NCBI RefSeq assembly: GCF_900103005.1
Contig: NZ_FMWL01000004.1
Span: 124,001-188,000, forward strand
DNA length: 64,000 nt
Reading direction: 5' to 3'
DNA from: Acidaminobacter hydrogenoformans DSM 2784
GTDB lineage: Bacteria; Bacillota; Clostridia; Peptostreptococcales; Acidaminobacteraceae
This document shows positions 1 to 64,000 of this stretch, in pieces (within the stretch, counting starts at the first letter, position 1; each line of letters opens with the position of its first letter). The notes beneath the pieces were generated by a model. The model worked only from the letters and a program-made list of their open reading frames with translations. It ran no database searches and was not told the DNA's origin. Both the position numbers and the translations under genes were made by a program.

Positions 1-2
1 TT

Positions 3-1160
3 CAAGTAGGTACAGAAGTTAAGATTGCTCAGAATCTGGGGGCGGGACGGGTCAGTCAGGCGAAACAGTTCGCGGGAACAGCGCTTTATATGGCTGCTGC
101 CTTTGGCGTGGCTTATGGTTTGTTTTTAATTTTAACGAAGCAAGAGCTTATTGGCTTTTTCAGGCTGGGGGCCGCGAAGGTTGAAAGCGACGCGGTTTCC
201 TATCTGGTGATCATGGCCACCGGGATGCTGTTCTCATTCTTAAATCCCGTCATTTCTTCGATGTTCAATGGGGCGGGGCTAAGCCGGCTCCCTTTTAAAG
301 TCAACGGCATAGGCATTTTGACCAACATTATCCTGGATCCAATTTTTATCTTTGTTTTTGGACTTGGCGTCAGAGGCGCTGCCATGGCAACGGTAATCTC
401 TCAAATTCTCGTGACATGCATTTTCATTTTCATGCTGAAGCATGGCAGGCTGTTCAAGTCGTTTGCGCTCCTGCAACCTTTTTCAGTGGACATTTTTAAG
501 CAGATCTTTTCGCTGGGGTTCCCGGTGGCTTCTCAAAGGAACTTGTTTACCATATTTTCGATTCTGATCGCCAAAGTGATCGCTTCCTTTGGTCCGGATG
601 CGATCGCGGCACAAAAAATAGGTGTTCAGATTGAATCCATTACTTATATGACCGCACAAGGCTTTGCCGCGGCGCTGAGCGCATTTGTCGGTCAAAACTT
701 TGGCGCGGGGCAGTACGACCGTGTGAAAAAAGGGACCCTTAAAGCTGGCCAAATCATGACGATGTACGGGGTAGGCACCACGCTGCTGCTCTACGTGTTC
801 AGCGAGCCGCTGATACGGATTTTTGTCAGGGAGGCTTCCACGGTGGCCATTGGCGCGGGATATCTGAAGATCATAGCTTTTTCCCAGATGTTCATGTGCA
901 TTGAAATGACCTTTTCCGGCTGCTTTAATGCCCTGGGCAAACCCATCTATCCTGCGGTGGTGAGCATCATCTTTACGGGCCTGCGGATTCCATTTGCTTA
1001 TCTGCTGTCAAAACCGGCGTGGCTGGGGCTTGAGGGGGTTTGGTGGGCCATGTCCGGGAGCTCCATTATCAAGGGTTTGATTATGCTGGCTATGGTGGCG
1101 CTGCTTTTCAGATATGGGGTTCCAAAGGAAGAACCTCAGCTGGGGACAGGGCCGGAATGA
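3..1160 (+). CDS. MATE family efflux transporter (5' end outside window)
   Basis: The reading frame is open from the first bases of the window, so the N-terminal part is missing; the first visible internal ATG at 90 is not the start. The opening residues (QVGTEVKIAQNLGAGR) match the conserved MATE segment at the end of a transmembrane helix, and the rest is a run of hydrophobic helices with the second-half signature around FVGQNFGAGQYDRVKKG. MATE proteins export cationic drugs or metabolites using a Na+ or H+ gradient. About 385 residues are visible of a usual 450. The C-terminus runs straight into the repeat array that begins just after the stop. Substrate cannot be read from sequence. Confidence 0.9.
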   Translation, partial: QVGTEVKIAQNLGAGRVSQAKQFAGTALYMAAAFGVAYGLFLILTKQELIGFFRLGAAKVESDAVSYLVIMATGMLFSFLNPVISSMFNGAGLSRLPFKVNGIGILTNIILDPIFIFVFGLGVRGAAMATVISQILVTCIFIFMLKHGRLFKSFALLQPFSVDIFKQIFSLGFPVASQRNLFTIFSILIAKVIASFGPDAIAAQKIGVQIESITYMTAQGFAAALSAFVGQNFGAGQYDRVKKGTLKAGQIMTMYGVGTTLLLYVFSEPLIRIFVREASTVAIGAGYLKIIAFSQMFMCIEMTFSGCFNALGKPIYPAVVSIIFTGLRIPFAYLLSKPAWLGLEGVWWAMSGSSIIKGLIMLAMVALLFRYGVPKEEPQLGTGPE

Positions 1161-1340
1161 TTTTTGGTGTGGGACTGGGCCGGGCCGAAAAGCGCGGTTG
1201 TGGACAGGGACTTGTGGTGCGGGACAGGGACTTGTGGTGCGGGACAGAGACTTGTGGTGCGGGACAGGACAGACCAGAAAGTTGGTGTGGGACTGGGCCG
1301 GGCCGAGAAAGTTGGTTGGGGACTGGGCCGGACCGAGTGA
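1161..1340. repeat. Array of repeat family A with 20-bp tandem units
   Basis: Directly after the MATE stop are three copies of a unit resembling TTGGTGTGGGACTGGGCC (about 1164, 1284, 1313). Between them, from about 1201 to 1260, lie three exact-period 20-bp units (GGGACAGGGACTTGTGGTGC with single changes). The same family-A core occurs at 3271-3330, 5491-5550, 9244-9330, 13850-13875 and 16438-16457. Open frames across the array on both strands are made only of the repeat. Confidence 0.85.
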
Positions 1341-1425
1341 CAGGCACGCAAGTGGGGATGAGTGACAGGGATTAAGGCCGAGCTGTAAAATCAAAGTGTC
1401 GGTTGAGAGACGCTTCAAATGAGAG

Positions 1426-1462
1426 GGCAAGCAGCACAGGGGGCGGCTTGCCTTCTTTTTTT
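1426..1462 (+). terminator. Rho-independent terminator after MATE gene
   Basis: GGCAAGC (1426-1432) pairs with GCTTGCC (1446-1452), followed by TTCTTTTTTT. It sits 265 bases after the MATE stop, beyond the repeat array. Confidence 0.7.
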
Positions 1463-1470
1463 CCAAAAAG

Positions 1471-1563
1471 AAAAGCCCACCAGTGGGAGAGGCGGGTAGC
1501 CGGCATTCAGCGGCCGGTTGCCGCAAGGCAGGCATGCATTGCCTCGTTCTCTGGTGGGCTTTT
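1471..1563 (-). terminator. Long hairpin terminator of the helicase operon
   Basis: A perfect 13-bp inverted repeat, AAAAGCCCACCAG at 1471-1483 and its complement at 1551-1563, encloses about 67 bases that are themselves rich in short palindromes (GCCGGC, GGCCGG, GGCATGC). On the minus strand the right arm is followed by TTTTCTTTTTGG, fitting a terminator for the helicase gene ending at 1568. The loop is much larger than usual for a simple terminator. Confidence 0.6.
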
Positions 1564-1567
1564 GACG

Positions 1568-2818
1568 TTAACGCCTGCGCGCGCCAGCGCGCTTTTTACT
1601 TTTTGCTATACTTTGCTGCCGGCGGTCCGCTTTTGAGACCACGGGCGTGGCTTTGGCCTCTGGGCGGGCCTCTGGACTAACATGGGCAGAACGCTCGACG
1701 TGATAATGCGTCAATCTCAGCTTGATGCCTTCCTCAATGACCCGCTGTTCAGGCTTGTCTTTAGGCGCGACAAAGGTGAAAGCTCGGCCTTTTTCCCCAG
1801 CCCGTCCGGTCCTGCCAATCCGGTGGATGTAGCTCTCCGCGTCTGGCGGGATGTCATAGTTAAAGACGTGGGTGATGCCTTCAATGTCGAGGCCCCGTGC
1901 GGCTACGTCCGTGGCGATCAGGAACTGGAAATCCATCTTGCGAAAAGCCTTCATGACCTTTTCACGCTTCGCCTGGGTCAGGTCGCCGTGCAGAAGCTCG
2001 CAGCTGAAGCCCTCCTGGGACATGGCGGCGTAGAGGGCATCCGCCCGGTATTTTGTGCGGCAAAATAAAATGCCCATAAAAGGCCGCTCTTTCTTCAAAA
2101 CCGAAAACAAGTCGCCCCGCTTCTGACGGTCCGTGGTCTCTACCACGAATTGCTCAATGTCCTTCAGCGTGATGGTTGGGGCAGGCACCGACACGTGCAC
2201 CGGATCTTTCAGGTGCTTGTGGGTCAGTTTCCGCACCCCCGCGGGCATGGTTGCAGAGAAGCACAGCGTCTGCCGGGAGGCCGGCGTCCGTTTCAGAATC
2301 ATCTCGACCTCGTTTTGGAAGCCTATGTGGAGCATCTGGTCGGCCTCGTCCAGGACGAGGACCTTCAGGTCGTCGAAGTGCAGGGTCCCCCGGCGCAGGT
2401 GGTCCAGCAGCCGTCCTGGGGTGCCTATGACAATTTGCGCAGATCCTTTCAGCTTCTTAATCTGCGCCTGGATGTCTTGACCGCCGTAAGCTGCCAGGAT
2501 GTGCAGGGGCAAATACTCTGAAAGCTTCCTGGCCTCCGCGGTTATCTGAATAGCCAGCTCCCGTGTAGGCGTTAGAATCAAAGCCTGTACCGCCGGCAGA
2601 GCGGGATCCACCGCTTCGAAAATGGGCAGAAGGAATGCCAGGGTCTTGCCGGTCCCCGTCTGAGCCTCGCCAACCAGGTCTCTGCCGGCCGCGATTTCCG
2701 GAATGGCCATGGCCTGAATAGGCGTGGGCACCTGAATCCCCTGAGCTGTAAGAGCCTCCCTTAGAAGCGCTGATACACCAATAGTCTCAAAATCACTCTT
2801 CACAAAATCCTCCCGCAT
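1568..2818 (-). CDS. DEAD-box ATP-dependent RNA helicase
   Basis: A complete 416-residue DEAD-box helicase, which unwinds or remodels RNA duplexes (ribosome assembly, mRNA decay or cold adaptation). Visible motifs in order: Q motif PTPIQ (31-35), motif I AQTGTGKT (52-59), PTRELA (84-89), DEAD (157-160), SAT (188-190), and motif VI HRIGRTGR (332-339). The tail from about 385 is basic (KSKKRAGARRR), typical of non-specific RNA binding in the RhlE/CshA type. The start codon directly abuts the stop of the upstream VOC gene, so the two are probably co-transcribed and translationally coupled. Confidence 0.95.
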   Translation of the reverse strand: MREDFVKSDFETIGVSALLREALTAQGIQVPTPIQAMAIPEIAAGRDLVGEAQTGTGKTLAFLLPIFEAVDPALPAVQALILTPTRELAIQITAEARKLSEYLPLHILAAYGGQDIQAQIKKLKGSAQIVIGTPGRLLDHLRRGTLHFDDLKVLVLDEADQMLHIGFQNEVEMILKRTPASRQTLCFSATMPAGVRKLTHKHLKDPVHVSVPAPTITLKDIEQFVVETTDRQKRGDLFSVLKKERPFMGILFCRTKYRADALYAAMSQEGFSCELLHGDLTQAKREKVMKAFRKMDFQFLIATDVAARGLDIEGITHVFNYDIPPDAESYIHRIGRTGRAGEKGRAFTFVAPKDKPEQRVIEEGIKLRLTHYHVERSAHVSPEARPEAKATPVVSKADRRQQSIAKSKKRAGARRR

Positions 2819-3193
2819 CTATTTCTCGACAAACTGAACGGTAACACCATTCGGATCCTTGACGAAAAAGAATTTGACGCCGCCGCCCTCAAAAGGACCA
2901 CTGACGATTTCTACACCTTGTTCTTTACAGGCACCCATCATATCGTCCAAGCTCTCGACCTGGAAGCCCAGGGAAAGATTCGCAGGCGCGGAGGGCATCC
3001 CTGCTTCCCCGGCCTCTTTATGCTCAAGCAGCTCGACTTCAATGCCATTTTCGTCCTTGAGAAAGCAGAGCTCAAGGTTTGGGTTGGGATTAAAGCGGCG
3101 GTCAACGGTCAGGCCAAGGAGGTCTCTATAAAATGGCAAAGCGCTGTCAATGCTTTTAACGGTGATGGTGGTCCATAAAAATTTTGCGTTCAT
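2819..3193 (-). CDS. VOC family (glyoxalase/bleomycin-resistance fold) protein
   Basis: This 124-residue protein shows the paired beta-alpha-beta-beta-beta modules of the vicinal oxygen chelate fold: an N-terminal WTTITVKSIDSALPFYRDLLGL and a C-terminal VKFFFVKDPNGVTVQFVEK half, the latter holding the usual DPNG turn and a metal-position Glu near the end. Such proteins are lyases, dioxygenases or drug-binding proteins; the substrate is not predictable. It is first in a two-gene operon with the DEAD-box helicase, with no base between the stop and the helicase start. Confidence 0.85.
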   Translation of the reverse strand: MNAKFLWTTITVKSIDSALPFYRDLLGLTVDRRFNPNPNLELCFLKDENGIEVELLEHKEAGEAGMPSAPANLSLGFQVESLDDMMGACKEQGVEIVSGPFEGGGVKFFFVKDPNGVTVQFVEK

Positions 3194-3270
3194 GGGGTTC
3201 GCTCCTTATATGGTAAATAATCTTGTCGGGTTTTATTATAGCATACATGTGTGCGTTAGGATAAGAGGGG

Positions 3271-3330
3271 GTGTTTGGTTGGGGACTGGGCCCGACCAAA
3301 CGCTTCAGGTGGGGACTGGGCCGGACCGGA
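3271..3330. repeat. Repeat family A, two units
   Basis: Two units lie at about 3271-3302 and 3307-3329. The first is a near-palindrome: GTTTGGTTGGG faces CCCGACCAAAC around GACTGGG, so it can fold as a hairpin. It lies between the divergent VOC and MerR genes. Confidence 0.8.
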
Positions 3331-3358
3331 TGATTAAGGTGGGGGAGGGGGGAGAGGG

Positions 3359-3371
3359 GACCATCGGCAAA
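3359..3371 (+). repeat. Dispersed 13-mer, family C
   Basis: GACCATCGGCAAA, followed after 3 bases by CTTT. Exact copies occur at 7226, 10015 (minus), 32885 (minus) and 55585. Confidence 0.7.
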
Positions 3372-3407
3372 GCTCTTTCTTTAAAATGAAAAATTCAGCG
3401 GATACCA

Positions 3408-3438
3408 TTGACGTTGACGTTACGTCAAGTTGTATAAT
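3408..3438 (+). promoter_or_regulatory. MerR-type promoter with operator in a 19-bp spacer
   Basis: The -35 TTGACG (3408-3413) and -10 TATAAT (3433-3438) are 19 bases apart, the over-long spacing typical of promoters activated by MerR-family proteins through DNA untwisting. The spacer holds a perfect inverted repeat TTGACGTTACGTCAA (3414-3428). The gene downstream is itself a MerR/TipA-like regulator, so autoregulation is the natural reading. Confidence 0.85.
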
Positions 3439-3480
3439 AAACGCAAGGGGGAAGGGTCCTTGAAGTGAGGAGGCCATGCA

Positions 3481-4251
3481 ATGGAAATGACGATTCAAAG
3501 GCTGTCACGGCTGGCAGGGGTGAGCTCGCGGACGCTGAGATATTATGATGAGCTGGGGCTTCTGAAACCGCTGCGGGTGAACAGCGCAGGGTACAGGATT
3601 TACGGCAGGAGCGAGGTGGACAGGCTGCAGCAGATTTTGTTTTACAGGGAGCTTGGACTTGAGCTGGAGCGCATCAAAGCGCTTCTCGACAGTCCGGGCT
3701 ATAGTCCCCGGGCGGCGCTGGAGTCCCATCGCGAGGCGCTGCTGGAAAAACGCAGGCAGCTGGATCTGCTGATTAAGAACGTTGAAAAAACTATGGCCTA
3801 TAATGAGGGGAGAATTGAAATGACGGACAAGGAAAAGTTTGAAGGGTTTAAGAAATCCATGATTGAGAGCAATGAGGCGCGTTACGGGAAAGAAGTGCGG
3901 GAGAAGTATGGCAATGAGGTGACGGACGCGTCGAACAAAAAGCTTGAGGGGATGACAGAGGCGGAATATGCCGAGGTACAGGCCCTCAGTGAGGCGGTGC
4001 TTGAAAAACTGGCGGCGGCAATGAAGACAGGTACGCCCGGCGGCGCGCCCGCTCAGGAGGTCGCGGCGCTGCACAAGCAGTGGCTTATGGTTTACTGGCC
4101 GCAGTATTCTGGCGAGGCCCACGCGGGTCTTGCGGAGATGTATGTGGCGGATGAGCGGTTTACGGCGTTCTATGATGACAAGTGTGGACAGGGGGCAGCG
4201 TTGTTCCTGCGGGATGCGATACGGGTTTTCGTGGGGCTGGATCCGGCTTAG
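3481..4251 (+). CDS. MerR family regulator with TipAS drug-binding domain
   Basis: A 256-residue activator. Residues about 4-73 form the MerR winged helix-turn-helix (SRLAGVSSRTLRYYDELGLL), 75-115 a dimerising coiled coil, and 120-250 a TipAS-like domain (KYGNEVTDASNKKLEGMTEAEY and a QGAALFLRDAI end). TipA and Mta use this domain to bind antibiotics or other lipophilic compounds, then activate their own promoter and exporter genes. The promoter at 3408-3438 carries the expected operator. Genes for a DEAD helicase/VOC pair diverge upstream, and an unrelated surface protein follows, so the target beyond itself is not evident. Confidence 0.92.
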   Translation: MEMTIQRLSRLAGVSSRTLRYYDELGLLKPLRVNSAGYRIYGRSEVDRLQQILFYRELGLELERIKALLDSPGYSPRAALESHREALLEKRRQLDLLIKNVEKTMAYNEGRIEMTDKEKFEGFKKSMIESNEARYGKEVREKYGNEVTDASNKKLEGMTEAEYAEVQALSEAVLEKLAAAMKTGTPGGAPAQEVAALHKQWLMVYWPQYSGEAHAGLAEMYVADERFTAFYDDKCGQGAALFLRDAIRVFVGLDPA

Positions 4252-4314
4252 GGTCGTGTTGGAGAAAGGCTTATTTTCAATGCCAATGCTGTGTGAATGA
4301 CGGGCAGGTGCTAT

Positions 4315-4365
4315 GGAAGCCGGTGAAGGTGTTAAGCCAGGGCTTCCGGGCAGCTGCTCTTTTTT
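4315..4365 (+). terminator. Probable terminator after the MerR gene
   Basis: GGAAGCC (4315-4321) pairs with GGCTTCC (4341-4347), followed 11 bases later by CTCTTTTTT. The rest of 4252-4614 is AT-rich with no gene seen and no promoter I would defend. Confidence 0.5.
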
Positions 4366-4614
4366 GATATTGTAGAAGTGAAACCTTGAAAAACAACGAG
4401 AAACCGTGACAACGCACAATAATCAGTGGGGAATAGGTTGAATTGGGTATGAATATTAATAAGTTAGGAGAAATTTGAAGGAAGTTTTTTTCGCAGACCT
4501 TTTCTCGGATAGACAGGCAAAGCTTTTGATTTTAAATTTCGCAATTTATTAATGCTGTCTCAATTTCATCAACAAGCTCACACGAAGCCATCATTGAAGC
4601 AGGAGGTGTCGCTC

Positions 4615-6093
4615 ATGTTTAAGTCAAAAAAGCCGTCAGAACGGGACCGACCAAAACCGTCTCAAAAAAAGGCGACTGGTGCGAAGAATACCGCAGATCC
4701 CGCGAGCCCCTCTGGGAAAGCGGACTTTGAAAAGCCGCCGCGTAAACAGCGCGTGCTCCGCTGGTATCCTCTGATAGCCGTTTTCGTGGTTTTATTCGCC
4801 ACTTTATTTTACCTGGACGTCTTTGGCCTAAAAGGTGCGCTGTTTTCCAGTCAGGAGCAGGATCCCATCACTCAGGTCCGTGGACCCGCAGATTTCGTTG
4901 AGGGTAGGCTGAAGGCCGCAAAGGCAGTGGCACTCCTCGACAACGTGCCTGAACCGGCCCGTGGAACAGTGGACCTTTTTGTCCGGGATGGGCACTTGTA
5001 TTACGCTGAGGATGGCAAGGAAGAGACCCTTGTGGGGTCTAACGCTGAGGTTGCTGCGGCGGGAGATCTGAAGCTGGTTTTCAGCTTTTCGGAGGAGGCT
5101 CCGGATAGCCTCAGCTTTCTGATTGGACACCTTGAAGCGCCTGAGTATGACATGCTCCGCACGGTCAGGATTCCCCGCATACAGGGGTCTGCGGGCCGGG
5201 ACTTCGCTGTGGCGCGGCTCTATCTCACTGAGAATGGCATGGCACCTATTGTGAAGGTCGAGGACTTGTCCTTCAACGTCCAGAAAAATGCGGCCTTTGC
5301 GCTTCCCAAAATGATTAACGCGGTTTTAGCCGATGGTTCCAAGACCCAAGTCCCCATCACCTGGTCACCATGGCTCATCGACACCTCTGAAATTGGGGTG
5401 CGGGGCAGCATAGGGACAATTGAAGGCTATGATCAGCCGGTCAACTTGACGCTGATCATCAGCGATCAAGTGGCGCTCCAGCCGGAGACGTCCGGTGCGG
5501 CCCAGTCCCCGCCTGAAGAGTCCGGTGCGGCCCAGTCCCCGCCTGCACAACCTGTTCCTGAACCGGCTCCAACACCGAAGCCAGCACCGGCACCAAAGCC
5601 AACGCCGGCGCCTAAACCTGCACCAGCGCCCGTAACGATTCAGTCTTTGAATTCGGTAACTGCCACGGTGAAACAAGGTGAAAGCTATAAGCTGCCTTCT
5701 GCTGTGACCGCTGTTATGAGTGACAAGACGACGAAGAATGTCCCTGTGACATGGAACCCGGCGTCTTTGGATACAAGCAGTGCTGGGACGAAAACCAGCA
5801 CGGGGACAGTTACAGGTACATCGGTTAAAGCGATGCTGACTTTGACGGTGACGCCATCGACGTTAGCCGCTCCTCAAGTGGCTGTTTCGCAAATTTCCGG
5901 GACGGATGTGACCGTTAAAGTAACGGGTCAGCCAGGCGCGACGGTCTTATTCAACGACTATGGGGTAGGAACGATTGGTTCAAACGGCATTCTCACGGTA
6001 ACCCATGTCAACATTGACATCCTGCAAAGTGTCAGACTGACAATGGCGGGGTGGAACCCAAGTCCGGCAGTGTCAACTTTTGTACTTTATTGA
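4615..6093 (+). CDS. Membrane-anchored protein with Ig-like (Big_4-type) domains
   Basis: The start at 4615 is chosen for the AGGAGGTG site 8 bases upstream; an earlier in-frame ATG at 4552 has none. The 492-residue product has a basic, charged cytoplasmic N-terminus (1-45), one transmembrane helix (about 50-70), then an extracytoplasmic part with two modules resembling bacterial Ig-like Big_4 repeats (VPITWSPWLIDTSEIGVRGS and VPVTWNPASLDTSSAGTKTS). They are separated by a Pro-Ala-Lys-Pro linker that suggests wall spanning. A 30-bp direct repeat (5491-5550) of family A, encoding SGAAQSPP twice, precedes the linker. Probable surface or cell-wall protein, function unknown. Confidence 0.75.
   Translation: MFKSKKPSERDRPKPSQKKATGAKNTADPASPSGKADFEKPPRKQRVLRWYPLIAVFVVLFATLFYLDVFGLKGALFSSQEQDPITQVRGPADFVEGRLKAAKAVALLDNVPEPARGTVDLFVRDGHLYYAEDGKEETLVGSNAEVAAAGDLKLVFSFSEEAPDSLSFLIGHLEAPEYDMLRTVRIPRIQGSAGRDFAVARLYLTENGMAPIVKVEDLSFNVQKNAAFALPKMINAVLADGSKTQVPITWSPWLIDTSEIGVRGSIGTIEGYDQPVNLTLIISDQVALQPETSGAAQSPPEESGAAQSPPAQPVPEPAPTPKPAPAPKPTPAPKPAPAPVTIQSLNSVTATVKQGESYKLPSAVTAVMSDKTTKNVPVTWNPASLDTSSAGTKTSTGTVTGTSVKAMLTLTVTPSTLAAPQVAVSQISGTDVTVKVTGQPGATVLFNDYGVGTIGSNGILTVTHVNIDILQSVRLTMAGWNPSPAVSTFVLY
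5491..5550. repeat. Family A repeat inside a coding region, 2 x 30 bp
   Basis: Two adjacent 30-base units share their first 25 bases. On the minus strand they read GGCGGGGACTGGGCCGCACC, the family-A core. They stay in frame and add SGAAQSPP twice to the Ig-like surface protein, next to its Pro-rich linker. Confidence 0.8.
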
Positions 6094-6106
6094 TTTGGCA
6101 TAGGTT

Positions 6107-6151
6107 AGGAAGTCGGGTTCTCTGGCCTATGGCCTGCGAACCCGACTTCCT
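6107..6151 (+). terminator. Hairpin terminator after the Ig-like protein
   Basis: A 14-bp perfect stem, AGGAAGTCGGGTTC (6107-6120) with its complement at 6138-6151, followed by TCATTTT. The T tract is short, but the stem is strong and lies just after the stop. Confidence 0.7.
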
Positions 6152-6174
6152 CATTTTGAAGGGAGGCGCCCGCT

Positions 6175-6990
6175 TTGATTGACTATTCCAGAGACCTGCT
6201 CGATAAATTTATAGGTGTGACCTCTGTCGCGAATAATGGATCAATGATCCGGCTTTATGGCGGCGACCAAGCCTGGTTCGAAACGGAAAACGGCAGGGCG
6301 GGGGGATGTGGCACCGTTGCGGCGGCGAATATTCTCGCTTATTTTGGCGTACTTTACGGGGAAAACACTGCCGTCCCGGACGTGGGTCTTTTCACAGAGA
6401 ATCGCTGCTTTACACGGGAGCTTTTTATTGCCCACATGCACGAGGTTTACCGGGGTCTGACCCCAATGAAAGCACCGTGGCAGTCCTGGGTCAGGCGTGG
6501 CGGCCGCGAAGTCCATAGGCGTACTGTGTTGAGATTGCCGGATTCCCTTGGCATTCACAGTCCGGTGCGGTTCTCGAATGCTGTGATAGAAATGGCAAAA
6601 GGGAAAGGGGTACAACTCCGGGTCGTCTGGCCTCAAAATACAAAAGGACGGCGTCCAGCCAATCATGCCGTGGGGCTGGATGAGGCCAAGTCTTTTATAT
6701 TAAATCAAATTAATAAAGGGATGCCAGTGGCCATGCTCAATTTTGGCAATAAGGGGCTCAGAGGGGTAGAATATCAGAGTGCGGCTACCGGGCGTCGTTA
6801 CAGCACCGATCGTTTTCAATGGCACTGGGTGGTCATAACGGGTGTCAAGGCACAAGAGAGATTTGGGGCTGATGGTGATGAGCGCCCGTTTCCTGTGGTG
6901 GCATCCAGTTGGGGCAACCGTGTGATCCTTGATTTAAATCAGTTTTGGGGACGGGGTCTGACCCACCTTGTTTCTTTTGAACTGGTGTGA
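6175..6990 (+). CDS. Papain-like (C39-like) cysteine peptidase fold protein
   Basis: TTG start with GGGAGG upstream; 271 residues, no signal peptide. A papain-like triad can be placed: Cys45 at the start of a helix (GGCGTVAAANILAYF), His217 (WHWVVITGV) and Asn248 (ASSWGNRVI followed by DLNQFW), the order and surrounding residues of C39-like peptidases. There is a large non-conserved insert between them. I do not recognise a named family. It may cleave a peptide or isopeptide bond, or act as an immunity or processing enzyme. It lies between two terminator-like hairpins, so it is probably transcribed alone. GGGGTCTGACCCC (repeat family B) lies inside at 6452, encoding GLTP. Confidence 0.6.
   Translation: MIDYSRDLLDKFIGVTSVANNGSMIRLYGGDQAWFETENGRAGGCGTVAAANILAYFGVLYGENTAVPDVGLFTENRCFTRELFIAHMHEVYRGLTPMKAPWQSWVRRGGREVHRRTVLRLPDSLGIHSPVRFSNAVIEMAKGKGVQLRVVWPQNTKGRRPANHAVGLDEAKSFILNQINKGMPVAMLNFGNKGLRGVEYQSAATGRRYSTDRFQWHWVVITGVKAQERFGADGDERPFPVVASSWGNRVILDLNQFWGRGLTHLVSFELV
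6452..6464. repeat. Palindromic repeat family B inside a gene
   Basis: GGGGTCTGACCCC, a 13-base palindrome, in frame within the C39-like gene, where it encodes GLTP. Confidence 0.75.
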
Positions 6991-6996
6991 AAGAAA

Positions 6997-7065
6997 AAAG
7001 AGAGAAAAGTGTCTCAGAATGGCTTGTTTGGCCGCTGAAGACGTTTTTTCCCTCTTTCTTTTTTT
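6997..7065. terminator. Bidirectional terminator between convergent genes
   Basis: AAAGAGAGAAAA (6997-7008) pairs with TTTTCCCTCTTT (7046-7057) with one mismatch. The inner arms GTCT/AGAC and GGC/GCC extend the stem, and the T tract continues to 7065. It serves the convergent C39-like and sulfatase genes. Confidence 0.6.
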
Positions 7066-7081
7066 GTACTTATGAAAATCA

Positions 7082-9160
7082 TTATTTTTTAAGCTCGACC
7101 AGGTGATTGTAGTAATCCAGCTCGAGGATGCGTGCGGAGGCGAGGAAGATGTCATCGATTTGGCGGGTGACTTCCTGGATGTAGTTGGGTGAGGCGGTGG
7201 GGATGGGGTGGGATGGGGTGGCGGGGACCATCGGCAAAAACGCTTTGGAAAGGGCGTCATAGCGGCCTCGGTCGGTGATAAAGCTTTTGTTGAGGAAGGT
7301 GACGAAGGGCGGGGCGCCGGAGAAGATGTCACGGCCCATGAGGAGGCGGGAATCGAAGTCGAGGCCCAGGAGGTTGGAGAGCGTGGGGAGGATGTCCAGA
7401 CTCGAGCAGGGGGTGGTGATGACTTCCGGGGTCTGACCCCGGCTGTATAGGATGAAGGGGCTGCGATAGAGTTCGAAGGTGCGTTCGACCGGGTGGCCGG
7501 CGAGCTCGTCCAGGGCTTTATCCGAGAGGCCGTAAGGGTAGTGGTCCGCGCTCATGGCAATGAGGGTGCGTTCGGCGACGCCTGCGGCTTCGAGTTGGCT
7601 AAGGAGGTCGGCCATGGCGCGGTCGAGCTCGATTTGGGTGGCGAGGTAGGCTTTGGCTTCGTTGCTTAGGGGCAGGTGGTCTACGGCGGCCCTGTTTTTG
7701 GCAGCCATGGCGTTGCCCCGGAAGCTGTAGCGCATGTGTCCGCTGACCGTCATGTAATAGGTGTGGAAGGGTTCGCGGTTTATGTACTCTGGGACGGAGT
7801 GCTGGATCATTTCCAGATCGGATTCGGGCCAGGTTGGGGTGACGTCGAGGCCGTTTCCGAGACCAAAATAAGTGTAGCCCATGTTGGGGTGGGAGAGGTG
7901 GCGCTTGTAGTAGCTGTAGCGGTGGTTGTGGTAGGCGGTGGTGGTGTAGCCCAGAGGGCGGAGCTGGTTGCCCAGGGTCATGGCCATGTTTTTGCTGGCG
8001 GAATCTATGAAGCTCCAGATGCCGCTTTTAGGGAGGAGGCCGGTGCAGGCGACGTATTCGCCGTCTGAAGTGCTGACGCCCCATATAGGATTGTAAAATT
8101 CAGTAAAATTAGTGCCTTCATGGACCATTTTGTAGAGGGTGGGGGTCAGTTCTGGGTGTATTGAATAGGGGGACAGGCTTTCAGCGGTGATGAAAATGAG
8201 GTTGAAGCCTCTGTAGCGACCGGTGTAGGGGTTTTTGGGCGAGGGGGTTTCTGAGGCGAACCAGTTATGGAGGGCTTTGAGCCGCGGGTCTTTGGATTTT
8301 GCGGCGTAGGCACTGAAGTCTATTGGCAAAGCGTTGTATTGGGCGTTTGGCCATTGTGGTGTGGGATCAGGGGTGGTTTGTGGGGTGGGTTGTTGGGTGA
8401 GCTCCTCTGAAATACGGGTGTGGCCAGCATTTGTCTCGTAAATTTTTGATTTCATGCCGAGGAGAGAGCGCTGGAAGTCCAGGCGCATGGTGGTCAGCAG
8501 GCCAAAATGGCTGAGGGTAACTGTGGGATCCATGCTTCGGAAATAAGCTTCATAAGCACCGCCAAGCTTGTTTTTCGATACGCGGATTATTATTTTCGCG
8601 ATCAGCAGGAGGACGGCTATGAGGATAAGGGGGGTCACAAGCTGGGTTATAAACGGGGTCATAAACGGGGTCAGACCCCCAATGGAATTTGAAGCTGAGG
8701 CATTTTCAGATAGCGCTGCTTGTGGAATGGCAGCTTCTGGGGTCAGACCCGCAAATATTGAAAAATGCAGCACCAAAGGCAGGGATAGAATCAAAAGCCA
8801 CTTAGCGCTCATGGCAATATAGGCAATGATGTCTTTGACAAAGTCCAGCACTTGGCCGGCATTCCCCATGGAAAAGAAGGTGTAGAGCATTTTGAATATT
8901 TTAAAGTAGACGAGCTGGGAGGCAAAAATGAAGAAAAGCAGAATTATAAAAATCGCTGCCAATCCTTCTTTGACGAGGCCTCCAAAAGGGGAAGCCATGG
9001 GGGCCAGGACACTTGCGTAAAATGCTGACCAGATTAAAGTGTTGTGCAGTCCGGGCTTCTTGAATTTTTTTACTGTAGCAAGTCGAAGCATTATTTCTAA
9101 ATATATAATGACAGCAAACCAATATATAGCGGGAGGCATCCCCGTAATGGCGTTTAGCAT
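7082..9160 (-). CDS. LtaS-like membrane sulfatase / phosphoglycerol transferase
   Basis: About 692 residues from the ATG at 9160 (an upstream in-frame ATG at 9190 lacks a clear site). The N-terminal third holds about five hydrophobic helices. The rest is an alkaline-phosphatase-superfamily domain: metal-binding FITAESLSPYSIHPELTP, the nucleophile region WGVSTSDGEYVACTGLLP, where a Thr is expected to form the phospho-intermediate, and MSADHYPYG for the second metal site. LtaS-type enzymes build lipoteichoic acid or modify membrane glycans with phosphoglycerol outside the cell. Length and layout fit. The linker after the helices (about 235-290) carries QPTPQTTPDPTPQ, and three family-B repeats and one family-C repeat lie within the frame. 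Confidence 0.85.
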   Translation of the reverse strand: MLNAITGMPPAIYWFAVIIYLEIMLRLATVKKFKKPGLHNTLIWSAFYASVLAPMASPFGGLVKEGLAAIFIILLFFIFASQLVYFKIFKMLYTFFSMGNAGQVLDFVKDIIAYIAMSAKWLLILSLPLVLHFSIFAGLTPEAAIPQAALSENASASNSIGGLTPFMTPFITQLVTPLILIAVLLLIAKIIIRVSKNKLGGAYEAYFRSMDPTVTLSHFGLLTTMRLDFQRSLLGMKSKIYETNAGHTRISEELTQQPTPQTTPDPTPQWPNAQYNALPIDFSAYAAKSKDPRLKALHNWFASETPSPKNPYTGRYRGFNLIFITAESLSPYSIHPELTPTLYKMVHEGTNFTEFYNPIWGVSTSDGEYVACTGLLPKSGIWSFIDSASKNMAMTLGNQLRPLGYTTTAYHNHRYSYYKRHLSHPNMGYTYFGLGNGLDVTPTWPESDLEMIQHSVPEYINREPFHTYYMTVSGHMRYSFRGNAMAAKNRAAVDHLPLSNEAKAYLATQIELDRAMADLLSQLEAAGVAERTLIAMSADHYPYGLSDKALDELAGHPVERTFELYRSPFILYSRGQTPEVITTPCSSLDILPTLSNLLGLDFDSRLLMGRDIFSGAPPFVTFLNKSFITDRGRYDALSKAFLPMVPATPSHPIPTASPNYIQEVTRQIDDIFLASARILELDYYNHLVELKK
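7226..7238 (+). repeat. Dispersed 13-mer, family C, inside the sulfatase gene
   Basis: GACCATCGGCAAA preceded by GGGG, antisense to the sulfatase frame near its 3' end, where it encodes LPMV. Confidence 0.65.
7426..7442. repeat. Family B palindrome in the sulfatase gene
   Basis: CCGGGGTCTGACCCCGG, a 17-base palindrome, encoding RGQTP within the sulfatase domain. Confidence 0.75.
8667..8679. repeat. Family B palindrome in the sulfatase gene
   Basis: GGGGTCAGACCCC, preceded 12 bases earlier by a half copy GGGGTCATAAAC (8655-8666). Encodes GLTP in the membrane part of the sulfatase. Confidence 0.7.
8739..8750. repeat. Family B repeat in the sulfatase gene
   Basis: GGGGTCAGACCC, 60 bases from the previous copy; encodes AGLTP in the sulfatase frame. 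Confidence 0.65.
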
Positions 9161-9243
9161 GCAAAAGACCCCTTTCTCGTTATAGCCCAATCATAGCTGA
9201 ACTGGAAAAAGGGGTCAACAGTAGGTTTTATTGACAAAACTTC

Positions 9244-9330
9244 AGGTGGGCCCAGTCCCGCACCAAACAGGTGGGCCCAGTCCCGCACCAAACACTGTGT
9301 CAAACAGGTGGGCCCAGTCCCCCACCAAAC
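9244..9330. repeat. Repeat family A, three units
   Basis: Three copies of AGGTGGGCCCAGTCCCGCAC followed by CAAAC (the third with CCCCCAC), on the strand opposite to the array at 1161. They fill the gap between the sulfatase start and the pirin stop. Confidence 0.85.
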
Positions 9331-9342
9331 AATCACGGCTTT

Positions 9343-10042
9343 TCAAGCCTTGGCCATTTCAACGACAAGAAAATGCGCCGTTTGCTCTGCCTGGAGCCTC
9401 AGGGTCTCCTCAATGGATTCGATGGCGTCACGAGCTTCCAGTCTCAGACCGTTGATGACAGCCTCGCCTTCAATGAGGACTAAGTAGGCCTGGCGGCTTT
9501 CCTTGACTTTAAACTCAATTTGGTCGCCTTTTGAAAGCTCAAGGGCGTACAGGTTGGTATCCTGGTGAAGCTCAATGGGCGCGCCGCCGCCAACACCGGA
9601 AGCGATGTGGAGCCATTTGCCTTTTCGAAGCGCCCAGTCCAGCTTCAATTCCCCATAAGCCGGTTTATGACGCTTCTGATCCGGCAGAATCCAAATCTGA
9701 AGGAAGCGCAGCGCATCAGAACCAAGATTGTGCTCGCTGTGGGAGACACCGGTGCCGGCGCTCATGTACTGGACCTCCCCCCCGTTTCAGCGCGCTTTTG
9801 TTGCCCATGCTGTCACCATGGGTCAGCTCGCCATTCACCACATACGAAATGATTTCCATATCCCGGTGGGGGTGCGTGTCAAAACCGTTCCCGGAGGCCA
9901 CCAAGTCATCATTTATGACCCTTAAAGCGCCAAAATTCATATTATCTGGATTGTAATATTCAGCGAAGGAGAAGTGAAATATGCTGCGCAGCCAACCTCT
10001 GTTGCTGCGCCCCATTTGCCGATGGTCTATTTTTCTAAACAT
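9343..10042 (-). pseudogene. Pirin family protein, frameshifted at a G7 run
   Basis: Two overlapping frames together form one pirin (a cupin-fold Fe-binding protein; some pirins have quercetinase activity). The first frame, from 10042, ends ...HGDSMGNKSALKRGG with metal ligands in THPHRDMEI. The second continues with YMSAGTGVSHSEHNLG and runs to 9343. The join lies at a run of seven G on the coding strand (C7 at 9777-9783). With six G, the frame reads KRGEVQYMSAG, the normal pirin sequence. This is a real frameshift, a phase-variable tract or a sequencing error. A promoter with an overlapping palindrome lies upstream. Confidence 0.85.
10015..10027 (-). repeat. Dispersed 13-mer, family C, in the pirin 5' region
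   Basis: Exact GACCATCGGCAAA on the minus strand, in codons 6-10 of the pirin frame. Confidence 0.6.
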
Positions 10043-10093
10043 ATCATTTAAACCTCCTTTGTATCGAATTGAAAACTGTTATCATTTAACTAT

Positions 10094-10122
10094 AATATAC
10101 TACTAATTAGTATTATAATCAA
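10094..10122 (-). promoter_or_regulatory. Pirin promoter with overlapping operator palindrome
   Basis: On the minus strand, TTGATT (10117-10122) and TATATT (10094-10099) are 17 bases apart. The spacer is almost filled by a 22-bp inverted repeat (10096-10117) with arms TATACTACTAA and TTAGTATTATA, one mismatched pair. The placement would block RNA polymerase. TACTA/TAGTA half-sites recall HxlR/MarR-type operators, but the regulator is not identified. Nothing gene-like was seen in the rest of 10043-10311. Confidence 0.65.
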
Positions 10123-10311
10123 GCCTTATATAAATTTTTTCCTATGTTTAATTGACTTAAGCTCTAAAAACCTTCAGAATTGAAGTAATGTGTGCTTTCA
10201 GTCAAGCCTAAGCTTTATCAAACACAGCACTCCATTTTACCTGCATAGCCAACACCGTTCACATCACCGCACACATTCGAAATCAGCACAAATTATCCCA
10301 ACAGGAGGCCC

Positions 10312-11253
10312 ATGATGACCAAACGAACCCCAACGTTCATTGTTTTAATCATTGTCGCAGCGGTTGTTCTATGGCTTGGCGGCACAAGCTTTTACACGGT
10401 GGATCAGACAGAATATGCCGTGCTGGAGACCTTTGGCAAGCCGGATACCAATCTGGTTCAGCCTGGACTCAGATTCAAGCTGCCGTATCCCATTCAGAAC
10501 GTGCGCAAACTTTCAAGAGAAACTTTTTCTCTCACCTTTGGCTATGAGGAAGGCCCCGATGGCTCGACCGTTCAGGAACGGGACGCCAAAATGATTACGG
10601 GTGATGAGAACATCATCCTGGCGGACCTTGAAGTCCAGTGGCAGATTGTCGATCCTATTGCCTTTCTTTACAACACTGAGGATCCTGTCAAAATCCTTAT
10701 GAACGCCACTTCCAGCTCGCTGAGAGGAGTTATTGGAAGCTCGGTGGTGGATGACGCTTTGACAGATGGCCGTACCCGCATTATGAATGACACCCGGGAT
10801 ACCTTGGTCTCTCTGGTTGACGCTTATCAAATAGGCGTCGCCATCCGAAATGTCAACTTGCAGGACGTCGACCTTCCAAACGAGCAGGTCAGTGACGCCT
10901 TTAAAAAAGTCGCCTCCGCCCGTGAGGAACGCATCACGAAGATCAACCAGGCGAACCGTTACCGAGCTGAAAAAATCAATAACGCAGATGGCCAAAAGGC
11001 TGCGCTCATCAGCCGCGCGGAAGGGGACAAGGTTGCCCGGATCGAGCAGGCAAGAGGTGACGTGGCCCAGTTTAACGCTATTTACTCTGAATATGCCAAC
11101 AACAAGACCATCACGCGGGATCGTCTGATCATAGAGACGCTGGAGCAGGTTCTTCCGGATGTCCAGATCTACATCATGCAGGAGGGCGGCGGCAGCACGG
11201 TGAATTACCTTCCGCTGGACCAGCTGAAGAAAGGTGGTGCTGTCAATGAGTAA
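10312..11253 (+). CDS. hflK: HflK-like SPFH/prohibitin-domain membrane protein
   Basis: 313 residues: a short N-terminal signal anchor (about 8-25), then an SPFH domain beginning YTVDQTEYAVLETFGKPDTN, followed by an Ala/Glu/Arg-rich helical stretch (about 200-260). HflK and HflC form a cage around the FtsH protease and modulate its activity. The ATG at 10312 or 10315 follows AGGAGG; the second has better spacing. The stop overlaps the start of hflC by eight bases (ATGAGTAA). No ftsH is in the window. Confidence 0.88.
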   Translation: MMTKRTPTFIVLIIVAAVVLWLGGTSFYTVDQTEYAVLETFGKPDTNLVQPGLRFKLPYPIQNVRKLSRETFSLTFGYEEGPDGSTVQERDAKMITGDENIILADLEVQWQIVDPIAFLYNTEDPVKILMNATSSSLRGVIGSSVVDDALTDGRTRIMNDTRDTLVSLVDAYQIGVAIRNVNLQDVDLPNEQVSDAFKKVASAREERITKINQANRYRAEKINNADGQKAALISRAEGDKVARIEQARGDVAQFNAIYSEYANNKTITRDRLIIETLEQVLPDVQIYIMQEGGGSTVNYLPLDQLKKGGAVNE

Positions 11254-12244
11254 ATTGGAACAAGTCATTCAGGTGATCATTGACGAATTCAAGAAAAATA
11301 TGGCAGCGAACAAGGCTAAGAGGCCTGCTTCAGCCAGTGGCTCAGACAGCCCAAATCCACGTCCATCCGGCCGCAAACTTTCTATAGGCATTCCAGTCGT
11401 CATCCTGCTGATCATAGCCGTGGTCTTCGTTCAGAGCAATCTCTTCATTGTCAGAGCCAACGAGTTTGTCATTGTACGGCAGTTCGGCGAAATTGTCCGG
11501 GTCATCGACGAACCAGGGCTGAAGTTCAAGGTGCCTTTCGTCCAGACCTTCACGCGGCTGCCAAAATTCACTTTGGTCTACGACGTACCGCCGGCAGAGA
11601 TCAACACCCTTGACAAAAAGCGGATCATGGTCGATTACTACAGCCTTTGGAGAATCACAGACCCCGTTCAAATGATTGAGTCCCTCAGAACCCTTGACGC
11701 GGCGGAGAACCGACTGGGCGACATAGTCTATTCCAGCATCCGCACGGAACTGGGCAAAATGAATTATGTCGACATTATCAAGGATCGCATCAGTACTCGT
11801 GGCGGCATAGACTCCACGGTCAAAGGCCAGGTCAACGACACCCTTGTCAGGAACATGAGCGGCATTGAGCTCATTGACATCAAGATGAAGCGCGCAGATC
11901 TTCCGGCGGCCAACGAGGAATCCGTCTTCCTTCGCATGATTTCCGAACGGGAAAGTACCGCCCAGCAATATCTCTCCCAAGGTGACGCTGAAGCCCTTAA
12001 GATTCGGGCAGAAACTGACAGGGAAGTCTCTGAAATCCTTTCCAGAGCGGAAGCTGACGCCAAGACTATCCAGGCAGAGGGCGAGAAAGAGGCCGCGCGC
12101 CTTTATAATGATGCCTACAGCGCGGATCCGGAATTTTTCAACCTTTACAGAACACTGACCTCCTACAAGACGACCATCAACGGCGAAACGGTGCTGCTGC
12201 TCCCAATCAATTCGCCATATCTGAGATATCTCACAGGGGAATAA
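11246..12244 (+). CDS. hflC: HflC-like SPFH/prohibitin-domain membrane protein
   Basis: 332 residues from the ATG at 11246, which overlaps the hflK stop; an in-frame GTG at 11234 is less likely. A charged, Ala/Ser/Pro-rich N-terminus of about 45 residues precedes one transmembrane helix (VVILLIIAVVFVQSNLFIV) and an SPFH domain (VRANEFVIVRQFGEIVRVID). HflC proteins usually start almost at the membrane helix, so the long cytoplasmic extension is unusual. The C-terminal helical part keeps the usual AEADAKTIQAEGEKEAARLY pattern. Partner of hflK; followed after one base by an MBL hydrolase gene. Confidence 0.88.
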   Translation: MSKLEQVIQVIIDEFKKNMAANKAKRPASASGSDSPNPRPSGRKLSIGIPVVILLIIAVVFVQSNLFIVRANEFVIVRQFGEIVRVIDEPGLKFKVPFVQTFTRLPKFTLVYDVPPAEINTLDKKRIMVDYYSLWRITDPVQMIESLRTLDAAENRLGDIVYSSIRTELGKMNYVDIIKDRISTRGGIDSTVKGQVNDTLVRNMSGIELIDIKMKRADLPAANEESVFLRMISERESTAQQYLSQGDAEALKIRAETDREVSEILSRAEADAKTIQAEGEKEAARLYNDAYSADPEFFNLYRTLTSYKTTINGETVLLLPINSPYLRYLTGE

Positions 12245-12245
12245 C

Positions 12246-12869
12246 ATGAGCTACGGTATTTGGCAGCGCGCCCTGGGATCCCACCGGACCAACGTCTATA
12301 TTGTCTATGATGAGCAGACAAAAGAAGCGTTGATCCTGGACCCGGGGGACGAGAAGAAAAAAATCATAAAAGTGGTACAGGAAAAGGGCCTGAAGATCAT
12401 GGGCATTCTCCTTACCCATGGCCACGTGGACCATATTGGCGCCGCGGCGGCGCTGAGGAAGCAATACGACTGTCCGCTGATGGCCCACAAGGCAGAGGAG
12501 ATGCTCCTCGCGACGCCCTACTACAATCATTCCAATGAGCGGGATATTCGCATCAAAGCGGATATCCCCCTTTCAGAAGGTCAGAGGATAGCCTTTGGGA
12601 ATCATGGATTATTGGTGATCCATACGCCAGGGCATACTGCTGGCAGCATCAGTCTGAAGCTGGAGAACGCCCCGGTGATCTTTACGGGGGACACAATTTT
12701 TGGTGACGACGTGGGCCGGACAGACCTCTACAGCGGCAGCGATGCCCAGCTTAAAAACACTATCAAGCGGGCACTTAACGAGTGGAAAGACGAGTGGACC
12801 CTCTATCCCGGCCATGATGCCGCTGCGGTAATGGCAGACGTCAGACCCATATTAAAGCGCTATGTATAA
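12246..12869 (+). CDS. MBL-fold metallo-hydrolase (glyoxalase II-like)
   Basis: 207 residues with the metallo-beta-lactamase fold. Zinc ligands are visible in THGHVDHIGA (HxHxDH), HTPGHTAGS, the bridging Asp of FTGDTIF, and a final His in YPGHD. These small proteins act as hydroxyacylglutathione-type or other thioester hydrolases; several Firmicutes members (the YcbL type) have no known substrate. The start lies one base after hflC, so it is the third gene of the hflK-hflC operon. Confidence 0.9.
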   Translation: MSYGIWQRALGSHRTNVYIVYDEQTKEALILDPGDEKKKIIKVVQEKGLKIMGILLTHGHVDHIGAAAALRKQYDCPLMAHKAEEMLLATPYYNHSNERDIRIKADIPLSEGQRIAFGNHGLLVIHTPGHTAGSISLKLENAPVIFTGDTIFGDDVGRTDLYSGSDAQLKNTIKRALNEWKDEWTLYPGHDAAAVMADVRPILKRYV

Positions 12870-12893
12870 TTCAGTTTAAGAGGAGTCAGTCAT

Positions 12894-13832
12894 ATGCAGA
12901 ATTTTATTTTTTCATTAAACATCATCCTGCCTCTTTTTCTGCTGATGTCTCTTGGTTATGGTCTGAAGCATCTGGGCATGTTTGACCCTAAATCCTTGAA
13001 AGTATTGAACAGCTTAGCTTTTAAGGCGCTGCTCCCTGCACTGGTGTTCAACAACATTTATCTCACGGATAAAAATGGCCATTTTGATGCCCGGGTCATC
13101 CTGTTCGCCGCTGTTTCGGCCTTTGCGATCTTTGGGGTTTTCACAGTTGTTACCGTTATGCTGGAAAAGGACAACCGCAGGCGGGCCACGCTGATTCAGG
13201 GCATTGGCCGCAGCAACTCCATCATTTTCAGCCTGCCCATTGTCGCGTCCATCTACGGACCGGAGCGGGCGGGCATCACCGCTATAGTGGTGGGGACAGT
13301 GGTGCCTATCTTCAATGCCCTCAGCGTCATTGTCCTGTCGGTGTTTGGCAAACGAAAAGTCAGTCCCTGGGGCTTGGTGCTCAACGTATTAAAAAACCCA
13401 TTGATCCTGGGGTCTTTGGCCGGCATCCTGGCCATGAACGCAGGTCTGACCCTGCCGGTCCCTGTTGAAAAAACCGTGGGGGATTTGGCGAAAGCTGCGA
13501 CACCGCTGGCCATTCTGGCCTTGGGAGGCTCTTTTAATTTCAGTGCCGTCAAAGACAACACCAAATATATTGCCTATGGTGTGTTTTCCAAGCTTGTGGT
13601 GATCCCGGGGATCCTTGTGCCCCTTTGCGTCAAGCTGGGGTTCACAGGGCCGGAGCTCGTGACACTTGTGATCATGTACGCTGCACCAGCAGCGGTGTCG
13701 ACCTATACCATGGCTCAACAGATGGACGCGGACGACGTTCTGGCCGGGCAACTGGTAGTCTTTGGCTCAGCGCTGTCCGTCGTGACCATTTTCTTTTGGC
13801 TCTTTGGGCTGAGAAGTCTTGGTTTAATTTAG
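12894..13832 (+). CDS. AEC (auxin efflux carrier) family transporter
   Basis: 312 residues with ten predicted membrane helices in two five-helix halves, beginning IILPLFLLMSLGYGLKHLGMF and with the conserved VLKNPLILGSLAGI of the second half. AEC/YfdV/MleP family proteins move malate, other organic acids or small solutes; specificity cannot be read from the sequence. AAGAGGAGTC lies 7 bases before the ATG. It lies 24 bases after the MBL gene and probably ends the operon, with the strong hairpin at 13841-13883 behind it. Confidence 0.85.
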   Translation: MQNFIFSLNIILPLFLLMSLGYGLKHLGMFDPKSLKVLNSLAFKALLPALVFNNIYLTDKNGHFDARVILFAAVSAFAIFGVFTVVTVMLEKDNRRRATLIQGIGRSNSIIFSLPIVASIYGPERAGITAIVVGTVVPIFNALSVIVLSVFGKRKVSPWGLVLNVLKNPLILGSLAGILAMNAGLTLPVPVEKTVGDLAKAATPLAILALGGSFNFSAVKDNTKYIAYGVFSKLVVIPGILVPLCVKLGFTGPELVTLVIMYAAPAAVSTYTMAQQMDADDVLAGQLVVFGSALSVVTIFFWLFGLRSLGLI

Positions 13833-13840
13833 CATAAACT

Positions 13841-13883
13841 AAAAGGAGTTTGGTTGGGGACTGTCCCCAACCAAACTCCTTTT
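13841..13883. terminator. 20-bp perfect bidirectional terminator containing repeat A
   Basis: Arms AAAAGGAGTTTGGTTGGGGA (13841-13860) and its exact complement (13864-13883) enclose a CTG loop, with T4 on both strands. It separates convergent AEC and MoxR genes. Its middle, TTTGGTTGGGGACTG, is the family-A repeat core. Confidence 0.92.
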
Positions 13884-13889
13884 AAAATT

Positions 13890-15188
13890 TTAAACCTCAA
13901 GCTGCAGCTTCCGGATTTCTGCCTCAACCTGACGAAATGCTTTTTCCACGGCAGGGTGCTCCTCTGGTACCGGATACTTCTTCAGAATCATTTCCAGCAG
14001 CTTGGTCAGGTCGCTGACCGCCTGGCGGTAGAGCTTTTCCGGATTGAAGGTTGGCAGACTGTGCGTGTTGTCGAGGTTGGACTGGAGCTCCTGCATGATG
14101 CTCAGGGCCATTTTGTCGTACTTGCGACCATCGGACTCCGGAATCCCTATAGTATCCAGGATCACATCCCGAACCCTCTGAATATCTTCTTCCTTCTGCC
14201 AGAAGGTGAACTGCAGCGCCATCAGATCCTCCATTTTGCAGGTGACGCGTCCACTGAGCAGGGCACTGGCACGGATCAGATTTCTGGAAAGTTTCAGACG
14301 CCTTGGGGAAATAAAAATCTTGTTCTTCTTGGTCAGGATATTTGAAATCTCCACCATGGCCCTGGCTATGTTCTCCGGCAGGGCCACCAGCTCCAGATGG
14401 TCCTGCAGCCACATCAGGTCTTTGAGGCTCAGCTTGATGTCCGTGGCTGTGTGGTCATCCATGAGGATCATGCGGACTTTGTTGTCGTCATCCTTGAGGG
14501 GAGAGACCAGCACCCTGGACAGAAAGCGGTCGTGGAGAGCCTGCAGGCGGAAGTCCGTCTCGTCTGCGTCCAGGTCATCCGACTGTTTGGGAAAGAAGTT
14601 CGTGTCAGCCATAAAAAATCTGAGGTTCGTTTTGACGGTTTCTGTGCCATTCTTGAATTCCCCTTCATTCAGGATGGTCAGAATGCCGGAGTTGGCAACC
14701 TGATCGCTGATCCTGTAAAATTCCGAGCAGAAGGCTATGGCAGCGTCCGGCAGGAAACCTTGATACGCCCGCTTTACAATACCGTGGCGCTTGTAGTACT
14801 CAATGTCCGGGGCACCAAGCACGTTGTTGGGGCTGATATCTGTCCCCATCTGAATGTGGAAGTAGGGGGTGCCGTTAAAGACGTCAAAGTCTATGACGTT
14901 GACAATCTCCCTCAAAATCGCGGACTTCGCGATCCCCGGAGGCCCCAGGGCAATCATGTTGGTCCTGGAGATCATGGACAGCAAAATGCATTCTACAAAG
15001 GTGTCCACTTCGTAGTATTTGCGGTTGAGAAAGTCTTGAATACCTCTGAGCTTGGTGCTGAGCTCGTTCAGATCCATGGACAGCCCCGCGTCCAGTCCGG
15101 CTCTGCGCTCAAGGGCCTCAGCTCTTGCGCTCCCATCAGGCTTTGCATTTTTATCATAGTCGGTTTCAACTCTATTCTCAGTAGTCAT
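13890..15188 (-). CDS. MoxR/RavA-like AAA+ ATPase
   Basis: 432 residues from the ATG at 15188, with GGAGGG 6 bases upstream. The AAA+ core has Walker A GPPGIAKS and the MoxR-type layout (VFNGTPYFHIQMGTD, sensor region MADTNFFP, arginine-finger region LHDRFLSRVL). The C-terminal half is helical. MoxR ATPases work with VWA proteins as chaperones that mature or insert cofactors into protein complexes; E. coli RavA pairs with ViaA. In the Walker B segment (AIAFCSEFYRI) the usual Asp-Glu is Ser-Glu, an odd change for an ATPase. The VWA partner is 28 bases upstream on the same strand. Confidence 0.85.
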   Translation of the reverse strand: MTTENRVETDYDKNAKPDGSARAEALERRAGLDAGLSMDLNELSTKLRGIQDFLNRKYYEVDTFVECILLSMISRTNMIALGPPGIAKSAILREIVNVIDFDVFNGTPYFHIQMGTDISPNNVLGAPDIEYYKRHGIVKRAYQGFLPDAAIAFCSEFYRISDQVANSGILTILNEGEFKNGTETVKTNLRFFMADTNFFPKQSDDLDADETDFRLQALHDRFLSRVLVSPLKDDDNKVRMILMDDHTATDIKLSLKDLMWLQDHLELVALPENIARAMVEISNILTKKNKIFISPRRLKLSRNLIRASALLSGRVTCKMEDLMALQFTFWQKEEDIQRVRDVILDTIGIPESDGRKYDKMALSIMQELQSNLDNTHSLPTFNPEKLYRQAVSDLTKLLEMILKKYPVPEEHPAVEKAFRQVEAEIRKLQLEV

Positions 15189-15216
15189 GGCATGCCCTCC
15201 CAGTCTAAGCGGTGAT

Positions 15217-17328
15217 CTATATTCTTTCAAAAAGCTGCGCGCTTATTTTCTCGTTCCAGTTGGACAAGTCCCTGTCCCGGATTTCGAGGATTTCATCAGA
15301 AATCTCGCCCAGGTCTCCGTAGTCCCCATAGGTTTCGCCGTGAATGATAATGGCGTAGAGCTTAAAAGTCATTTCTTTTTTCCACTGAATGAATTCCCGC
15401 TTGAAGCCTTCCCGGATGTCGCTGAACCCGTCGGTAATCATCAGGATGTCTGCCCGGCGGTAGTGGTCTTCTTTCAAAAGTCCCACCGCAGTTTTCAGCG
15501 GTGTTTCAAAATCCGTGCCCCCGCGAATGAATTGCCCAAGGAGTGTCATGATCTCATCAATAGTCACGTGGTTCGGGTTGAATTCCTGGATGTACAGGGG
15601 CTCTGTCTTCGAGGCGAACTGAAGGGTGATGAGCCGCCGTTTCTGGATTCTGGCCACTTCAATGAAGGCCACCAGGAGCGCTTTTGTCTCCTCGATCTTG
15701 ACCCCCTCCATGGACCCCGAGCCGTCGTAGCAGAGAATGATAGGCCCTCTGTCCCTGGCCACCCGCCCTTCCATTTCGTAAACCAGCAGGCTGCGGTTCA
15801 GGAAGCGGTCATAGAAGTCGTCATTGAATTCCTCAATGGAAAGGGCCATGATTTCCTCGTCGATCAGGGCGTCGAACCGGTCTCCCACGGCGACTTTGTC
15901 GTTGAGGTACTGCATTTTTCTCTTTTTGTGGAACTGAGCCCTGCGGGCGATCTCCCGCTTTTTTCCCACTTTATTCAAAAAGCGTATAGCCGATGGTTCC
16001 CCAAGCGCCCTATACAGCTCCAGCACATGATCAAAATCATCCGTCACCTCGAGCTCCGCATTGACGCCCAGCGACTTGACATTCTCAGTAAACCTGTCAA
16101 TACTCTCAATAGTCTTATTCACAGCCAGCTGAACATCCAGTGGCCTGAGGACCTCAGCCAGCTGACCTTCCAGTCTTTGAACCCGTTCACCCAACTGTTT
16201 CAGGGCCTGCTCGAGACTCCGGGGATCTCTCTTTGGGGTCTGACCCCGCTGCCTGGCATCAGCGCCAGGATCTCCAGCATAACCAAGGTTCGCGGAAGAG
16301 AGGGGATCCCCCATGCCGCCACCCTCTATCAGACGCCTTTGATCCACCTCCCCATGAGTCATCTCCTGGGCAGTGAAGCCGGCCGGCATCAAGGCCTCCG
16401 GCGGCGCGGGCGCGCCTGAAGCGTCCAGTTTTTCGGCGAGGGACTGGGCCCGACCAGACAAGTCTTCGGCCAGTTCCTCTTGTGTCATAGGCGCGCCGTT
16501 GCGATCAGATGGCTGATTTCGATCACCGGGTGCCTCGGATTCAACCTGGTGCTCGCTGTTGAAAGCCTGATCCAGCTTTTCAAGAAATGCCGAGAGATCC
16601 GGTGCCAATGAAGCTCTGAGCTTGGCTTCCAGATTTTCCTTTTTTGTGTCTGAAACCTTAGGCTTGACCGTTTTTGACAGGGAAGCGCCATCTTCTTTTA
16701 TCACAGTATCCTGTTCTTTGGATGCGGCCAGCGATTTTAAAGCTTTTGCCAGTGCGCGTGCAATATCGCTGAGCCCGGCGTCTTGTGGAAGTCCCAGGGG
16801 CTTTTTAAGCTGGCTTAAGTGCCGGGCGTCTTCTGGATTAATTATGTCTTCTTGTGACTGAATTCTTTGACGGATTTTTTGATCTTCAAGGCTTTCCTTC
16901 AGGGCCATTTCAGTTTCCTTAAGCGCGTCCAGGGCGCTGCTAAGCGACTCGAGATGCGCCGGGATCTCAGTGCCCCTAAGCCGCAGCAGGAGCTCGTCCA
17001 CCATCAGTTTTAAGGCCAGATAGCTTTCTGTCGTGCTGCCCGCGGTCCGCCCCCTGAGCTTATCAAGGGTGTAGGAGCCTTGCAAAGCTGAGATGACCGC
17101 ATGGCCGGAAGTAGGCACTGGTAAAAGGACAGGCTCGATTTTGTAGAGAAGATAAAACAAATCCTCCAGCAGATTTGAAAAGCCTGGCGTCAGCGCGGTC
17201 AGCAGGGTTTGATAACGTGTCAACAGCTTTGAATGTTCCCGCAGAGTATCAAAATAGTATTGGTCCAGAAGATTGCTTGAAATGGCTTTTGGAATACTTG
17301 GAAACTGAGTCAGCCCGGACACGTTCAT
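15217..17328 (-). CDS. VWA domain protein (ViaA-like partner of the MoxR ATPase)
   Basis: About 703 residues. The N-terminal two thirds are helical and charged, with low-complexity stretches around 190-370. The C-terminal 190 residues form a von Willebrand A domain with a complete MIDAS: DGSGS (D-x-S-x-S), Thr in GGTDFETPL and Asp in MITDGFSD. In ViaA-type proteins the VWA domain binds the MoxR client while the helical part binds the ATPase. The gene is first in a two-gene operon with the MoxR gene. The start may be ATG 17328 or the GTG just before it. One copy each of repeats A (16438) and B (16235) lies inside the low-complexity part. Confidence 0.85.
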   Translation of the reverse strand: MNVSGLTQFPSIPKAISSNLLDQYYFDTLREHSKLLTRYQTLLTALTPGFSNLLEDLFYLLYKIEPVLLPVPTSGHAVISALQGSYTLDKLRGRTAGSTTESYLALKLMVDELLLRLRGTEIPAHLESLSSALDALKETEMALKESLEDQKIRQRIQSQEDIINPEDARHLSQLKKPLGLPQDAGLSDIARALAKALKSLAASKEQDTVIKEDGASLSKTVKPKVSDTKKENLEAKLRASLAPDLSAFLEKLDQAFNSEHQVESEAPGDRNQPSDRNGAPMTQEELAEDLSGRAQSLAEKLDASGAPAPPEALMPAGFTAQEMTHGEVDQRRLIEGGGMGDPLSSANLGYAGDPGADARQRGQTPKRDPRSLEQALKQLGERVQRLEGQLAEVLRPLDVQLAVNKTIESIDRFTENVKSLGVNAELEVTDDFDHVLELYRALGEPSAIRFLNKVGKKREIARRAQFHKKRKMQYLNDKVAVGDRFDALIDEEIMALSIEEFNDDFYDRFLNRSLLVYEMEGRVARDRGPIILCYDGSGSMEGVKIEETKALLVAFIEVARIQKRRLITLQFASKTEPLYIQEFNPNHVTIDEIMTLLGQFIRGGTDFETPLKTAVGLLKEDHYRRADILMITDGFSDIREGFKREFIQWKKEMTFKLYAIIIHGETYGDYGDLGEISDEILEIRDRDLSNWNEKISAQLFERI
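16235..16247. repeat. Family B palindrome in the VWA gene
   Basis: GGGGTCTGACCCC, encoding RGQTP in the low-complexity linker. Confidence 0.7.
16438..16457. repeat. Family A repeat in the VWA gene
   Basis: GAGGGACTGGGCCCGACCAG, matching the unit at 3283-3298; encodes part of LSGRAQSLAE. Confidence 0.65.
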
Positions 17329-17464
17329 CACCTGCCTTATTCAGAATTGGAAAACGCTGCCTTAGATCTATACCCAATTATATAACTCGTTTGTCTTTAT
17401 TACAATGCAGGCTTGTGTCAAGCTAAAGGGTTATGAATGCGTATCATAAGCTGTTTTCAACAGG

Positions 17465-17492
17465 TTGACAGCGTCCTTGTGGTTTGTACACT
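17465..17492 (+). promoter_or_regulatory. Possible promoter for the molybdenum hydroxylase operon
   Basis: TTGACA (17465-17470), 16-base spacer, TACACT (17487-17492). Two further TATAAT boxes lie downstream (17526, 17548) without a good -35. The rest of 17332-17688 shows no gene. Confidence 0.4.
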
Positions 17493-17688
17493 AAGGAATC
17501 CGAACAAATGACAGAAAATTTAGAGTATAATGATAATAAAAGTAACCTATAATAGAGGTAACAAGATAATGTGGGGGAAATGCGTCAATGGACGAGTGGG
17601 ATGCTTAAGCTTTCTGCCACTGTCGTTCATTTTATTGGCTGCTGGAGCCAAGATCCAGCTACGCGTCCATACCGGGAGGGAATTGATA

Positions 17689-18522
17689 ATGAGACCATTT
17701 GAGTATTTCAGACCAACGACTTTGAAGGAAGCCTCTGAACTGCTGGTTCGCCATGGTGAAAATGCGCATATTCTGAATGGCGGGACGGATCTGATCATCA
17801 GAATGCGGGATGGTTTGACGCTGCCTGAAGCGGTTATTGATTTAAAGGGTATTGAGTCGCTCTTTCGGATTCGTGAGGATCAGGATACAGTGACCATTGG
17901 CGCCGCGGTGACTTTGAATCGCGTAGGTGGGGACGAAACTATAGGCCATCACTTTCCTTATTTGGCGGCGGCGGCGTGTTCGGTGGGCTCAAAGCAGGTT
18001 CGGAACCGGGCGACATGTATAGGCAATCTCTGCAACGCCTCGCCCCTGGCAGATACAGCGACGCCGCTTATGGTGCTGGACGCGGTCCTGGAGGTTTTTG
18101 GCCCTGAAGGGGAGCGTGAGATTCCCATTCGCGAGTTTTTCGTTTTCGTGCGTAAGACCTCCCTAAAGCCTGGAGAAATTGTTAAAGGGGTCCGGATTCC
18201 TAAAACCGCGGGGATGGGCGTTTTTTCGAAACTGGCCAGACGCAAGGAGGTCGATCTCTCCACGGTTTGCATGACGCTGCTGAAGGCAGAGGACGGCTGG
18301 CGGCTGTCTTATGGGGCTGTAGCGCCAACGCCTGTGCGGCTGCCTGAAACCGAGGCGCTGCTGAATCAAGGGGCGGCGCTTGATGCGATCCTTGAACAAG
18401 CTGCATGGGAAGTTAAGCCTATTGATGACGTGCGGGCCTCAGCGGCTTACAGGCGGGACATGGTCAAGGTTATGCTGAAGCGTGGCCTTGAGCAGATTGA
18501 AAAAGGAGGCGCGGCATCGTGA
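17689..18522 (+). CDS. xdhB: Molybdenum hydroxylase (xanthine dehydrogenase type), FAD-binding subunit
   Basis: 277 residues from the ATG at 17689, preceded by GGGAGGG; the frame is open further upstream but without a site. It shows the FAD-binding motifs of the CoxM/XdhB family: GGTDLIIRMRDG (phosphate loop) and TCIGNLCNASPLADTATP. The subunit passes electrons from the iron-sulfur subunit to NAD+ or another acceptor. The stop overlaps the next start by four bases. Gene order FAD, Fe-S, Mo is that of the CO-dehydrogenase/purine-hydroxylase group. Purine as substrate is inferred from the neighbours (NCS2 permease, PucR, AllFGH-like genes). Confidence 0.88.
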   Translation: MRPFEYFRPTTLKEASELLVRHGENAHILNGGTDLIIRMRDGLTLPEAVIDLKGIESLFRIREDQDTVTIGAAVTLNRVGGDETIGHHFPYLAAAACSVGSKQVRNRATCIGNLCNASPLADTATPLMVLDAVLEVFGPEGEREIPIREFFVFVRKTSLKPGEIVKGVRIPKTAGMGVFSKLARRKEVDLSTVCMTLLKAEDGWRLSYGAVAPTPVRLPETEALLNQGAALDAILEQAAWEVKPIDDVRASAAYRRDMVKVMLKRGLEQIEKGGAAS

Positions 18523-19043
18523 AAAAGCTGACGGTTAATTTTATTCTCAATGGCGAGGAAATTGAGCACGAGACGCTCCCAAACAGAACGTTGCTGAAAA
18601 TGCTCAGAGAGGACTTCGATCTCACGGGTGCCAAAGAGGGCTGCGGTGCCGGAGAGTGCGGCGCCTGTACGGTCATTATGGACGGCCAGGCAGTGAACGC
18701 GTGTCTGGTGCTGGCGCCAGAGGTTGAGGGCAGCATTGTGGAGACCATTGAAGGCTTGTCAGACGGAACGCATTTGGATCCGCTCCAGCAGGCGTTTATA
18801 GATAACGCGGCGCTGCAGTGCGGCTACTGCACGCCTGGCATGATCATGACGGCGAAGGCGCTGCTGGAGGAGAACCCAACCCCGTCTTATAAAGAGATTA
18901 AGGAAGGCATCAGCGGGAATTTGTGCCGCTGCACCGGATATAAAAAGATTGTCCAGGCCATTCAGAGCGTCGCGGATCAGAACGGACTGGATTCAGGGAA
19001 TCGAGCGGGTTCAGGGAACCGAGCAGGCTCAGGCAGAGACTGA
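18519..19043 (+). CDS. xdhC: Molybdenum hydroxylase, [2Fe-2S] subunit
   Basis: 174 residues, GTG start overlapping the FAD-subunit stop. Two [2Fe-2S] sites are complete: plant-type Cys42, 47, 50 and 62 (GCGAGECGACT) and the family-specific Cys101, 104, 136 and 138 (QCGYCTPG, NLCRCTGY). It relays electrons from the molybdopterin subunit to FAD. The C-terminal tail after about residue 155 is encoded by an 18-bp tandem repeat (18993-19035) giving SGNRAG twice, beyond the normal end of the family. Confidence 0.92.
   Translation: MKKLTVNFILNGEEIEHETLPNRTLLKMLREDFDLTGAKEGCGAGECGACTVIMDGQAVNACLVLAPEVEGSIVETIEGLSDGTHLDPLQQAFIDNAALQCGYCTPGMIMTAKALLEENPTPSYKEIKEGISGNLCRCTGYKKIVQAIQSVADQNGLDSGNRAGSGNRAGSGRD
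18993..19035 (+). repeat. 18-bp tandem repeat at the 3' end of the Fe-S gene
   Basis: TCAGGGAATCGAGCGGGT is followed by TCAGGGAACCGAGCAGGC and a partial third unit; the first two encode SGNRAG. The repeat extends the Fe-S subunit tail and lies just ahead of the site for the next start. Confidence 0.75.
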
Positions 19044-19059
19044 GAAAGGGGGAGTCGCT

Positions 19060-21378
19060 TTGAAATTCGTAGGGAAGAGCATAAAGCGGGTAGACGGTGT
19101 CAAGAAGGTCACCGGATCCCTGAAATATGTAGACGACATGAAGATGCCAAGAATGCTGTATGTTGCGGTCAAGCGGAGCCCTCATCCCCACGCGAGGATA
19201 GTCTCTATTGATACGTCGAAGGCCATCAGCCTTAAAGGCGTCAAAGACGTCATCACTGGCGAGTATTATACCAAACGGGGTGGCCTTTACCTCGAGGATA
19301 AGAATTTTCTGGCGGTTGGCAAAGCCCGGTACAGAGGTGAGGCCGTTGCGGCTGTTGCTGCGGAGTCGGAAGACATCGCAAAGGCGGCGGCAGAGCTGAT
19401 TGAAGTGGACTACGAAGTCCTGCCGGCGGTGACGAACGCCATTGAAGCCATGGCACCAAACGCGCCTCTGGTTCATCCGGACCTTGGGGATTATAAAGTG
19501 GCGCCGGTGTTCTTCCCAGAGCCAGGCACCAATATATCTAACCACTATAAGCTGCGGAAAGGGGACGCGGAGAAGGGGTTTTCCGAATCTGACTACGTCT
19601 TTGAAAACAAGTTTTATGTGCCCCATGTTCAGCACGTGCCTATAGAAACACATACCGCCATAGCGCAGATGGACGCGGATGGCTACCTCACGGTCTGGGC
19701 GTCCTGCCAGTCCCCTTATGCGGTGCGGCAGGCATTATCAGCGGCATTTGATGTTCCGCTGAACAAGCTGCGGGTGATCTCGCCGGCAGTGGGCGGCGGC
19801 TTTGGTTCCAAAGCGGGCACGACCCTGGAGGGGATCATTATTCCGCTGGCCATGCGGTCCAATGGCAGGCCGGTGAAGCTGACCTACTCCCGGGAGGATG
19901 AATTTGAGAACGCCTATGTGCGCCAGGGACTCCACGCCACCATAAAAACGGGTGTCCGCAAGGATGGTAAAATTCTGGCGGTCCAGAATGAATTCATCTG
20001 GGATGGCGGTGCCTATACGGAATATGGCGTGAACATTGTCAAAGCAGCTGGTTATGCTTCCGCAGGGCCATATGACATAGACAATGTTTTTACGGATTCC
20101 TACTGCGTCTACACCAATCACCCGGTGGGTGGCCCATACAGGGGCTTTGGCATGAGCGAAATCCATTTTGGCATTGAGCAAAACCTGGATATTGTCGCAG
20201 AGCAGATTGGCATTACCCCAGTTGAAATCCGTAAAATCAATGGCCTTAAATCCGGAGGACGTACCGGAACGGGTGAAATTGTCGAGGTCAGCGGTCTTAT
20301 AGAATGTCTCGACAACGTGATTCGGGACATTGAGCTGGATAAAGTTGAACCAGCCTCTGGCCCAAACAAACGACGGGGCAAAGCCATTGCCTGCGGCTGG
20401 AAAGCGCCGTCCATGCCTAACAACGCGGCATCTTCGGCAATCATCAAGCTGAATGAAGATGGCACAGCCCATCTTCTGGTCAGTGCCCAGGATATTGGCC
20501 AGGGGTCTGACACCGTTATGACACAGATTGCAGCAGAAGTACTTTCCATTTCGCCAGAGAAGATTACCGTCAGGACCGGAGATACTGATCATACACCTTA
20601 TGAGTGGCAGACGGTGGCGAGCCGGATTACGTATTCTGCTGGTCGTGCAGTTTTTGAAGCAGCCCAGGACGCAAAGGCCCAGCTCTTCGAGTTGGCCCAG
20701 ATCAAGCTCGGGGTTTACAAACGGGATCTTGAAATGCGGGATGGGTTTATAGTTTCCAAGATCTACCCTGACCGGAAGGTCGCCATCAGCGAGCTGGCCC
20801 TTGGGCTTACTTTTGAGGACGGAAGCGGGGTGCATGGACCAATCATTGGCAGAGGTGCCTTTATTCCGCCTAATATTCGAAACGCAGACAAGAAGACGGG
20901 CCTTGGGGATCATCCTGTGGTATTTTGGACCTATGGTGCCCAGGGTGTTGACCTGGAGGTGGACGTGGAGACTGGGCACATCAAAGTGCTGAAAGTGGCG
21001 TCGTCTTTTGATGTGGGTCAGGTGGTGAATCCGCAGATGCTGGAAGGCCAGCTTGAAGGGGCAATCCTGCAAGGCATGGGTACGGCACTCTTTGAGGAGC
21101 TGATACTGAAGGATGGCAAGATCCTGAACAAGTCCTTTGTGGACTATAAAATCCCGACTTCAGACGACATGCCGGAGCTTGTGGTGTCTTTTGTGGAGAA
21201 TCCTGAGGAGACAGGGCCTTTTGGGGCCCGGGGTGTCGCAGAGCCAGCCATGGTGCCAACAGCGCCAGCCATAGCCAACGCGGTCTACAACGCCGTGGGG
21301 ATTCGGCTTTCTACAATGCCTATGACGCCGGAGCGGGTGCTGACAGCCATTAAGGAAAAAGAACGGCAATCAAAATAG
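19060..21378 (+). CDS. xdhA: Molybdenum hydroxylase, molybdopterin-binding catalytic subunit
   Basis: 772 residues from the TTG at 19060, chosen for AAAGGGGGAG just upstream; the longer frame from 18949 would overlap the Fe-S gene. Family marks: VGGGFGSKAG (Mo cofactor loop), GGPYRGFGMSE, GQGSDTVMTQIAAE, and the C-terminal GARGVAEPAM, whose Glu is at the position of the catalytic base in xanthine dehydrogenase. The enzyme hydroxylates an N-heterocycle or aldehyde with water as oxygen source. Length and motifs fit E. coli XdhA better than aldehyde oxidoreductases, but nicotinate-type hydroxylases cannot be excluded. No maturation chaperone gene lies nearby. Confidence 0.88.
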   Translation: MKFVGKSIKRVDGVKKVTGSLKYVDDMKMPRMLYVAVKRSPHPHARIVSIDTSKAISLKGVKDVITGEYYTKRGGLYLEDKNFLAVGKARYRGEAVAAVAAESEDIAKAAAELIEVDYEVLPAVTNAIEAMAPNAPLVHPDLGDYKVAPVFFPEPGTNISNHYKLRKGDAEKGFSESDYVFENKFYVPHVQHVPIETHTAIAQMDADGYLTVWASCQSPYAVRQALSAAFDVPLNKLRVISPAVGGGFGSKAGTTLEGIIIPLAMRSNGRPVKLTYSREDEFENAYVRQGLHATIKTGVRKDGKILAVQNEFIWDGGAYTEYGVNIVKAAGYASAGPYDIDNVFTDSYCVYTNHPVGGPYRGFGMSEIHFGIEQNLDIVAEQIGITPVEIRKINGLKSGGRTGTGEIVEVSGLIECLDNVIRDIELDKVEPASGPNKRRGKAIACGWKAPSMPNNAASSAIIKLNEDGTAHLLVSAQDIGQGSDTVMTQIAAEVLSISPEKITVRTGDTDHTPYEWQTVASRITYSAGRAVFEAAQDAKAQLFELAQIKLGVYKRDLEMRDGFIVSKIYPDRKVAISELALGLTFEDGSGVHGPIIGRGAFIPPNIRNADKKTGLGDHPVVFWTYGAQGVDLEVDVETGHIKVLKVASSFDVGQVVNPQMLEGQLEGAILQGMGTALFEELILKDGKILNKSFVDYKIPTSDDMPELVVSFVENPEETGPFGARGVAEPAMVPTAPAIANAVYNAVGIRLSTMPMTPERVLTAIKEKERQSK

Positions 21379-21544
21379 CACTATTTTACTAAGCTTTGAA
21401 ATGGAGTGGGTAAAATGGGGTTCCGGATCAATTGGTCAAGGGTTATGTAAACAGATGTTTCACAGGCCGGAATCCCTTGTATTTTCAAGTCTTCGAGCTC
21501 AATTTTTGTGAATAAATTTTTCGCCTCAATTTACTATTTTCAGA

Positions 21545-21572
21545 CTGACAAAGGCGCTGCCTCTGTTATAAT
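21545..21572 (+). promoter_or_regulatory. Promoter of the NCS2 permease
   Basis: CTGACA (21545-21550), 16 bases, TATAAT (21567-21572), about 65 bases before the ATG. No guanine/xanthine aptamer fold was recognised in the 5' region. Confidence 0.6.
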
Positions 21573-21637
21573 GTTGGTGAACTTATTTTTTCTCATTGAT
21601 ACGGGAGAAAATACTTAGAGGATGAAAGGAGCTGCCC

Positions 21638-22885
21638 ATGAGTAAAGAAGAACTAAATATCAACCACGACGGCATACGTGACGTCACCCAGCTCGGCGTA
21701 CCTAAAATGATCACCCTGGGAGTACAGCATACCTTCACTATGTTTGGCGCGACTGTTCTTGTCCCAATCATCACGGGCATGAACATCTCTGTTGCGCTCT
21801 TCATGGCAGGGATTGGCACACTGCTGTTCCATTTCATCACCCAGGGCAAGGTGCCTGCTTTTCTCGGGTCATCCTTTGCCTTTATTGCACCTATTCTTGC
21901 TGTCGCTCAGGTCCATGGGATGGAATACGCCCAGGGCGGCATTGTCGTCGCGGGTTTGATTTATCTGCTGCTTGCGGGCTTGATCGCGATCTTTGGCGTG
22001 GAGCGGGTTTTGAAATTCTTCCCGCCTGTCGTCACCGGTCCAATCATCATTGTCATAGGTCTCAAACTGGCACCAACGGCAATCTCAATGGCTTCCGGAG
22101 ACTGGCTGCTCGCCATTGTGGCGTTTGTCATTGTCACCGGGGTCAGCGTTTTTGCCAAGGGCTTCCTCAGAGTCATCCCGGTCATCATTGGTTTGATAGG
22201 CGGCTATGTCTTTGCAGTCATACTTGGCAGAGTGGATTTTACGCCAATTCAAGAAGCGGCCATATTCGGCGTGCCAGCTTTCCAGGTTGCCAAATTTAAT
22301 GCAGAAGCAGTTCTCACGGTCGCGCCAATTGCCCTTGCGACTATGATCGAGCATATTGGCGACGTCCTCGCTATCAGCTCAACGGTCAAAAAAGACTTCA
22401 CCAAAGACCCTGGCTTTGTCAGAACTTTAATGGGGGATGGTATTGCCACAGCGGTTTCCGCAATGTTTGGCGGCCCTGCCAATACGACCTATTCTGAGAA
22501 TACGGGTGTCCTGGCACTGACAAAAGCCTGGGATCCAAAGATCATGCAGATCGCAGCTGTTTTCGCGATCCTTCTCGGTCTGGTGCCTAAGCTCAGCGCA
22601 GTTATTTCTACAATTCCTACAGCGGTTATTGGCGGCATCTCCATTATTTTGTTTGGAATGATCGCCTCCATTGGCGCCAGAACACTGGTCGAGAATAAGG
22701 TTGATTTTACTGCGTCACGCAATCTGATTATTGCCGCTGTCATATTGGTCTTAGGCCTTGGCGGCGCAGTTGTACCTCTCAATTTTGGCCTTTTCAAACT
22801 GAGCCTTGAGGGTATGGCACTGGCGGCAATCGTCGGAATCGTACTCAATGTGGTGCTGCCTGAGCCAGAAAAAGAAGCGGCTTAA
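21638..22885 (+). CDS. NCS2 family nucleobase:cation symporter (uracil/xanthine permease)
   Basis: 415 residues with about 12-14 membrane segments. The NCS2 opening GVQHTFTMFGATVLVP and the substrate-site motif FGGPANTTYSENTGVLALT are visible. The latter resembles uracil permeases (UraA type, TTYxENxGV) more than the xanthine/urate branch. The genomic setting, directly after a xanthine-dehydrogenase-type operon and before PucR, argues for a purine or ureide. It has its own promoter and a terminator behind it. AAAGGAG lies 7 bases before the start. Confidence 0.9.
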   Translation: MSKEELNINHDGIRDVTQLGVPKMITLGVQHTFTMFGATVLVPIITGMNISVALFMAGIGTLLFHFITQGKVPAFLGSSFAFIAPILAVAQVHGMEYAQGGIVVAGLIYLLLAGLIAIFGVERVLKFFPPVVTGPIIIVIGLKLAPTAISMASGDWLLAIVAFVIVTGVSVFAKGFLRVIPVIIGLIGGYVFAVILGRVDFTPIQEAAIFGVPAFQVAKFNAEAVLTVAPIALATMIEHIGDVLAISSTVKKDFTKDPGFVRTLMGDGIATAVSAMFGGPANTTYSENTGVLALTKAWDPKIMQIAAVFAILLGLVPKLSAVISTIPTAVIGGISIILFGMIASIGARTLVENKVDFTASRNLIIAAVILVLGLGGAVVPLNFGLFKLSLEGMALAAIVGIVLNVVLPEPEKEAA

Positions 22886-22913
22886 TAAAAAAATATCGTT
22901 TTTCCCGTATCAT

Positions 22914-22945
22914 AGCCCTTGGTCATCCAGGGGCTTTTCTTTTTG
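22914..22945 (+). terminator. Terminator after the NCS2 permease
   Basis: AGCCCTTGG (22914-22922) pairs with CCAGGGGCT (22927-22935), followed by TTTCTTTTT. Confidence 0.8.
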
Positions 22946-23093
22946 AAGCTACAGGGCTTGCGGGAGGTTCAAGCCGTTCTTTGAGATTCAGTTCTGGAAA
23001 AAGCCGCTCTAAAGGCCAGTGTTTGGTTTATGTCAACAATGCTCATTTCTTGACTTTGGGAGGTTATTATACCAAACCTCTTAAATCAAGGCC

Positions 23094-23121
23094 TTTACGA
23101 GTGTCCTGAATTTGTTATAAT
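23094..23121 (+). promoter_or_regulatory. Promoter of the pucR-like gene
   Basis: TTTACG (23094-23099), 16 bases, TATAAT (23116-23121), 42 bases before the ATG. Confidence 0.55.
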
Positions 23122-23162
23122 AAAGACGTATTGTTACTGGATGACATATGGAGGGCTGTGAA

Positions 23163-24869
23163 ATGGACAAGGTGATCGGCATAAAGGTCAGGGACTTGAT
23201 TGAAATGACCGTGTTGAAGGAAGCCCATGTTCTGGCTGGGTTTGAGGGGCTGGACAGGCTCGTGACCAAGGTCAACGTTATGGAGGTCCCTGATATTGTC
23301 GACTGGGTCAGGACGGGTGAGTTTCTGCTTACGACGGCTTTTTCCATCAAAGATGACATAGAACGTCTCAACACTATGATTCCTGCTTTCAACAAGCTGG
23401 GGCTCGCGGGTATGGGGATCAAAACAAAGCGGTTTGTCAACACCTTGCCGGACTCCGTGCTGGAAACAGCGAATGCCCATAACTTCCCCTTGATCGAGAT
23501 CCCTTTTGATGTCTCTTATTCTGACATCATGATGCCGGTGATGAGCGAACTGCTAAGCCGTCAAAGTGCCGTTATCAGCCAGGTGAATGACTTTAATCGC
23601 CGGTTGACCCGGGTCATGCTCAGGGGCGGCAGTCTGCAGGAGATTGCCAGAGCCATTAATAAAAGCGTCGGAGTACCTGTCGCCATTGTTGAACCACTTT
23701 TTAAAACTATTGTGGTATCAGCGCCTGAAGCACAAAAGTCCATTTTAATGGAGAGCGCAGCACGCTTTCTTGAATTGAACAAAAGTCAGGATGGGCCTGT
23801 CAGGGAGACTGAGGCATCAGGTGCAGCCTTGAGAGGAGACTTTCAGCCAGGGGCTCCTGTTGGGAGGGTCGCTATACCGATCTGTTCAGATGACCGTCAC
23901 TATGGCTGGGTTATTCTGTGGGAAACAAATAAGACCGTGAATGCCATGGAGCTTTCTGTCATAGAGGCGTCCACTTCGTTGATCGCCCTGGACCTTCTCA
24001 AAAAAATGTCCATTTATGAGAGTGCAAACCGACACAAGGTTGAATTTTTCGATGATTTGCTTTCCACAGAAACCTACAGACAGCAAAAGGCCCTGGAACA
24101 CGCGGTTTATATGGAGTTTAATCCGAACCTTGCCTATACGGTGGTCATAGCTGATTTTGACGCTTCCACTGAACTGCTGAAGCTGACACCCAACAATGCC
24201 GGCTATATGCAGACTATTGCCACCAAAATGGTCAGCATTCTCGAACGCATTTCCAGAGCCAATAAGGGAAGAGTTCACTTTGCCCAAAAGAGTGACCGGC
24301 TGATCATTCTTTTCGGTCAGCCTAAAGAAATCCCTGAAGCTAAAGCGAAAGAAGCCGTCATGAACTTCGCCAGTGAAATTCTTCACAACACTGAGCTTGA
24401 AGGCTTAAGAGACGTGGTTGATGTTGGCATTGGCCGCCAGTACCGGCAGCTTGAGCATCTGTCAAAATCCAAAAGTGAAGCTAAGCGCGCACTGGCGAAC
24501 CATCACTTGTGCGGCGAGAAGGGTAAACCCGTTCATTATGACGCATTGGGGATCTATAAGCTTCTGTCCTTTGAGGCCCTCGAGCCGGAGCTTAAGTCTT
24601 TCTTTGGAGAAATGTTGGCCCCGCTGGCCCTCTATGACCGCGAGAAGGATACCAACCTGATTGAAACCTTGAGGCTTTATTTTGAGTGCGGCAGCAACCT
24701 CAAACGGGTTTCTGAGGAAATGTATACCCACTACAATACAATCATTTACCGGATGCAGCGCATCCGGGAGATCTCAGGCCTCGACCTTGAAGATCCATCA
24801 ACGCGTCTCAATGTTCAGATCGCGCTGAAAATCATGGATCTGATTCCCACAGACCTTAGGTCTGAGTGA
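23163..24869 (+). CDS. pucR: PucR family transcriptional regulator
   Basis: 568 residues from the ATG at 23163, preceded by GGAGGG; the upstream in-frame ATG at 23148 contains that site. N-terminal PucR domain (about 1-120, KVRDLIEMTVLKEAHVLAGF), a central CdaR/GGDEF-like region (about 290-420), and a C-terminal helix-turn-helix of the HTH_30 type (ETLRLYFECGSNLKRVSEEM, then NTIIYRMQRI). B. subtilis PucR activates purine-catabolism genes in response to allantoin-type intermediates. Its place between the permease and the AllHFG genes fits control of this block. Confidence 0.92.
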   Translation: MDKVIGIKVRDLIEMTVLKEAHVLAGFEGLDRLVTKVNVMEVPDIVDWVRTGEFLLTTAFSIKDDIERLNTMIPAFNKLGLAGMGIKTKRFVNTLPDSVLETANAHNFPLIEIPFDVSYSDIMMPVMSELLSRQSAVISQVNDFNRRLTRVMLRGGSLQEIARAINKSVGVPVAIVEPLFKTIVVSAPEAQKSILMESAARFLELNKSQDGPVRETEASGAALRGDFQPGAPVGRVAIPICSDDRHYGWVILWETNKTVNAMELSVIEASTSLIALDLLKKMSIYESANRHKVEFFDDLLSTETYRQQKALEHAVYMEFNPNLAYTVVIADFDASTELLKLTPNNAGYMQTIATKMVSILERISRANKGRVHFAQKSDRLIILFGQPKEIPEAKAKEAVMNFASEILHNTELEGLRDVVDVGIGRQYRQLEHLSKSKSEAKRALANHHLCGEKGKPVHYDALGIYKLLSFEALEPELKSFFGEMLAPLALYDREKDTNLIETLRLYFECGSNLKRVSEEMYTHYNTIIYRMQRIREISGLDLEDPSTRLNVQIALKIMDLIPTDLRSE

Positions 24870-25003
24870 CAAATACAATTCCGTTATTTTGGAAGCTGGG
24901 CACAATGAACCCGTCGGTCAACTCTGGTATTCTATAGTTGAATGGCGGGTTTCTGCTTTTGTTGACCTGCCACGAAATTCAAAATGTCTGCGTGGTGGTT
25001 AAT

Positions 25004-25939
25004 ATGAAAGTCCTTCGTGTGTCAGAGGATTGTCTGAGCTTTTTTGCCGATGGTTCAGGTGAAAAACACGGAGAGATCCATGCTGTGTTCGACCGGGCGA
25101 TCAATGTGCGTTTTCAAGATGGGACGCTCATGACCCTTGTTTCCAGCGCGCTGGACCTTGCGCCTATGACTTGCCAAGTTTCTATGGCCTCGTTCAAGCA
25201 ATCTGGCTGGACCCAGGGAACCTCTGTGGTCGTGGAAGCCGAGCGGCTCAGCATAGGCAGTGACTGCCTCGATTTCAAGAAAGCGTTGATATGGGCCGCA
25301 GAATTAAAATCTGCAGATTTGCCTGAGATTCTGCCGCGTTCCCTCATGCATCAGAGGCTGGAGCAGTTTATCACGGTGCTGCTGGACAAGGGCAAACCTG
25401 AAGGCCTCCTGCCATATCTGTGCCGGACTTCCTGTGTGCCTCACCCCAAAAACTGCATGAGAGATGGCGCTGCCAATCCTTATGTGACTTTTATTCAAGG
25501 CCGTCTGGATCAGTTTGTTTTGGCATACCGGGACGGTTCTGAGAGCGGGGATGCCAAAGTCATGACTGCATTTTCCAGGATTGTCGGTTTTGGTCCGGGA
25601 CTGACACCTGCCACAGATGACTTTGTAGCAGGCTTTATGGCGGCGAGCTTATGGGCCCCTTATGGAAAGTTCATGGAGCGCCGGTTATTGGTACAGCGCA
25701 ATCAAAAATTGGCCGTTCTGGCCAGGGACAAGACGACCTTTGTCAGTGAAAGCATGCTGGCTCATGCCGCCCATGGCCGGATCGCCCAGAAATACAGAAG
25801 CTTGCTTGAACTGTTATGTTATGGTTTTCAGGGCAATCTTGAAACCGCAACTTTGAAGGCCCTTGACCATGGCGACACTTCAGGAACGGATTTCCTGACG
25901 GGGGCTGCTGTCGCGCTGATTATGTCACTGGATCAATAA
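25004..25939 (+). CDS. allH: DUF2877 protein, AllH (YlbF)-like
   Basis: About 311 residues from the ATG at 25004; a TTG 66 bases earlier has no ribosome site. It carries the two DUF2877 signatures: GPGLTPATDDFVAGFMAA near residue 195 and GTDFLTGAAVAL near the end. In E. coli this family member, ylbF (allH), together with fdrA (allF) and ylbE (allG), is needed for oxamate carbamoyltransferase, which phosphorolyses oxalurate to oxamate and carbamoyl phosphate. Homologues of all three lie in a row here (order H, F, G). A family-C-like 13-mer with one change (TTTGCCGATGGTT) is at 25043. Confidence 0.85.
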   Translation: MKVLRVSEDCLSFFADGSGEKHGEIHAVFDRAINVRFQDGTLMTLVSSALDLAPMTCQVSMASFKQSGWTQGTSVVVEAERLSIGSDCLDFKKALIWAAELKSADLPEILPRSLMHQRLEQFITVLLDKGKPEGLLPYLCRTSCVPHPKNCMRDGAANPYVTFIQGRLDQFVLAYRDGSESGDAKVMTAFSRIVGFGPGLTPATDDFVAGFMAASLWAPYGKFMERRLLVQRNQKLAVLARDKTTFVSESMLAHAAHGRIAQKYRSLLELLCYGFQGNLETATLKALDHGDTSGTDFLTGAAVALIMSLDQ

Positions 25940-25968
25940 TGCGTTGTTAAAAAGGGAGAGTGTATAAA

Positions 25969-27534
25969 TTGGCAGTCCAAACGACCATTCGCAAAAATGC
26001 CTACTACGACTCCGTCACCCTGATGCTGATCACCAAGGATCTGGCGAAGCTGCCAGGGGTGGTGGATATTCTGGTGGGGATGGCAACCGAGCTCAATAAA
26101 GAATTGGCGGACAACCTCAACCTGATGACCCCTGAACTGGAAGCCCTATCTGCCAACGACTTTTTTGTCACGGCCTCATTGACAGAAGAGACGACTATGG
26201 AGAAACTGACTGAGGCCCTGGATGATTTGTTGACCAAGAAAAAATCTTCTGGAGGAAGCAGCTACAGACCGGCGACCCTTCAAAGTGCGCTGAACACAAT
26301 ACCAGACCTTAACCTGGCGCTGATCTCCCTGCCGGGACGCTACGCGGCGGAGGAGGTTGAAAAGGCTTTGGATGCTGGTCTTCACGTCATGTTGTTCAGT
26401 GACAATGTCAGCATAGAAGATGAAAAACGCTTAAAAGAAAAAGCTGTGTCAAAAGATCTCCTGATGATGGGACCGGACTGTGGCACTGCCATGATCAATC
26501 ACGTTCCGCTGGCTTTCTGCAACGTTGTGAGCGCGGGGAACATTGGTATTGTGGGCGCTTCAGGCACCGGAACCCAAGAGATCATGTCCTTGATCGACCA
26601 GCTGGGTGGCGGCGTATCTCAGGTCATTGGCACCGGCGGACGGGATTTGAAATCTGAAATTGGCGGACTCATGATGCTGAAGGGGTTAGAAGCTTTGACA
26701 CAAGACCCTGAAACTAAAGTTATAGTGCTGGTTTCCAAACCACCGGCACCAGAGATTGCAGAGAAAGTGCTCAGTATGGTTAAGGCGGCAGGCAAGCCTG
26801 TGGTCGTTGATTTTATTGGCGGTGACCGCAGGGCCATAGAAGCTGCCGGCGCTGCAGCCTGCATCAGTTTGGAGGACGCCGCGAGAAAAGCCGTGGCGCT
26901 ATCGAGGGGTGAAGAGCTCCCTGGTGATTTCTCGGGATTTGATGTCCCGGAGGCAGATATTGACGCACTGGCAGACCACGAAGCCAATAAAAAAACCTCA
27001 AGCCAAAAATACTTGAGAGGTCTGTTCACCGGCGGCACCTTGGCGGATGAAGCCATGAAGCTTCTGGGACCGCAGCTTGGTACTATCTGGTCCAACATCC
27101 CGCTGAAGCCGGAGGATCAGCTAAAGGACGTCAAAGTTTCCTCAGAGCATACCATCATTGATTTTGGAGACGACGCCTTTACTGTTGGCAGACCACACCC
27201 TATGATCGATCCTTCCACGCGCAGTGAGCGGATTGTTGAGGAAGCGGCTGCCGAGGTTGCGGTGATGCTGATGGATGTCGTGCTGGGTTATGGCTCACAT
27301 CCTGATCCCGCGGGAGAAGTTGCGGCTCAGATCAAGGATGCCAGAGACAATGCCGCGAAAGCCGGCGGCGACTTAACCGTGATAGCCTCAGTCTGTGGGA
27401 CGGAGGGGGATCCCCAAGGGCTTAAGGCTTCCAGGGAAACCTTGTCGGAGGCGGGCGCCATAGTCATGCCTTCCAATGCTCAGGCCGTCAGGTTGGCGGC
27501 CAAGATCATGAAGGCCATCCAGAACAAGCAGTAA
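25969..27534 (+). CDS. fdrA: FdrA/AllF-like acyl-CoA synthetase-fold protein (main part)
   Basis: 521 residues from the TTG at 25969, placed 8 bases after GGGAGAG; a GTG at 25960 overlaps that site. It resembles the succinyl-CoA synthetase alpha-subunit fold: MFSDNVSIEDE, GPDCGTAMINHVPLAF, GIVGASGTGTQE (nucleotide/CoA loop) and IGTGGRDL, as in E. coli FdrA, now AllF, a component of oxamate carbamoyltransferase. E. coli FdrA is about 555 residues. This frame stops earlier, and the missing C-terminal module is a separate small gene at 27555. The AllG-like gene follows. Confidence 0.9.
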   Translation: MAVQTTIRKNAYYDSVTLMLITKDLAKLPGVVDILVGMATELNKELADNLNLMTPELEALSANDFFVTASLTEETTMEKLTEALDDLLTKKKSSGGSSYRPATLQSALNTIPDLNLALISLPGRYAAEEVEKALDAGLHVMLFSDNVSIEDEKRLKEKAVSKDLLMMGPDCGTAMINHVPLAFCNVVSAGNIGIVGASGTGTQEIMSLIDQLGGGVSQVIGTGGRDLKSEIGGLMMLKGLEALTQDPETKVIVLVSKPPAPEIAEKVLSMVKAAGKPVVVDFIGGDRRAIEAAGAAACISLEDAARKAVALSRGEELPGDFSGFDVPEADIDALADHEANKKTSSQKYLRGLFTGGTLADEAMKLLGPQLGTIWSNIPLKPEDQLKDVKVSSEHTIIDFGDDAFTVGRPHPMIDPSTRSERIVEEAAAEVAVMLMDVVLGYGSHPDPAGEVAAQIKDARDNAAKAGGDLTVIASVCGTEGDPQGLKASRETLSEAGAIVMPSNAQAVRLAAKIMKAIQNKQ

Positions 27535-27554
27535 GTAAAGGGAGGCGAAAAAAG

Positions 27555-27734
27555 ATGAAACCGCTGAACGGACTTTTTGAAAAAGAATTAAAAGTCGCCA
27601 ATTTAGGACTTGAGACTTTTTATGACGACCTCAAAAACCAGTCGGTAGAAGTCGTCCATGTAGATTGGCGTCCGACGGCTGGCGGAAATGAAAAAATGCT
27701 GAGTTTGCTTGGCAAACTAAAGGGGAAAAAATAG
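27555..27734 (+). CDS. Small protein equal to the C-terminal module of FdrA/AllF
   Basis: 59 residues, beginning MKPLNGLFEKELKVANLGLE, ATG with GGAGGCG 7 bases upstream. The segments VANLGLETF, VVHVDWRP and AGGNEKMLSLL match, as I recall it, the last ~50 residues of E. coli FdrA (VINIGLRSF, VVHYQWSP, AGGNKKLARLL). Those residues are fused in E. coli and split off here. It begins 20 bases after the FdrA-like stop and ends 21 bases before the AllG-like gene. Good ribosome site and conserved sequence argue for a real gene, not a frameshift remnant. Confidence 0.85.
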   Translation: MKPLNGLFEKELKVANLGLETFYDDLKNQSVEVVHVDWRPTAGGNEKMLSLLGKLKGKK

Positions 27735-27755
27735 AAGGGAAAGGGAGCGGTAATA

Positions 27756-29015
27756 TTGGAAGAGCGGATTCTCAAAGCCAATCAGGAGGCCTTTGATCGA
27801 CTTCAGAAAGCGCAGCCTACCATTATAGGCATTGGAACGGCCGGAGAAGACATTCCGGGCATGGATAAAATGACCGTACTTCACGCAGGACCGCCCATCA
27901 CTTGGGATCGTATGAGTGGACCACTGCGCGGCGCGATCATGGGTGGCCTCATTTACGAAGGCCTTGCCAAGGACGCGGCGGAGGCGGAGGCTCTGGCGGC
28001 ATCTGGAAAGATCACTTTTGATTCTTGTCACCACCATAGTGCCGTTGGCCCTATGGCTGGCGTCACGACCTACAGCATGCCTGTGTGGAAGCTGAGAAAC
28101 GAAGCTTTTGGCAATATGGCCTACTGCACCCTGAACGAGGGCCTGGGCAAGGTTCTCCGCTACGGCGCTTACTCAGAAGAAGTCATTGTGCGTCTGAAAT
28201 GGATGGAAAATGTTTTGGCGTCAGTACTGAAGGCGACCCTTGAGCTTACGGGTCCCATTGACCTCAAGAGCATGATTGCCCAAGTGGTTCAAATGGGTGA
28301 TGAAGGCCACAACCGAAACAAAGCAGGCACATCGCTTTTAATCCGGGAGCTTGCGCCATTCCTGGTCATGACGGAATTTACCAACGAAGATAAGCGTGAC
28401 GTCCTCAAATTTATGCATTCCAACGACCACTTTTTCCTCAATCTGACCATGCCGGCCTGCAAGTGCGCGCTGGATCCGCTGGAAGGCATTGAGAATGCCA
28501 CCATGGTATACACCATGGCGAGAAACGGCACGGACTTTGGCATCAGGGTTTCAGGCCTGGGCAACCGCTGGTTTACCGCGCCGGCAGAGATTATAGACGG
28601 CCTGTACTTTCCAGGGTTTACCAAGGATGACGCCAATCCGGACATTGGGGACAGCGTCATCACGGAAACCTGCGGGATTGGCGGATTCGCCATGGCAACG
28701 GCACCGGCCATTGTCCAGTTTGTGGGCGGCACGCCGCAGGATGCCTTCAACTTTACGTCCTCCATGTATGAGATCACCTTTGGTGAGAGCGCGGCCTATA
28801 AGCTGCCAACCATGAACTTCAGGGGCTCACCTACAGGCATTGACATCATGAAGGTCATTGAAACCCAGATCCGGCCTATCATCAACACCGGGATCGCCCA
28901 CAAGGACGCAGGTGTGGGACAGGTTGGCGCTGGACTTGTTCGTCCGCCTATGAAGTGCTTCGAGGATGCACTCGAGGCGTTCGTGGAGGATGCCCAGGCG
29001 CGAGGCGTCATTTAA
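27756..29015 (+). CDS. allG: DUF1116 protein, AllG (YlbE)-like
   Basis: 419 residues, TTG start after AAGGGAG. DUF1116 marks: SCHHHSAVGPMAGVTTYSMP, NEGLGKVLRYGAYS, GDEGHNRNKAGTSLL and the glycine-rich GVGQVGAGLVRPPM near the end. Length equals E. coli YlbE/AllG. In E. coli it forms oxamate carbamoyltransferase with FdrA and YlbF; which subunit holds the active site is not something I can read here. The gene is third of the H-F-G set and is followed by a cyclase-family hydrolase and a CoA transferase, not by a carbamate kinase. Confidence 0.9.
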   Translation: MEERILKANQEAFDRLQKAQPTIIGIGTAGEDIPGMDKMTVLHAGPPITWDRMSGPLRGAIMGGLIYEGLAKDAAEAEALAASGKITFDSCHHHSAVGPMAGVTTYSMPVWKLRNEAFGNMAYCTLNEGLGKVLRYGAYSEEVIVRLKWMENVLASVLKATLELTGPIDLKSMIAQVVQMGDEGHNRNKAGTSLLIRELAPFLVMTEFTNEDKRDVLKFMHSNDHFFLNLTMPACKCALDPLEGIENATMVYTMARNGTDFGIRVSGLGNRWFTAPAEIIDGLYFPGFTKDDANPDIGDSVITETCGIGGFAMATAPAIVQFVGGTPQDAFNFTSSMYEITFGESAAYKLPTMNFRGSPTGIDIMKVIETQIRPIINTGIAHKDAGVGQVGAGLVRPPMKCFEDALEAFVEDAQARGVI

Positions 29016-29113
29016 GGAAAGAGGTAATTCCTTGGTGGGTGGTGGGTTTTGTGACCATCGGCCAGTCTTATGTTTAAAAGCACTTAAAAAAGATGAAAAC
29101 AGGAGGGAAATTC

Positions 29114-29902
29114 ATGTTAAAATTCTGGGACAAAGTACAAATGTTTGATCTGACACAGGGCCTCAGCCATCTGACACCGCCGTGGCCAACCTATGAGCCG
29201 CTTCAGGTGAAGTTTTTCAAACGCCTGTCGCCAAACGGCGCCAATGGCCAGCTGATTACGACCTCCAACCACGTTGGAACGCACCTGGACGGTTCGCTGC
29301 ACTTCTGCACCCACGGCCGCGATATTGCCTCCATTCCGCTGGAGGATCTTATTGGACCAGGGGTTGTCGTCGATTTGTCGGATATTGCGGAGGACTATGG
29401 CATTTATACGTCCAAGGACATTACGGACCGCGTCGAGGTTAAGAAGGGTGACATCCTGATCATCAACACAGGCTACCACAAGTATGCCTGGGATCAGCCT
29501 GAGGCGGACGAGCGCCGCTATATGCTGCGCCATCCGGGACCGACCAAGGAGTTTTCGCAGTGGTGCCAGGAGATGGACATCAAGTGGATTGGTGTGGACT
29601 GCGGCTCTGCGGACCACCCTATGAACACGAAGATTCGCGACTGGGAGCCTAAGGAAGCGAAGAAAGCGGATGCTTACCTTCAGGCCAAATACGGCAAGAG
29701 CCTCGAAGACTTCTTCCCGGATGATGATTATCAGCTGATGCACGTTGACCTGTTCCCGGATGATATCATCCATGCGGAAAATCTGGGCGGCGAAATTGAT
29801 AAAGTCCTCAACAAGCGTTTGATTGTAGGCTGCTACCCGTGGAGATTCGTGGGCGGCGAGTCCAGCATCTGCCGCATTGTCGCCTACGACGAGAAGGAAT
29901 AG
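29114..29902 (+). CDS. Cyclase-family metal-dependent hydrolase (kynurenine formamidase / isatin hydrolase type)
   Basis: 262 residues from the ATG at 29114, 6 bases after AGGAGGG. It has the full metal-binding signature HVGTHLDGSLHF (HxGTHxDxxxH), placing it with kynurenine formamidase, isatin hydrolase and related amidohydrolases that use a divalent metal to open cyclic or linear amides. It follows the AllHFG-like genes and precedes a CaiB-type CoA transferase on the same strand. I infer that it hydrolyses a ureide or ring amide of the same pathway. Two smaller paralogues with damaged metal sites lie at 34120 and 38948. Confidence 0.85.
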   Translation: MLKFWDKVQMFDLTQGLSHLTPPWPTYEPLQVKFFKRLSPNGANGQLITTSNHVGTHLDGSLHFCTHGRDIASIPLEDLIGPGVVVDLSDIAEDYGIYTSKDITDRVEVKKGDILIINTGYHKYAWDQPEADERRYMLRHPGPTKEFSQWCQEMDIKWIGVDCGSADHPMNTKIRDWEPKEAKKADAYLQAKYGKSLEDFFPDDDYQLMHVDLFPDDIIHAENLGGEIDKVLNKRLIVGCYPWRFVGGESSICRIVAYDEKE

Positions 29903-29972
29903 TTTCAGGAAACACCATACGCGGCGGCAGGTGCGCCACTGCGGGAACACCCTATGAACTGGAGGGATGACC

Positions 29973-31115
29973 ATGGGTCCACTGGAAGGTTTAAAGGTCC
30001 TCGACCTGACGCGGGTTCTGGCAGGACCGTACTGCACCATGATCCTGGCGGATCTCGGGGCGGATGTCATCAAGGTTGAAATGCCAGTGAAAGGAGACGA
30101 CTCCCGGCATTTTGGGCCTTATCAGAAAGGTGAGAGCGCCTATTTTATGAGCTTGAACCGAAACAAGCGCAGCATAGTCCTGGACCTGAAAAGTCCTGAG
30201 GGCAAAGCGACCTTGAAAGCGCTGCTGCTGAAAATGGACGTGGTGGTGGAAAATTTCAGGCCGGGGACCATGGAAAAACTGGGCTTTGGCTATGAGGACA
30301 TCAAGGCGTATCATCCAGGGATCATCTACGCGGCGAGTTCCGGGTTTGGCCATACAGGGCCATACAGCCAGCGTCCGGCCTATGACGGGGTCGTTCAGGC
30401 TATGGGGGGCATCATGTCCATCACTGGCCAGGAGGGCGGCAAGCCAACGCGGGTCGGACCGTCCGTAGGGGATATCAACGCGGGCATGTTTACAGCCATT
30501 GGAATTCTGGCCGCGCTGAACCACAGAAATAAAACGGGTGTGGGTCAGAAAGTGGACGTCGCCATGCTGGACTCTCAGGTGGCCATACTTGAAAATGCCA
30601 TTGCCCGGTATGTGGTGACGGGTGAGGTTCCGGGGCCAGCGGGCAACAAGCACGCGTCCATTGTGCCTTTTGAGCCGTTTGAGACTGCGGACGGGGAGAT
30701 TATGATCGCCGCCGGCAACGATAACCTCTGGCGTCTCTTCTGCCAGGTGGCGGGCCTGGAAACGCTGGCTGAGGACCCGCGGTTCGCGACGAATCCAAAG
30801 CGGCTTGAGCACTATAAGGCTTTAAAGCCGCTGATCGATGAAGTGATTCTCAAAAGGACCACGGCGGAGTGGCAACGGCTTTTAGATGACGCCGGCGTGC
30901 CAAATGGTCCTATAAATTCTGTGGACAAAGTCATTGTCAATGAGCAGGTCCTGGCCAGGGAGATGATTGTCGAGGTCGAGCACCCCGTGGCAGGCAGGCT
31001 TAAAATGCCAGGGATTCCTATCAAGCTCAGCGCGACGCCAGGGGAGATTCATTCACCGGCGCCCACGCTTGGACAGCATACCGAAGAAGTGCTGAAGGAA
31101 TTTTTGGGCGATTAG
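29973..31115 (+). CDS. CaiB/BaiF (class III) CoA transferase
   Basis: 380 residues. ATG 29973 is preferred over ATG 29967 because GGAGGG lies 6 bases before it and MGPLEGLKVLDLTRVLAGPY is the usual family beginning. The catalytic Asp is expected in SVGDINAGMF, and the family motif GVGQKVDVAMLDSQV follows. Class III enzymes move CoA between carboxylic acids (oxalate/formate, carnitine, bile acids). After an AllFGH-like set, an oxalate- or oxamate-related acid is a reasonable but unproven substrate. Last gene of the block; terminator behind it. Confidence 0.9.
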   Translation: MGPLEGLKVLDLTRVLAGPYCTMILADLGADVIKVEMPVKGDDSRHFGPYQKGESAYFMSLNRNKRSIVLDLKSPEGKATLKALLLKMDVVVENFRPGTMEKLGFGYEDIKAYHPGIIYAASSGFGHTGPYSQRPAYDGVVQAMGGIMSITGQEGGKPTRVGPSVGDINAGMFTAIGILAALNHRNKTGVGQKVDVAMLDSQVAILENAIARYVVTGEVPGPAGNKHASIVPFEPFETADGEIMIAAGNDNLWRLFCQVAGLETLAEDPRFATNPKRLEHYKALKPLIDEVILKRTTAEWQRLLDDAGVPNGPINSVDKVIVNEQVLAREMIVEVEHPVAGRLKMPGIPIKLSATPGEIHSPAPTLGQHTEEVLKEFLGD

Positions 31116-31204
31116 GGAAATGCAGCAAAGTGTTTGGAACCAATGCGTGGACTTATGGGGGGCATAGCTGCGCGCTCAGCGATAGAATTGAGTTTGAGAG
31201 ATTG

Positions 31205-31250
31205 AAAGGAAGCGGGGGGCCGCAGGGGATATGGCTCGCCGCTTTCTTTT
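31205..31250 (+). terminator. Terminator of the purine/ureide block
   Basis: AAAGGAAGCGG (31205-31215) pairs with CCGCTTTCTTT (31239-31249), one mismatch, followed by more T. The remaining stretch to 31511 holds a 13-base direct repeat (GGTGTGTAACGGA at about 31300 and 31317) and no gene. Confidence 0.65.
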
Positions 31251-31511
31251 TGAATTAACATGGCATACTTGAGAGACATAGGGATTATTGGGGTATAGCG
31301 GTGTGTAACGGAGGGTGGTGTGTAACGGACGGCTTTGTGAGGCTGGAAAGTATGATGCCGATGGTTTGTGTCCCAGGAAGTCGCATCCAATTATCACAAA
31401 TATGAGGTTGCCAGTGACATGAAAATTTATTTATATAGCTGGGCCAATAATGTTCTGAAATAAGACGGGATCGGTTATAATAAGAAAGATGACGTGATGA
31501 CGGAGGACAAC

Positions 31512-32870
31512 ATGCGCTGGTTCAGTGACCGCCAATTTATCAATACAATGCTCAAAATAGGGATCCCGGTGATGATCCAGAATTTGATCCAAACCTCCCT
31601 CAACATGGTGGATACGGTCATGATTGGCCAAGTGGGCAAGGAAGCCATTGCCGCCGTAGGACTGGCCAACCAGGTTTTTTTTGTGATGATCCTGCTGGTG
31701 TTTGGCATCAACAGCGGCGCGTCTGTCTTCATTGCACAGCTGTGGGGCAAGCGGGACCTGGCCAACATCAAACGGACCATGGGCGTCGCCCTGGCCTTTG
31801 GCGTCGCCATCACCGGACTTTTTATGCTGGCAGCCATCCTGGCACCCACACAAATCATGAGCCTTCTCAGTGACGGCAATCCGGAAATTGTCCGACTTGG
31901 CAGCGATTATCTGCGCATAGTGGGCTGGAGCTACATTTTCACAGCGGTGTCCTTCAGCTTTGCGGTTGCCGCCCGCAGCATTGAGCAGGCCAAAATGCCA
32001 ACCATTGTCAGTGCGTTCTCCCTGATCGTTAATACCATACTGAATTACGGCCTCATCTTTGGCAAGCTGGGCCTCCCGGAGCTGGGCGTTCGGGGTGCGG
32101 CCATAGCGACGCTGATCGCAAGGCTTATAGAGTTCATTGTGATCCTGACCATCATCTATAAGACAGATCACGTCCTCGCTGCGCGTCCCAGGGAGCTGGT
32201 CTCCTTCAGCAAAGCCTACATGATCAAGATCCTGGATAAGGCTTCGCCCGTGGTTGCCAATGAAACGCTGTGGGCCATTGGCAACGTCCTCTACAATGTA
32301 GCCATTGCCAGGATTGGTGCGGAGGCAATTGCCAGCTATCAGGTGGCCAACTCGCTCTTTCGCTTTTATGAGGTCATTTTCATGGGCATGGCCGCCGCCT
32401 GCCAGGTCATGATTGGCAACAGGATTGGCGCTGGCGAGGAAGGCCTGGCCAGGCAGTACGCGAGCCACTTCCTGAAGCTCTCCCAGACTGGCGCCCTGCT
32501 GATTGCGGTGTTTATAGCCCTCAGCGCAGGCGGCATCATCAGCCTCTTTGGTCTTGAGCCGGCCCTGTCCCGTACCACCACGTCTCTGATGTACCTGTAC
32601 GCGGCCTTTACCTTCTCAAAGACCTTCAATCTCATGATGATTGTGGGCGTTCTCAGGGGCGGCGGCGACACCAAATATGCCCTCTACGTGGAAGTGGCGG
32701 CGGTGTGGCTTGTAGGCGTGCCCCTCGCCTTTGCGGGTGCTGTCTGGCTCCAGGCCGGCGTCATTATCACCGTAGCGCTGCTTATGCTCGAAGAAGTCCT
32801 GAAGACCCTTTTGACCTTCAGGCGCTATATGAGCCAGAAATGGCTCAACAACGTTATTCATGAGCTGTAA
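31512..32870 (+). CDS. MATE family efflux transporter
   Basis: 452 residues from the ATG at 31512 (GGAGG 5 bases upstream; an ATG at 31494 is less likely). Twelve predicted helices in two halves, with VDTVMIGQVGKEAIAAVGLANQ in the first half and ACQVMIGNRIGAGEEGLARQ in the second, as in the NorM/DinF branch. Expected to exchange Na+ or H+ for cationic compounds. A TATAAT at 31476-31481 may serve as -10, but the -35 is weak. Not obviously linked to the neighbouring ureide genes. Confidence 0.92.
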   Translation: MRWFSDRQFINTMLKIGIPVMIQNLIQTSLNMVDTVMIGQVGKEAIAAVGLANQVFFVMILLVFGINSGASVFIAQLWGKRDLANIKRTMGVALAFGVAITGLFMLAAILAPTQIMSLLSDGNPEIVRLGSDYLRIVGWSYIFTAVSFSFAVAARSIEQAKMPTIVSAFSLIVNTILNYGLIFGKLGLPELGVRGAAIATLIARLIEFIVILTIIYKTDHVLAARPRELVSFSKAYMIKILDKASPVVANETLWAIGNVLYNVAIARIGAEAIASYQVANSLFRFYEVIFMGMAAACQVMIGNRIGAGEEGLARQYASHFLKLSQTGALLIAVFIALSAGGIISLFGLEPALSRTTTSLMYLYAAFTFSKTFNLMMIVGVLRGGGDTKYALYVEVAAVWLVGVPLAFAGAVWLQAGVIITVALLMLEEVLKTLLTFRRYMSQKWLNNVIHEL

Positions 32871-32884
32871 ATACAACTAAAACT

Positions 32885-32897
32885 TTTGCCGATGGTC
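32885..32897 (-). repeat. Dispersed 13-mer, family C
   Basis: Exact GACCATCGGCAAA on the minus strand in the 73-base gap after the MATE gene. Confidence 0.7.
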
Positions 32898-32943
32898 ACG
32901 CAGGCCAACCCATGGCAACAATCTTACTTCAGGAGGTTTTCCT

Positions 32944-33468
32944 TTGACTACGTTTGTCCATTCCGTCGGAACATTGATTGGCACCATTTTTTTAGGCATC
33001 ATGCTGCTTCAACCGGGTAACAAAAACACTGGAAAAGTACGGTACCGCTTAAAAAGCCGCTACAAGGGCGGTCTCATTGCCGTCTATCTCTTTTTCATCG
33101 CCGGCAGTTTGGCGGCCTTTGTCCTGGGTCCTGTTGAAATGACGCCGCAGCGAAGCGTTGAGGTTTCCTTCTGGGTCTCCCTCATGTTCATGATGGTTTA
33201 TCTCCAGGCAGACGACCTCATGATTACTGACACTGGCGTCGCTTTTCAAGATTTATTTGGAAAAGTCAGAGGTCGCTTTTATCCTTGGAGCAAAGTTATG
33301 GAAGGCAAAGTTGGAACAAACCGCGTTTCTTTCCTGGTTGAAGGAGACAAAAAGCCCAAGCGGGTTGGGATCTCCGTTAAAACCCTGGATGAGGCCACTA
33401 TGAAGGATATCGAAAAAATAGTCAAAAAAGCAACGGGTTCTTATGCCAAAAGAAAGGACAGGTCGTAG
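32944..33468 (+). CDS. Hypothetical membrane protein
   Basis: 174 residues, TTG start after AGGAGG. Three hydrophobic segments (about 4-21, 42-62, 72-88) are followed by a soluble, beta-rich domain (DLMITDTGVAFQDLFGKVRG, YPWSKVMEGKVGTNRVSFLV) that resembles bacterial PH-like membrane-protein domains, and a basic tail (YAKRKDRS). I do not recognise a named family. It is three bases upstream of the TPR-type gene and probably forms an operon with it and the small cyclase-family gene. Confidence 0.6.
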   Translation: MTTFVHSVGTLIGTIFLGIMLLQPGNKNTGKVRYRLKSRYKGGLIAVYLFFIAGSLAAFVLGPVEMTPQRSVEVSFWVSLMFMMVYLQADDLMITDTGVAFQDLFGKVRGRFYPWSKVMEGKVGTNRVSFLVEGDKKPKRVGISVKTLDEATMKDIEKIVKKATGSYAKRKDRS

Positions 33469-33471
33469 CAA

Positions 33472-34113
33472 ATGACAGGAAGATTGATGAAGCTTGCACT
33501 CACGTTAACGTATGCCGCGATTGCCGTTTATTTTTACTTTACCGGGAATCAAGGCTTGGCGGCTCTGTTTGTCATGGCGGCCCTTTTTATTGGCTTCGCA
33601 ATTGTGCGTCAGGGCTCTGTAGCCCTTGCTATCAAAGCCATTCGGGACAATAATCTTCAAAAGGCAAAGTTTCATGTTAAGGAAACCATCCGTCCAGAGT
33701 GGCTGAGCCCGGCTTACCGCTCCTATCACTTCATGGCAAAGGGGTATGTTGAAGCCTCTGAAGGGAAGACAGATGAAGCCATAGAATCCTTTGAAACCTC
33801 CCTGACCCATAAAGTTCGCCATGCGGATGACCTCAGCATTGTGAAATTTCAGTTAGCGGTTCTTTACGCGGAAAAGCAGGACTTTGAAACGGCTAAGGCA
33901 TTGATTGCTGAAGTCAAGAATCTGAATCCAAACCCAAATCTGCTGGAGCAAGTGAAGAAGGCTGAAAAGAAGCTTAAAGCGGCGACCAGCGGCAGGGTGA
34001 AATTCAGCAAGTCTGATGAGGGGCTTGAGGCAGAGGATGAGGTTGAGGCTGAAGCTCAGATTGAGGATCGGTCTGTGGATGAGGTTGTTGTCGAGGCTGA
34101 AAAAGAGGTGTAG
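33472..34113 (+). CDS. Membrane protein with TPR-like helical repeats
   Basis: 213 residues. Two N-terminal membrane helices (about 6-24 and 27-45), then tetratricopeptide-like helix pairs (AYRSYHFMAKGYVEASEGKT, DLSIVKFQLAVLYAEKQDFE), and a very acidic C-terminal tail (EAEDEVEAEAQIEDRSVDEV). Probably a cytoplasmic scaffold tied to the membrane. It starts 3 bases after the preceding gene and ends 6 bases before the cyclase-family gene. Function unknown. Confidence 0.6.
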   Translation: MTGRLMKLALTLTYAAIAVYFYFTGNQGLAALFVMAALFIGFAIVRQGSVALAIKAIRDNNLQKAKFHVKETIRPEWLSPAYRSYHFMAKGYVEASEGKTDEAIESFETSLTHKVRHADDLSIVKFQLAVLYAEKQDFETAKALIAEVKNLNPNPNLLEQVKKAEKKLKAATSGRVKFSKSDEGLEAEDEVEAEAQIEDRSVDEVVVEAEKEV

Positions 34114-34119
34114 AGGAAG

Positions 34120-34701
34120 ATGTGGATCGATTTGACCGTAGCCGTAACGCCTGAGCTTTCCGAAAAAGCGAGGGCCAACGAAAAAATGACTGCTTTTGGG
34201 CATCTGGGCACCCATTTTGACGTCATGAACCTGACGTTTCCTCTTGAAAACGCCAGGCGCAGCGGACTTGTGCTTGATGTGACCGAGGTGGCTTTTACAG
34301 GTCAGGAGGTTTCGCTCAGCGCCGAAGCGCTGAATCTGGTGCAAGAAGGGGATTTTGTGATCTTTCGTACCGGTAGGATTGAGAACGTGGCTTACGGTTC
34401 AGAAGCTTATTTTGGCATTCACCCACAGCTCGAACATTCGCTGATTGATGCCTTGATTGAAAAAAAGGTCGCCATGATAGGAATAGACGCGGCGGGCATC
34501 CGGCGAGGCAGCGAGCACACCCCAATGGATCAGTACTGCGCGGACCGGGGCGTTTTCGTCGTAGAGAACTTATGTAATCTTGGCGCTTTGCTTCAAGGTC
34601 AAAAACATGCACGCTTTGAGATTTTCACGTTCCCCATCAAGTTTGAAGGCATGAGCGGACTGCCGTGCCGGGTGATGGCTTTGGTGGAAGACGTGATATG
34701 A
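34120..34701 (+). CDS. Cyclase-family protein, metal site incomplete
   Basis: 193 residues, ATG after GAGGAAG. It aligns with the cyclase/kynurenine formamidase family but is shorter. The signature reads HLGTHFDVMNLT, keeping the first two His and the Asp but lacking the final His of HxGTHxDxxxH. The C-terminal half keeps IGIDAAGIRRG and VVENLCNL, typical of family members. It may still bind metal or may have a changed activity. Third gene of a compact operon with two membrane proteins. Confidence 0.75.
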   Translation: MWIDLTVAVTPELSEKARANEKMTAFGHLGTHFDVMNLTFPLENARRSGLVLDVTEVAFTGQEVSLSAEALNLVQEGDFVIFRTGRIENVAYGSEAYFGIHPQLEHSLIDALIEKKVAMIGIDAAGIRRGSEHTPMDQYCADRGVFVVENLCNLGALLQGQKHARFEIFTFPIKFEGMSGLPCRVMALVEDVI

Positions 34702-34713
34702 CATGTTTATATT

Positions 34714-34751
34714 AAAAAGACGGATGGGATATATTCCCACCCGTCTTTTTT
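34714..34751. terminator. Bidirectional terminator between cyclase-like gene and copZ
   Basis: AAAAAGACGGATGGGA (34714-34729) pairs with TCCCACCCGTCTTTTT with one mismatch; T runs at both ends. Confidence 0.85.
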
Positions 34752-34766
34752 GTTATATTCATTTCC

Positions 34767-34967
34767 TTATTCGATCGCTGTAACCGTATAGCCCGCTTCT
34801 TCGACAGCAGCCATCAGGACCGCGTCTTCGACATCAGTCTCAACTGTCGCAATATTTTGGTCCGCGCTGACGCTGAGGACCTGAACGCCGTCAATTTCTT
34901 CAAGGGCATTTTTGACGCGGCGCTCACAATGGCCGCAGCTCATACCGTCAATTTTAAGTGTTTTCAT
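34767..34967 (-). CDS. copZ: Copper chaperone, HMA domain
   Basis: 66 residues, one heavy-metal-associated domain with GMSCGHC (Cys11 and Cys14 bind Cu(I)). CopZ hands copper to the CopA exporter. The gene lies 99 bases downstream of copA on the same strand, with AGGAGAA before the ATG. Confidence 0.92.
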   Translation of the reverse strand: MKTLKIDGMSCGHCERRVKNALEEIDGVQVLSVSADQNIATVETDVEDAVLMAAVEEAGYTVTAIE

Positions 34968-35066
34968 AAGACATTCTCCTTTGTAAGTGGGATAGTTTAA
35001 ATTTAGCTATATCTCCAGCCAGGCGCTTGAAGCCCGGATGAGGGCCAATTGGCAGGGCGTTCACAA

Positions 35067-37583
35067 CTAAAGCTTTATAGTTTTGAGCCGCAAGGCGTTA
35101 GTGACCACCGAAACAGAGCTGAAGGCCATGGCTGCGGCTGCGATCATAGGGTTCAGCAAAGGTCCGCCAAAGAGATAGAGCAGACCGGCAGCTACCGGAA
35201 TACCAGCAGTGTTGTAGGCGAAGGCCCAGAACAGGTTCTGCTTGATGTTGCGAATGGTGGCTTTTGAAAGGGCGATCGCTGATACCGCATCCTGGAGGTC
35301 ATCTTTCATGAGGACTATATCCGCGGATTCCATGGCGATATCCGTCCCGGAGCCTATAGCGATCCCTACATCCGCTTGGGCCAGAGCAGGGGCGTCGTTG
35401 ATGCCGTCACCCACCATGGCGACGACGTGGCCTTCAGATTGGAGTTTTTTGACTTCCCCAGCCTTGTCCTCCGGCAGAACCTCTGCCATGACCCGGTCCA
35501 GTCCAACCTGGGCGGCAATAGCCTTCGCGGTCTTCGCGTTGTCACCGGTCAACATGGCGACTTTGATGCCTAAGTCATGAAGCTTGGCAATAGCAGCTTT
35601 GCTTGTAGCCTTGACAGGGTCCGCTATGGCGATGACCCCGGCGACCTGGTCATCTATGACGGCGAACACAGGGGTTGCGCCAAGCTCTGAGAATTGGTCC
35701 GCCGCTTTTAAAACGTCTTCGGAAAGGACTGTGCCTTCCAGGTGACGCCGGTTGCCAATCAGAAGGTTGTAGCCATCTGCTTGCCCGCTGACGCCGCCTC
35801 CTGTGACGGACTTAAACGCTGTGGCTTCAGTCCAGGTAAGACCCTCCGCTTTGGCTTTTCGCACAATGGCTTCCGCAAGGGGATGCTCTGACATGGATTC
35901 TACAGCGGCTGCCAAAGACAGGATTTTTGACGTCGTCCAGCCATTGACGGTATAGAGGTCTGTGACAGAAGGGCGGCCTTCGGTGATGGTGCCCGTTTTG
36001 TCCAGGATGATCGCGCTGACCTTGTGGGCCGTTTCAAGCGCGACACCGCTCTTGATCAGGATTCCCTGATCCGCGCCGCGGCCGGTGCCAACCATGATGG
36101 CTGTAGGTGTCGCAAGACCCAGGGCGCATGGGCAGGCAATGACGAGGATGGAAATGAAAATTCTCAGTGAGAAAGAAACGTCACGGGTGCCAATATACCA
36201 CAGAAGTCCTGCAAGAATGGAAAGACCTATGACCACCGGAACGAAATATCCGGAAATGATGTCCGCCATTTTGGCGATAGGGGCCTTGGTCGCTTGAGCC
36301 TGCTCAACGAGACCTACAATTTTTGACAGGGTGGTGTCGCGACCCACGCGTTCAGTCATGACTTTCAGGGCGCCGTTTTTATTCACGCTGGCGCCTATGA
36401 CCCGGTCGCCTTCTTTCTTTTCCACGGGTAGACTTTCACCGGTGAGCATGGATTCGTCGACGGCACTCACACCATCGGCAATCACCCCGTCAACGGGGAT
36501 TTTCTCGCCTGGTTTGACTAAAACCAGATCGCCCACGGCAACTTCATCAATAGGGATGGAAATTGGCCCGTTCGGGAAGAGCACAGTGGCTTCCTTAGGC
36601 TGGAGGCCCATGAGCTTTTGAATAGCTTCGGAGGTGCGTCCTTTGGAACGCTGCTCAAGAGTCTTCCCAAGCATGATCAGGGCAATGATGACACCCGCGG
36701 TTTCATAGTAAAGATCCGTATGGGACAAGTCGCCGTTTGCGATCAGCCAGGTGTGATAGCCGCTGTAAACAATAGCTGCCGTGGTGCCTACCGCGATCAG
36801 CGAGTCCATGTTGGGGTGTCCGGAGAATAAAGTCCTGAAACCCACCGTATAAAATTTGTAGCCCGCGGCCACAATTGGGATCAATAGAACTACCTGGACC
36901 AGAGCGAATCTGAGGGGCTGGTGCATAGGGTGGAGCGCTGCGGGGATTGGCCAGCCCAGCATGTGGCCCATGGCCAGATAAAAGAGCGCTGCCGCGAAGC
37001 CTATGGCGATCCTGAAACGCCACCACTGCCGGTTCATGGCCTGCTGCTGGTCGTCAAGAAGTGCTTCTGCCGATTGTCTCTCAATCTCCTTAGGCGTATA
37101 ACCCGCTTTCTCAATGGCTTTTTTTATTTCACTCAGTCTCAGAAGATTGCCGTCATACTTGACAGCCGCTTTATTGGTGGCAAGGTTTACAGACACCGAC
37201 ATGACTCCGGGAAGCTTTTTCACAGTGCGCTCTACAGCCGCGCTGCAAGAAGCGCAGGTCATGCCGTCTACAGGGATGACCACTTCTTTTTCGTCCCGGT
37301 GAGGCTTGGCATCATAACCCGCTTTCTCAATTGCCTTTATAATGTCTGCTTCAGAAGGCGGCGCGTCTTCGTAAGTGATGGTCAACTGATTGGTCATCAA
37401 ATTGACGGCGGCCATTTCAACGCCTGGCAGTTTTTTTGCGGCCTTTTCTACGGCAGCGGAGCAGGATGCACAGGTCATGCCGTCCACGTCAAAAGTCAGC
37501 CTCTTGTCTTTGGTAGACTTTTGGGGTTCGGGCGCTTTCGTCTGAAGGGTTGTTGTTTGTGAGTTGAGTTTTGATTCGCTCAT
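35067..37583 (-). CDS. copA: Copper-exporting P1B-type ATPase
   Basis: 838 residues from the ATG at 37583 (GGAGGTG 7 bases upstream; an earlier in-frame ATG at 37592 overlaps it). Two N-terminal HMA domains each carry GMTCASC. Eight membrane helices follow, with the CPC metal site ([11 protein letters not shown]), the phosphorylated Asp in DKTGT, the SEHPLAEAI nucleotide-site motif and [10 protein letters not shown]. It pumps Cu(I) out of the cell. The upstream gene for an HTH regulator is 18 bases away, and copZ lies downstream. Confidence 0.96.
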
Positions 37584-37601
37584 GAGGCTCACCTCCTTAA
37601 T

Positions 37602-38105
37602 TTAATCTTCTTTAAAATTGGTTTTCTTTTGGTCAAACTTTTGGATAGCCTCCATGGCATGAATCATGACAAGGGGAGAGGCCCACAGTACAAATCTGAC
37701 CCTTTTTTCACTCGGCTCATAGACGTGATTGAAGCGGCAGTCTTCACAGTTCTCCACAGTTTCGATGGCCTGCATCAGGGCAATGGACAGCGGCGCGATT
37801 TCTTTCGCAGAGTCCACATCATAGTCTATGATTGAACAGATTCTCAGCTTTCTTTCAGTGGAAAAGGTCTCAAGGTCCGTGTCCATGTACACGCAAAAGT
37901 CGTCTGAGGAAGGCGCTGCCGGACTATGGTGGCAGCTGGATTCTCCGGACTTCAGGAACGCGTCCAGGGCGGACTGGCTGATGCGCCACTGGCTCCCTAC
38001 CTTTTGCCCGCCAAGCTTGCCGCTGTAAAGGTAGCGCCGTATGGTCTTTGAATGAACACCAAGGCGCTCTGCGACTTCTTCTATGGTAAATAATTTATCT
38101 TCCAT
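37602..38105 (-). CDS. Excisionase-type HTH regulator with Cys/His-rich middle, copper operon
   Basis: 167 residues. The first 55 form a MerR/excisionase-type helix-turn-helix (FTIEEVAERLGVHSKTIRRY, then a KVGSQWRIS wing). A Cys/His cluster follows (SSCHHSP and DDFCVY, residues about 57-72), and the C-terminal half has CEDCRFNH. I infer that these may bind metal, making this the likely sensor of the cop operon, but it is not a CueR- or CsoR-type copper regulator. First gene of the operon with copA and copZ; the promoter carries a Fur-box-like palindrome. Confidence 0.7.
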   Translation of the reverse strand: MEDKLFTIEEVAERLGVHSKTIRRYLYSGKLGGQKVGSQWRISQSALDAFLKSGESSCHHSPAAPSSDDFCVYMDTDLETFSTERKLRICSIIDYDVDSAKEIAPLSIALMQAIETVENCEDCRFNHVYEPSEKRVRFVLWASPLVMIHAMEAIQKFDQKKTNFKED

Positions 38106-38143
38106 GTGCGTCCCTCCAAATGTTTTTGCTTTCTTATAGTTTA

Positions 38144-38172
38144 ATGATAATCCCTATCAATTAACTTGTCAA
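38144..38172 (-). promoter_or_regulatory. Promoter of the copper operon with Fur-box-like palindrome
   Basis: On the minus strand TTGACA (38167-38172), 17 bases, TATCAT (38144-38149). Between and over the -10 lies TGATAATCCCTATCA (38145-38159, + strand), which matches the 7-1-7 Fur consensus TGATAAT-N-ATTATCA at 12 of 14 positions. Confidence 0.65.
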
Positions 38173-38259
38173 GACAAAGGTGGACATTATAGTACAGAAA
38201 AGATCAAAGGTGTACAATTCGAGACATATAAAATAATTTTACAATCCTCAAACGATACC

Positions 38260-38288
38260 TTGTAAATAACACGAAAAATGTTTAAAAT
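38260..38288 (+). promoter_or_regulatory. Possible promoter of the ArsR-like gene
   Basis: TTGTAA (38260-38265), 17 bases, TAAAAT (38283-38288), about 60 bases before the TTG start in an AT-rich stretch. Confidence 0.4.
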
Positions 38289-38350
38289 TGTCTTAAACGA
38301 TCAAAAAAATAAAACATGCCGCACTTACTTATAGAAAGGGTGAACTCAAG

Positions 38351-38935
38351 TTGGGCACTGAACGCATTTTAAAATCCCCAGAAGAGATCAAGATCATGTC
38401 AGACCCGCTTAGAATGACCATCTTCAAAGCTTTTCACCACCTCAATAAGCCTGCGACAGCGAAACAAGTCGCTGATGCGCTGACCCTCGCGCCTGCAAAA
38501 GTGCATTATCATGTTCAGAAGTTATTGGGTATTGGCATTATAGAATTGGATCATACAGAAGAGATCAATGGCATTATTGCGAAGTTCTACAAGACTTCAG
38601 TGGACTCTTTTGTGATCGATTACACCAATATCTCTGACAAAGTCCGCAGCTCAGTGTACTCAAAGTCAGAAAATCTGTACATATCAACTTTTAATGCTTT
38701 CAGAGACACGTTTATTGACAATATTCGCAAGAAAGTTGAGAAGCAGCTTCCACCAACGGCTGAAAACCGCTCGGGTTTCTTGATCCACAACACTTTAAAG
38801 CTTCAGCAGAAAGATTATGAAAGCTTTTACGGTGAAATGACAACCCTCGTAGAGAAGTATATGGAGCACTCTTGTCCAGAGGAGGCGTGTGGCACGTATC
38901 AATTTTTATGCAGTGCCATCAAAGAGGAACGTTAG
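38351..38935 (+). CDS. ArsR-like winged-helix transcriptional regulator
   Basis: 194 residues, TTG start after AGAAAGGGTG. The N-terminal 90 residues form a winged helix of the ArsR/HTH_20 type (IMSDPLRMTIFKAFHHLNKP, LAPAKVHYHVQKLLGIGII). The rest is helical and contains two Cys near the C-terminus (HSCPEEACG), possibly a metal or thiol sensor. It lies 12 bases before a degenerate cyclase-family gene, which it may control. Ligand unknown. Confidence 0.8.
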   Translation: MGTERILKSPEEIKIMSDPLRMTIFKAFHHLNKPATAKQVADALTLAPAKVHYHVQKLLGIGIIELDHTEEINGIIAKFYKTSVDSFVIDYTNISDKVRSSVYSKSENLYISTFNAFRDTFIDNIRKKVEKQLPPTAENRSGFLIHNTLKLQQKDYESFYGEMTTLVEKYMEHSCPEEACGTYQFLCSAIKEER

Positions 38936-38947
38936 GGGGGCATAGAG

Positions 38948-39565
38948 GTGAAATATTATGATATTTCCATGCGAATTCATGCGCACATGGCTGTGCCAGA
39001 GGAAGATCTGCAACTATGCCCAAAACTGAGTCATCAGACAGCGCCTGATGATCATGCGCTGCCAAGAAGCCGACTGGATATAGATCTGCGAACGGGTACC
39101 CACCTGATCGCGCCAATTCTTGCAAGGCCGGATGGGGACAGTGTAGATCTCATGAGCCCAACCTGTGTCCTTACGACCTGCAGACTCGTCGATTTATCGA
39201 CAGCGGGGGAGGAAATCACGGAGACGGATCTCGCGCTCTTTGGCATTCAAACCGGTGAATTTATTTTAATCAAGACTCGCAACAGTCTGGAAGAAAATCA
39301 CTCAAAAGATGTGCAGCTAACGAGAGACGCCGCCAAATATCTCGCGCGGATTGGCGTCAAGGGTGTAGGTATTGATGCCATAGCACTTGAAAAAGAAAGT
39401 GAACGGGAAATCATTGAGCTGCTGTTTGAGCGTGGCTGTGCCCTTTTGATTGGCCTTCGGCTGAAGGCGGTATCCTATGGAAGCTACAGGTTAGTCGCGC
39501 TGCCGCTGAGAATTGAGGGTGCCGAAGCATCTCCAGTACGGGCGCTTCTGCTGGAAGGGGTATAA
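38948..39565 (+). CDS. Degenerate cyclase-family protein lacking metal ligands
   Basis: 205 residues, GTG start after AGGGGGG. The fold is that of the cyclase family, but the metal signature reads RTGTHLIAPIL: the first His is Arg, the Asp is Ile and the last His is Leu, while GTH and the AP that normally follow the Asp remain. The second half keeps IGVKGVGIDAIAL. A catalytic role is unlikely by the usual mechanism; ligand binding or partnership with a paralogue is possible. It is in an operon with the ArsR-like regulator. Confidence 0.7.
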   Translation: MKYYDISMRIHAHMAVPEEDLQLCPKLSHQTAPDDHALPRSRLDIDLRTGTHLIAPILARPDGDSVDLMSPTCVLTTCRLVDLSTAGEEITETDLALFGIQTGEFILIKTRNSLEENHSKDVQLTRDAAKYLARIGVKGVGIDAIALEKESEREIIELLFERGCALLIGLRLKAVSYGSYRLVALPLRIEGAEASPVRALLLEGV

Positions 39566-39583
39566 ACTTCAGGGATTGATTGC

Positions 39584-39622
39584 AAAAAAAAACTGGTGAT
39601 CTCTGGCCGACGGCCAAAGATC
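39584..39622 (-). terminator. Terminator of the Fur-family gene
   Basis: On the minus strand a 10-bp stem with one mismatch (GATCTCTGGCC / GGCCAAAGATC around GAC, 39598-39622) is followed by ACCAG and T9. Confidence 0.8.
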
Positions 39623-39649
39623 CCAGCTATGAAGACAATGTCAAACGCC

Positions 39650-40060
39650 TTAAGCGTTATTTTGTTTCTCTCTACATTTGTCACAAAGTCCTTTATAATA
39701 GATGTGAACGGACTGTACGACAAAGCCTTCCGGAACGGACGGCGGCGCATCTATAAGATCAAAATCCACGAGGGCGCCGCAGGAGACACACTTAAAATGA
39801 CCATGGTCCTCCTCTGCGACATCATAAAGCACTTCTTTCTCCTCAATTAGGATTTCGCTGACGATCTCATGGTCAATCAGCAGCTTTAAAGTATTATAGA
39901 CCGTGGTTTTTGACAGCGTTGGGATCTCATCAATCAAAGCATTATAGACCTCTGCGACTGTGGGATGTGTGCGGTGGGTCATCAGATATTCCAGGATTCG
40001 GATTCTTTGATAAGAGGGTTTTATACCATTATCCAATAGAATGGCGCTTGCGTTTTTCAA
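39650..40060 (-). CDS. Fur/PerR family metal-dependent repressor
   Basis: 136 residues, TTG start after GGAGGTG. Winged-helix part with the family signature THPTVAEVYNAL and TTVYNTLKLL; C-terminal dimerisation part with GHFKCVSCG and GLCDKCRE, two CxxC pairs forming the structural zinc site, as in PerR and Fur. PerR uses Fe/Mn and oxidation of a His; Fur uses Fe. The sequence does not decide between them. The Fur-box-like site at the cop promoter 1.9 kb away is a candidate target. Confidence 0.9.
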   Translation of the reverse strand: MKNASAILLDNGIKPSYQRIRILEYLMTHRTHPTVAEVYNALIDEIPTLSKTTVYNTLKLLIDHEIVSEILIEEKEVLYDVAEEDHGHFKCVSCGALVDFDLIDAPPSVPEGFVVQSVHIYYKGLCDKCREKQNNA

Positions 40061-40256
40061 TAGGATTCACCTCCGTATAGTTTAAAGGACGTTTAGCGGA
40101 GTTTTCAGACATCCAAAATTCTTATCAGATGGTTTTATTATATTAAATAGTTTGAAAAGAAATGAGAACTGAAATGATGTCAGAATTATAACATTCTTAA
40201 AGGTAGCGTGTCAAATTTGGAATCGACCGATCTTATAAAACGCTAGCCCAATAATT

Positions 40257-42197
40257 ATGCCAAAGCAGATTACTTATGGATACAAACCAAGTTCAAGGCT
40301 GGTGATTATTTTGAGATTTGCTGCAACGCTGTATAAATTTTTCATTGTGGTGGTGGCGCTTGCCATTGTCGCTGCTATGGGCTACAGTTACCGCTATTTG
40401 GAACCTTTGATCCAGAATGGAGCGGATTTGAAATATCCGCCGCTTATGATGACTTACGTCGTGGTGTTGTCTTTAATGGCCATAATGGCGATCCTGCTTC
40501 TTCTCTATCACAGGCGCTTTTACATCAAGCCCCTTAAGGCCGCTGAGCAGCATATCAGGAAAGTAGACCTCAATAATCCTGAGCTTGAAATGCTTGAAAT
40601 TTCAGGGGCGACGAAGTTCAGCGAGCTGACAGCCGGCATCAATATGCTCCTTTTCAGGATTCGGCACAACAGCCGGGAATATAAAAAAGATCAGAGCAAA
40701 CTCAGGGAAGTTAATCAAAAACTTGAAGAATCCCTCTTTATGAGTCAGTCCGCGCAGAATGGTTTAATGCTTCAGAAAAATCAGTTTGAAGCGCTGTTCA
40801 AAAATTCTACAGACGCTATTTTGATACTCAATCATCACAGACAAGTTGTCGACCTCAATGAAAAGTTCGTTCAGCTCTTTGGTTATTACAATGAGGATCT
40901 CAGATTCAAAGAACCGGATAATATTTTGGTAGGCTCCGATCATATGGAGGCAGCCAGAAAGCTGACGGAAAAGCTGTTCAGAGGGGAAGCCTTCGAACTC
41001 GAAACCGAGCGGCTGAACAGTACCGGCGAGATTCGCGAAGTCAGCATGAAGGGGGTCCCGGTTCTGATTGGAGATGAGGTGGTAGGTGCTTATCAGATCT
41101 TTAACGACATCTCCGTCAGAAAACGTTCTGAATATGAGCTCAGATTCCTCAGCTATCATGACCAGCTGACGGGTCTCTACAACCGGCGATTTTTCGAAGT
41201 GGAGCTGGAGCGACTGGATACCGAACGAAATTTGCCGCTGACTATCTTGATGTGCGATGTCAACGGCCTGAAAATTACCAATGATGCCTTTGGACATAAA
41301 ATGGGAGACCGCCTTCTGGTAAAAACCGCTGATGTACTGCGCAGCATTTGCAGGGCGGAGGATATCATAGCCCGTTGGGGTGGTGACGAGTTTGTCGTGC
41401 TGCTTCCTAAAACGGACAAGAAAACTGCAATTGAGGTGGTCGAGCGGATCAAGGAAGCCAGCCGTGACGAAAAGATTGATTCTATATTGATTTCTGTTTC
41501 CATAGGCTTCTCAGTCAAGAGTGACCCCGAGGAACTGACTCAGGAGGTCTTCAAAGACGCTGAGAACATGATGTATTCCAATAAGCTTTATGAGGGACCA
41601 AGTATGCGGGGACAGATTGTCCAGGCAATTCTCAATACCCTTCACGAAAAGAATCCGAGGGAGGAACTCCATTCAAGGCGGGTGAGTCAGTTATGCGGTG
41701 CTTTAGGCACGGCTTATGGCTTTTCGAACACCCGGGTTGAGGCCCTTAAGACTTTTGGGTTAATGCATGACATAGGAAAAATTGCCATTTACGAACATTT
41801 ACTTAACAAAAGCGGCAGCTTAAGCGAGGACGAATGGCTGGAAATGAAGCGGCACCCAGAAATTGGCTACCGGATTCTGAGCGCGGTTAATGACATGTCT
41901 GAAATTGCTGACCTGACCCTGGCACACCATGAAAACTGGGATGGGTCAGGCTATCCCAAGGGTCTGAAAGGCCACCAGATCCCCCTTGAATCCCGCATGA
42001 TCCAACTGGCGGACGCTTACGACGCCATGACCTGCGACCGCCCCTACAGAAAAGCCCTGAATCCTGAAGTTGCGGTGAGTGAAATTGTAAGAAGCTCAGG
42101 CAAGCAGTTTGACCCTGAGCTCAGCAGGATCTTCGTCGAGGAGGTCCTGAAAATGACATGGTATGACAGGAGTGAAATTATATGCCAAACGCAGTAG
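40257..42197 (+). CDS. PAS-GGDEF-HD-GYP c-di-GMP signalling protein
   Basis: Up to 646 residues; the ATG at 40257 has no clear ribosome site, and TTG 40311 is an alternative. Two membrane helices (about 20-45, 63-85), a linker/coiled coil, a PAS domain (about 170-290, NQFEALFKNSTDAILILNHH), a GGDEF domain with intact WGGDEFVV, and a C-terminal HD-GYP domain (MHDIGKIAI, AHHENWDGSGYPKGL). Such hybrids can make and degrade cyclic di-GMP. The stop overlaps the start of the PduT-like gene by 16 bases, so translation is probably coupled, an unusual partnership. Confidence 0.92.
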   Translation: MPKQITYGYKPSSRLVIILRFAATLYKFFIVVVALAIVAAMGYSYRYLEPLIQNGADLKYPPLMMTYVVVLSLMAIMAILLLLYHRRFYIKPLKAAEQHIRKVDLNNPELEMLEISGATKFSELTAGINMLLFRIRHNSREYKKDQSKLREVNQKLEESLFMSQSAQNGLMLQKNQFEALFKNSTDAILILNHHRQVVDLNEKFVQLFGYYNEDLRFKEPDNILVGSDHMEAARKLTEKLFRGEAFELETERLNSTGEIREVSMKGVPVLIGDEVVGAYQIFNDISVRKRSEYELRFLSYHDQLTGLYNRRFFEVELERLDTERNLPLTILMCDVNGLKITNDAFGHKMGDRLLVKTADVLRSICRAEDIIARWGGDEFVVLLPKTDKKTAIEVVERIKEASRDEKIDSILISVSIGFSVKSDPEELTQEVFKDAENMMYSNKLYEGPSMRGQIVQAILNTLHEKNPREELHSRRVSQLCGALGTAYGFSNTRVEALKTFGLMHDIGKIAIYEHLLNKSGSLSEDEWLEMKRHPEIGYRILSAVNDMSEIADLTLAHHENWDGSGYPKGLKGHQIPLESRMIQLADAYDAMTCDRPYRKALNPEVAVSEIVRSSGKQFDPELSRIFVEEVLKMTWYDRSEIICQTQ

Positions 42198-42730
42198 GAA
42201 TTCTCGAACTCAGCAGCATCGCCGCAGGCATTCAAGCCCTGGACGCAATGCTTAAGAGAGCCCAGGTTGAAGTGATCGACGCGCGCATGACATGTATTGG
42301 AAAATATATTGCTATTATTACGGGAGAAGTCGCAGCGGTAAAAAGCGCGGTGGAAACAGGAAAGGCAGCCGGTGGAGTACATGTGCTGGAGGCAGACGTC
42401 ATCGCGAGTATTGCTGATGGTGTCCTTGAATCCATTCACGGCATCATGGACAAAAGTGATATCAAAGCACTTGGAATCCTCGAAACCAAAACCCTTGCCA
42501 TGGGATTCTTAGGTGCGGACGCCATTCGAAAAGCAGCTAATGTTCGACTCCTTAAGCTACACATCAGCTTAGGCCTCGGCGGCAAAGCTGTCGTCCTGTT
42601 TACAGGAGATATAGCCTCCGTCGAAAATGCACTCAGCGTTGGGGTTGAAAAAATAGGAAATAAGGATAAAATTAAAGAGGCTATTGCGATACCGTCTCCT
42701 GACCAGGCCCTGATTGACAGCCTGAAATAA
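42182..42730 (+). CDS. PduT-like tandem BMC-domain microcompartment shell protein
   Basis: 182 residues made of two BMC domains (AVGILELSSIAAGIQALDAM and ALGILETKTLAMGFLGADAI starts), the trimeric BMC-T layout. The best match I can recall is PduT (about 184 residues). PduT holds a [4Fe-4S] cluster at the three-fold pore through Cys38 in a CPGKF segment; here Cys38 sits in MTCIGKY at the identical position. No other shell, aldehyde dehydrogenase or diol dehydratase gene is in the window. The next genes are CobW and PduO, both B12-related. The start overlaps the c-di-GMP gene. Confidence 0.88.
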   Translation: MPNAVGILELSSIAAGIQALDAMLKRAQVEVIDARMTCIGKYIAIITGEVAAVKSAVETGKAAGGVHVLEADVIASIADGVLESIHGIMDKSDIKALGILETKTLAMGFLGADAIRKAANVRLLKLHISLGLGGKAVVLFTGDIASVENALSVGVEKIGNKDKIKEAIAIPSPDQALIDSLK

Positions 42731-42825
42731 TCGCGGCTGCTTGTACTGCATATCTTTTTAAAATCTGGCGGTTTAAAGACGCAGCCACCTCAAATCCACC
42801 TATTGATGTACAAAGGAGTCAGCCT

Positions 42826-43752
42826 ATGATCAAGCTTTTTTTGCTCTCCGGTTTTCTTGGTGCCGGAAAAACTACATTTTTGAAAGCCTTATTGGAAAAC
42901 CTTCCAGATAAAAAAATTGGCATTATTATGAATGAATTTGGCCGTGTTTCCATTGATGGCCCAATTCTCGACTCAGACGACCTTACCATGATTGAGCTCA
43001 ACAGAGGCTCAATCTTTTGTTCCTGTCTTAAACTGTCCTTCATACGGGCGCTCAACGAAATGGCCAGCTATGACCTGGACTATGTCTTTGTAGAATCTTC
43101 CGGACTGGCAGATCCTTCTAATATAGCAGAGATTTTAGAAGTCGTAGGGGTCGAAAATCCAGAGGTCTACGACTACGCCGGGACAATCTGTATTGTGGAC
43201 GCGCTTCATTTTATGGAGCAAATCAGTGACTTGGTAACGCTGAAGCGTCAAATTGAGTGTGCAGACATTGCTATTGTCAACAAAATTGACCGGGTCAGCG
43301 AAGAGGCACTCCTCGAAGTGGAGTCCGTCATTGTCAGCATTCAACCAAAGCTCCGGCTTATGCGCAGCAGTTATTTCGACGTGGATTTCAGCTTTGTGGA
43401 AAAGGGTATAGAGCAGGTATTTGTACCAGAGCTGAGAGACAGTTACAACACCGAAGAGAACAAACCAAAAACCATAATGCTGTCCTATCAGAGTCCAGTG
43501 CCCCAGGGCAATCTGACCCGTTTTCTGGAAGCTGTTTCTCAGTCCGCTTACAGGATCAAAGGGTTTGTAGAGACTCTTGAAGGACGTTTTCAGGTAGACG
43601 TGGTCAGCCGGACAATTGATTACGCTGAAACAGAAAAAATGCTTGAGGCCTCGACCCTGGTGTTCCTTTCCAAGATAGGCCCACAGATTATCAGAGTGGT
43701 CGACACCGCATGGAAAACCGAAGTCGGGACAGAAATGAAGCTCAGTAACTGA
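42826..43752 (+). CDS. CobW/G3E family GTPase (COG0523)
   Basis: 308 residues: GFLGAGKT P-loop (9-16), Walker B/ESSGLADP, and NKID base-recognition motif. COG0523 proteins deliver metals (Zn, Co, Ni) to client enzymes or to cobalamin synthesis. The usual metal motif GCxCC is reduced here to FCSCL. AAAGGAG lies 7 bases before the ATG. Between a PduT-like shell gene and a PduO-type adenosyltransferase, a role in cobalamin handling is the natural inference. Confidence 0.88.
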   Translation: MIKLFLLSGFLGAGKTTFLKALLENLPDKKIGIIMNEFGRVSIDGPILDSDDLTMIELNRGSIFCSCLKLSFIRALNEMASYDLDYVFVESSGLADPSNIAEILEVVGVENPEVYDYAGTICIVDALHFMEQISDLVTLKRQIECADIAIVNKIDRVSEEALLEVESVIVSIQPKLRLMRSSYFDVDFSFVEKGIEQVFVPELRDSYNTEENKPKTIMLSYQSPVPQGNLTRFLEAVSQSAYRIKGFVETLEGRFQVDVVSRTIDYAETEKMLEASTLVFLSKIGPQIIRVVDTAWKTEVGTEMKLSN

Positions 43753-43776
43753 GAAAACCGCGGAGGTGAATGTGAA

Positions 43777-44331
43777 GTGAAAGAAGATAAAAGATCACCG
43801 GAGGAAATGGTGGTTTACACGAGAACCGGAGATGGCGGCAAAACCAATCTGTATGATACCACCAATATTTATAAGGATGAGCCAAGGGTGGAGGCTTATG
43901 GAACCATTGATGAGCTCAACAGCTTTATTGGTCTTGCCAAGCACTATATAGAGGATGAGAAGACCACGCGTCTGCTGCATGATCTTCAAAGAAAACTATT
44001 TGACGTGGGCGCGGAGCTTGCCACTGTTGACCTCAGTATTTTGAAGACCACAATTCAGCAAGAAGATGTCGATTTCCTTGAGGATACAATAGACGACTAT
44101 CTGAAAACATTTGAGACACCGACTTATTTCATCATCCCAGGAGATAATTTGGCCAGCGCCCACCTTCACATCTGCCGTACGGTATGCAGACGCGCGGAGA
44201 GACTGATGGTGCCGCTCTATAAACATGGAGAAATCAGCGATACGCTTTTAAAATATGTCAACCGCTTGTCAGACCTCTTCTACGCGCTTTCAAGATTTGT
44301 TGAGGAGACTTATGAGCGTGTAGATTTTTAA
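43777..44331 (+). CDS. PduO-type ATP:cob(I)alamin adenosyltransferase
   Basis: 184 residues, GTG start. N-terminal TRTGDGGKTNLYDT (ATP-binding loop) and VEAYGTIDELNSFIGL are PduO/CobAT signatures; the C-terminal CRRAERLMVPL and VNRLSDLFYALSRF complete the trimeric four-helix family. It makes coenzyme B12 for radical enzymes such as diol dehydratase. It follows the CobW GTPase by 24 bases, so shell protein, GTPase and transferase appear to form one unit. Confidence 0.93.
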   Translation: MKEDKRSPEEMVVYTRTGDGGKTNLYDTTNIYKDEPRVEAYGTIDELNSFIGLAKHYIEDEKTTRLLHDLQRKLFDVGAELATVDLSILKTTIQQEDVDFLEDTIDDYLKTFETPTYFIIPGDNLASAHLHICRTVCRRAERLMVPLYKHGEISDTLLKYVNRLSDLFYALSRFVEETYERVDF

Positions 44332-44400
44332 CGTTAATTATACTATCGCAAATCAACTATTTTTACCTGACTCCAGAAACGACGGACAGGGGGTGTCACC

Positions 44401-46638
44401 GTGAGAAAGAAGTTTGCTGAAGATGAGTTGCTCGGTAGATTCAGATTAAAACACAATCATGGGCTTCGAATAGATCCCAAACCGACACCTCCGGAGGAAG
44501 TTGAGGAGGCGGCAAAAGCCCTTGAACCTGTTATGGCTTCTCTTGAGACTAAAGAGTCAACTGGATCAAACCTGAGTATTGACTGGGATACCAACGACTT
44601 TGAGGCGCCTGAGTCTTTGCCTTCTGAGGAGGCCCTGAAGGCGATTCTGTTTGGGGAACCCGTAGAGGAAATGTCAATAGAAGAGCATGTTTTTTACAAG
44701 AGTCAGCGGCATCAAAAGATGCTGGAGCTTCTGGCCAAAGTAGAAGCCTTGACCCCAAGGACCGTTGAATCAAAGCAGGATTCCGCGATTCCAAACCTTG
44801 AAGAAGCGAATAACAGGGATACGGTTAATAGGTTGGCACAAAATTCAGAGTCCGCAGCTTCGGCACTTTCAAAGTTAGACATGACGCATTTTTCTGAGGT
44901 GGGATACGACGAAGCCCCTGAGGGGGAATACGACGAAGTCCCTGAGGAGGGATACGACGAAGTCCCTGAGGAGGGATACGACGAAGTCCCTGAGGAGGGA
45001 TACGACGAAGTCCCTGAGGAGGGATACGACGAAGTCCATGAGGCGGAATACGACGAAGTCCCTGAGGAGGGAACGACCATGCGGTCTGAGTCTGAAGCGA
45101 AACTAAAGGAATATGGCGCACAGGCTAAGGCCCGCGACGAGAATGAGCAGGCTTCTGCTGATGATCCCATCAAGCTGAACGTTGACCAGGAGGATTTTCA
45201 GGAACGTTTAATCCGAATTTTAAATGAAAATTATGGAGATATGGGGGAAGTCAAGCCTCAGAATTTGAAGTCGAGATTAATTGAGATTTTGAATGAAGAA
45301 TATGCTGAGGGATACGACGAAGATCCTGAGGGGGGATACGACGAAACTCCTGAGGGGGAATACGACGAGAATCTCGAGGAGGAATACGACGAGAGCCTCG
45401 AGGAGGAATACGACGAAGGTATCGAGGCGGGCTCCGGCAAAACGTCTGATCAGGAATTGGTCGAAGTTTCAGAGCCTGATCACGTAGAAGTTCCTGAGAC
45501 GGGAGATGTCGAAAAACCTGAAGCGGAATCTATCACAGAGGCACATCCAACACAAATGGAACTGCCAGAGGTTGATGATGTTAAAGCACCAGAGGAAAGT
45601 GTCGATATCCTGAAAGATGAAGCTGGCTTTTTGTCTCAGGATTATGATCCCTATAAAGCTGAGCTGACTGAGGAATCCGCTGATTTCGCTGAAGCGCCGT
45701 TACCTGAACCACCAAAAGCCTCGAAACCAAAAATTGATTTTCGCGAGTACCAGTATGTGACTTCGTTCCACGAAGTGCCAATTGAGGAAGAAGATGAGGC
45801 AGAGCCTTTTGAAGCCATTTTTCATGAAATAACGGATGAAACAGCGGATGACGTCAAAGATGAAATCTCAGATGAAGTTGTAGATGATGTCACAGACGAA
45901 ATAGAGGATGAAGTATCGGAAGAAATTGAGGATCAAGTTTCAGATGTAATTGAAGATGAAGTTTCAATCGCAGTCCGAGATGAGGATGAAGACAAAGTTA
46001 TAGATGAAATCGTGGTAAAATCAGCTGACAAAGTAATGGAAGAAACCTTGAGTGAAGGCCCGGATAAGTCAAAAGATGAGACGGACTTGAGGGATGAAGC
46101 TGAATTGTTGAGACCTGAGGTCGAACCATTTCAGAAGGCAGAGTCCCATAAGCATGAGCATCCATGGTTGAAAGAACTTAAGAGAGAAAGCGTGGAGCAC
46201 CGCTGGACCAAGAAAGCTGAGCATGAAGAGATGGGTGGGAAAGAAGACCACGGGCAAAATAAAGTCCCTCTTTCACAGGAAGAGCGTTATGCAGGCAACC
46301 ATGTCAGGACGGCTGCCGGAAACGCTGAACCTGTCAGGCCCTCTCGTTCAGAAACAGTGAGTGCTGCCGTTCAAAACAGCGACCGCGGTATGTCCATGGA
46401 GGAATGGTCTTTTGTCTTTGATACGTTAAAAGAACAGATCGATTATCTGAAACAGCAGCTTGAAATCAAAGACCATCAGCTTCAAAATAAAGATGAGCTG
46501 ATCAGAAATTTTCAAATTTTATTAAAGAACGAGCAGGACAAATTCCTTAAGCTGGAGAATAAGATGGAGGATGTTGTCCTTCAGGTTGAGGAACGTGCCA
46601 CAAAAAAAGGCTTTTTTAGCCGTTTCAGGAAGAGGTAA
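44401..46638 (+). CDS. Large acidic repeat protein with C-terminal coiled coil
   Basis: 745 residues, GTG start, very rich in Glu, Asp and Val. Two blocks of an 8-residue unit: about seven copies of GYDEVPEE (44902-45069) and five variants such as GYDETPEG (45309-45431), then a DEV/IEDE-rich region (about 475-550). An N-terminal segment (MRKKFAEDELLGRFRLK) is basic. The last 90 residues form a coiled coil (EEWSFVFDTLKEQIDYLKQQ) ending in a basic, aromatic FFSRFRKR. No signal peptide. Not a family I recognise; a scaffold or membrane-tethered linker is possible. Confidence 0.65.
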   Translation: MRKKFAEDELLGRFRLKHNHGLRIDPKPTPPEEVEEAAKALEPVMASLETKESTGSNLSIDWDTNDFEAPESLPSEEALKAILFGEPVEEMSIEEHVFYKSQRHQKMLELLAKVEALTPRTVESKQDSAIPNLEEANNRDTVNRLAQNSESAASALSKLDMTHFSEVGYDEAPEGEYDEVPEEGYDEVPEEGYDEVPEEGYDEVPEEGYDEVHEAEYDEVPEEGTTMRSESEAKLKEYGAQAKARDENEQASADDPIKLNVDQEDFQERLIRILNENYGDMGEVKPQNLKSRLIEILNEEYAEGYDEDPEGGYDETPEGEYDENLEEEYDESLEEEYDEGIEAGSGKTSDQELVEVSEPDHVEVPETGDVEKPEAESITEAHPTQMELPEVDDVKAPEESVDILKDEAGFLSQDYDPYKAELTEESADFAEAPLPEPPKASKPKIDFREYQYVTSFHEVPIEEEDEAEPFEAIFHEITDETADDVKDEISDEVVDDVTDEIEDEVSEEIEDQVSDVIEDEVSIAVRDEDEDKVIDEIVVKSADKVMEETLSEGPDKSKDETDLRDEAELLRPEVEPFQKAESHKHEHPWLKELKRESVEHRWTKKAEHEEMGGKEDHGQNKVPLSQEERYAGNHVRTAAGNAEPVRPSRSETVSAAVQNSDRGMSMEEWSFVFDTLKEQIDYLKQQLEIKDHQLQNKDELIRNFQILLKNEQDKFLKLENKMEDVVLQVEERATKKGFFSRFRKR
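44902..45069 (+). repeat. 24-bp tandem repeat in the acidic protein gene
   Basis: About seven copies of GGATACGACGAAGTCCCTGA plus GGAG, several identical at the DNA level, indicating recent expansion. Encodes GYDEVPEE. Confidence 0.9.
45309..45431 (+). repeat. Second, diverged 24-bp tandem repeat block
   Basis: Five more variable units of the same 24-bp type (GGATACGACGAAGATCCTGA and so on) in the same gene. Confidence 0.85.
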
Positions 46639-46641
46639 ATC

Positions 46642-46884
46642 ATGCGAGTAATTATTGACGACAGATTTTTTGAATTTCAGAATGAGAGAACGGAGCAAAT
46701 CTTTACCGAACAAAAAACTTATTTGAAAGATATGATTGAAAAGTATCAGAACGAAGGTGACATGGAGGCGTTGGTCACAACGCTGCTGAGCCTTTCGAAC
46801 CTCACTGAGGGCCTGATCAATGAAATGGTCGAAGAGGTTGGCGCGGATCAGGTTGCCAGTTATTTAAAAGCTAAAGAAGTATAA
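46642..46884 (+). CDS. Small hypothetical protein
   Basis: 80 residues, ATG 3 bases after the acidic protein stop, with AGGAAGAGG upstream. Predicted mostly helical and acidic (MIEKYQNEGDMEALVTTLLS), without membrane segments or Cys. Probably co-transcribed with, and perhaps a partner of, the acidic repeat protein. Not recognised. Confidence 0.65.
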   Translation: MRVIIDDRFFEFQNERTEQIFTEQKTYLKDMIEKYQNEGDMEALVTTLLSLSNLTEGLINEMVEEVGADQVASYLKAKEV

Positions 46885-46892
46885 AATAAAGA

Positions 46893-46921
46893 TTGAACAA
46901 AGAGACAAATCACACTATAAT
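46893..46921 (+). promoter_or_regulatory. Promoter of the ABC exporter leader transcript
   Basis: TTGAAC (46893-46898), 17-base spacer, TATAAT (46916-46921). Transcription should start near 46928, giving a leader of about 285 bases before the first ABC gene. Confidence 0.85.
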
Positions 46922-46940
46922 GAAAATGTAGTCCTTGAGT

Positions 46941-46956
46941 GGCGGACACGTCCGCC
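46941..46956. promoter_or_regulatory. Palindrome in the exporter 5' leader
   Basis: GGCGGACACGTCCGCC, arms of 7 bases, just after the predicted transcription start and 40 bases before the leader peptide. Could be an operator or a 5' stem that stabilises the transcript. Confidence 0.5.
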
Positions 46957-46997
46957 TCACATTGGCGCTGCAAAAATTCACAAAGGAGGTTGCGGTC

Positions 46998-47078
46998 ATG
47001 ATGATGACAAAGATTGCATTTAACGTTTCAGTTATTTCTACAGTTTCATACTTGCAGCCTGTGGTTTCTATTTTGTAG
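46998..47078 (+). CDS. 26-residue regulatory leader peptide
   Basis: ATG (three in a row) placed 7 bases after AAAGGAGGT, the best ribosome site in the region. The peptide begins MMMTKIAFNVSVIS and ends LQPVVSIL, with the stop at 47076. It sits between a strong promoter and two terminators ahead of a BmrCD-type exporter, the position of the BmrB leader in B. subtilis. Codons 21-25 are part of the RNA segment that can pair with the first terminator. I read it as a sensor of slowed translation, not as a functional protein. Confidence 0.8.
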   Translation: MMMTKIAFNVSVISTVSYLQPVVSIL

Positions 47079-47110
47079 ACTTTTAATTTTTCCGTCTATA
47101 GAGCCGCAGG
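47058..47110 (+). promoter_or_regulatory. Antiterminator helix between leader-peptide codons and terminator 1
   Basis: CCTGTGG (47058-47064) pairs with CCGCAGG (47104-47110) with one G-U, and TCTAT (47067-47071) pairs with ATAGA (47098-47102): 12 pairs with a small internal loop. This helix would tie up the left arm of terminator 1 and includes the last codons of the leader peptide. Confidence 0.7.
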
Positions 47111-47132
47111 AAATTCTTCTGCGGCTATTTTT
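47102..47132 (+). terminator. Attenuator terminator 1
   Basis: AGCCGCAG (47102-47109) pairs with CTGCGGCT (47119-47126), followed by ATTTTT. It lies 24 bases after the leader stop, inside the transcription unit. Confidence 0.85.
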
Positions 47133-47156
47133 ACGCCTATAAAAGGTAAAAAATGT

Positions 47157-47187
47157 AAAATAGTGCAGAGGAATCTGCACTATTTTT
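47157..47187 (+). terminator. Attenuator terminator 2
   Basis: AAAATAGTGCAGA (47157-47169) and its exact complement (47174-47186) around GGAA, ending in T5. It lies only 27 bases before the first ABC gene. Its left arm can instead pair with the right arm of terminator 1 (TCTGC and CTATTTT, 47118-47130). Confidence 0.9.
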
Positions 47188-47213
47188 GTTTTGCGAAAGG
47201 AGATAAAGTCTGC

Positions 47214-49028
47214 ATGTCGCGCCAGTTACATTCAAGCAATTTAAGAAAGCTGCTTCAGCATATGAAGGGGAACGTGTTACTCTATATGATCGCTATGGCA
47301 GCGGTTTTATTGACGACTTTATTCGCGCTAACTATTCCACTTATGATTCGTTTTGCGATAGACCAAGTCATTGGTGGTATAGAAGCGGACACCGCCTTCG
47401 CTGGGTGGATGCAGCGCATAAGCGTCAGCACTCTTTTTGGCGTGGCCATTTTGATCCTGGCGGCATCTCTGCTGCGAGCCTTATTCCTTTTTATAAAAGG
47501 GGTTGCAAGCGCTGCGGCGTCAGAAGCCATAGCTAAAAATTTAAAAGACAAGGTCATGCAGCATCTGCATGAAGTAAAATTCGAATTTTTCTCAACGCAT
47601 GATACGGGTGACTTGATTCAAAGGGCGACCTCTGATGTAGAGACCATTCGCAGATTTCTTTCTGTACAAGTCGTGGAGATTGTTTCCATTGTTCTCATGG
47701 TGGGCATTGTATCCGGACTGATGTGGACACTGGATCCAAGGCTCACCGTTATTGCCCTGAGTTTAATCCCACTGGTCATTGCCTTTTCAATCTGGTTTTT
47801 TTTCAGGGTCAAGGAAAGGTTCAAAATTGCGGATGAAGCTGAAGCAAAGGTCACTTCTATGCTTCAGGAAAATCTCAGTGGGATCAAGGTCGTCAAAGCC
47901 CTTGGGAGAGAGCCCTTCGAATACGAAAAATTTTCCGGCCTTAATCTGGACCTGAAAGAAAAGGTGTATAAGTTAATCCTCAATTTCGCTTACTTTTGGT
48001 CCTTGTCTGACTTCGTGTGCCTGCTGCAGATCGCGCTGGTCATGTACTTTGGCGCCAAATGGGCCATTGAAGGGGCGGTCAGCCTGGGCACAGTTGTCGC
48101 CTTTATTACTTATGAAAATATGCTCATTTTTCCAATCCGTCAGCTGGGTAGAGTACTCAGCGAATTTGGGAAGACTATGGTCGCTGTGAAGAGAATTGAT
48201 GAGATTCTGACTGCGGAACGGGATGAAGCATCAGAATTTCAGATGGATGGGTCAGAGACCAAGTTATTGACGCCTGAGATCCAGGGGCGCATTGAATTTC
48301 GAAAGGTACATTTTGCTTACCCCAAGGGAGAAGATATCCTGAAGGGGATTGATTTTGAGGTTGGCGCGGGGGAGACTATCGGCATACTGGGCCCTACGGG
48401 CTCGGGAAAGTCGACTCTGGCATATCTGCTGACCCGGCTCTACGAACCGACAGCAGGGGAAATTCTTCTGGATGGGATTCCAATCCGGCACATTGCCAAA
48501 CAGCACCTGCGCCGCAATATTGGACTCGTGCTCCAGGAAGCTTTTCTCTATGCCAGAACCATTGGTCAAAATATTGCGATCCGGGCAGAAGCCAGTGAGG
48601 CTGAAATTATCAGGGCAGCTGAAATTTCTGCGATTCACCACAGTATCGAGCAGTTCGATCACCGGTATGAAACGGTGGTAGGAGAGAAAGGCGTTTCCTT
48701 ATCCGGCGGACAGAGACAGCGGGTGGCTATTGCCAGGACACTGCTGAAGCCCATGCCCGTCATGGTCTTTGACGATTCTCTCAGCGCAGTGGATACAGAA
48801 ACGGACAGACAGATCCGCCAGGGGCTTATGGCGAATAGCGCAGGTGCCACAGTGCTGCTGATTTCCCACCGGATTACAACACTTATGGAGGCTGACCGTA
48901 TTTTAATCATTGAAAACGGCAGGGTATCTGCCTTTGATACCCATGAGGCGCTCATCCAGCAGGATGGGCTTTACAAGCGGGTCTGGGAGATTCAGAATGC
49001 CGCCTCGGAAGCGGAGGATGAGGTGTAA
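47214..49028 (+). CDS. Heterodimeric ABC exporter subunit, BmrC-like
   Basis: 604 residues from the ATG at 47214 (AAAGGAGA 10 bases upstream); the open frame upstream from 47163 runs through the attenuator. Six membrane helices, then an ABC domain: Walker A GPTGSGKST, signature LSGGQRQR, Walker B VMVFDDSLSAVD. The catalytic Glu after Walker B is Asp, the degenerate site typical of BmrC-type subunits in heterodimeric multidrug exporters. The partner gene follows after 5 bases. Expression is probably controlled by the leader peptide and two attenuators. Confidence 0.92.
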   Translation: MSRQLHSSNLRKLLQHMKGNVLLYMIAMAAVLLTTLFALTIPLMIRFAIDQVIGGIEADTAFAGWMQRISVSTLFGVAILILAASLLRALFLFIKGVASAAASEAIAKNLKDKVMQHLHEVKFEFFSTHDTGDLIQRATSDVETIRRFLSVQVVEIVSIVLMVGIVSGLMWTLDPRLTVIALSLIPLVIAFSIWFFFRVKERFKIADEAEAKVTSMLQENLSGIKVVKALGREPFEYEKFSGLNLDLKEKVYKLILNFAYFWSLSDFVCLLQIALVMYFGAKWAIEGAVSLGTVVAFITYENMLIFPIRQLGRVLSEFGKTMVAVKRIDEILTAERDEASEFQMDGSETKLLTPEIQGRIEFRKVHFAYPKGEDILKGIDFEVGAGETIGILGPTGSGKSTLAYLLTRLYEPTAGEILLDGIPIRHIAKQHLRRNIGLVLQEAFLYARTIGQNIAIRAEASEAEIIRAAEISAIHHSIEQFDHRYETVVGEKGVSLSGGQRQRVAIARTLLKPMPVMVFDDSLSAVDTETDRQIRQGLMANSAGATVLLISHRITTLMEADRILIIENGRVSAFDTHEALIQQDGLYKRVWEIQNAASEAEDEV

Positions 49029-49033
49029 GGATT

Positions 49034-50860
49034 ATGGAAACTATTATTTCAGAAGAAACAAAGCGCAAGAAAATTGACCGGGGCCTTTGGCTGCGGCTGC
49101 TGCCCTATATGAAAAACTTTAAAAAAGAATTGACGGTCGTTGTGATCTGTCTGGCCATACTTGGGGCCATGGATGTTTTGATGACATATTTAACGAAGCA
49201 TCTGATTGACGCCTATATCACGCCAAAGGAGCTGGAAGGCCTTAGTCGTTTTATAGCGGCTTATGCAGGCATTGTACTTGTCATTGCTCTGGTCGTCTAT
49301 AAGTTTATTCAGACTGCAGGTGTCATTGAGGCCGGATTGTCACACGATATTCGAAAAGCGGGCTTTGAAAAGCTACAGCAGCTGTCCATGAGCTATTTCG
49401 ATAAGAATGCCGCGGGGTGGATCCTCGCCAGGCTGACTTCAGACGTGACCAAGCTGGGGGAATTTATTTCCTGGGGTCTCGTAGACATGGTCTGGGGCAT
49501 GACCATGATGCTTGGCATTATGGCGGTTATGCTGGCCGTTAATTTCAAACTGGCCTTGATCACTCTGTCCGTCATGCCCGCGCTGGTTCTGGTCAGCTGG
49601 TATTTCCAGAGCAGAATTGTGGCGCTGCAGCGGGTTGTCCGTAAGCTGAATTCCCGGATCACCGGTGCCATCAATGAAGGCATCACTGGCGCCCGCACCA
49701 CCAAAACCCTGGTGGTTGAGGAGAAGGTCATGAACGATTTCAGGGTGCTGAGCGGAAATATGCGGGATCAGAGCATCAAGTCCGCTTTCTACAGTGCCCT
49801 TTATCAGCCTATGGTCATTAACATTGCCGCTGTCGGCACCGTACTCGCGATTCAGTTCGGGGGACGGGAAGTCATGTCTGGTGCCATTACCTATGGGACA
49901 CTGGTGCTATTCATCAATTATTCAATCCAGTTCTTTGAGCCTGTCCGGGAAATGGCCCGCATCCTTTCTGAAATGCAGTCGGCACAGGTCTCTGCGGAGC
50001 GAATCTTTATGCTCCTCGATCAAAAGACGGAAATTGAAGACTCTGAAGCGGTCAAAGCCCGTTATGGCACAATTTTATCACCGAAAAGAGAAGCTTATGA
50101 AGCTATGAAGGGCGACATAGAATTCCGGTCAGTTTACTTCAGTTACAAACCTGAAGAGCCTATTTTTGAAGGTCTGACCCTCGAGATTGAAGCGGGGACG
50201 TCGGTGGCCCTTGTTGGTCCTACGGGCTCCGGTAAAAGTTCATTAGTTAACCTGATTTGCAGATTCTACGAGCCAACCGCAGGGGAGATCTTGCTGGATG
50301 GCACGCCGCTGAAAGCGCGCTCCCAATCCTGGCTGCATAACGGGATTGGCTACGTTCTCCAGACACCGCACCTGTTCAGCGGAACGATCAGCGACAATAT
50401 ACGCTATGGAAGACTGGACGCGACCCAGGAGGAAATTCAAAAAGCCGCGGTATTGGTAGGTGCGGATACTTTTATCTCACAGCTTTCAGATGGGTATGAC
50501 ACTCAGGTTGGTGAGGGTGGAGCTATGCTCTCGACAGGCCAGAAGCAGCTGATTTCTTTTGCCCGAGCGGTTATTGCTGAGCCTTCAATCTTTATTCTCG
50601 ACGAAGCGACCAGTGCCATAGATACCGAAGCGGAACAACTCATTCAGAACGCCTTGATCAAGGTTCTCGAAAACAGGACCAGTTTGATCATAGCACACCG
50701 TCTCTCCACCATTCGGGCTTGTGACCGAATTTTAGTCATAGAGGATGGCCATATCATAGAAGATGGTACCCATCATTCACTGATGAAGCTGAAGGGTCAT
50801 TACTGGAAGCTTTATACAAATCAATTTATTGAGGAAAAGGAACAGGCTTTGCTGGCTTGA
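49034..50860 (+). CDS. Heterodimeric ABC exporter subunit, BmrD-like
   Basis: 608 residues, six membrane helices and an ABC domain with Walker A GPTGSGKSS, canonical Walker B FILDEATSAID and H-loop IAHRLST, but a changed signature LSTGQKQ instead of LSGGQ. This complements the preceding subunit: together they make one complete and one degenerate ATP site, as in BmrCD, TM287/288 and LmrCD. Expected to export drugs or lipids. No terminator was seen behind it. Confidence 0.92.
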   Translation: METIISEETKRKKIDRGLWLRLLPYMKNFKKELTVVVICLAILGAMDVLMTYLTKHLIDAYITPKELEGLSRFIAAYAGIVLVIALVVYKFIQTAGVIEAGLSHDIRKAGFEKLQQLSMSYFDKNAAGWILARLTSDVTKLGEFISWGLVDMVWGMTMMLGIMAVMLAVNFKLALITLSVMPALVLVSWYFQSRIVALQRVVRKLNSRITGAINEGITGARTTKTLVVEEKVMNDFRVLSGNMRDQSIKSAFYSALYQPMVINIAAVGTVLAIQFGGREVMSGAITYGTLVLFINYSIQFFEPVREMARILSEMQSAQVSAERIFMLLDQKTEIEDSEAVKARYGTILSPKREAYEAMKGDIEFRSVYFSYKPEEPIFEGLTLEIEAGTSVALVGPTGSGKSSLVNLICRFYEPTAGEILLDGTPLKARSQSWLHNGIGYVLQTPHLFSGTISDNIRYGRLDATQEEIQKAAVLVGADTFISQLSDGYDTQVGEGGAMLSTGQKQLISFARAVIAEPSIFILDEATSAIDTEAEQLIQNALIKVLENRTSLIIAHRLSTIRACDRILVIEDGHIIEDGTHHSLMKLKGHYWKLYTNQFIEEKEQALLA

Positions 50861-50967
50861 GCGGTTTTGTGAATTTACGGTGAAAAATGTGTCGCTGGTC
50901 TTGCCTTTTTCCACAGTTTGCTTTAAGATGGATAAAACTCTGTCAAGCAAAGAAAGAGGTGCGATTT

Positions 50968-51546
50968 TTGAAGATATTGGAAGAACGAATATTGAAGGAT
51001 GGCTATGTCCTGGGTAAGGATATACTTAAGGTAGACCGATTTTTGAATCACCAGGTAGATGTAGCGTTGTTGAATGAAATTGGCAAAGCGTTTTATGCTT
51101 ATTTTAAAGACCATGGCATCAACAAGATCCTGACTATTGAGGCATCCGGCATTGCTATTGCCGCCATCACCGCCCAGTATTTCGATAATGTGCCGGTGGT
51201 GTTTGCTAAGAAGTTTGACTCTGTCAACGCGGACCCGGATAGTTACGAGACCAACGTTTACAGCTTTACGAAGAACAGGGATTATAGCGTGAGGGTTTCC
51301 AAGAAATTTATACACCAAGGTGACCGCGTCCTGATCCTGGATGATTTTCTTGCTCAAGGCCGTGCGGCAGCTGGATTGATAGATTTGGTACGACAGGGTG
51401 GCGGTGAGGTTCACGGTGTAGGCATTGTCATTGAGAAGTCCTTTCAGGATGGTAAGACCTATGTCAGCAGCTTGGGTGTCGATGTCCATTCCCTGGCGCG
51501 GATCAGAGCTTTTATTGATGGAACACCAATTTTTGAAGAGGTATAG
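50968..51546 (+). CDS. xpt: Xanthine phosphoribosyltransferase
   Basis: 192 residues from the TTG at 50968, with AAAGAGGT upstream. It matches B. subtilis Xpt throughout: ILKVDRFLNHQVDVALLNEI, TIEASGIAIAAITAQ, the PRPP-binding VLILDDFLAQGRAAAGL and GIVIEKSFQ. It converts xanthine and PRPP to XMP, salvaging the base that the dehydrogenase operon at 17.7 kb may degrade. No purine riboswitch was found in the 107 bases before it. A strong terminator follows. Confidence 0.95.
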   Translation: MKILEERILKDGYVLGKDILKVDRFLNHQVDVALLNEIGKAFYAYFKDHGINKILTIEASGIAIAAITAQYFDNVPVVFAKKFDSVNADPDSYETNVYSFTKNRDYSVRVSKKFIHQGDRVLILDDFLAQGRAAAGLIDLVRQGGGEVHGVGIVIEKSFQDGKTYVSSLGVDVHSLARIRAFIDGTPIFEEV

Positions 51547-51567
51547 ATCAGGAATAGTTGTGCTGAG

Positions 51568-51610
51568 CTGCCGTAAAACCAGATGGCGCTGGTTTTGCGG
51601 CAGTTTTTTT
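51568..51610 (+). terminator. Terminator of xpt
   Basis: CTGCCGTAAAACCAG (51568-51582) pairs with CTGGTTTTGCGGCAG (51589-51603), followed by T7. Confidence 0.92.
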
Positions 51611-51664
51611 GTTATGCGGCTTTGTGCATCAAATGCTAATTGACCTTCCGTTTCATAGGGGATT

Positions 51665-51673
51665 TGGTATAAT
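51665..51673 (+). promoter_or_regulatory. Extended -10 promoter of the two-component operon
   Basis: TGGTATAAT (TGn plus TATAAT at 51668-51673) without a well-spaced -35; TTGACC at 51640 is 22 bases away. Confidence 0.5.
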
Positions 51674-51733
51674 GGAAGGGATTACTGAGGGTCAATTGAT
51701 GTGTTCCAATTCCAGATGGCAGGGAAGTGAAGC

Positions 51734-53011
51734 ATGAGACAGCTGAGAACGCTACTGGTCAAGATTTCGATCATTGCCTTGATCGATGCCATTACCTCGC
51801 AGATTTATATTGGCTACGATTTGAATGGCTTCAGAATTTCCATGTCGGTGATTATACTGCCGGTGTATTACTATTTTAATCCGACGCTGAATCCGGTGAT
51901 CACTTCCATCGGCATAGGTCTTTTTGGTTTGGTCTTTAGGGGCATCATAGGGATTGGTGTATTTGGCAGCTTCATGGCGGCTATGTTGGCAGATTTTCCT
52001 ATTTTTGTCTTCGACATTTCCTATGGGGTATTGTATTATTTCCTTTTCTACCGGGCAAAAGAGAGGACGCTGTCCCGGTGGATTTTAGCCATTTCACTCG
52101 CGGATTTCAGCTCGAACCTCTTTGAGTTGGTGCTGCGGATAGGGCCGCTTGTAGGGGATAAAATCAGGCTGGTGGATACATTGATTACTGTAGCCCTGGC
52201 TCGGGCAGCCATGGCCACGGCGCTTGTGTTCATATTGAAATACTACAATATCATCCTGATGAAGGATGAAAAGTATGAGCGCTATAAGAGCATGTATACC
52301 GTCCTCAGTGACTTGAAAAGCGAAATATATTTCATGCAGAACAACATGGAATACATTGAGCAGGTCATGGGGGAAGCCTATACGCTTTATGAGCAGCTGG
52401 CGGAGGCCTCGGATCCGAGTTCCAGGAATTTGTCGCTGAAAATTGCCAAGGATGTACATGAAATCAAGAAAAATTACTCGAAAGTTATTGAAGGGATCGA
52501 CAAAATTGGCGTGACTCAAAATCCCTATGGCGCTTTTAAGGTGCGGGAGCTGCTTGAGATTGTGGTGAAGTTTTTCAGGCATGAAAGCGTCAGCGCTAAG
52601 ATTGAGCTGAACGTCGTGGATATGCTTAAAGGGGATCACGTCGTGAGTGAGCACTTGCTGTTCGTTTCAGTGATAAGAAATCTGATTTCCAACAGCATTG
52701 AAGCCATCCGGGATTCGAAGAAGGAAGGTGCCATCTCAGTTATTCTCACTGAGGATTCTGATAATTTGATTCTGACGGTTAGGGACAATGGGCCCGGCAT
52801 ACGCAAAAAGGATGTGGAAGCGATCTTTGAAGCGGGGTTTTCGACAAAGTTTAATCCGAGTACGGGGGATATTTACAGGGGACTGGGTCTGACCCTCGTC
52901 AAGGACATCATTGAAACAAAATTTAACGGCAGTATTTATGTAAATTCCACTTTGGGAAATGGCACAGAAATCGTAGCGGCGTTAGACAAATTTTCCTTGG
53001 AAGAGAGGTAG
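51734..53011 (+). CDS. Sensor histidine kinase, GlnK (YcbA)-like
   Basis: 425 residues. The N-terminal 170 residues form five or six membrane helices, then a helical linker with a likely phospho-acceptor His in KIAKDVHEIKKNY and a HATPase domain with VIRNLISNSIEAI (N box), VRDNGPGIRKKD (G1) and GLGLTLVKDII (G2). The next gene is a GlnL/YcbB-type response regulator 3 bases downstream. In B. subtilis the YcbA/YcbB pair controls glutamine use and uptake; here the transporter gene behind it is an NhaC antiporter, so the signal may differ. Confidence 0.88.
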   Translation: MRQLRTLLVKISIIALIDAITSQIYIGYDLNGFRISMSVIILPVYYYFNPTLNPVITSIGIGLFGLVFRGIIGIGVFGSFMAAMLADFPIFVFDISYGVLYYFLFYRAKERTLSRWILAISLADFSSNLFELVLRIGPLVGDKIRLVDTLITVALARAAMATALVFILKYYNIILMKDEKYERYKSMYTVLSDLKSEIYFMQNNMEYIEQVMGEAYTLYEQLAEASDPSSRNLSLKIAKDVHEIKKNYSKVIEGIDKIGVTQNPYGAFKVRELLEIVVKFFRHESVSAKIELNVVDMLKGDHVVSEHLLFVSVIRNLISNSIEAIRDSKKEGAISVILTEDSDNLILTVRDNGPGIRKKDVEAIFEAGFSTKFNPSTGDIYRGLGLTLVKDIIETKFNGSIYVNSTLGNGTEIVAALDKFSLEER

Positions 53012-53014
53012 CCC

Positions 53015-53869
53015 ATGACTTTTTATTTGGTGGATGATGATTCATCTGTTTTAAGAGTCCTCGAAAATATTATTGAAGAGTATGACCTTGGAGAAGTTGT
53101 TGGAAAAGCGACAGATTCAGAGAAGGCCCTGGGACAGATTTTAAGCCTTAAACCTGCCATTGTCGTCGTGGATATGCTGATGCCTGCCATAGACGGCTGC
53201 GCGCTGGTCAAAACCCTGAAGGACGACCTGCCGGATACGCGCTTCGTCATGCTCTCCCAGGTTTCCAGCAAAAATATAATCTCTAAAGCTTACGACTGCG
53301 GTGTTGAGTTTTTCATCAGCAAGCCTGTCAATCAGATTGAAATCAGAAATGTTCTCGGAAATATTAAAGAGAAGCTTGAAATGGAGCGTACGTTTAAGCT
53401 CATTGAAGGGATGTTCAATAAAGGTGTTAAGGTGCCTTCCGCGAATTTGGACAACGGAGATGAGCTGCAGGAGCAGATCAGGAAAATCCGGATGGTTTTT
53501 TCGAAGCTGGGCATTCTGGGTGAAAAAGGTGGAGAAGATTTGCTCCAGATCTGTGCCTATATGCTGAAGAACAACTTAAAGACTTTTGACTTCAGGGTAC
53601 GGGACATCTGTGACGAGCTCTGCGACAATCCGAAGGCTATGGAGCAACGGCTCAGGCGGGCAATCAACAGAGGCCTCATCAATTTAGCCAATTTAGGAAT
53701 TGAGGATTACATGAATGAAAATTTCATCCGTTTTTCCGGCACGCTCTATGATTTTGAAAGTGTCAAAGCTGAAATGGATTACATCCGGGGCAAAAGGGAC
53801 AGCGGTGGGAAGATCTCCGTTCGAAAGTTTATCGATAACCTCATATTGATGATTTTGGAGACAGCCTGA
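53015..53869 (+). CDS. Response regulator, GlnL (YcbB)-like
   Basis: 284 residues: a receiver domain (1-120) with acidic pocket DDD near residue 7-9, phospho-acceptor Asp in VVVDMLMPAIDG and Lys in FISKPVNQIE, followed by a YcbB-type DNA-binding domain (FRVRDICDELCDNPKAMEQR, LRRAINRGLINLANLGIEDY). Cognate of the sensor kinase just upstream. Likely target is the NhaC-type antiporter gene 177 bases downstream. Confidence 0.9.
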   Translation: MTFYLVDDDSSVLRVLENIIEEYDLGEVVGKATDSEKALGQILSLKPAIVVVDMLMPAIDGCALVKTLKDDLPDTRFVMLSQVSSKNIISKAYDCGVEFFISKPVNQIEIRNVLGNIKEKLEMERTFKLIEGMFNKGVKVPSANLDNGDELQEQIRKIRMVFSKLGILGEKGGEDLLQICAYMLKNNLKTFDFRVRDICDELCDNPKAMEQRLRRAINRGLINLANLGIEDYMNENFIRFSGTLYDFESVKAEMDYIRGKRDSGGKISVRKFIDNLILMILETA

Positions 53870-53984
53870 TCTTTAAATGGGTTTTAGGACTTGTTTGCAT
53901 TCCGCTTGTTTTTGCATGCATTTGTTCAATTATTTTATGAATTCAAAATATTTGTCGTATTTTCGTAACCTCTGCTGAACGTTT

Positions 53985-54015
53985 TTGATTTTTTTTGTAA
54001 CCTCCAATGTATAAT
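53985..54015 (+). promoter_or_regulatory. Possible promoter of the NhaC gene
   Basis: TATAAT (54010-54015) with TTGATT (53985-53990) 19 bases upstream; the long spacer would fit a promoter that needs an activator such as the response regulator next door. Confidence 0.45.
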
Positions 54016-54046
54016 GAGCTATCTTATGCAAAGGAGGAATTCGTAA

Positions 54047-55450
54047 ATGGAAACAAAGATGAAGAAAAAAGCCACACTTGGTCACGCACTCATTCCTATG
54101 GTTTTTATCATCGTGGCTTTGATCGTCACCATGCAGTTCTGGGGCGGCGATCCGCACCTGCCAATCCTCTTCTCGGCTGTCGTCGCGGCTATCGTTGCGA
54201 TCTTTGGGCTCGGTTATACCTGGAAAGAGCTTGAGGACGGCATCGTAGACACCATCAAGATGTCCATGCAGGCAATCCTGATCCTGATGATCATTGGTAT
54301 GATTATTGGTACCTGGATTCTCGGCGGCATTGTTCCAACCATGATCTACTACGGCCTCAAGATTTTGTCGCCTGGTATCTTCCTGGTAGCGACATGCATT
54401 CTCTGCAGCATCGTTTCACTCGCGACAGGCAGCTCCTGGACAACAGCTGGAACCGTTGGTATCGCACTCATTGGTGTCGGTATTGGTCTCGGTATGAACC
54501 CAGGTATCGTTGCTGGTGCTATCATCTCCGGCGCGTATTTTGGCGACAAAATGTCTCCGCTCTCAGACACGACGAACCTTGCGCCAGCTATGGCAGGTTC
54601 CACACTGTTTGATCACATCCGCCACATGATTTACACCACAGGTCCTTCGCTGATTATCGCCCTCATTCTCTACGGGATCATAGGGATGCGCTACGCGGGC
54701 AACGAGCTCGACACAGGCGCAATCAACGAAATCCTCATGGGCATTGAAGCCAACTTCAATATTTCCTTGATCCTCCTGTTGGCACCTGTTCTCGTCATAG
54801 TCATGGTAATATTTAAAGTGCCTGCTATGCCTGGCCTGATTGGCGGCACGGTTCTTGGCGCACTCTTCGCGTTCCTGTTCCAGGGTGCTGGCATGAGCGC
54901 AATCGTCGAAGCCGCGCACTACGGCTATTACTCAGAGACTGGCGTTACGGTCATTGATGACCTTCTTTCCCGGGGCGGTCTTGACAGTATGATGTGGACG
55001 GTTTCCCTAATTCTGTGTGCTATGAGCTTTGGTGGCGTTATGGAAAAATCCGGCATGCTGGAAGCCATTGCCTCATCGATCCTGAAGCTGGCACATGGCA
55101 CTGGCAGCCTCGTTCTCGCAACGATCATCACGATCATTGCCATGAACATGATGGCTGGCGACCAGTACCTTGCAATCGTTATCCCTGGCCGTATGTACAG
55201 ACAAGTTTATGCTGACCGCGGTCTCCATCCTAAGAACCTTTCCCGTGTCCTGGAAGATGCCGGTACTTTAACATCTCCTCTGGTCCCGTGGAACTCCTGC
55301 GGCCTGTTTATGTCAGGGACTTTGGGCGTCGCGACGCTGGTTTACCTGCCATATTGCTTCCTCAACCTGATCAACCCGCTGATTTCAATTTTCTATGGTT
55401 TCACGGGCATCACCATGGAGAAGCTCCCGCCTGAAGAGACGGTTGCTTAG
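54047..55450 (+). CDS. nhaC: NhaC family Na+/H+ antiporter
   Basis: 467 residues, ATG after AAAGGAGG. About 11-12 membrane helices with NhaC marks: SLATGSSWTTAGTVGIALIG, GAYFGDKMSPLSDTTNLA (the Asp pair of the ion site) and MNMMAGDQYLAIVIPGRMY. The family includes Na+/H+ and malate-Na+/lactate-H+ exchangers (MleN). Its start lies 177 bases after the GlnL-like regulator and it may be that system's target. Confidence 0.9.
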   Translation: METKMKKKATLGHALIPMVFIIVALIVTMQFWGGDPHLPILFSAVVAAIVAIFGLGYTWKELEDGIVDTIKMSMQAILILMIIGMIIGTWILGGIVPTMIYYGLKILSPGIFLVATCILCSIVSLATGSSWTTAGTVGIALIGVGIGLGMNPGIVAGAIISGAYFGDKMSPLSDTTNLAPAMAGSTLFDHIRHMIYTTGPSLIIALILYGIIGMRYAGNELDTGAINEILMGIEANFNISLILLLAPVLVIVMVIFKVPAMPGLIGGTVLGALFAFLFQGAGMSAIVEAAHYGYYSETGVTVIDDLLSRGGLDSMMWTVSLILCAMSFGGVMEKSGMLEAIASSILKLAHGTGSLVLATIITIIAMNMMAGDQYLAIVIPGRMYRQVYADRGLHPKNLSRVLEDAGTLTSPLVPWNSCGLFMSGTLGVATLVYLPYCFLNLINPLISIFYGFTGITMEKLPPEETVA

Positions 55451-55484
55451 CAATTTGAAAGCTACATAATTTAATAGTAAGGTA

Positions 55485-55530
55485 AGACACCCTGGAGTCT
55501 TGGATGAGGCTTTGGGGTGTCTCTTTTTTT
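55485..55530 (+). terminator. Terminator of the NhaC gene
   Basis: GACACCC (55486-55492) pairs with GGGTGTC (55515-55521), followed by TCTTTTTTT. The rest of 55451-55781 holds a family-C repeat (55585) and no gene. Confidence 0.75.
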
Positions 55531-55584
55531 GGAAGATTGCTGTAAGCTTGAAGTGTGCTGGGGGGGAGGGTGTGGGGGAAGTGA

Positions 55585-55597
55585 GACCATCGGCAAA
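55585..55597 (+). repeat. Dispersed 13-mer, family C
   Basis: Exact GACCATCGGCAAA in the intergenic region, followed after 4 bases by CTTT as at the 3359 copy. Confidence 0.7.
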
Positions 55598-55781
55598 CCG
55601 TCTTTGAGTTTGTGAAAGCTAAGGGACAAATGTCCCAATAATTGTGGTGTGTCCTCTTGCACCGTTGAAAGTAGCCTTGCTTTGGACTAAAATAGAAACA
55701 AAGGCAGGCTTACGTGCTGCGATTTTTGTGGTTTAAACTGGAAATGGCACAGCCCATCCGGGCAGTTGGAGGATGATATAG

Positions 55782-57299
55782 ATGAGTAACGTACTTGAAA
55801 TTGTTAAAGACCCTGTGTTGACCTATGAGCAAAAAGTGATTTCGCTGGCGAGGGCCGCTGAGGACTCAATTGATGTGCTGGATATTTCACCGGCCGTGCA
55901 GTCCCTGCGTGACCGGGATATCCTATGCGACCTGTTTGAGGGCCATGCGCCTTACAGGCCGCGGTATGTGGTCGTGGATTTTGAGAAGTTTATGAAACAG
56001 GGCAGCAAATTCCTTGAGCTTGACCCGCCTCAGGACCTGGAGGAGGCGGTGCATGCGCTGCTCATCCTGTATAAGCACATCCCGTCCATTTCTTCGTTTC
56101 CGGTGTATATTGGAAATCTGGATACACTGCTGGAGCCGTTTGTGGGGCCACTTTTGGAGGACGAGGAGCGGGCGTTCAAAACGATCAAACTGTTTCTCAA
56201 GCACATTGACCGGACGATTACGGACTCTTTCTGCCACGCGAATCTGGGCCCTAAGCCGACTCGCGCGGGCACGCTGATCCTCCGGGCGGAGCGGGCGCTG
56301 CAGGACGCTATTCCGAATATCACGCTGAAGGTGGGCGCTGAGACCCCTGAGGATTTCTTGAGGGACGCGGCTGCGACTTCCCTTATCACGGCTAAGCCGA
56401 GCTTTGCCAACCATGCCATGTTCTCGAAAGAATTCGAGGCATTTGCCGATGGTTACGCCATCGTCAGCTGCTACAATGGCCTGCCTGTTGGCGGGGGCAG
56501 CTACACGCTTTCAAGACTGAAGCTCGACAAGCTGTCGTTCGAAGCGAAGGATTCCGGGGACTATCTCGAGCGTCTTCTTCCGGAAGCGGTTCAGCTCGCC
56601 ATGGCTTACATGGATGAGCGCGTCCGGTTCCTGGTGGAGGAGAGCAATTTCTTTGAATCCAGCTTTCTGGTCCGCGAGGGCCTGGTGGATCCAAAGCGTT
56701 TTACGGCCATGCTGGGTGAAGTTGGGCTCGCGGAGGCGGTGAATCATCTCGTGAAGCTGGATGGCCTAAGTGGACGCTTTGGTCACAGTCAGGAGGCAGA
56801 TGACCTTGGCGTGCGCATCATTGAAGTCATGCGTTCAGTCGCTGAGGCTCATTTCAATCCGCTGCTGGCGACAGGCGGGCATTATTTGCTGCACGCCCAG
56901 GTGGGCATTGATTCGGATGCCGGTACCAGCCCGGGCTGCAGGATCCCAATTGGGGACGAGCCACCAATTCATGAGCATTTGCTGCAGTCGGCCCGTTTTC
57001 ATAAATACTTCCCGTCTGGGATTGGCGATATATTTAGTTTTGATGAAACTGTGAAGGCTAATCCGCAGGTTGTTGTGGATATTGTGAAGGGCGCTTTTGA
57101 CGCTGGTATGCGCTATTTTTCTTCCTATGCCTCTGACGCGGATGTCATCCGCATCACCGGGTACCTGGTCAAGCGCTCGGAGATCGAGAAGCTCAGACGC
57201 GGTGAGTCGGTGCTCCAGGACACGGTGGCCCTTGGAAAGGGTGCTGTGGACAATCAGCATGTGCTGGAGCGGCGGGTACGGTTGAGGGATGGGTTGTAG
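55782..57299 (+). CDS. yjjI: Glycyl radical enzyme, YjjI family
   Basis: 505 residues, ATG after GGAGG. It resembles E. coli YjjI (about 516 residues; LSYEQK-like start, DLFEGHAPYRPRY). The glycyl radical site is Gly460 in DADVIRITGYLVKRSE, and the active-site Cys is probably Cys230 in SCYNGLPVGGG. Substrate of the YjjI family is unknown. A matching YjjW-type activase is 3 kb downstream, at 60289, separated by a sigma/anti-sigma pair and a zinc-ribbon gene; in E. coli the two genes are adjacent. A strong terminator follows. Confidence 0.85.
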   Translation: MSNVLEIVKDPVLTYEQKVISLARAAEDSIDVLDISPAVQSLRDRDILCDLFEGHAPYRPRYVVVDFEKFMKQGSKFLELDPPQDLEEAVHALLILYKHIPSISSFPVYIGNLDTLLEPFVGPLLEDEERAFKTIKLFLKHIDRTITDSFCHANLGPKPTRAGTLILRAERALQDAIPNITLKVGAETPEDFLRDAAATSLITAKPSFANHAMFSKEFEAFADGYAIVSCYNGLPVGGGSYTLSRLKLDKLSFEAKDSGDYLERLLPEAVQLAMAYMDERVRFLVEESNFFESSFLVREGLVDPKRFTAMLGEVGLAEAVNHLVKLDGLSGRFGHSQEADDLGVRIIEVMRSVAEAHFNPLLATGGHYLLHAQVGIDSDAGTSPGCRIPIGDEPPIHEHLLQSARFHKYFPSGIGDIFSFDETVKANPQVVVDIVKGAFDAGMRYFSSYASDADVIRITGYLVKRSEIEKLRRGESVLQDTVALGKGAVDNQHVLERRVRLRDGL

Positions 57300-57334
57300 G
57301 GTGTTTGATGGTTTTCGGAGAATTTAAAAAGGTG

Positions 57335-57389
57335 AAATCCGCGGGAAGCAGGTTGTGGGGTGCCATAACCTGCCTTTCGCGGATTTTTT
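57335..57389 (+). terminator. Terminator of the yjjI-like gene
   Basis: AAATCCGCG and GCAGGTT (57335-57354) pair with AACCTGC and CGCGGATTT (57367-57386) across a 4-base internal loop; T6 follows. Confidence 0.88.
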
Positions 57390-57432
57390 ATTTGAAGTGT
57401 TGGGGGCGCACGGTGTTGAAGGGAATGAGGAC

Positions 57433-57518
57433 GGGGTCAGACCCGCTTGTTTCTGTAGGGGGTCGGACCCATGCAGAAGTGATTGGGTCAGGGGGTGTCA
57501 GGGGGTCAGACCTTGAAA
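57433..57518. repeat. Cluster of family B repeats
   Basis: Three copies: GGGGTCAGACCC (57433), GGGGTCGGACCC (57459) and GGGGTCAGACCTTGAAA (57502). The last shares 17 bases with the copy at 58390 inside the anti-sigma gene. They lie directly before the ECF promoter. Confidence 0.85.
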
Positions 57519-57525
57519 TTCTTTG

Positions 57526-57550
57526 GGAACCTTTTTTAAGCTCGCGCGTT
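57526..57550 (+). promoter_or_regulatory. ECF-sigma-type promoter of the sigma/anti-sigma operon
   Basis: GGAACC with a T6 tract (GAAC at 57527-57530) and CGTT at 57547-57550, 16 bases apart, the GAAC-N16-CGT architecture of ECF promoters. Its place ahead of an ECF sigma gene indicates autoregulation. Confidence 0.65.
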
Positions 57551-57601
57551 TAGGTATTATAGAAGCAGTAAACAAGAGGTCGTCCTGAAGGGGGCAAAGA
57601 G

Positions 57602-58264
57602 GTGGAGAATTTTCTAAGGCAAAGAAATAATCAGCGAGGCGCGCCTGATCCAAGACAAGGGGTTAAAGACTTGCTTGCTGATTTTGTAAAAACACATGAT
57701 GAAATGATCCGGAAGCTGAGCTACAAGTTAACTTTGGACGTTGAAGCGTCCAGGGATTTGTATCAGCAGACTTTTCTAAAGGCTATGGAGCACCTGATAC
57801 TGCCTGAAAACGCGGCACTGTTATCACCAAAGCAGTCCGGTGAAGAAAAGGCGGCTGCCAACTGGCTCTATACTATTTGTCTCAATCTTTACAGGGATCA
57901 ATATGCCAAGGAAAAGCGCTGGCTAAATGTGATAGAGCCTCAATATGCAGAGGATAATTCAAAGCCCCTCAAGATAGAAGTGATTTCAGATCATGGTCCA
58001 GAGCCGCTGGAGATAATCATTCTGGAAGAAGAAAGAGCAGCTATAGAAATGTCGCTTCAAAAGCTTCCAGAGCATTACCGTATTCCGCTTGTTTTATTTT
58101 ATTTTTTGGATTTTGATTTGAAAATGATTTCTGAGAATCTGGGAATTGAAATTCCTACTGTGAAGAGTCGGCTGTTCCGGGGACGTGAAAAAGTTAAAAA
58201 TGCTTTAATGGCTCAAGGTTTTTCTATGGATACGCCCACAAAGGCTAAAGGGAAGGAGGTGTAA
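57602..58264 (+). CDS. ECF-type RNA polymerase sigma factor
   Basis: 220 residues, GTG start. Region 2 (about 35-110) contains DLYQQTFLKAMEHL and the -10-binding NWLYTICLNLYRDQ; region 4 (about 145-205) contains LPEHYRIPLVLFYFLDFDLK and the IEIPTVKSRLFRGREKV helix-turn-helix. The anti-sigma gene follows after 3 bases. The promoter ahead has the GAAC/CGT pattern of its own class, so the operon probably responds to envelope stress by self-activation. Confidence 0.9.
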   Translation: MENFLRQRNNQRGAPDPRQGVKDLLADFVKTHDEMIRKLSYKLTLDVEASRDLYQQTFLKAMEHLILPENAALLSPKQSGEEKAAANWLYTICLNLYRDQYAKEKRWLNVIEPQYAEDNSKPLKIEVISDHGPEPLEIIILEEERAAIEMSLQKLPEHYRIPLVLFYFLDFDLKMISENLGIEIPTVKSRLFRGREKVKNALMAQGFSMDTPTKAKGKEV

Positions 58265-58267
58265 GTC

Positions 58268-59659
58268 ATGGATGAACGACACTCAGATCAATTAGACCAA
58301 AAAATTATGAAAGTGCTTGGAGAACAGACTTTGCCTGTGGGTTCTGAAACATGGGCAGAGGAAACTATTCAGATGATGTCGGAAACATTGGGGTCAGACC
58401 TTGAAAAATATGCCGTGACTTCGCCAAAACGATCTAAAACCAAGCAATATTTTCTTAGAAGTATTTTGACTGTTGCTGCAAGTCTGATCATAGGCTTTGG
58501 CGGCCTTATGCTTGGCGCCAAATTTAACCCATCCCTGGCTGAGAACATGATGAACTGGCCACTGGTAGGAAGGTGGGTTGAATATCTGGTTGGCAAGCCA
58601 GGTCTGCAGGCTGCCATTGAACACGAACGTTATCAGCCAATCAATTCATCCATTAAGATAGACAGTACTGAAATAACGCTCAATGGTATTGTAGCGGACC
58701 AACAAACACTGGCGGTTTATTATTCGGTCGCAGGTGACAAAGCTGAGAAATTTGTTGAGCTGTCGCTGGAGATCCCTGATTTCAAATCTTCAATAAGTAT
58801 AGATTTTTCTGGGATTGGCGAGGAAGTCAGGCTTTCAGAGATAAAAACTTACGGTCACGAGATTCCTGATAAATTTACGCTGGAATTCAACTTAGATGGA
58901 AAAGAATTCCGTTTTCCGGTTGAACTGGACAAGGCTATGACACTTGAGACTGTTCAATATAAATTGTCTCAGCCCCTTAAGATAGGTGAATTTGGAACTT
59001 TGGAAATTATTGATATAAGCATAGGTGAGATTAATGCCAGCGTTAAGGCGCGACTGCATCCTGCTGAGGGCGTTCGCGATCTCAATATTGGTTTATATCT
59101 GATGGATCAAAATAACAAAAAACTATATTTTGACAGCATGAGCAGACAGAATTCTGATGCTGAAGTTAAAGACCAAACTATGGAATTTAAAGTAAGCATC
59201 AGTCGATTTGATCTTGAAGGGACATTGTATATTGGCGTTGATCCTTTAAGAACAGCTTGGCAGTCGGATGGTTTGAACACTGTATATTTTGATGTCACCA
59301 CAGAAACAATCCATTCTGAGCTTTCAAATCAAAATGATGTCATTTTGTATATGGGTAAAAAAGTTTCTGAAATGAAAGACATGTCAGGCAATCAACCTGC
59401 AAAACCATGGATTGATTATGAATTTCTCAGACCGGGCTTGATGGATGAAGACCCTGAGCACAGCGGACATGAGTTTGGCGCAAATAAGATGGAACCTGAT
59501 CCGTCTGAAATGTCCAGAGGCATGTGGCAAACTGAGGAAGGGATGGCTTTCAATATTGGAATTCCTGAAGCTGCAAAGGTAGAACGCGTTTATCTTTCTT
59601 TGTTTGAGCCATTGTATGATCTTGAACTAAAACCAATGGCCCTGGAACTTGTCGATTAA
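58268..59659 (+). CDS. DUF4179-like anti-sigma factor
   Basis: 463 residues, ATG 3 bases after the sigma stop. An N-terminal cytoplasmic segment (about 1-60) for sigma binding, one membrane helix (about 62-81), then an extracytoplasmic region with FNPSLAENMMNWPLVGRWVE and a DUF4179-like beta domain (SSIKIDSTEITLNGIVADQQ). The large outer part should sense the signal. A copy of repeat B (58390) lies in the cytoplasmic segment and encodes LGSDLEKY. Terminator behind. Confidence 0.85.
   Translation: MDERHSDQLDQKIMKVLGEQTLPVGSETWAEETIQMMSETLGSDLEKYAVTSPKRSKTKQYFLRSILTVAASLIIGFGGLMLGAKFNPSLAENMMNWPLVGRWVEYLVGKPGLQAAIEHERYQPINSSIKIDSTEITLNGIVADQQTLAVYYSVAGDKAEKFVELSLEIPDFKSSISIDFSGIGEEVRLSEIKTYGHEIPDKFTLEFNLDGKEFRFPVELDKAMTLETVQYKLSQPLKIGEFGTLEIIDISIGEINASVKARLHPAEGVRDLNIGLYLMDQNNKKLYFDSMSRQNSDAEVKDQTMEFKVSISRFDLEGTLYIGVDPLRTAWQSDGLNTVYFDVTTETIHSELSNQNDVILYMGKKVSEMKDMSGNQPAKPWIDYEFLRPGLMDEDPEHSGHEFGANKMEPDPSEMSRGMWQTEEGMAFNIGIPEAAKVERVYLSLFEPLYDLELKPMALELVD
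58390..58406. repeat. Family B repeat inside the anti-sigma gene
   Basis: GGGGTCAGACCTTGAAA, identical over 17 bases to the copy at 57502-57518 in the non-coding region upstream of the same operon. Confidence 0.8.
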
Positions 59660-59674
59660 AAAATATTTTTTGAA

Positions 59675-59722
59675 TGCCACCTGCCGGTGAAGTTGTAACT
59701 ATTCGCTGTGGGTGGCGTTTTT
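59675..59722 (+). terminator. Terminator of the sigma/anti-sigma operon
   Basis: ATGCCACC (59675-59682) pairs with GGTGGCGT (59711-59718), ending in T5. Confidence 0.65.
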
Positions 59723-59750
59723 CTGTTGAAGACTATGGGGTGAAGACTAT

Positions 59751-59850
59751 GGGGTCAGACCCGCAAAAAGTCTTCCGACGAACCGAGGGGGTCAGACCTC
59801 CAAAAAAGTCCTGCGACAAACAACGGGGTCAGACCTCTAAAAAAGTCACA
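59751..59850 (+). repeat. Tandem array of family B with conserved spacers
   Basis: Three units of about 36-38 bases: each starts with GGGGTCAGACC, followed by a short CT-rich step, AAAAAAGTC (AAAAAGTC in the first) and, in the first two, a CGAC motif. The last unit provides the -35 (GTCACA) of the promoter for the zinc-ribbon gene. Confidence 0.85.
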
Positions 59851-59873
59851 GAAGCGAACAAATATGCTATAAT
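59845..59873 (+). promoter_or_regulatory. Promoter of the zinc-ribbon/activase operon
   Basis: GTCACA (59845-59850), 17 bases, TGCTATAAT with the -10 at 59868-59873 (extended -10). The -35 lies in the third repeat-B unit. Confidence 0.6.
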
Positions 59874-59923
59874 GGTGAATGATTGCTAAGTTTAACTTCA
59901 TGATGTTTATGGGAGATGACGAC

Positions 59924-60292
59924 ATGTTTTTTATCGGCGTATTCGGGATCACAAGCAAAGACAAATTGCTCAGAGACAGCCAGGTGGAATGCAAAGAGTG
60001 CAACAGTCTGCTGCCGAAAAAAGTCATCAAGCGGTACAACACTTTTCATGTTTTTTTCATTCCAACGGTCCGCTGGAATTTGAATTACTTTTGCGCATGC
60101 CCTTCCTGCAAGAGCGTTTTTGAAATCAAAAAAGAAAAGGGACAGGCCTACGAGGAAAACCCCAATGAGGAATTGACCTATTGGGATCTAAAAACCGTCA
60201 AGAAGGGCAAGCCTCTCAGATTTTGCAAAGTCTGCGGCGCCCAGGTAGACAAGACCCACACCTTTTGTCCAAATTGCGGAGCGAAACAGTGA
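59924..60292 (+). CDS. Zinc-ribbon protein
   Basis: 122 residues from the ATG at 59924 (GGGAG 8 bases upstream); the frame is open 45 bases further. It contains VECKECNSLLPKKVIKRYNT with a second CACPSCK pair, and a C-terminal zinc ribbon CKVCGAQVDKTHTFCPNCG. No membrane helix is certain, though IGVFGI at the start is hydrophobic. Function unknown. The stop overlaps the start of the YjjW-type activase, so the two are probably co-translated. Confidence 0.75.
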   Translation: MFFIGVFGITSKDKLLRDSQVECKECNSLLPKKVIKRYNTFHVFFIPTVRWNLNYFCACPSCKSVFEIKKEKGQAYEENPNEELTYWDLKTVKKGKPLRFCKVCGAQVDKTHTFCPNCGAKQ

Positions 60293-61032
60293 GCAAAACA
60301 GTGAGCGACGAAGCCTTCAAAGGCTACGTTAAAAAAATATTGCCCTTCAGCTCAGTGGACGGGCCGGGCAACCGGTCCATAATCTTTCTTCAGGGCTGCA
60401 GCTTCCGGTGCGGCTATTGCCATAATCCGGAGACCATTGCCCTCGGCAGCGCTGTCACAACGGGCGAGATACGTCTCAGAACCCCTGACGACGTCGTCCA
60501 GGAGGTGCTGAAATACAAAAGCTTTATCTCCGGGGTCACAATCTCCGGCGGAGAGTGTACCCTTCAGCCCGAGTTTCTCCTGGCGCTTGTCAAGGCGCTA
60601 AAAAAAGAAGCTTTCCACATCCTGATCGACACCAACGGCGACTTCGACCAGGCTTATTACGAGCGCCTGCGTCCTTGGGTCGACGGCTTTATGCTGGACG
60701 TGAAATCCATTGATCCAGAGGCCCATAAAAAGCTCGCTGGCGAGGACAACCAAAAGGTCATTGAAAACCTTCACCGCATGGCTGGTGACAGGACCTTATA
60801 CGAAGTGCGCACAGTTATTGTGCCGGACTGGCCAGACAACACGGCCACCGTCACCAGCGTCAGCAAAGTGTTGGCGGAGAAGTCTCCGAGCACCCGCTAC
60901 AAATTGATCCGTTTCAGACCTCATGGCGTCGTGGGTCTTTATAAGGCGCTGCCTATGCCAAAGGAAACCGAAATGGAGAACCTCAAAAAAATCGCGTCTG
61001 ATGCCGGCCTTTCCCAGGTTATTCTGGTTTAG
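60289..61032 (+). CDS. yjjW: Radical SAM glycyl-radical enzyme activase, YjjW-like
   Basis: 247 residues from the GTG at 60289 (GGAG 7 bases upstream; GTG 60301 is an alternative). Radical SAM motif CSFRCGYC (CxxxCxxC), SAM-binding SGGE, and PFL-activase-like layout (FSSVDGPGNRSIIFLQGCSF). It should place the radical on the YjjI-type enzyme at 55782. As I recall, E. coli YjjW is longer and carries a ferredoxin-like insert with extra clusters; this protein lacks such an insert. Operon with the zinc-ribbon gene; ruvA follows after 48 bases. Confidence 0.85.
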   Translation: MSKTVSDEAFKGYVKKILPFSSVDGPGNRSIIFLQGCSFRCGYCHNPETIALGSAVTTGEIRLRTPDDVVQEVLKYKSFISGVTISGGECTLQPEFLLALVKALKKEAFHILIDTNGDFDQAYYERLRPWVDGFMLDVKSIDPEAHKKLAGEDNQKVIENLHRMAGDRTLYEVRTVIVPDWPDNTATVTSVSKVLAEKSPSTRYKLIRFRPHGVVGLYKALPMPKETEMENLKKIASDAGLSQVILV

Positions 61033-61080
61033 CCCAGGCAACAAGCGCCAAGCTGTTTCTATTTAGGAGGCTTTCACATT

Positions 61081-61677
61081 ATGTACGAATACTTTCGCGG
61101 CACAGTCGCCGTCATACACCCTGACAAGGTCATCCTTGAGGTTGGCAATATTGGCTACAGCATCCTGACCTCCGCCACCAGCGCCATGGCCTGCAAGGTG
61201 GGCGACGCAGCCACTTTTTTCACCTCTCTGATCGTCCGGGAGGACAGCATGACCCTGGTGGGCTTTTCCACGGAGGAGGAGCTTAAGGTCTTCCGCCTGC
61301 TGACCACCGTGTCAGGCATAGGCGCAAAGGTCGCCATAGCCGCCCTGTCGGGCATCCATTACCTTGAACTTTCCCGCATGATTATCCTTGGGGATGCCGA
61401 TGGTCTCATGAAAGCACCCGGTGTCGGAAAAAAAACCGCACAGCGCATTGTGCTGGAGCTCAGGGACAAATTCTCGAAAACTCTGTCCGCGCTGCCGGAG
61501 GCAGACGGATTTTCTATGCCTAAAAATGTCAGCGTCGTCTCTGACGCCATTGAAGCCATGATGGCCCTGGGCTACAGAAAAAATGACGTTGAAAAAATCA
61601 TTTCCCGCATTGACAGCCGTGACCTTACAGTTGAAGAGGTCATCCGCCAGGCACTGAGCCTGATGGCCGTCCTGTAG
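61081..61677 (+). CDS. ruvA: Holliday junction branch migration protein RuvA
   Basis: 198 residues, ATG after AGGAGG. Domain I (1-65, [20 protein letters not shown]), helix-hairpin-helix domain II ([15 protein letters not shown] and [16 protein letters not shown]) and a C-terminal domain III ([20 protein letters not shown]) that binds RuvB. RuvA holds the four-way junction while RuvB pumps DNA. Normal length; followed by ruvB. Confidence 0.97.
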
Positions 61678-61706
61678 GTGCGGTCCGCAGAAAGGAGGTA
61701 CTGCCC

Positions 61707-62765
61707 TTGGACACAGGTCTTGACCGTTTTATCACCCCGGAGCTGATCGAGGAGGACGTGCTGCAGGAAGGCAGCCTTCGCCCAAAAAACCTCAGGGAAT
61801 ACATTGGACAGGAACGCAACAAGGAAAAGCTCAGCGTTTTTATTGAAGCTGCCAAATACAGGGCGGAAGCCCTGGACCACGTCCTGCTTTACGGACCGCC
61901 GGGCCTCGGCAAAACGACGCTTTCAAACATCATTGCCAACGAGCTTGGCGTCAATATCCGGATCACTTCCGGTCCTGCCATAGAGCGGCCCGGAGATCTG
62001 GCAGCCATTCTGAACACGTTGCGAGACAAGGACGTCCTGTTCATTGACGAGATCCACCGCCTTAGCCGGGCTGTGGAAGAAGTGCTTTACCCCGCCATGG
62101 AGGATTACGCCCTGGACATTATCATAGGCAAAGGTTCTGAGGCGAGATCCATCCGGCTTCAGCTCCCAAGGTTCACCCTGGTGGGCGCCACCACCCGGGC
62201 AGGACTTCTGACCTCGCCGCTGAGGGACCGCTTTGGCGTGATGCTGCAGTTAGACCTATACAGCGAACGGGAGCTTCATCTTATTGTACGGCGCTCCGCG
62301 GATATCCTTGGCATTGGCATTCATGATGACGCCGCCTGGGAAATCGCCCGCAGAAGCCGTGGCACACCGCGGATTGTAAACCGCATCCTGAGACGTGTCC
62401 GTGACTTTGCCCAAGTGGGCGGCAGTGACACCATAGACATTGAAATCGCGCGCTATGCGCTTAAAATGCTGGACATAGACGACTCCGGGCTGGATAAGGC
62501 AGATCGCAGGCTCCTCATGGCCATCGCTGAAAAATTCGACGGTGGTCCGGTTGGTGTAGACACTTTGGCTGCGGCTACCGGCGAGGAACGGGGCACCATT
62601 GAAGACGTCATTGAGCCTTTTCTCCTGCAGATGGGTCTCATCAACAGGACACCGCGAGGCCGCGTCATCACACGAAACGGCTACCGTTATCTCAATCTGG
62701 ACCCACAGGGTCAGATTGCGGCTGATGTGCCGTTTAATCAGCTGGAACTCAGTTTGGAAGAATGA
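61707..62765 (+). CDS. ruvB: Holliday junction branch migration helicase RuvB
   Basis: 352 residues, TTG start 7 bases after AAAGGAGG. Walker A GPPGLGKT, Walker B DEIH, sensor [16 protein letters not shown] with the arginine finger, and the winged-helix domain at the C-terminus ([16 protein letters not shown]). AAA+ motor of branch migration, working with RuvA. Operon ruvA-ruvB-spoIID-like is a common Clostridia order. Confidence 0.98.
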
Positions 62766-62778
62766 GGTGGCAGCAGAG

Positions 62779-64000
62779 ATGGTGAAATTATTAAATCCAT
62801 TTTTCGTGAAAATCGAGAAGAAAAGATCTCAATTGAGCGCTTTAACACCAGTCAAGTGGCGGCCTCTGGTGACTGCCGCTTGCCTGGCTGGATGCCTTCT
62901 GGGTATTGGGCTTCAGGCTGCTTTACCCGCTTATGCCCTTGAAGCCACCCCGGATAAGCAAATCCGGATTGGGGTGAAATTTGGCAGCGTCACGGATGCC
63001 ACAACGGTACTGACCTCCACCAGCGGCTTTAAGCTTGGTACTATTGACGGTGAGGGGACCTTTACAGATACCGGGGCGGTATTGCCGCTAAATACCCTTT
63101 ATGTCATCAAGAATACGAGGTTGGTTGGCGAAACCATCGGCAGCCCAAGCGGGGGGAGCAGCAGTGCTTATTTTGGGCCCTATCATCTCCAGGTGGGACC
63201 GGAGTTTGACAGCTACCTTGAAATGAGACAGGTGCTCGACGAGACCGCGCTTCAGCTACAGGGCCTTTTCCCAGCCTATGATGATGGCTGGCGGATTTAT
63301 GTGGGCACATACCTGTCTGAGGCCGAGCGGAATACGAAGAAGGCGCAGATTGAAGAGGTTCTGCCGGAGCTCGTGCTGTCCCTGGCACCGCTGAATGATC
63401 AGGCCGTCATGGTTGTCGACGGCACAGCGGTCCACCTCTATTATGATACGCTGGATGAGGTATTTGGTTTCATGCCTCAGGCCAATGGTGACCTGACCGG
63501 CTTCGAAAGCCGCAAATACCGGGGCGCCATAGGCATACGCCGTTATGTGGACAGCGATCCTACCGTCATCAATTATATTGGGGTTGAGCCTTATCTTTAC
63601 GGTGTTCTCCCAAGGGAAATGTCCGGTGACTGGCCACTGGAGGCGCTCAAGGCACAGGCTGTCGCGGCCAGGAACTATGCCTACGCTTCAATGGGCAAGC
63701 ATGAAAAATGGAGCTTTGACCTTTGCAACCTTCAGGATTGTCAGGTTTATGGCGGTGCCAGTGTCGAACGGCCGCGTTCCAATGACGCCGTGGATGAAAC
63801 CTTGGCAAAGCTTCTGCTTTACGACGGGAAACCCATCACCGCGTTTTATCATTCAAACAGCGGCGGGCGTACGGAAAGCTCAGAGTACATATGGTCAGAG
63901 GCGGTGCCTTATCTTAGGTCTGTTGCGGATCCCTATTCCGTTGGACAGCCCTCTGCCACTTGGACAAAGACTTATACAAAAGCGCAAATAGATGAGATTC
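62779..64000 (+). CDS. spoIID: SpoIID/LytB domain protein (3' end outside window)
   Basis: The frame from the ATG at 62779 is open to the window end (407 residues seen). N-terminal membrane anchor or signal (about 32-53), a domain with LTGFESRKYRGAIGIRRYVD, and the SpoIID core: YLYGVLPREMSGDWPLEALK, AQAVAARNYAYASMG, AFYHSNSGGRTESSEYIW. SpoIID is a lytic transglycosylase that, with SpoIIP, drives engulfment in sporulation; LytB-like relatives act in cell-wall turnover. The catalytic Glu is expected in PREMSG. Directly follows ruvB. Confidence 0.88.
   Translation, partial: MVKLLNPFFVKIEKKRSQLSALTPVKWRPLVTAACLAGCLLGIGLQAALPAYALEATPDKQIRIGVKFGSVTDATTVLTSTSGFKLGTIDGEGTFTDTGAVLPLNTLYVIKNTRLVGETIGSPSGGSSSAYFGPYHLQVGPEFDSYLEMRQVLDETALQLQGLFPAYDDGWRIYVGTYLSEAERNTKKAQIEEVLPELVLSLAPLNDQAVMVVDGTAVHLYYDTLDEVFGFMPQANGDLTGFESRKYRGAIGIRRYVDSDPTVINYIGVEPYLYGVLPREMSGDWPLEALKAQAVAARNYAYASMGKHEKWSFDLCNLQDCQVYGGASVERPRSNDAVDETLAKLLLYDGKPITAFYHSNSGGRTESSEYIWSEAVPYLRSVADPYSVGQPSATWTKTYTKAQIDEI

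Follow-up and report, generated by a model that had tools for sequence, protein, structure and literature searches.

A predicted ribosome-mediated attenuator that couples two tandem terminators before an ABC exporter in Clostridia

The stretch of DNA analysed, referred to here as the window, comprises 64,000 nt from Acidaminobacter hydrogenoformans DSM 2784 (GTDB lineage Bacteria; Bacillota; Clostridia; Peptostreptococcales; Acidaminobacteraceae), and corresponds to positions 124,001 to 188,000 of the forward strand of contig NZ_FMWL01000004.1 in assembly GCF_900103005.1. Two consecutive genes encode the half-transporters of an ABC exporter, and are preceded by a leader with its own promoter (Table 1). 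A short, translated-looking open reading frame (ORF) with a ribosome site lies between the promoter and the first of two Rho-independent terminators, both within the one leader. The initial annotation of this DNA had described the promoter, the strong ribosome site, the 26-codon frame and the two intrinsic terminators, and direct reading and scanning located all of them where it had placed them. The nearest named relative, Acidaminobacter sp. MAG4, in which subunit 1 of the exporter is 82% identical, has a TATAAT box and a TTG-type -35 box at the position equivalent to the window promoter. The exporter ATG at 47214 follows terminator 2 after only 27 nt, and scanning of these 27 nt revealed no promoter-like site, so that exporter mRNA from the leader promoter must cross both terminators. 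The fold of the whole leader was 4.3 sd below that of dinucleotide shuffles. Just upstream of the leader, positions 44401-46638 encode an acidic protein of 745 aa that carries YDEVPEEG-type repeats in tandem and has no NCBIfam match.

Table 1. Positions of leader and exporter features in the window.
Feature	Position	Strand	Details
Sigma-70-type promoter, TTGAAC-17-TATAAT	46893-46921	+	10/12 consensus matches (scan)
Leader ribosome-binding site, AAAGGAGG	46982-46989	+	Direct reading; kept in relatives
Segment 0 (AGGTTGC)	46987-46993	+	Overlaps leader ribosome site; partner is 47054-47060, GCAGCCT; candidate anti-antiterminator
Leader ORF, 26 codons, MMMTKIAFNVSVISTVSYLQPVVSIL	ATG 46998 to TAG 47078	+	Direct reading; orthologue in MAG4
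Segment 1	47054-47071	+	5' half (47054-47060) pairs with segment 0; 3' part (47058-47071) pairs with segment 2
Segment 2	47098-47110	+	Left arm of terminator 1; also partner of segment 1
Intrinsic terminator 1 (2:3)	Hairpin 47102-47126, with T-run to 47132	+	10 bp, 5-nt loop, then ATTTTT
Segment 3	47114-47131	+	Right arm of terminator 1 with part of loop and tail; partner of segment 4
Segment 4	47157-47173	+	Left arm of terminator 2 with loop; partner of segment 3
Intrinsic terminator 2 (4:5)	47157-47186, with tail to 47187	+	13 bp, 100% complementary, then TGTTTT
Segment 5	47174-47186	+	Right arm of terminator 2
ABC exporter half-transporter 1, 604 aa	47214-49028	+	Walker B VMVFDDS: Asp replaces catalytic Glu, degenerate ATP site
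ABC exporter half-transporter 2, 608 aa	49034-50860	+	Canonical FILDEATS; variant signature LSTGQ

Read from the translations, the exporter is a heterodimer of two half-transporters in which one ATP site is degenerate. Among the matches listed for solved structures, ABCB1-type exporters were the closest, followed by the bacterial exporters Sav1866, TmrAB and TM288. Subunit 2 matched BmrD (YheH) with E 2e-90, a modest value well behind those for ABCB1 and TM288, and BmrC was not among the best 60 matches of subunit 1. Judged by these comparisons, the earlier label 'BmrCD-type' is right for the general design only, namely a heterodimeric ABC exporter with one degenerate ATP site.

Besides the two terminators, the initial annotation had proposed a chain of five RNA segments (1 to 5) with alternative pairings. 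Every pairing was found as described. Helix 1:2 (47058-47071 with 47098-47110) had an energy of -17.7 kcal/mol against -10.0 for shuffled sequences (p = 0.010), and helix 3:4, slightly longer than first given (about 47114-47131 with 47157-47173), one of -19.0 against -7.6 kcal/mol (p = 0.002). Helix 1:2 overlaps the leader ORF and is exclusive with terminator 1 (2:3), as befits an antiterminator. The chain 1:2/2:3/3:4/4:5 was thus confirmed, but as a switch it was incomplete, lacking a further conserved helix. This helix, 0:1, was first noticed in the minimum-energy fold, where the leader ribosome site paired with the start of segment 1. It precedes and overlaps the antiterminator, in the position of an anti-antiterminator, and is conserved and covarying among relatives; in the window taken alone it is weak (p = 0.108). 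Segments 0, 2 and 4 are alike in their pairing partners, as are segments 1, 3 and 5, so that neighbours can pair in two registers.

Relatives were gathered by whole-genome searches in the family, the order and the class, taking in orthologues at 40-50% identity. In the host's own family, the leader ORF and both terminators were found in 19 of the 22 exporter-bearing genomes; among the other three, one was not assessable (L035), one had a single terminator (L019) and one had none of this kind (L020). Within Clostridia, at least seven families have this layout in front of orthologous exporters, among them f2, f5 and f11 of the order and f31, f57 and f59 of the class, and families f50 and f32 have the leader ORF with a single terminator. 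Distant exporter orthologues in families f3 and f10 (L049-L057) mostly lacked the element, and no leader ORF followed by tandem terminators was found before paralogous exporters (about 30-36% identity, L023-L031). When 394 genomes of the order were scanned with a strict nucleotide pattern for the group-B form, only three copies came back, all at this operon, indicating that in that exact form the element has not spread to other genes. Searches against Rfam gave no family above the gathering threshold, and relaxed thresholds produced sub-threshold noise only. The 'independent, two-stage version' of the initial annotation is supported as regards the two-terminator attenuator, but it is no one-off: the attenuator is spread across the class Clostridia.

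A lack of conservation in relatives had been named in the initial annotation as one outcome that would refute the chain; the pairings were kept, with compensatory changes. In MAG4, the leader encodes the peptide MMITINDYNVIALNSTSYRQPVVIIL and has both terminators, and segments 1 and 2 are altered in sequence yet still pair. Helix 0:1 changes in step among relatives, as GGUUGC/GCAGCC, GGUUAUA/UAUAACC, GGUUACG/CGUAACC and GGUCGUG/CACGACC. Covariation was scored in an alignment of 27 sequences, with the arms registered by hand and rows of one genus being related. Here 0:1 scored 0.590, against 0.322 when shuffled and at most 0.18 with slid partners; its positions were 95.8% paired, and five of its seven pairs were altered on both sides. 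For 2:3 the score was 0.368 against 0.263 shuffled, and the core of terminator 1 was 100% paired, with every core pair kept in 27/27 aligned relatives. Covariation of 1:2 was modest (0.175 against 0.139 shuffled), with 84.1% pairing in the antiterminator core. The fifth position of this core (alignment pair 32:52; 47062 with 47106 in the window) was a non-pair in 14/27 leaders, and this recurrent mismatch may keep the antiterminator weaker than the terminator.

Sequences within a genus are related, and counts of them are not independent events; a swap at the level of groups is the safer test. Duplex energies were thus compared between each leader's own segments and segments exchanged across lineages, using one representative per group and 2000 derangements. 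Own segments paired better than swapped ones for 0:1 (-17.75 against -11.24 kcal/mol), 1:2 (-14.74 against -10.84 kcal/mol) and 3:4 (-16.35 against -9.79 kcal/mol), and in each case 0/2000 derangements reached the own value. Two control pairings showed no specificity: for 1:4, own segments gave -8.1 against -9.2 for swapped ones, with 1637/2000 derangements as good, and for 0:2 the count was 355/2000. The negative result for 1:4 indicates that the swap effect is no by-product of composition or of the likeness between the terminators. Direct disarming of terminator 2 by segment 1 was rejected on the same result. Individual exceptions were seen, as 1:2 was weak in the f2 group (p about 0.1) and a convincing 3:4 was not found in L017. 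As a background, 39 adjacent pairs of terminator-like hairpins were collected from both strands of 0.86 Mb of loci; nearly all strong cross-pairings among them belonged to this leader family, the best unrelated pair reaching -12.3. Together, lineage swaps and covariation support what was first proposed from the window, a chain of mutually exclusive pairings and an attenuator with two terminators.

The position of the chain relative to the ORF was also conserved. In 20/21 leaders measured, 17-27 nt lie between the core of segment 1 and the end of the leader ORF, the exception being L011 with 41 nt; at the usual distance, a ribosome at the stop codon covers segment 1. The leaders range from 24 to 60 codons across lineages, the reading frame through segment 1 differs, and the peptides differ completely among relatives while the RNA pairings persist. 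Since leader length and frame vary in this way, selection seems, from the sequences compared, to concern positions in the RNA more than the peptide.

States of the leader RNA were followed by constrained folding. In RNA cut off ahead of the right arm of terminator 1, placing a ribosome at the start site gave 1:2 in nearly all leaders, and placing one at the stop codon led to its loss in most. When segment 2 was sequestered, 3:4 formed before terminator 2 was complete in 27/28 leaders. At full length in the window, sequestration of segment 2 gave 12.4 pairs for 3:4 against 5.1 for 4:5, and with terminator 1 free, terminator 2 formed normally (12.6 pairs). Across the leaders at full length, 3:4 exceeded 4:5 in only 10/28 with segment 2 blocked. 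Under equilibrium folding, terminator 1 usually prevailed over the antiterminator, even when a ribosome occupied the start site. This implies that the ON state must be kinetically trapped, which is usual for attenuators. For free RNA of the window, the helix that the model gave ahead of the emergence of terminator 1 was 1:2, not 0:1.

Taken as a whole, we consider it about 80% probable that the leader is a ribosome-mediated transcription attenuator, in which a chain of six alternating complementary segments relays the decision made at terminator 1 to terminator 2. In the OFF state, 0:1, 2:3 and 4:5 would be paired, both terminators would form and the exporter would not be transcribed. Two situations would lead there: in an untranslated leader, segment 1 would be sequestered by 0:1, and with a ribosome at the leader stop codon, it would be covered directly. 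Helix 0:1 thus explains how an untranslated leader can be OFF. A ribosome that has started the leader and is slow or stalled before segment 1, by itself or followed by another waiting at the start site, would occupy segment 0 and leave segment 1 free. Early stalling or queueing must be assumed here, since a single ribosome halted midway through the ORF would leave segment 0 uncovered. Segment 1 would then capture segment 2 as the antiterminator and terminator 1 would fail; segment 3, thus freed, would capture segment 4, and terminator 2 would fail too. By this arrangement, terminator 2 would catch polymerases escaping from an intact terminator 1, and the one decision taken there would also disable terminator 2. 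We observed the elements and their complementarity, found them conserved and covarying in relatives, and obtained these states from the folding models. Ribosome stalling, as well as termination and read-through in vivo, we infer. Ribosome-targeting antibiotics are the probable natural signal, and would be expelled or counteracted by the exporter.

It could be argued that attenuation takes place at terminator 1 only, with terminator 2 as an unlinked backup whose likeness to terminator 1 is left from a tandem duplication. Such an origin would suit some relatives in family f57 (L075, L077, L079, L080), where terminator 2 nearly copies terminator 1, and families f50 and f32 do manage with one terminator. 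However, 3:4 is kept in lineages with a completely different sequence and pairing register of terminator 2, and in group C the wobble that terminator 1's own left arm makes with its right arm is absent when that right arm pairs with the left arm of terminator 2. A mere copy further predicts pairing of segment 1 with segment 4, a specificity absent from the swap control. An unlinked backup is, on this evidence, unlikely. An aptamer for a ligand, or a protein bound to the leader without any control by ribosomes, would also be compatible with conserved alternative structures before a transporter, and a 2010 survey proposed such control for other attenuators before ABC transporters (PMC2965389). 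Against this, the leaders have neither an Rfam match nor a conserved unpaired core resembling an aptamer; moreover, one of the pairing segments is the leader ribosome site, and the distance of segment 1 from the ORF end is nearly constant at 17-27 nt. We give a riboswitch or protein-bound leader very little weight.

Sensing of amino-acid shortage, in the manner of trp- or ilv-type attenuators, would require no other architecture than the one described, and three Met codons open the window leader, in which Val and Ser are abundant. No run of a single residue is conserved, however; the peptides diverge completely while the RNA pairings persist, and the genes controlled are those of an exporter, not of a biosynthetic operon. 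These considerations make amino-acid sensing decidedly improbable. The chance is slighter still that the frame is a free-standing microprotein, or a small RNA with its own terminator, and that the exporter has a separate promoter. The good promoter and ribosome site, and an ORF that ends before terminator 1, are as such a unit would have them, but the 27 nt before the exporter start contain no promoter-like site, and it is the pairings that are conserved, not the peptide or the frame through segment 1. A six-segment attenuator governed by ribosome position remains the preferred reading.

Leaders of related design are known. The leader bmrB of bmrCD in Bacillus subtilis has a leader ORF with a predicted terminator, antiterminator and anti-antiterminator, requires translation, and is induced by lincomycin, erythromycin and chloramphenicol (PMC4191407). 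The window leader resembles it in these three structures and in a leader ORF before a heterodimeric ABC exporter; bmrB differs in having one terminator, inside the leader ORF, with no relay to a second one, and control by AbrB is a feature on the bmrB side. In vmlR of B. subtilis, the leader ORF lies within the anti-antiterminator, drug stalling prevents that helix so that the antiterminator forms, the sequence of the peptide matters little, and freed residues of the read-through RNA disrupt a second, downstream hairpin (PMC9226507). An anti-antiterminator at the leader ORF, a peptide of little weight and an effect on a second downstream hairpin would be common to both leaders. The vmlR leader ORF, however, has three codons, its downstream hairpin hides a ribosome site and is no second terminator, and the gene controlled is for an ABC-F factor, not an exporter.

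As cited in PMC4335068, ermK of Bacillus has two adjacent Rho-independent terminators. As in ermK, a leader peptide is followed by two such terminators in one leader RNA. In ermK, the downstream gene is for a 23S rRNA methylase and the leader peptide has 14 residues with a macrolide arrest motif, whereas the window has no such methylase downstream but the ABC exporter. Kwak 1991 is reportedly the source for the ermK and ermD attenuators of Bacillus. Alternating segments and a leader peptide are further shared with the leader of ermC (ErmCL), where the peptide is drug-stalled; ermC controls translation, not transcription. The 2010 survey listed other attenuators before ABC transporters, one of them before a multidrug exporter of two lactobacilli (PMC2965389).

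No description of this attenuator was found in the literature searched, where absence is not proof of absence. What appears to be new, with ermK compared by its cited description only, is how the features are combined: the two terminators are connected by a relay helix kept through different sequences, the leader ribosome site serves as the first segment, and the whole is attached to one exporter across Clostridia. There is a somewhat better than even chance that these leaders form a widespread and uncatalogued family in Clostridia whose alternating complementary repeats, starting from the leader ribosome site, pass a single ribosome-sensed decision on to two terminators in turn and give a tight OFF together with a full ON. 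If so, inducible exporter control by ribosome position would be a native regulatory layer of Clostridia, beyond Bacillus and the mobile erm and mef genes, and the relay would offer a simple way of linking terminators that stand in series. The conserved linkage to the exporter points to an uncharacterised pump, probably handling translation inhibitors.

Two features of the leader peptides were seen in addition. The window leader contains ..VISTVSYLQP.., which resembles the ErmCL arrest peptide, ..VISTVHYQP.., in sharing VISTV.Y.QP-like residues. Of this stretch, the MAG4 leader keeps only ..NSTSYRQP.., and other families are without the likeness, which may be due to chance or driven by the RNA. 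A specific arrest peptide of the ErmCL type (VISTV), absent from the genus relative and from other families, was not adopted. Most group-B leaders (L006, L008, L011, L013, L015, L016, L018) carry in mid-leader the word ATCAGTGCG(T/C)C or close variants, which encodes Ile/Thr-Ser-Ala-Ser/Pro and occurs in two copies in L011. This word is a possible arrest or pause motif.
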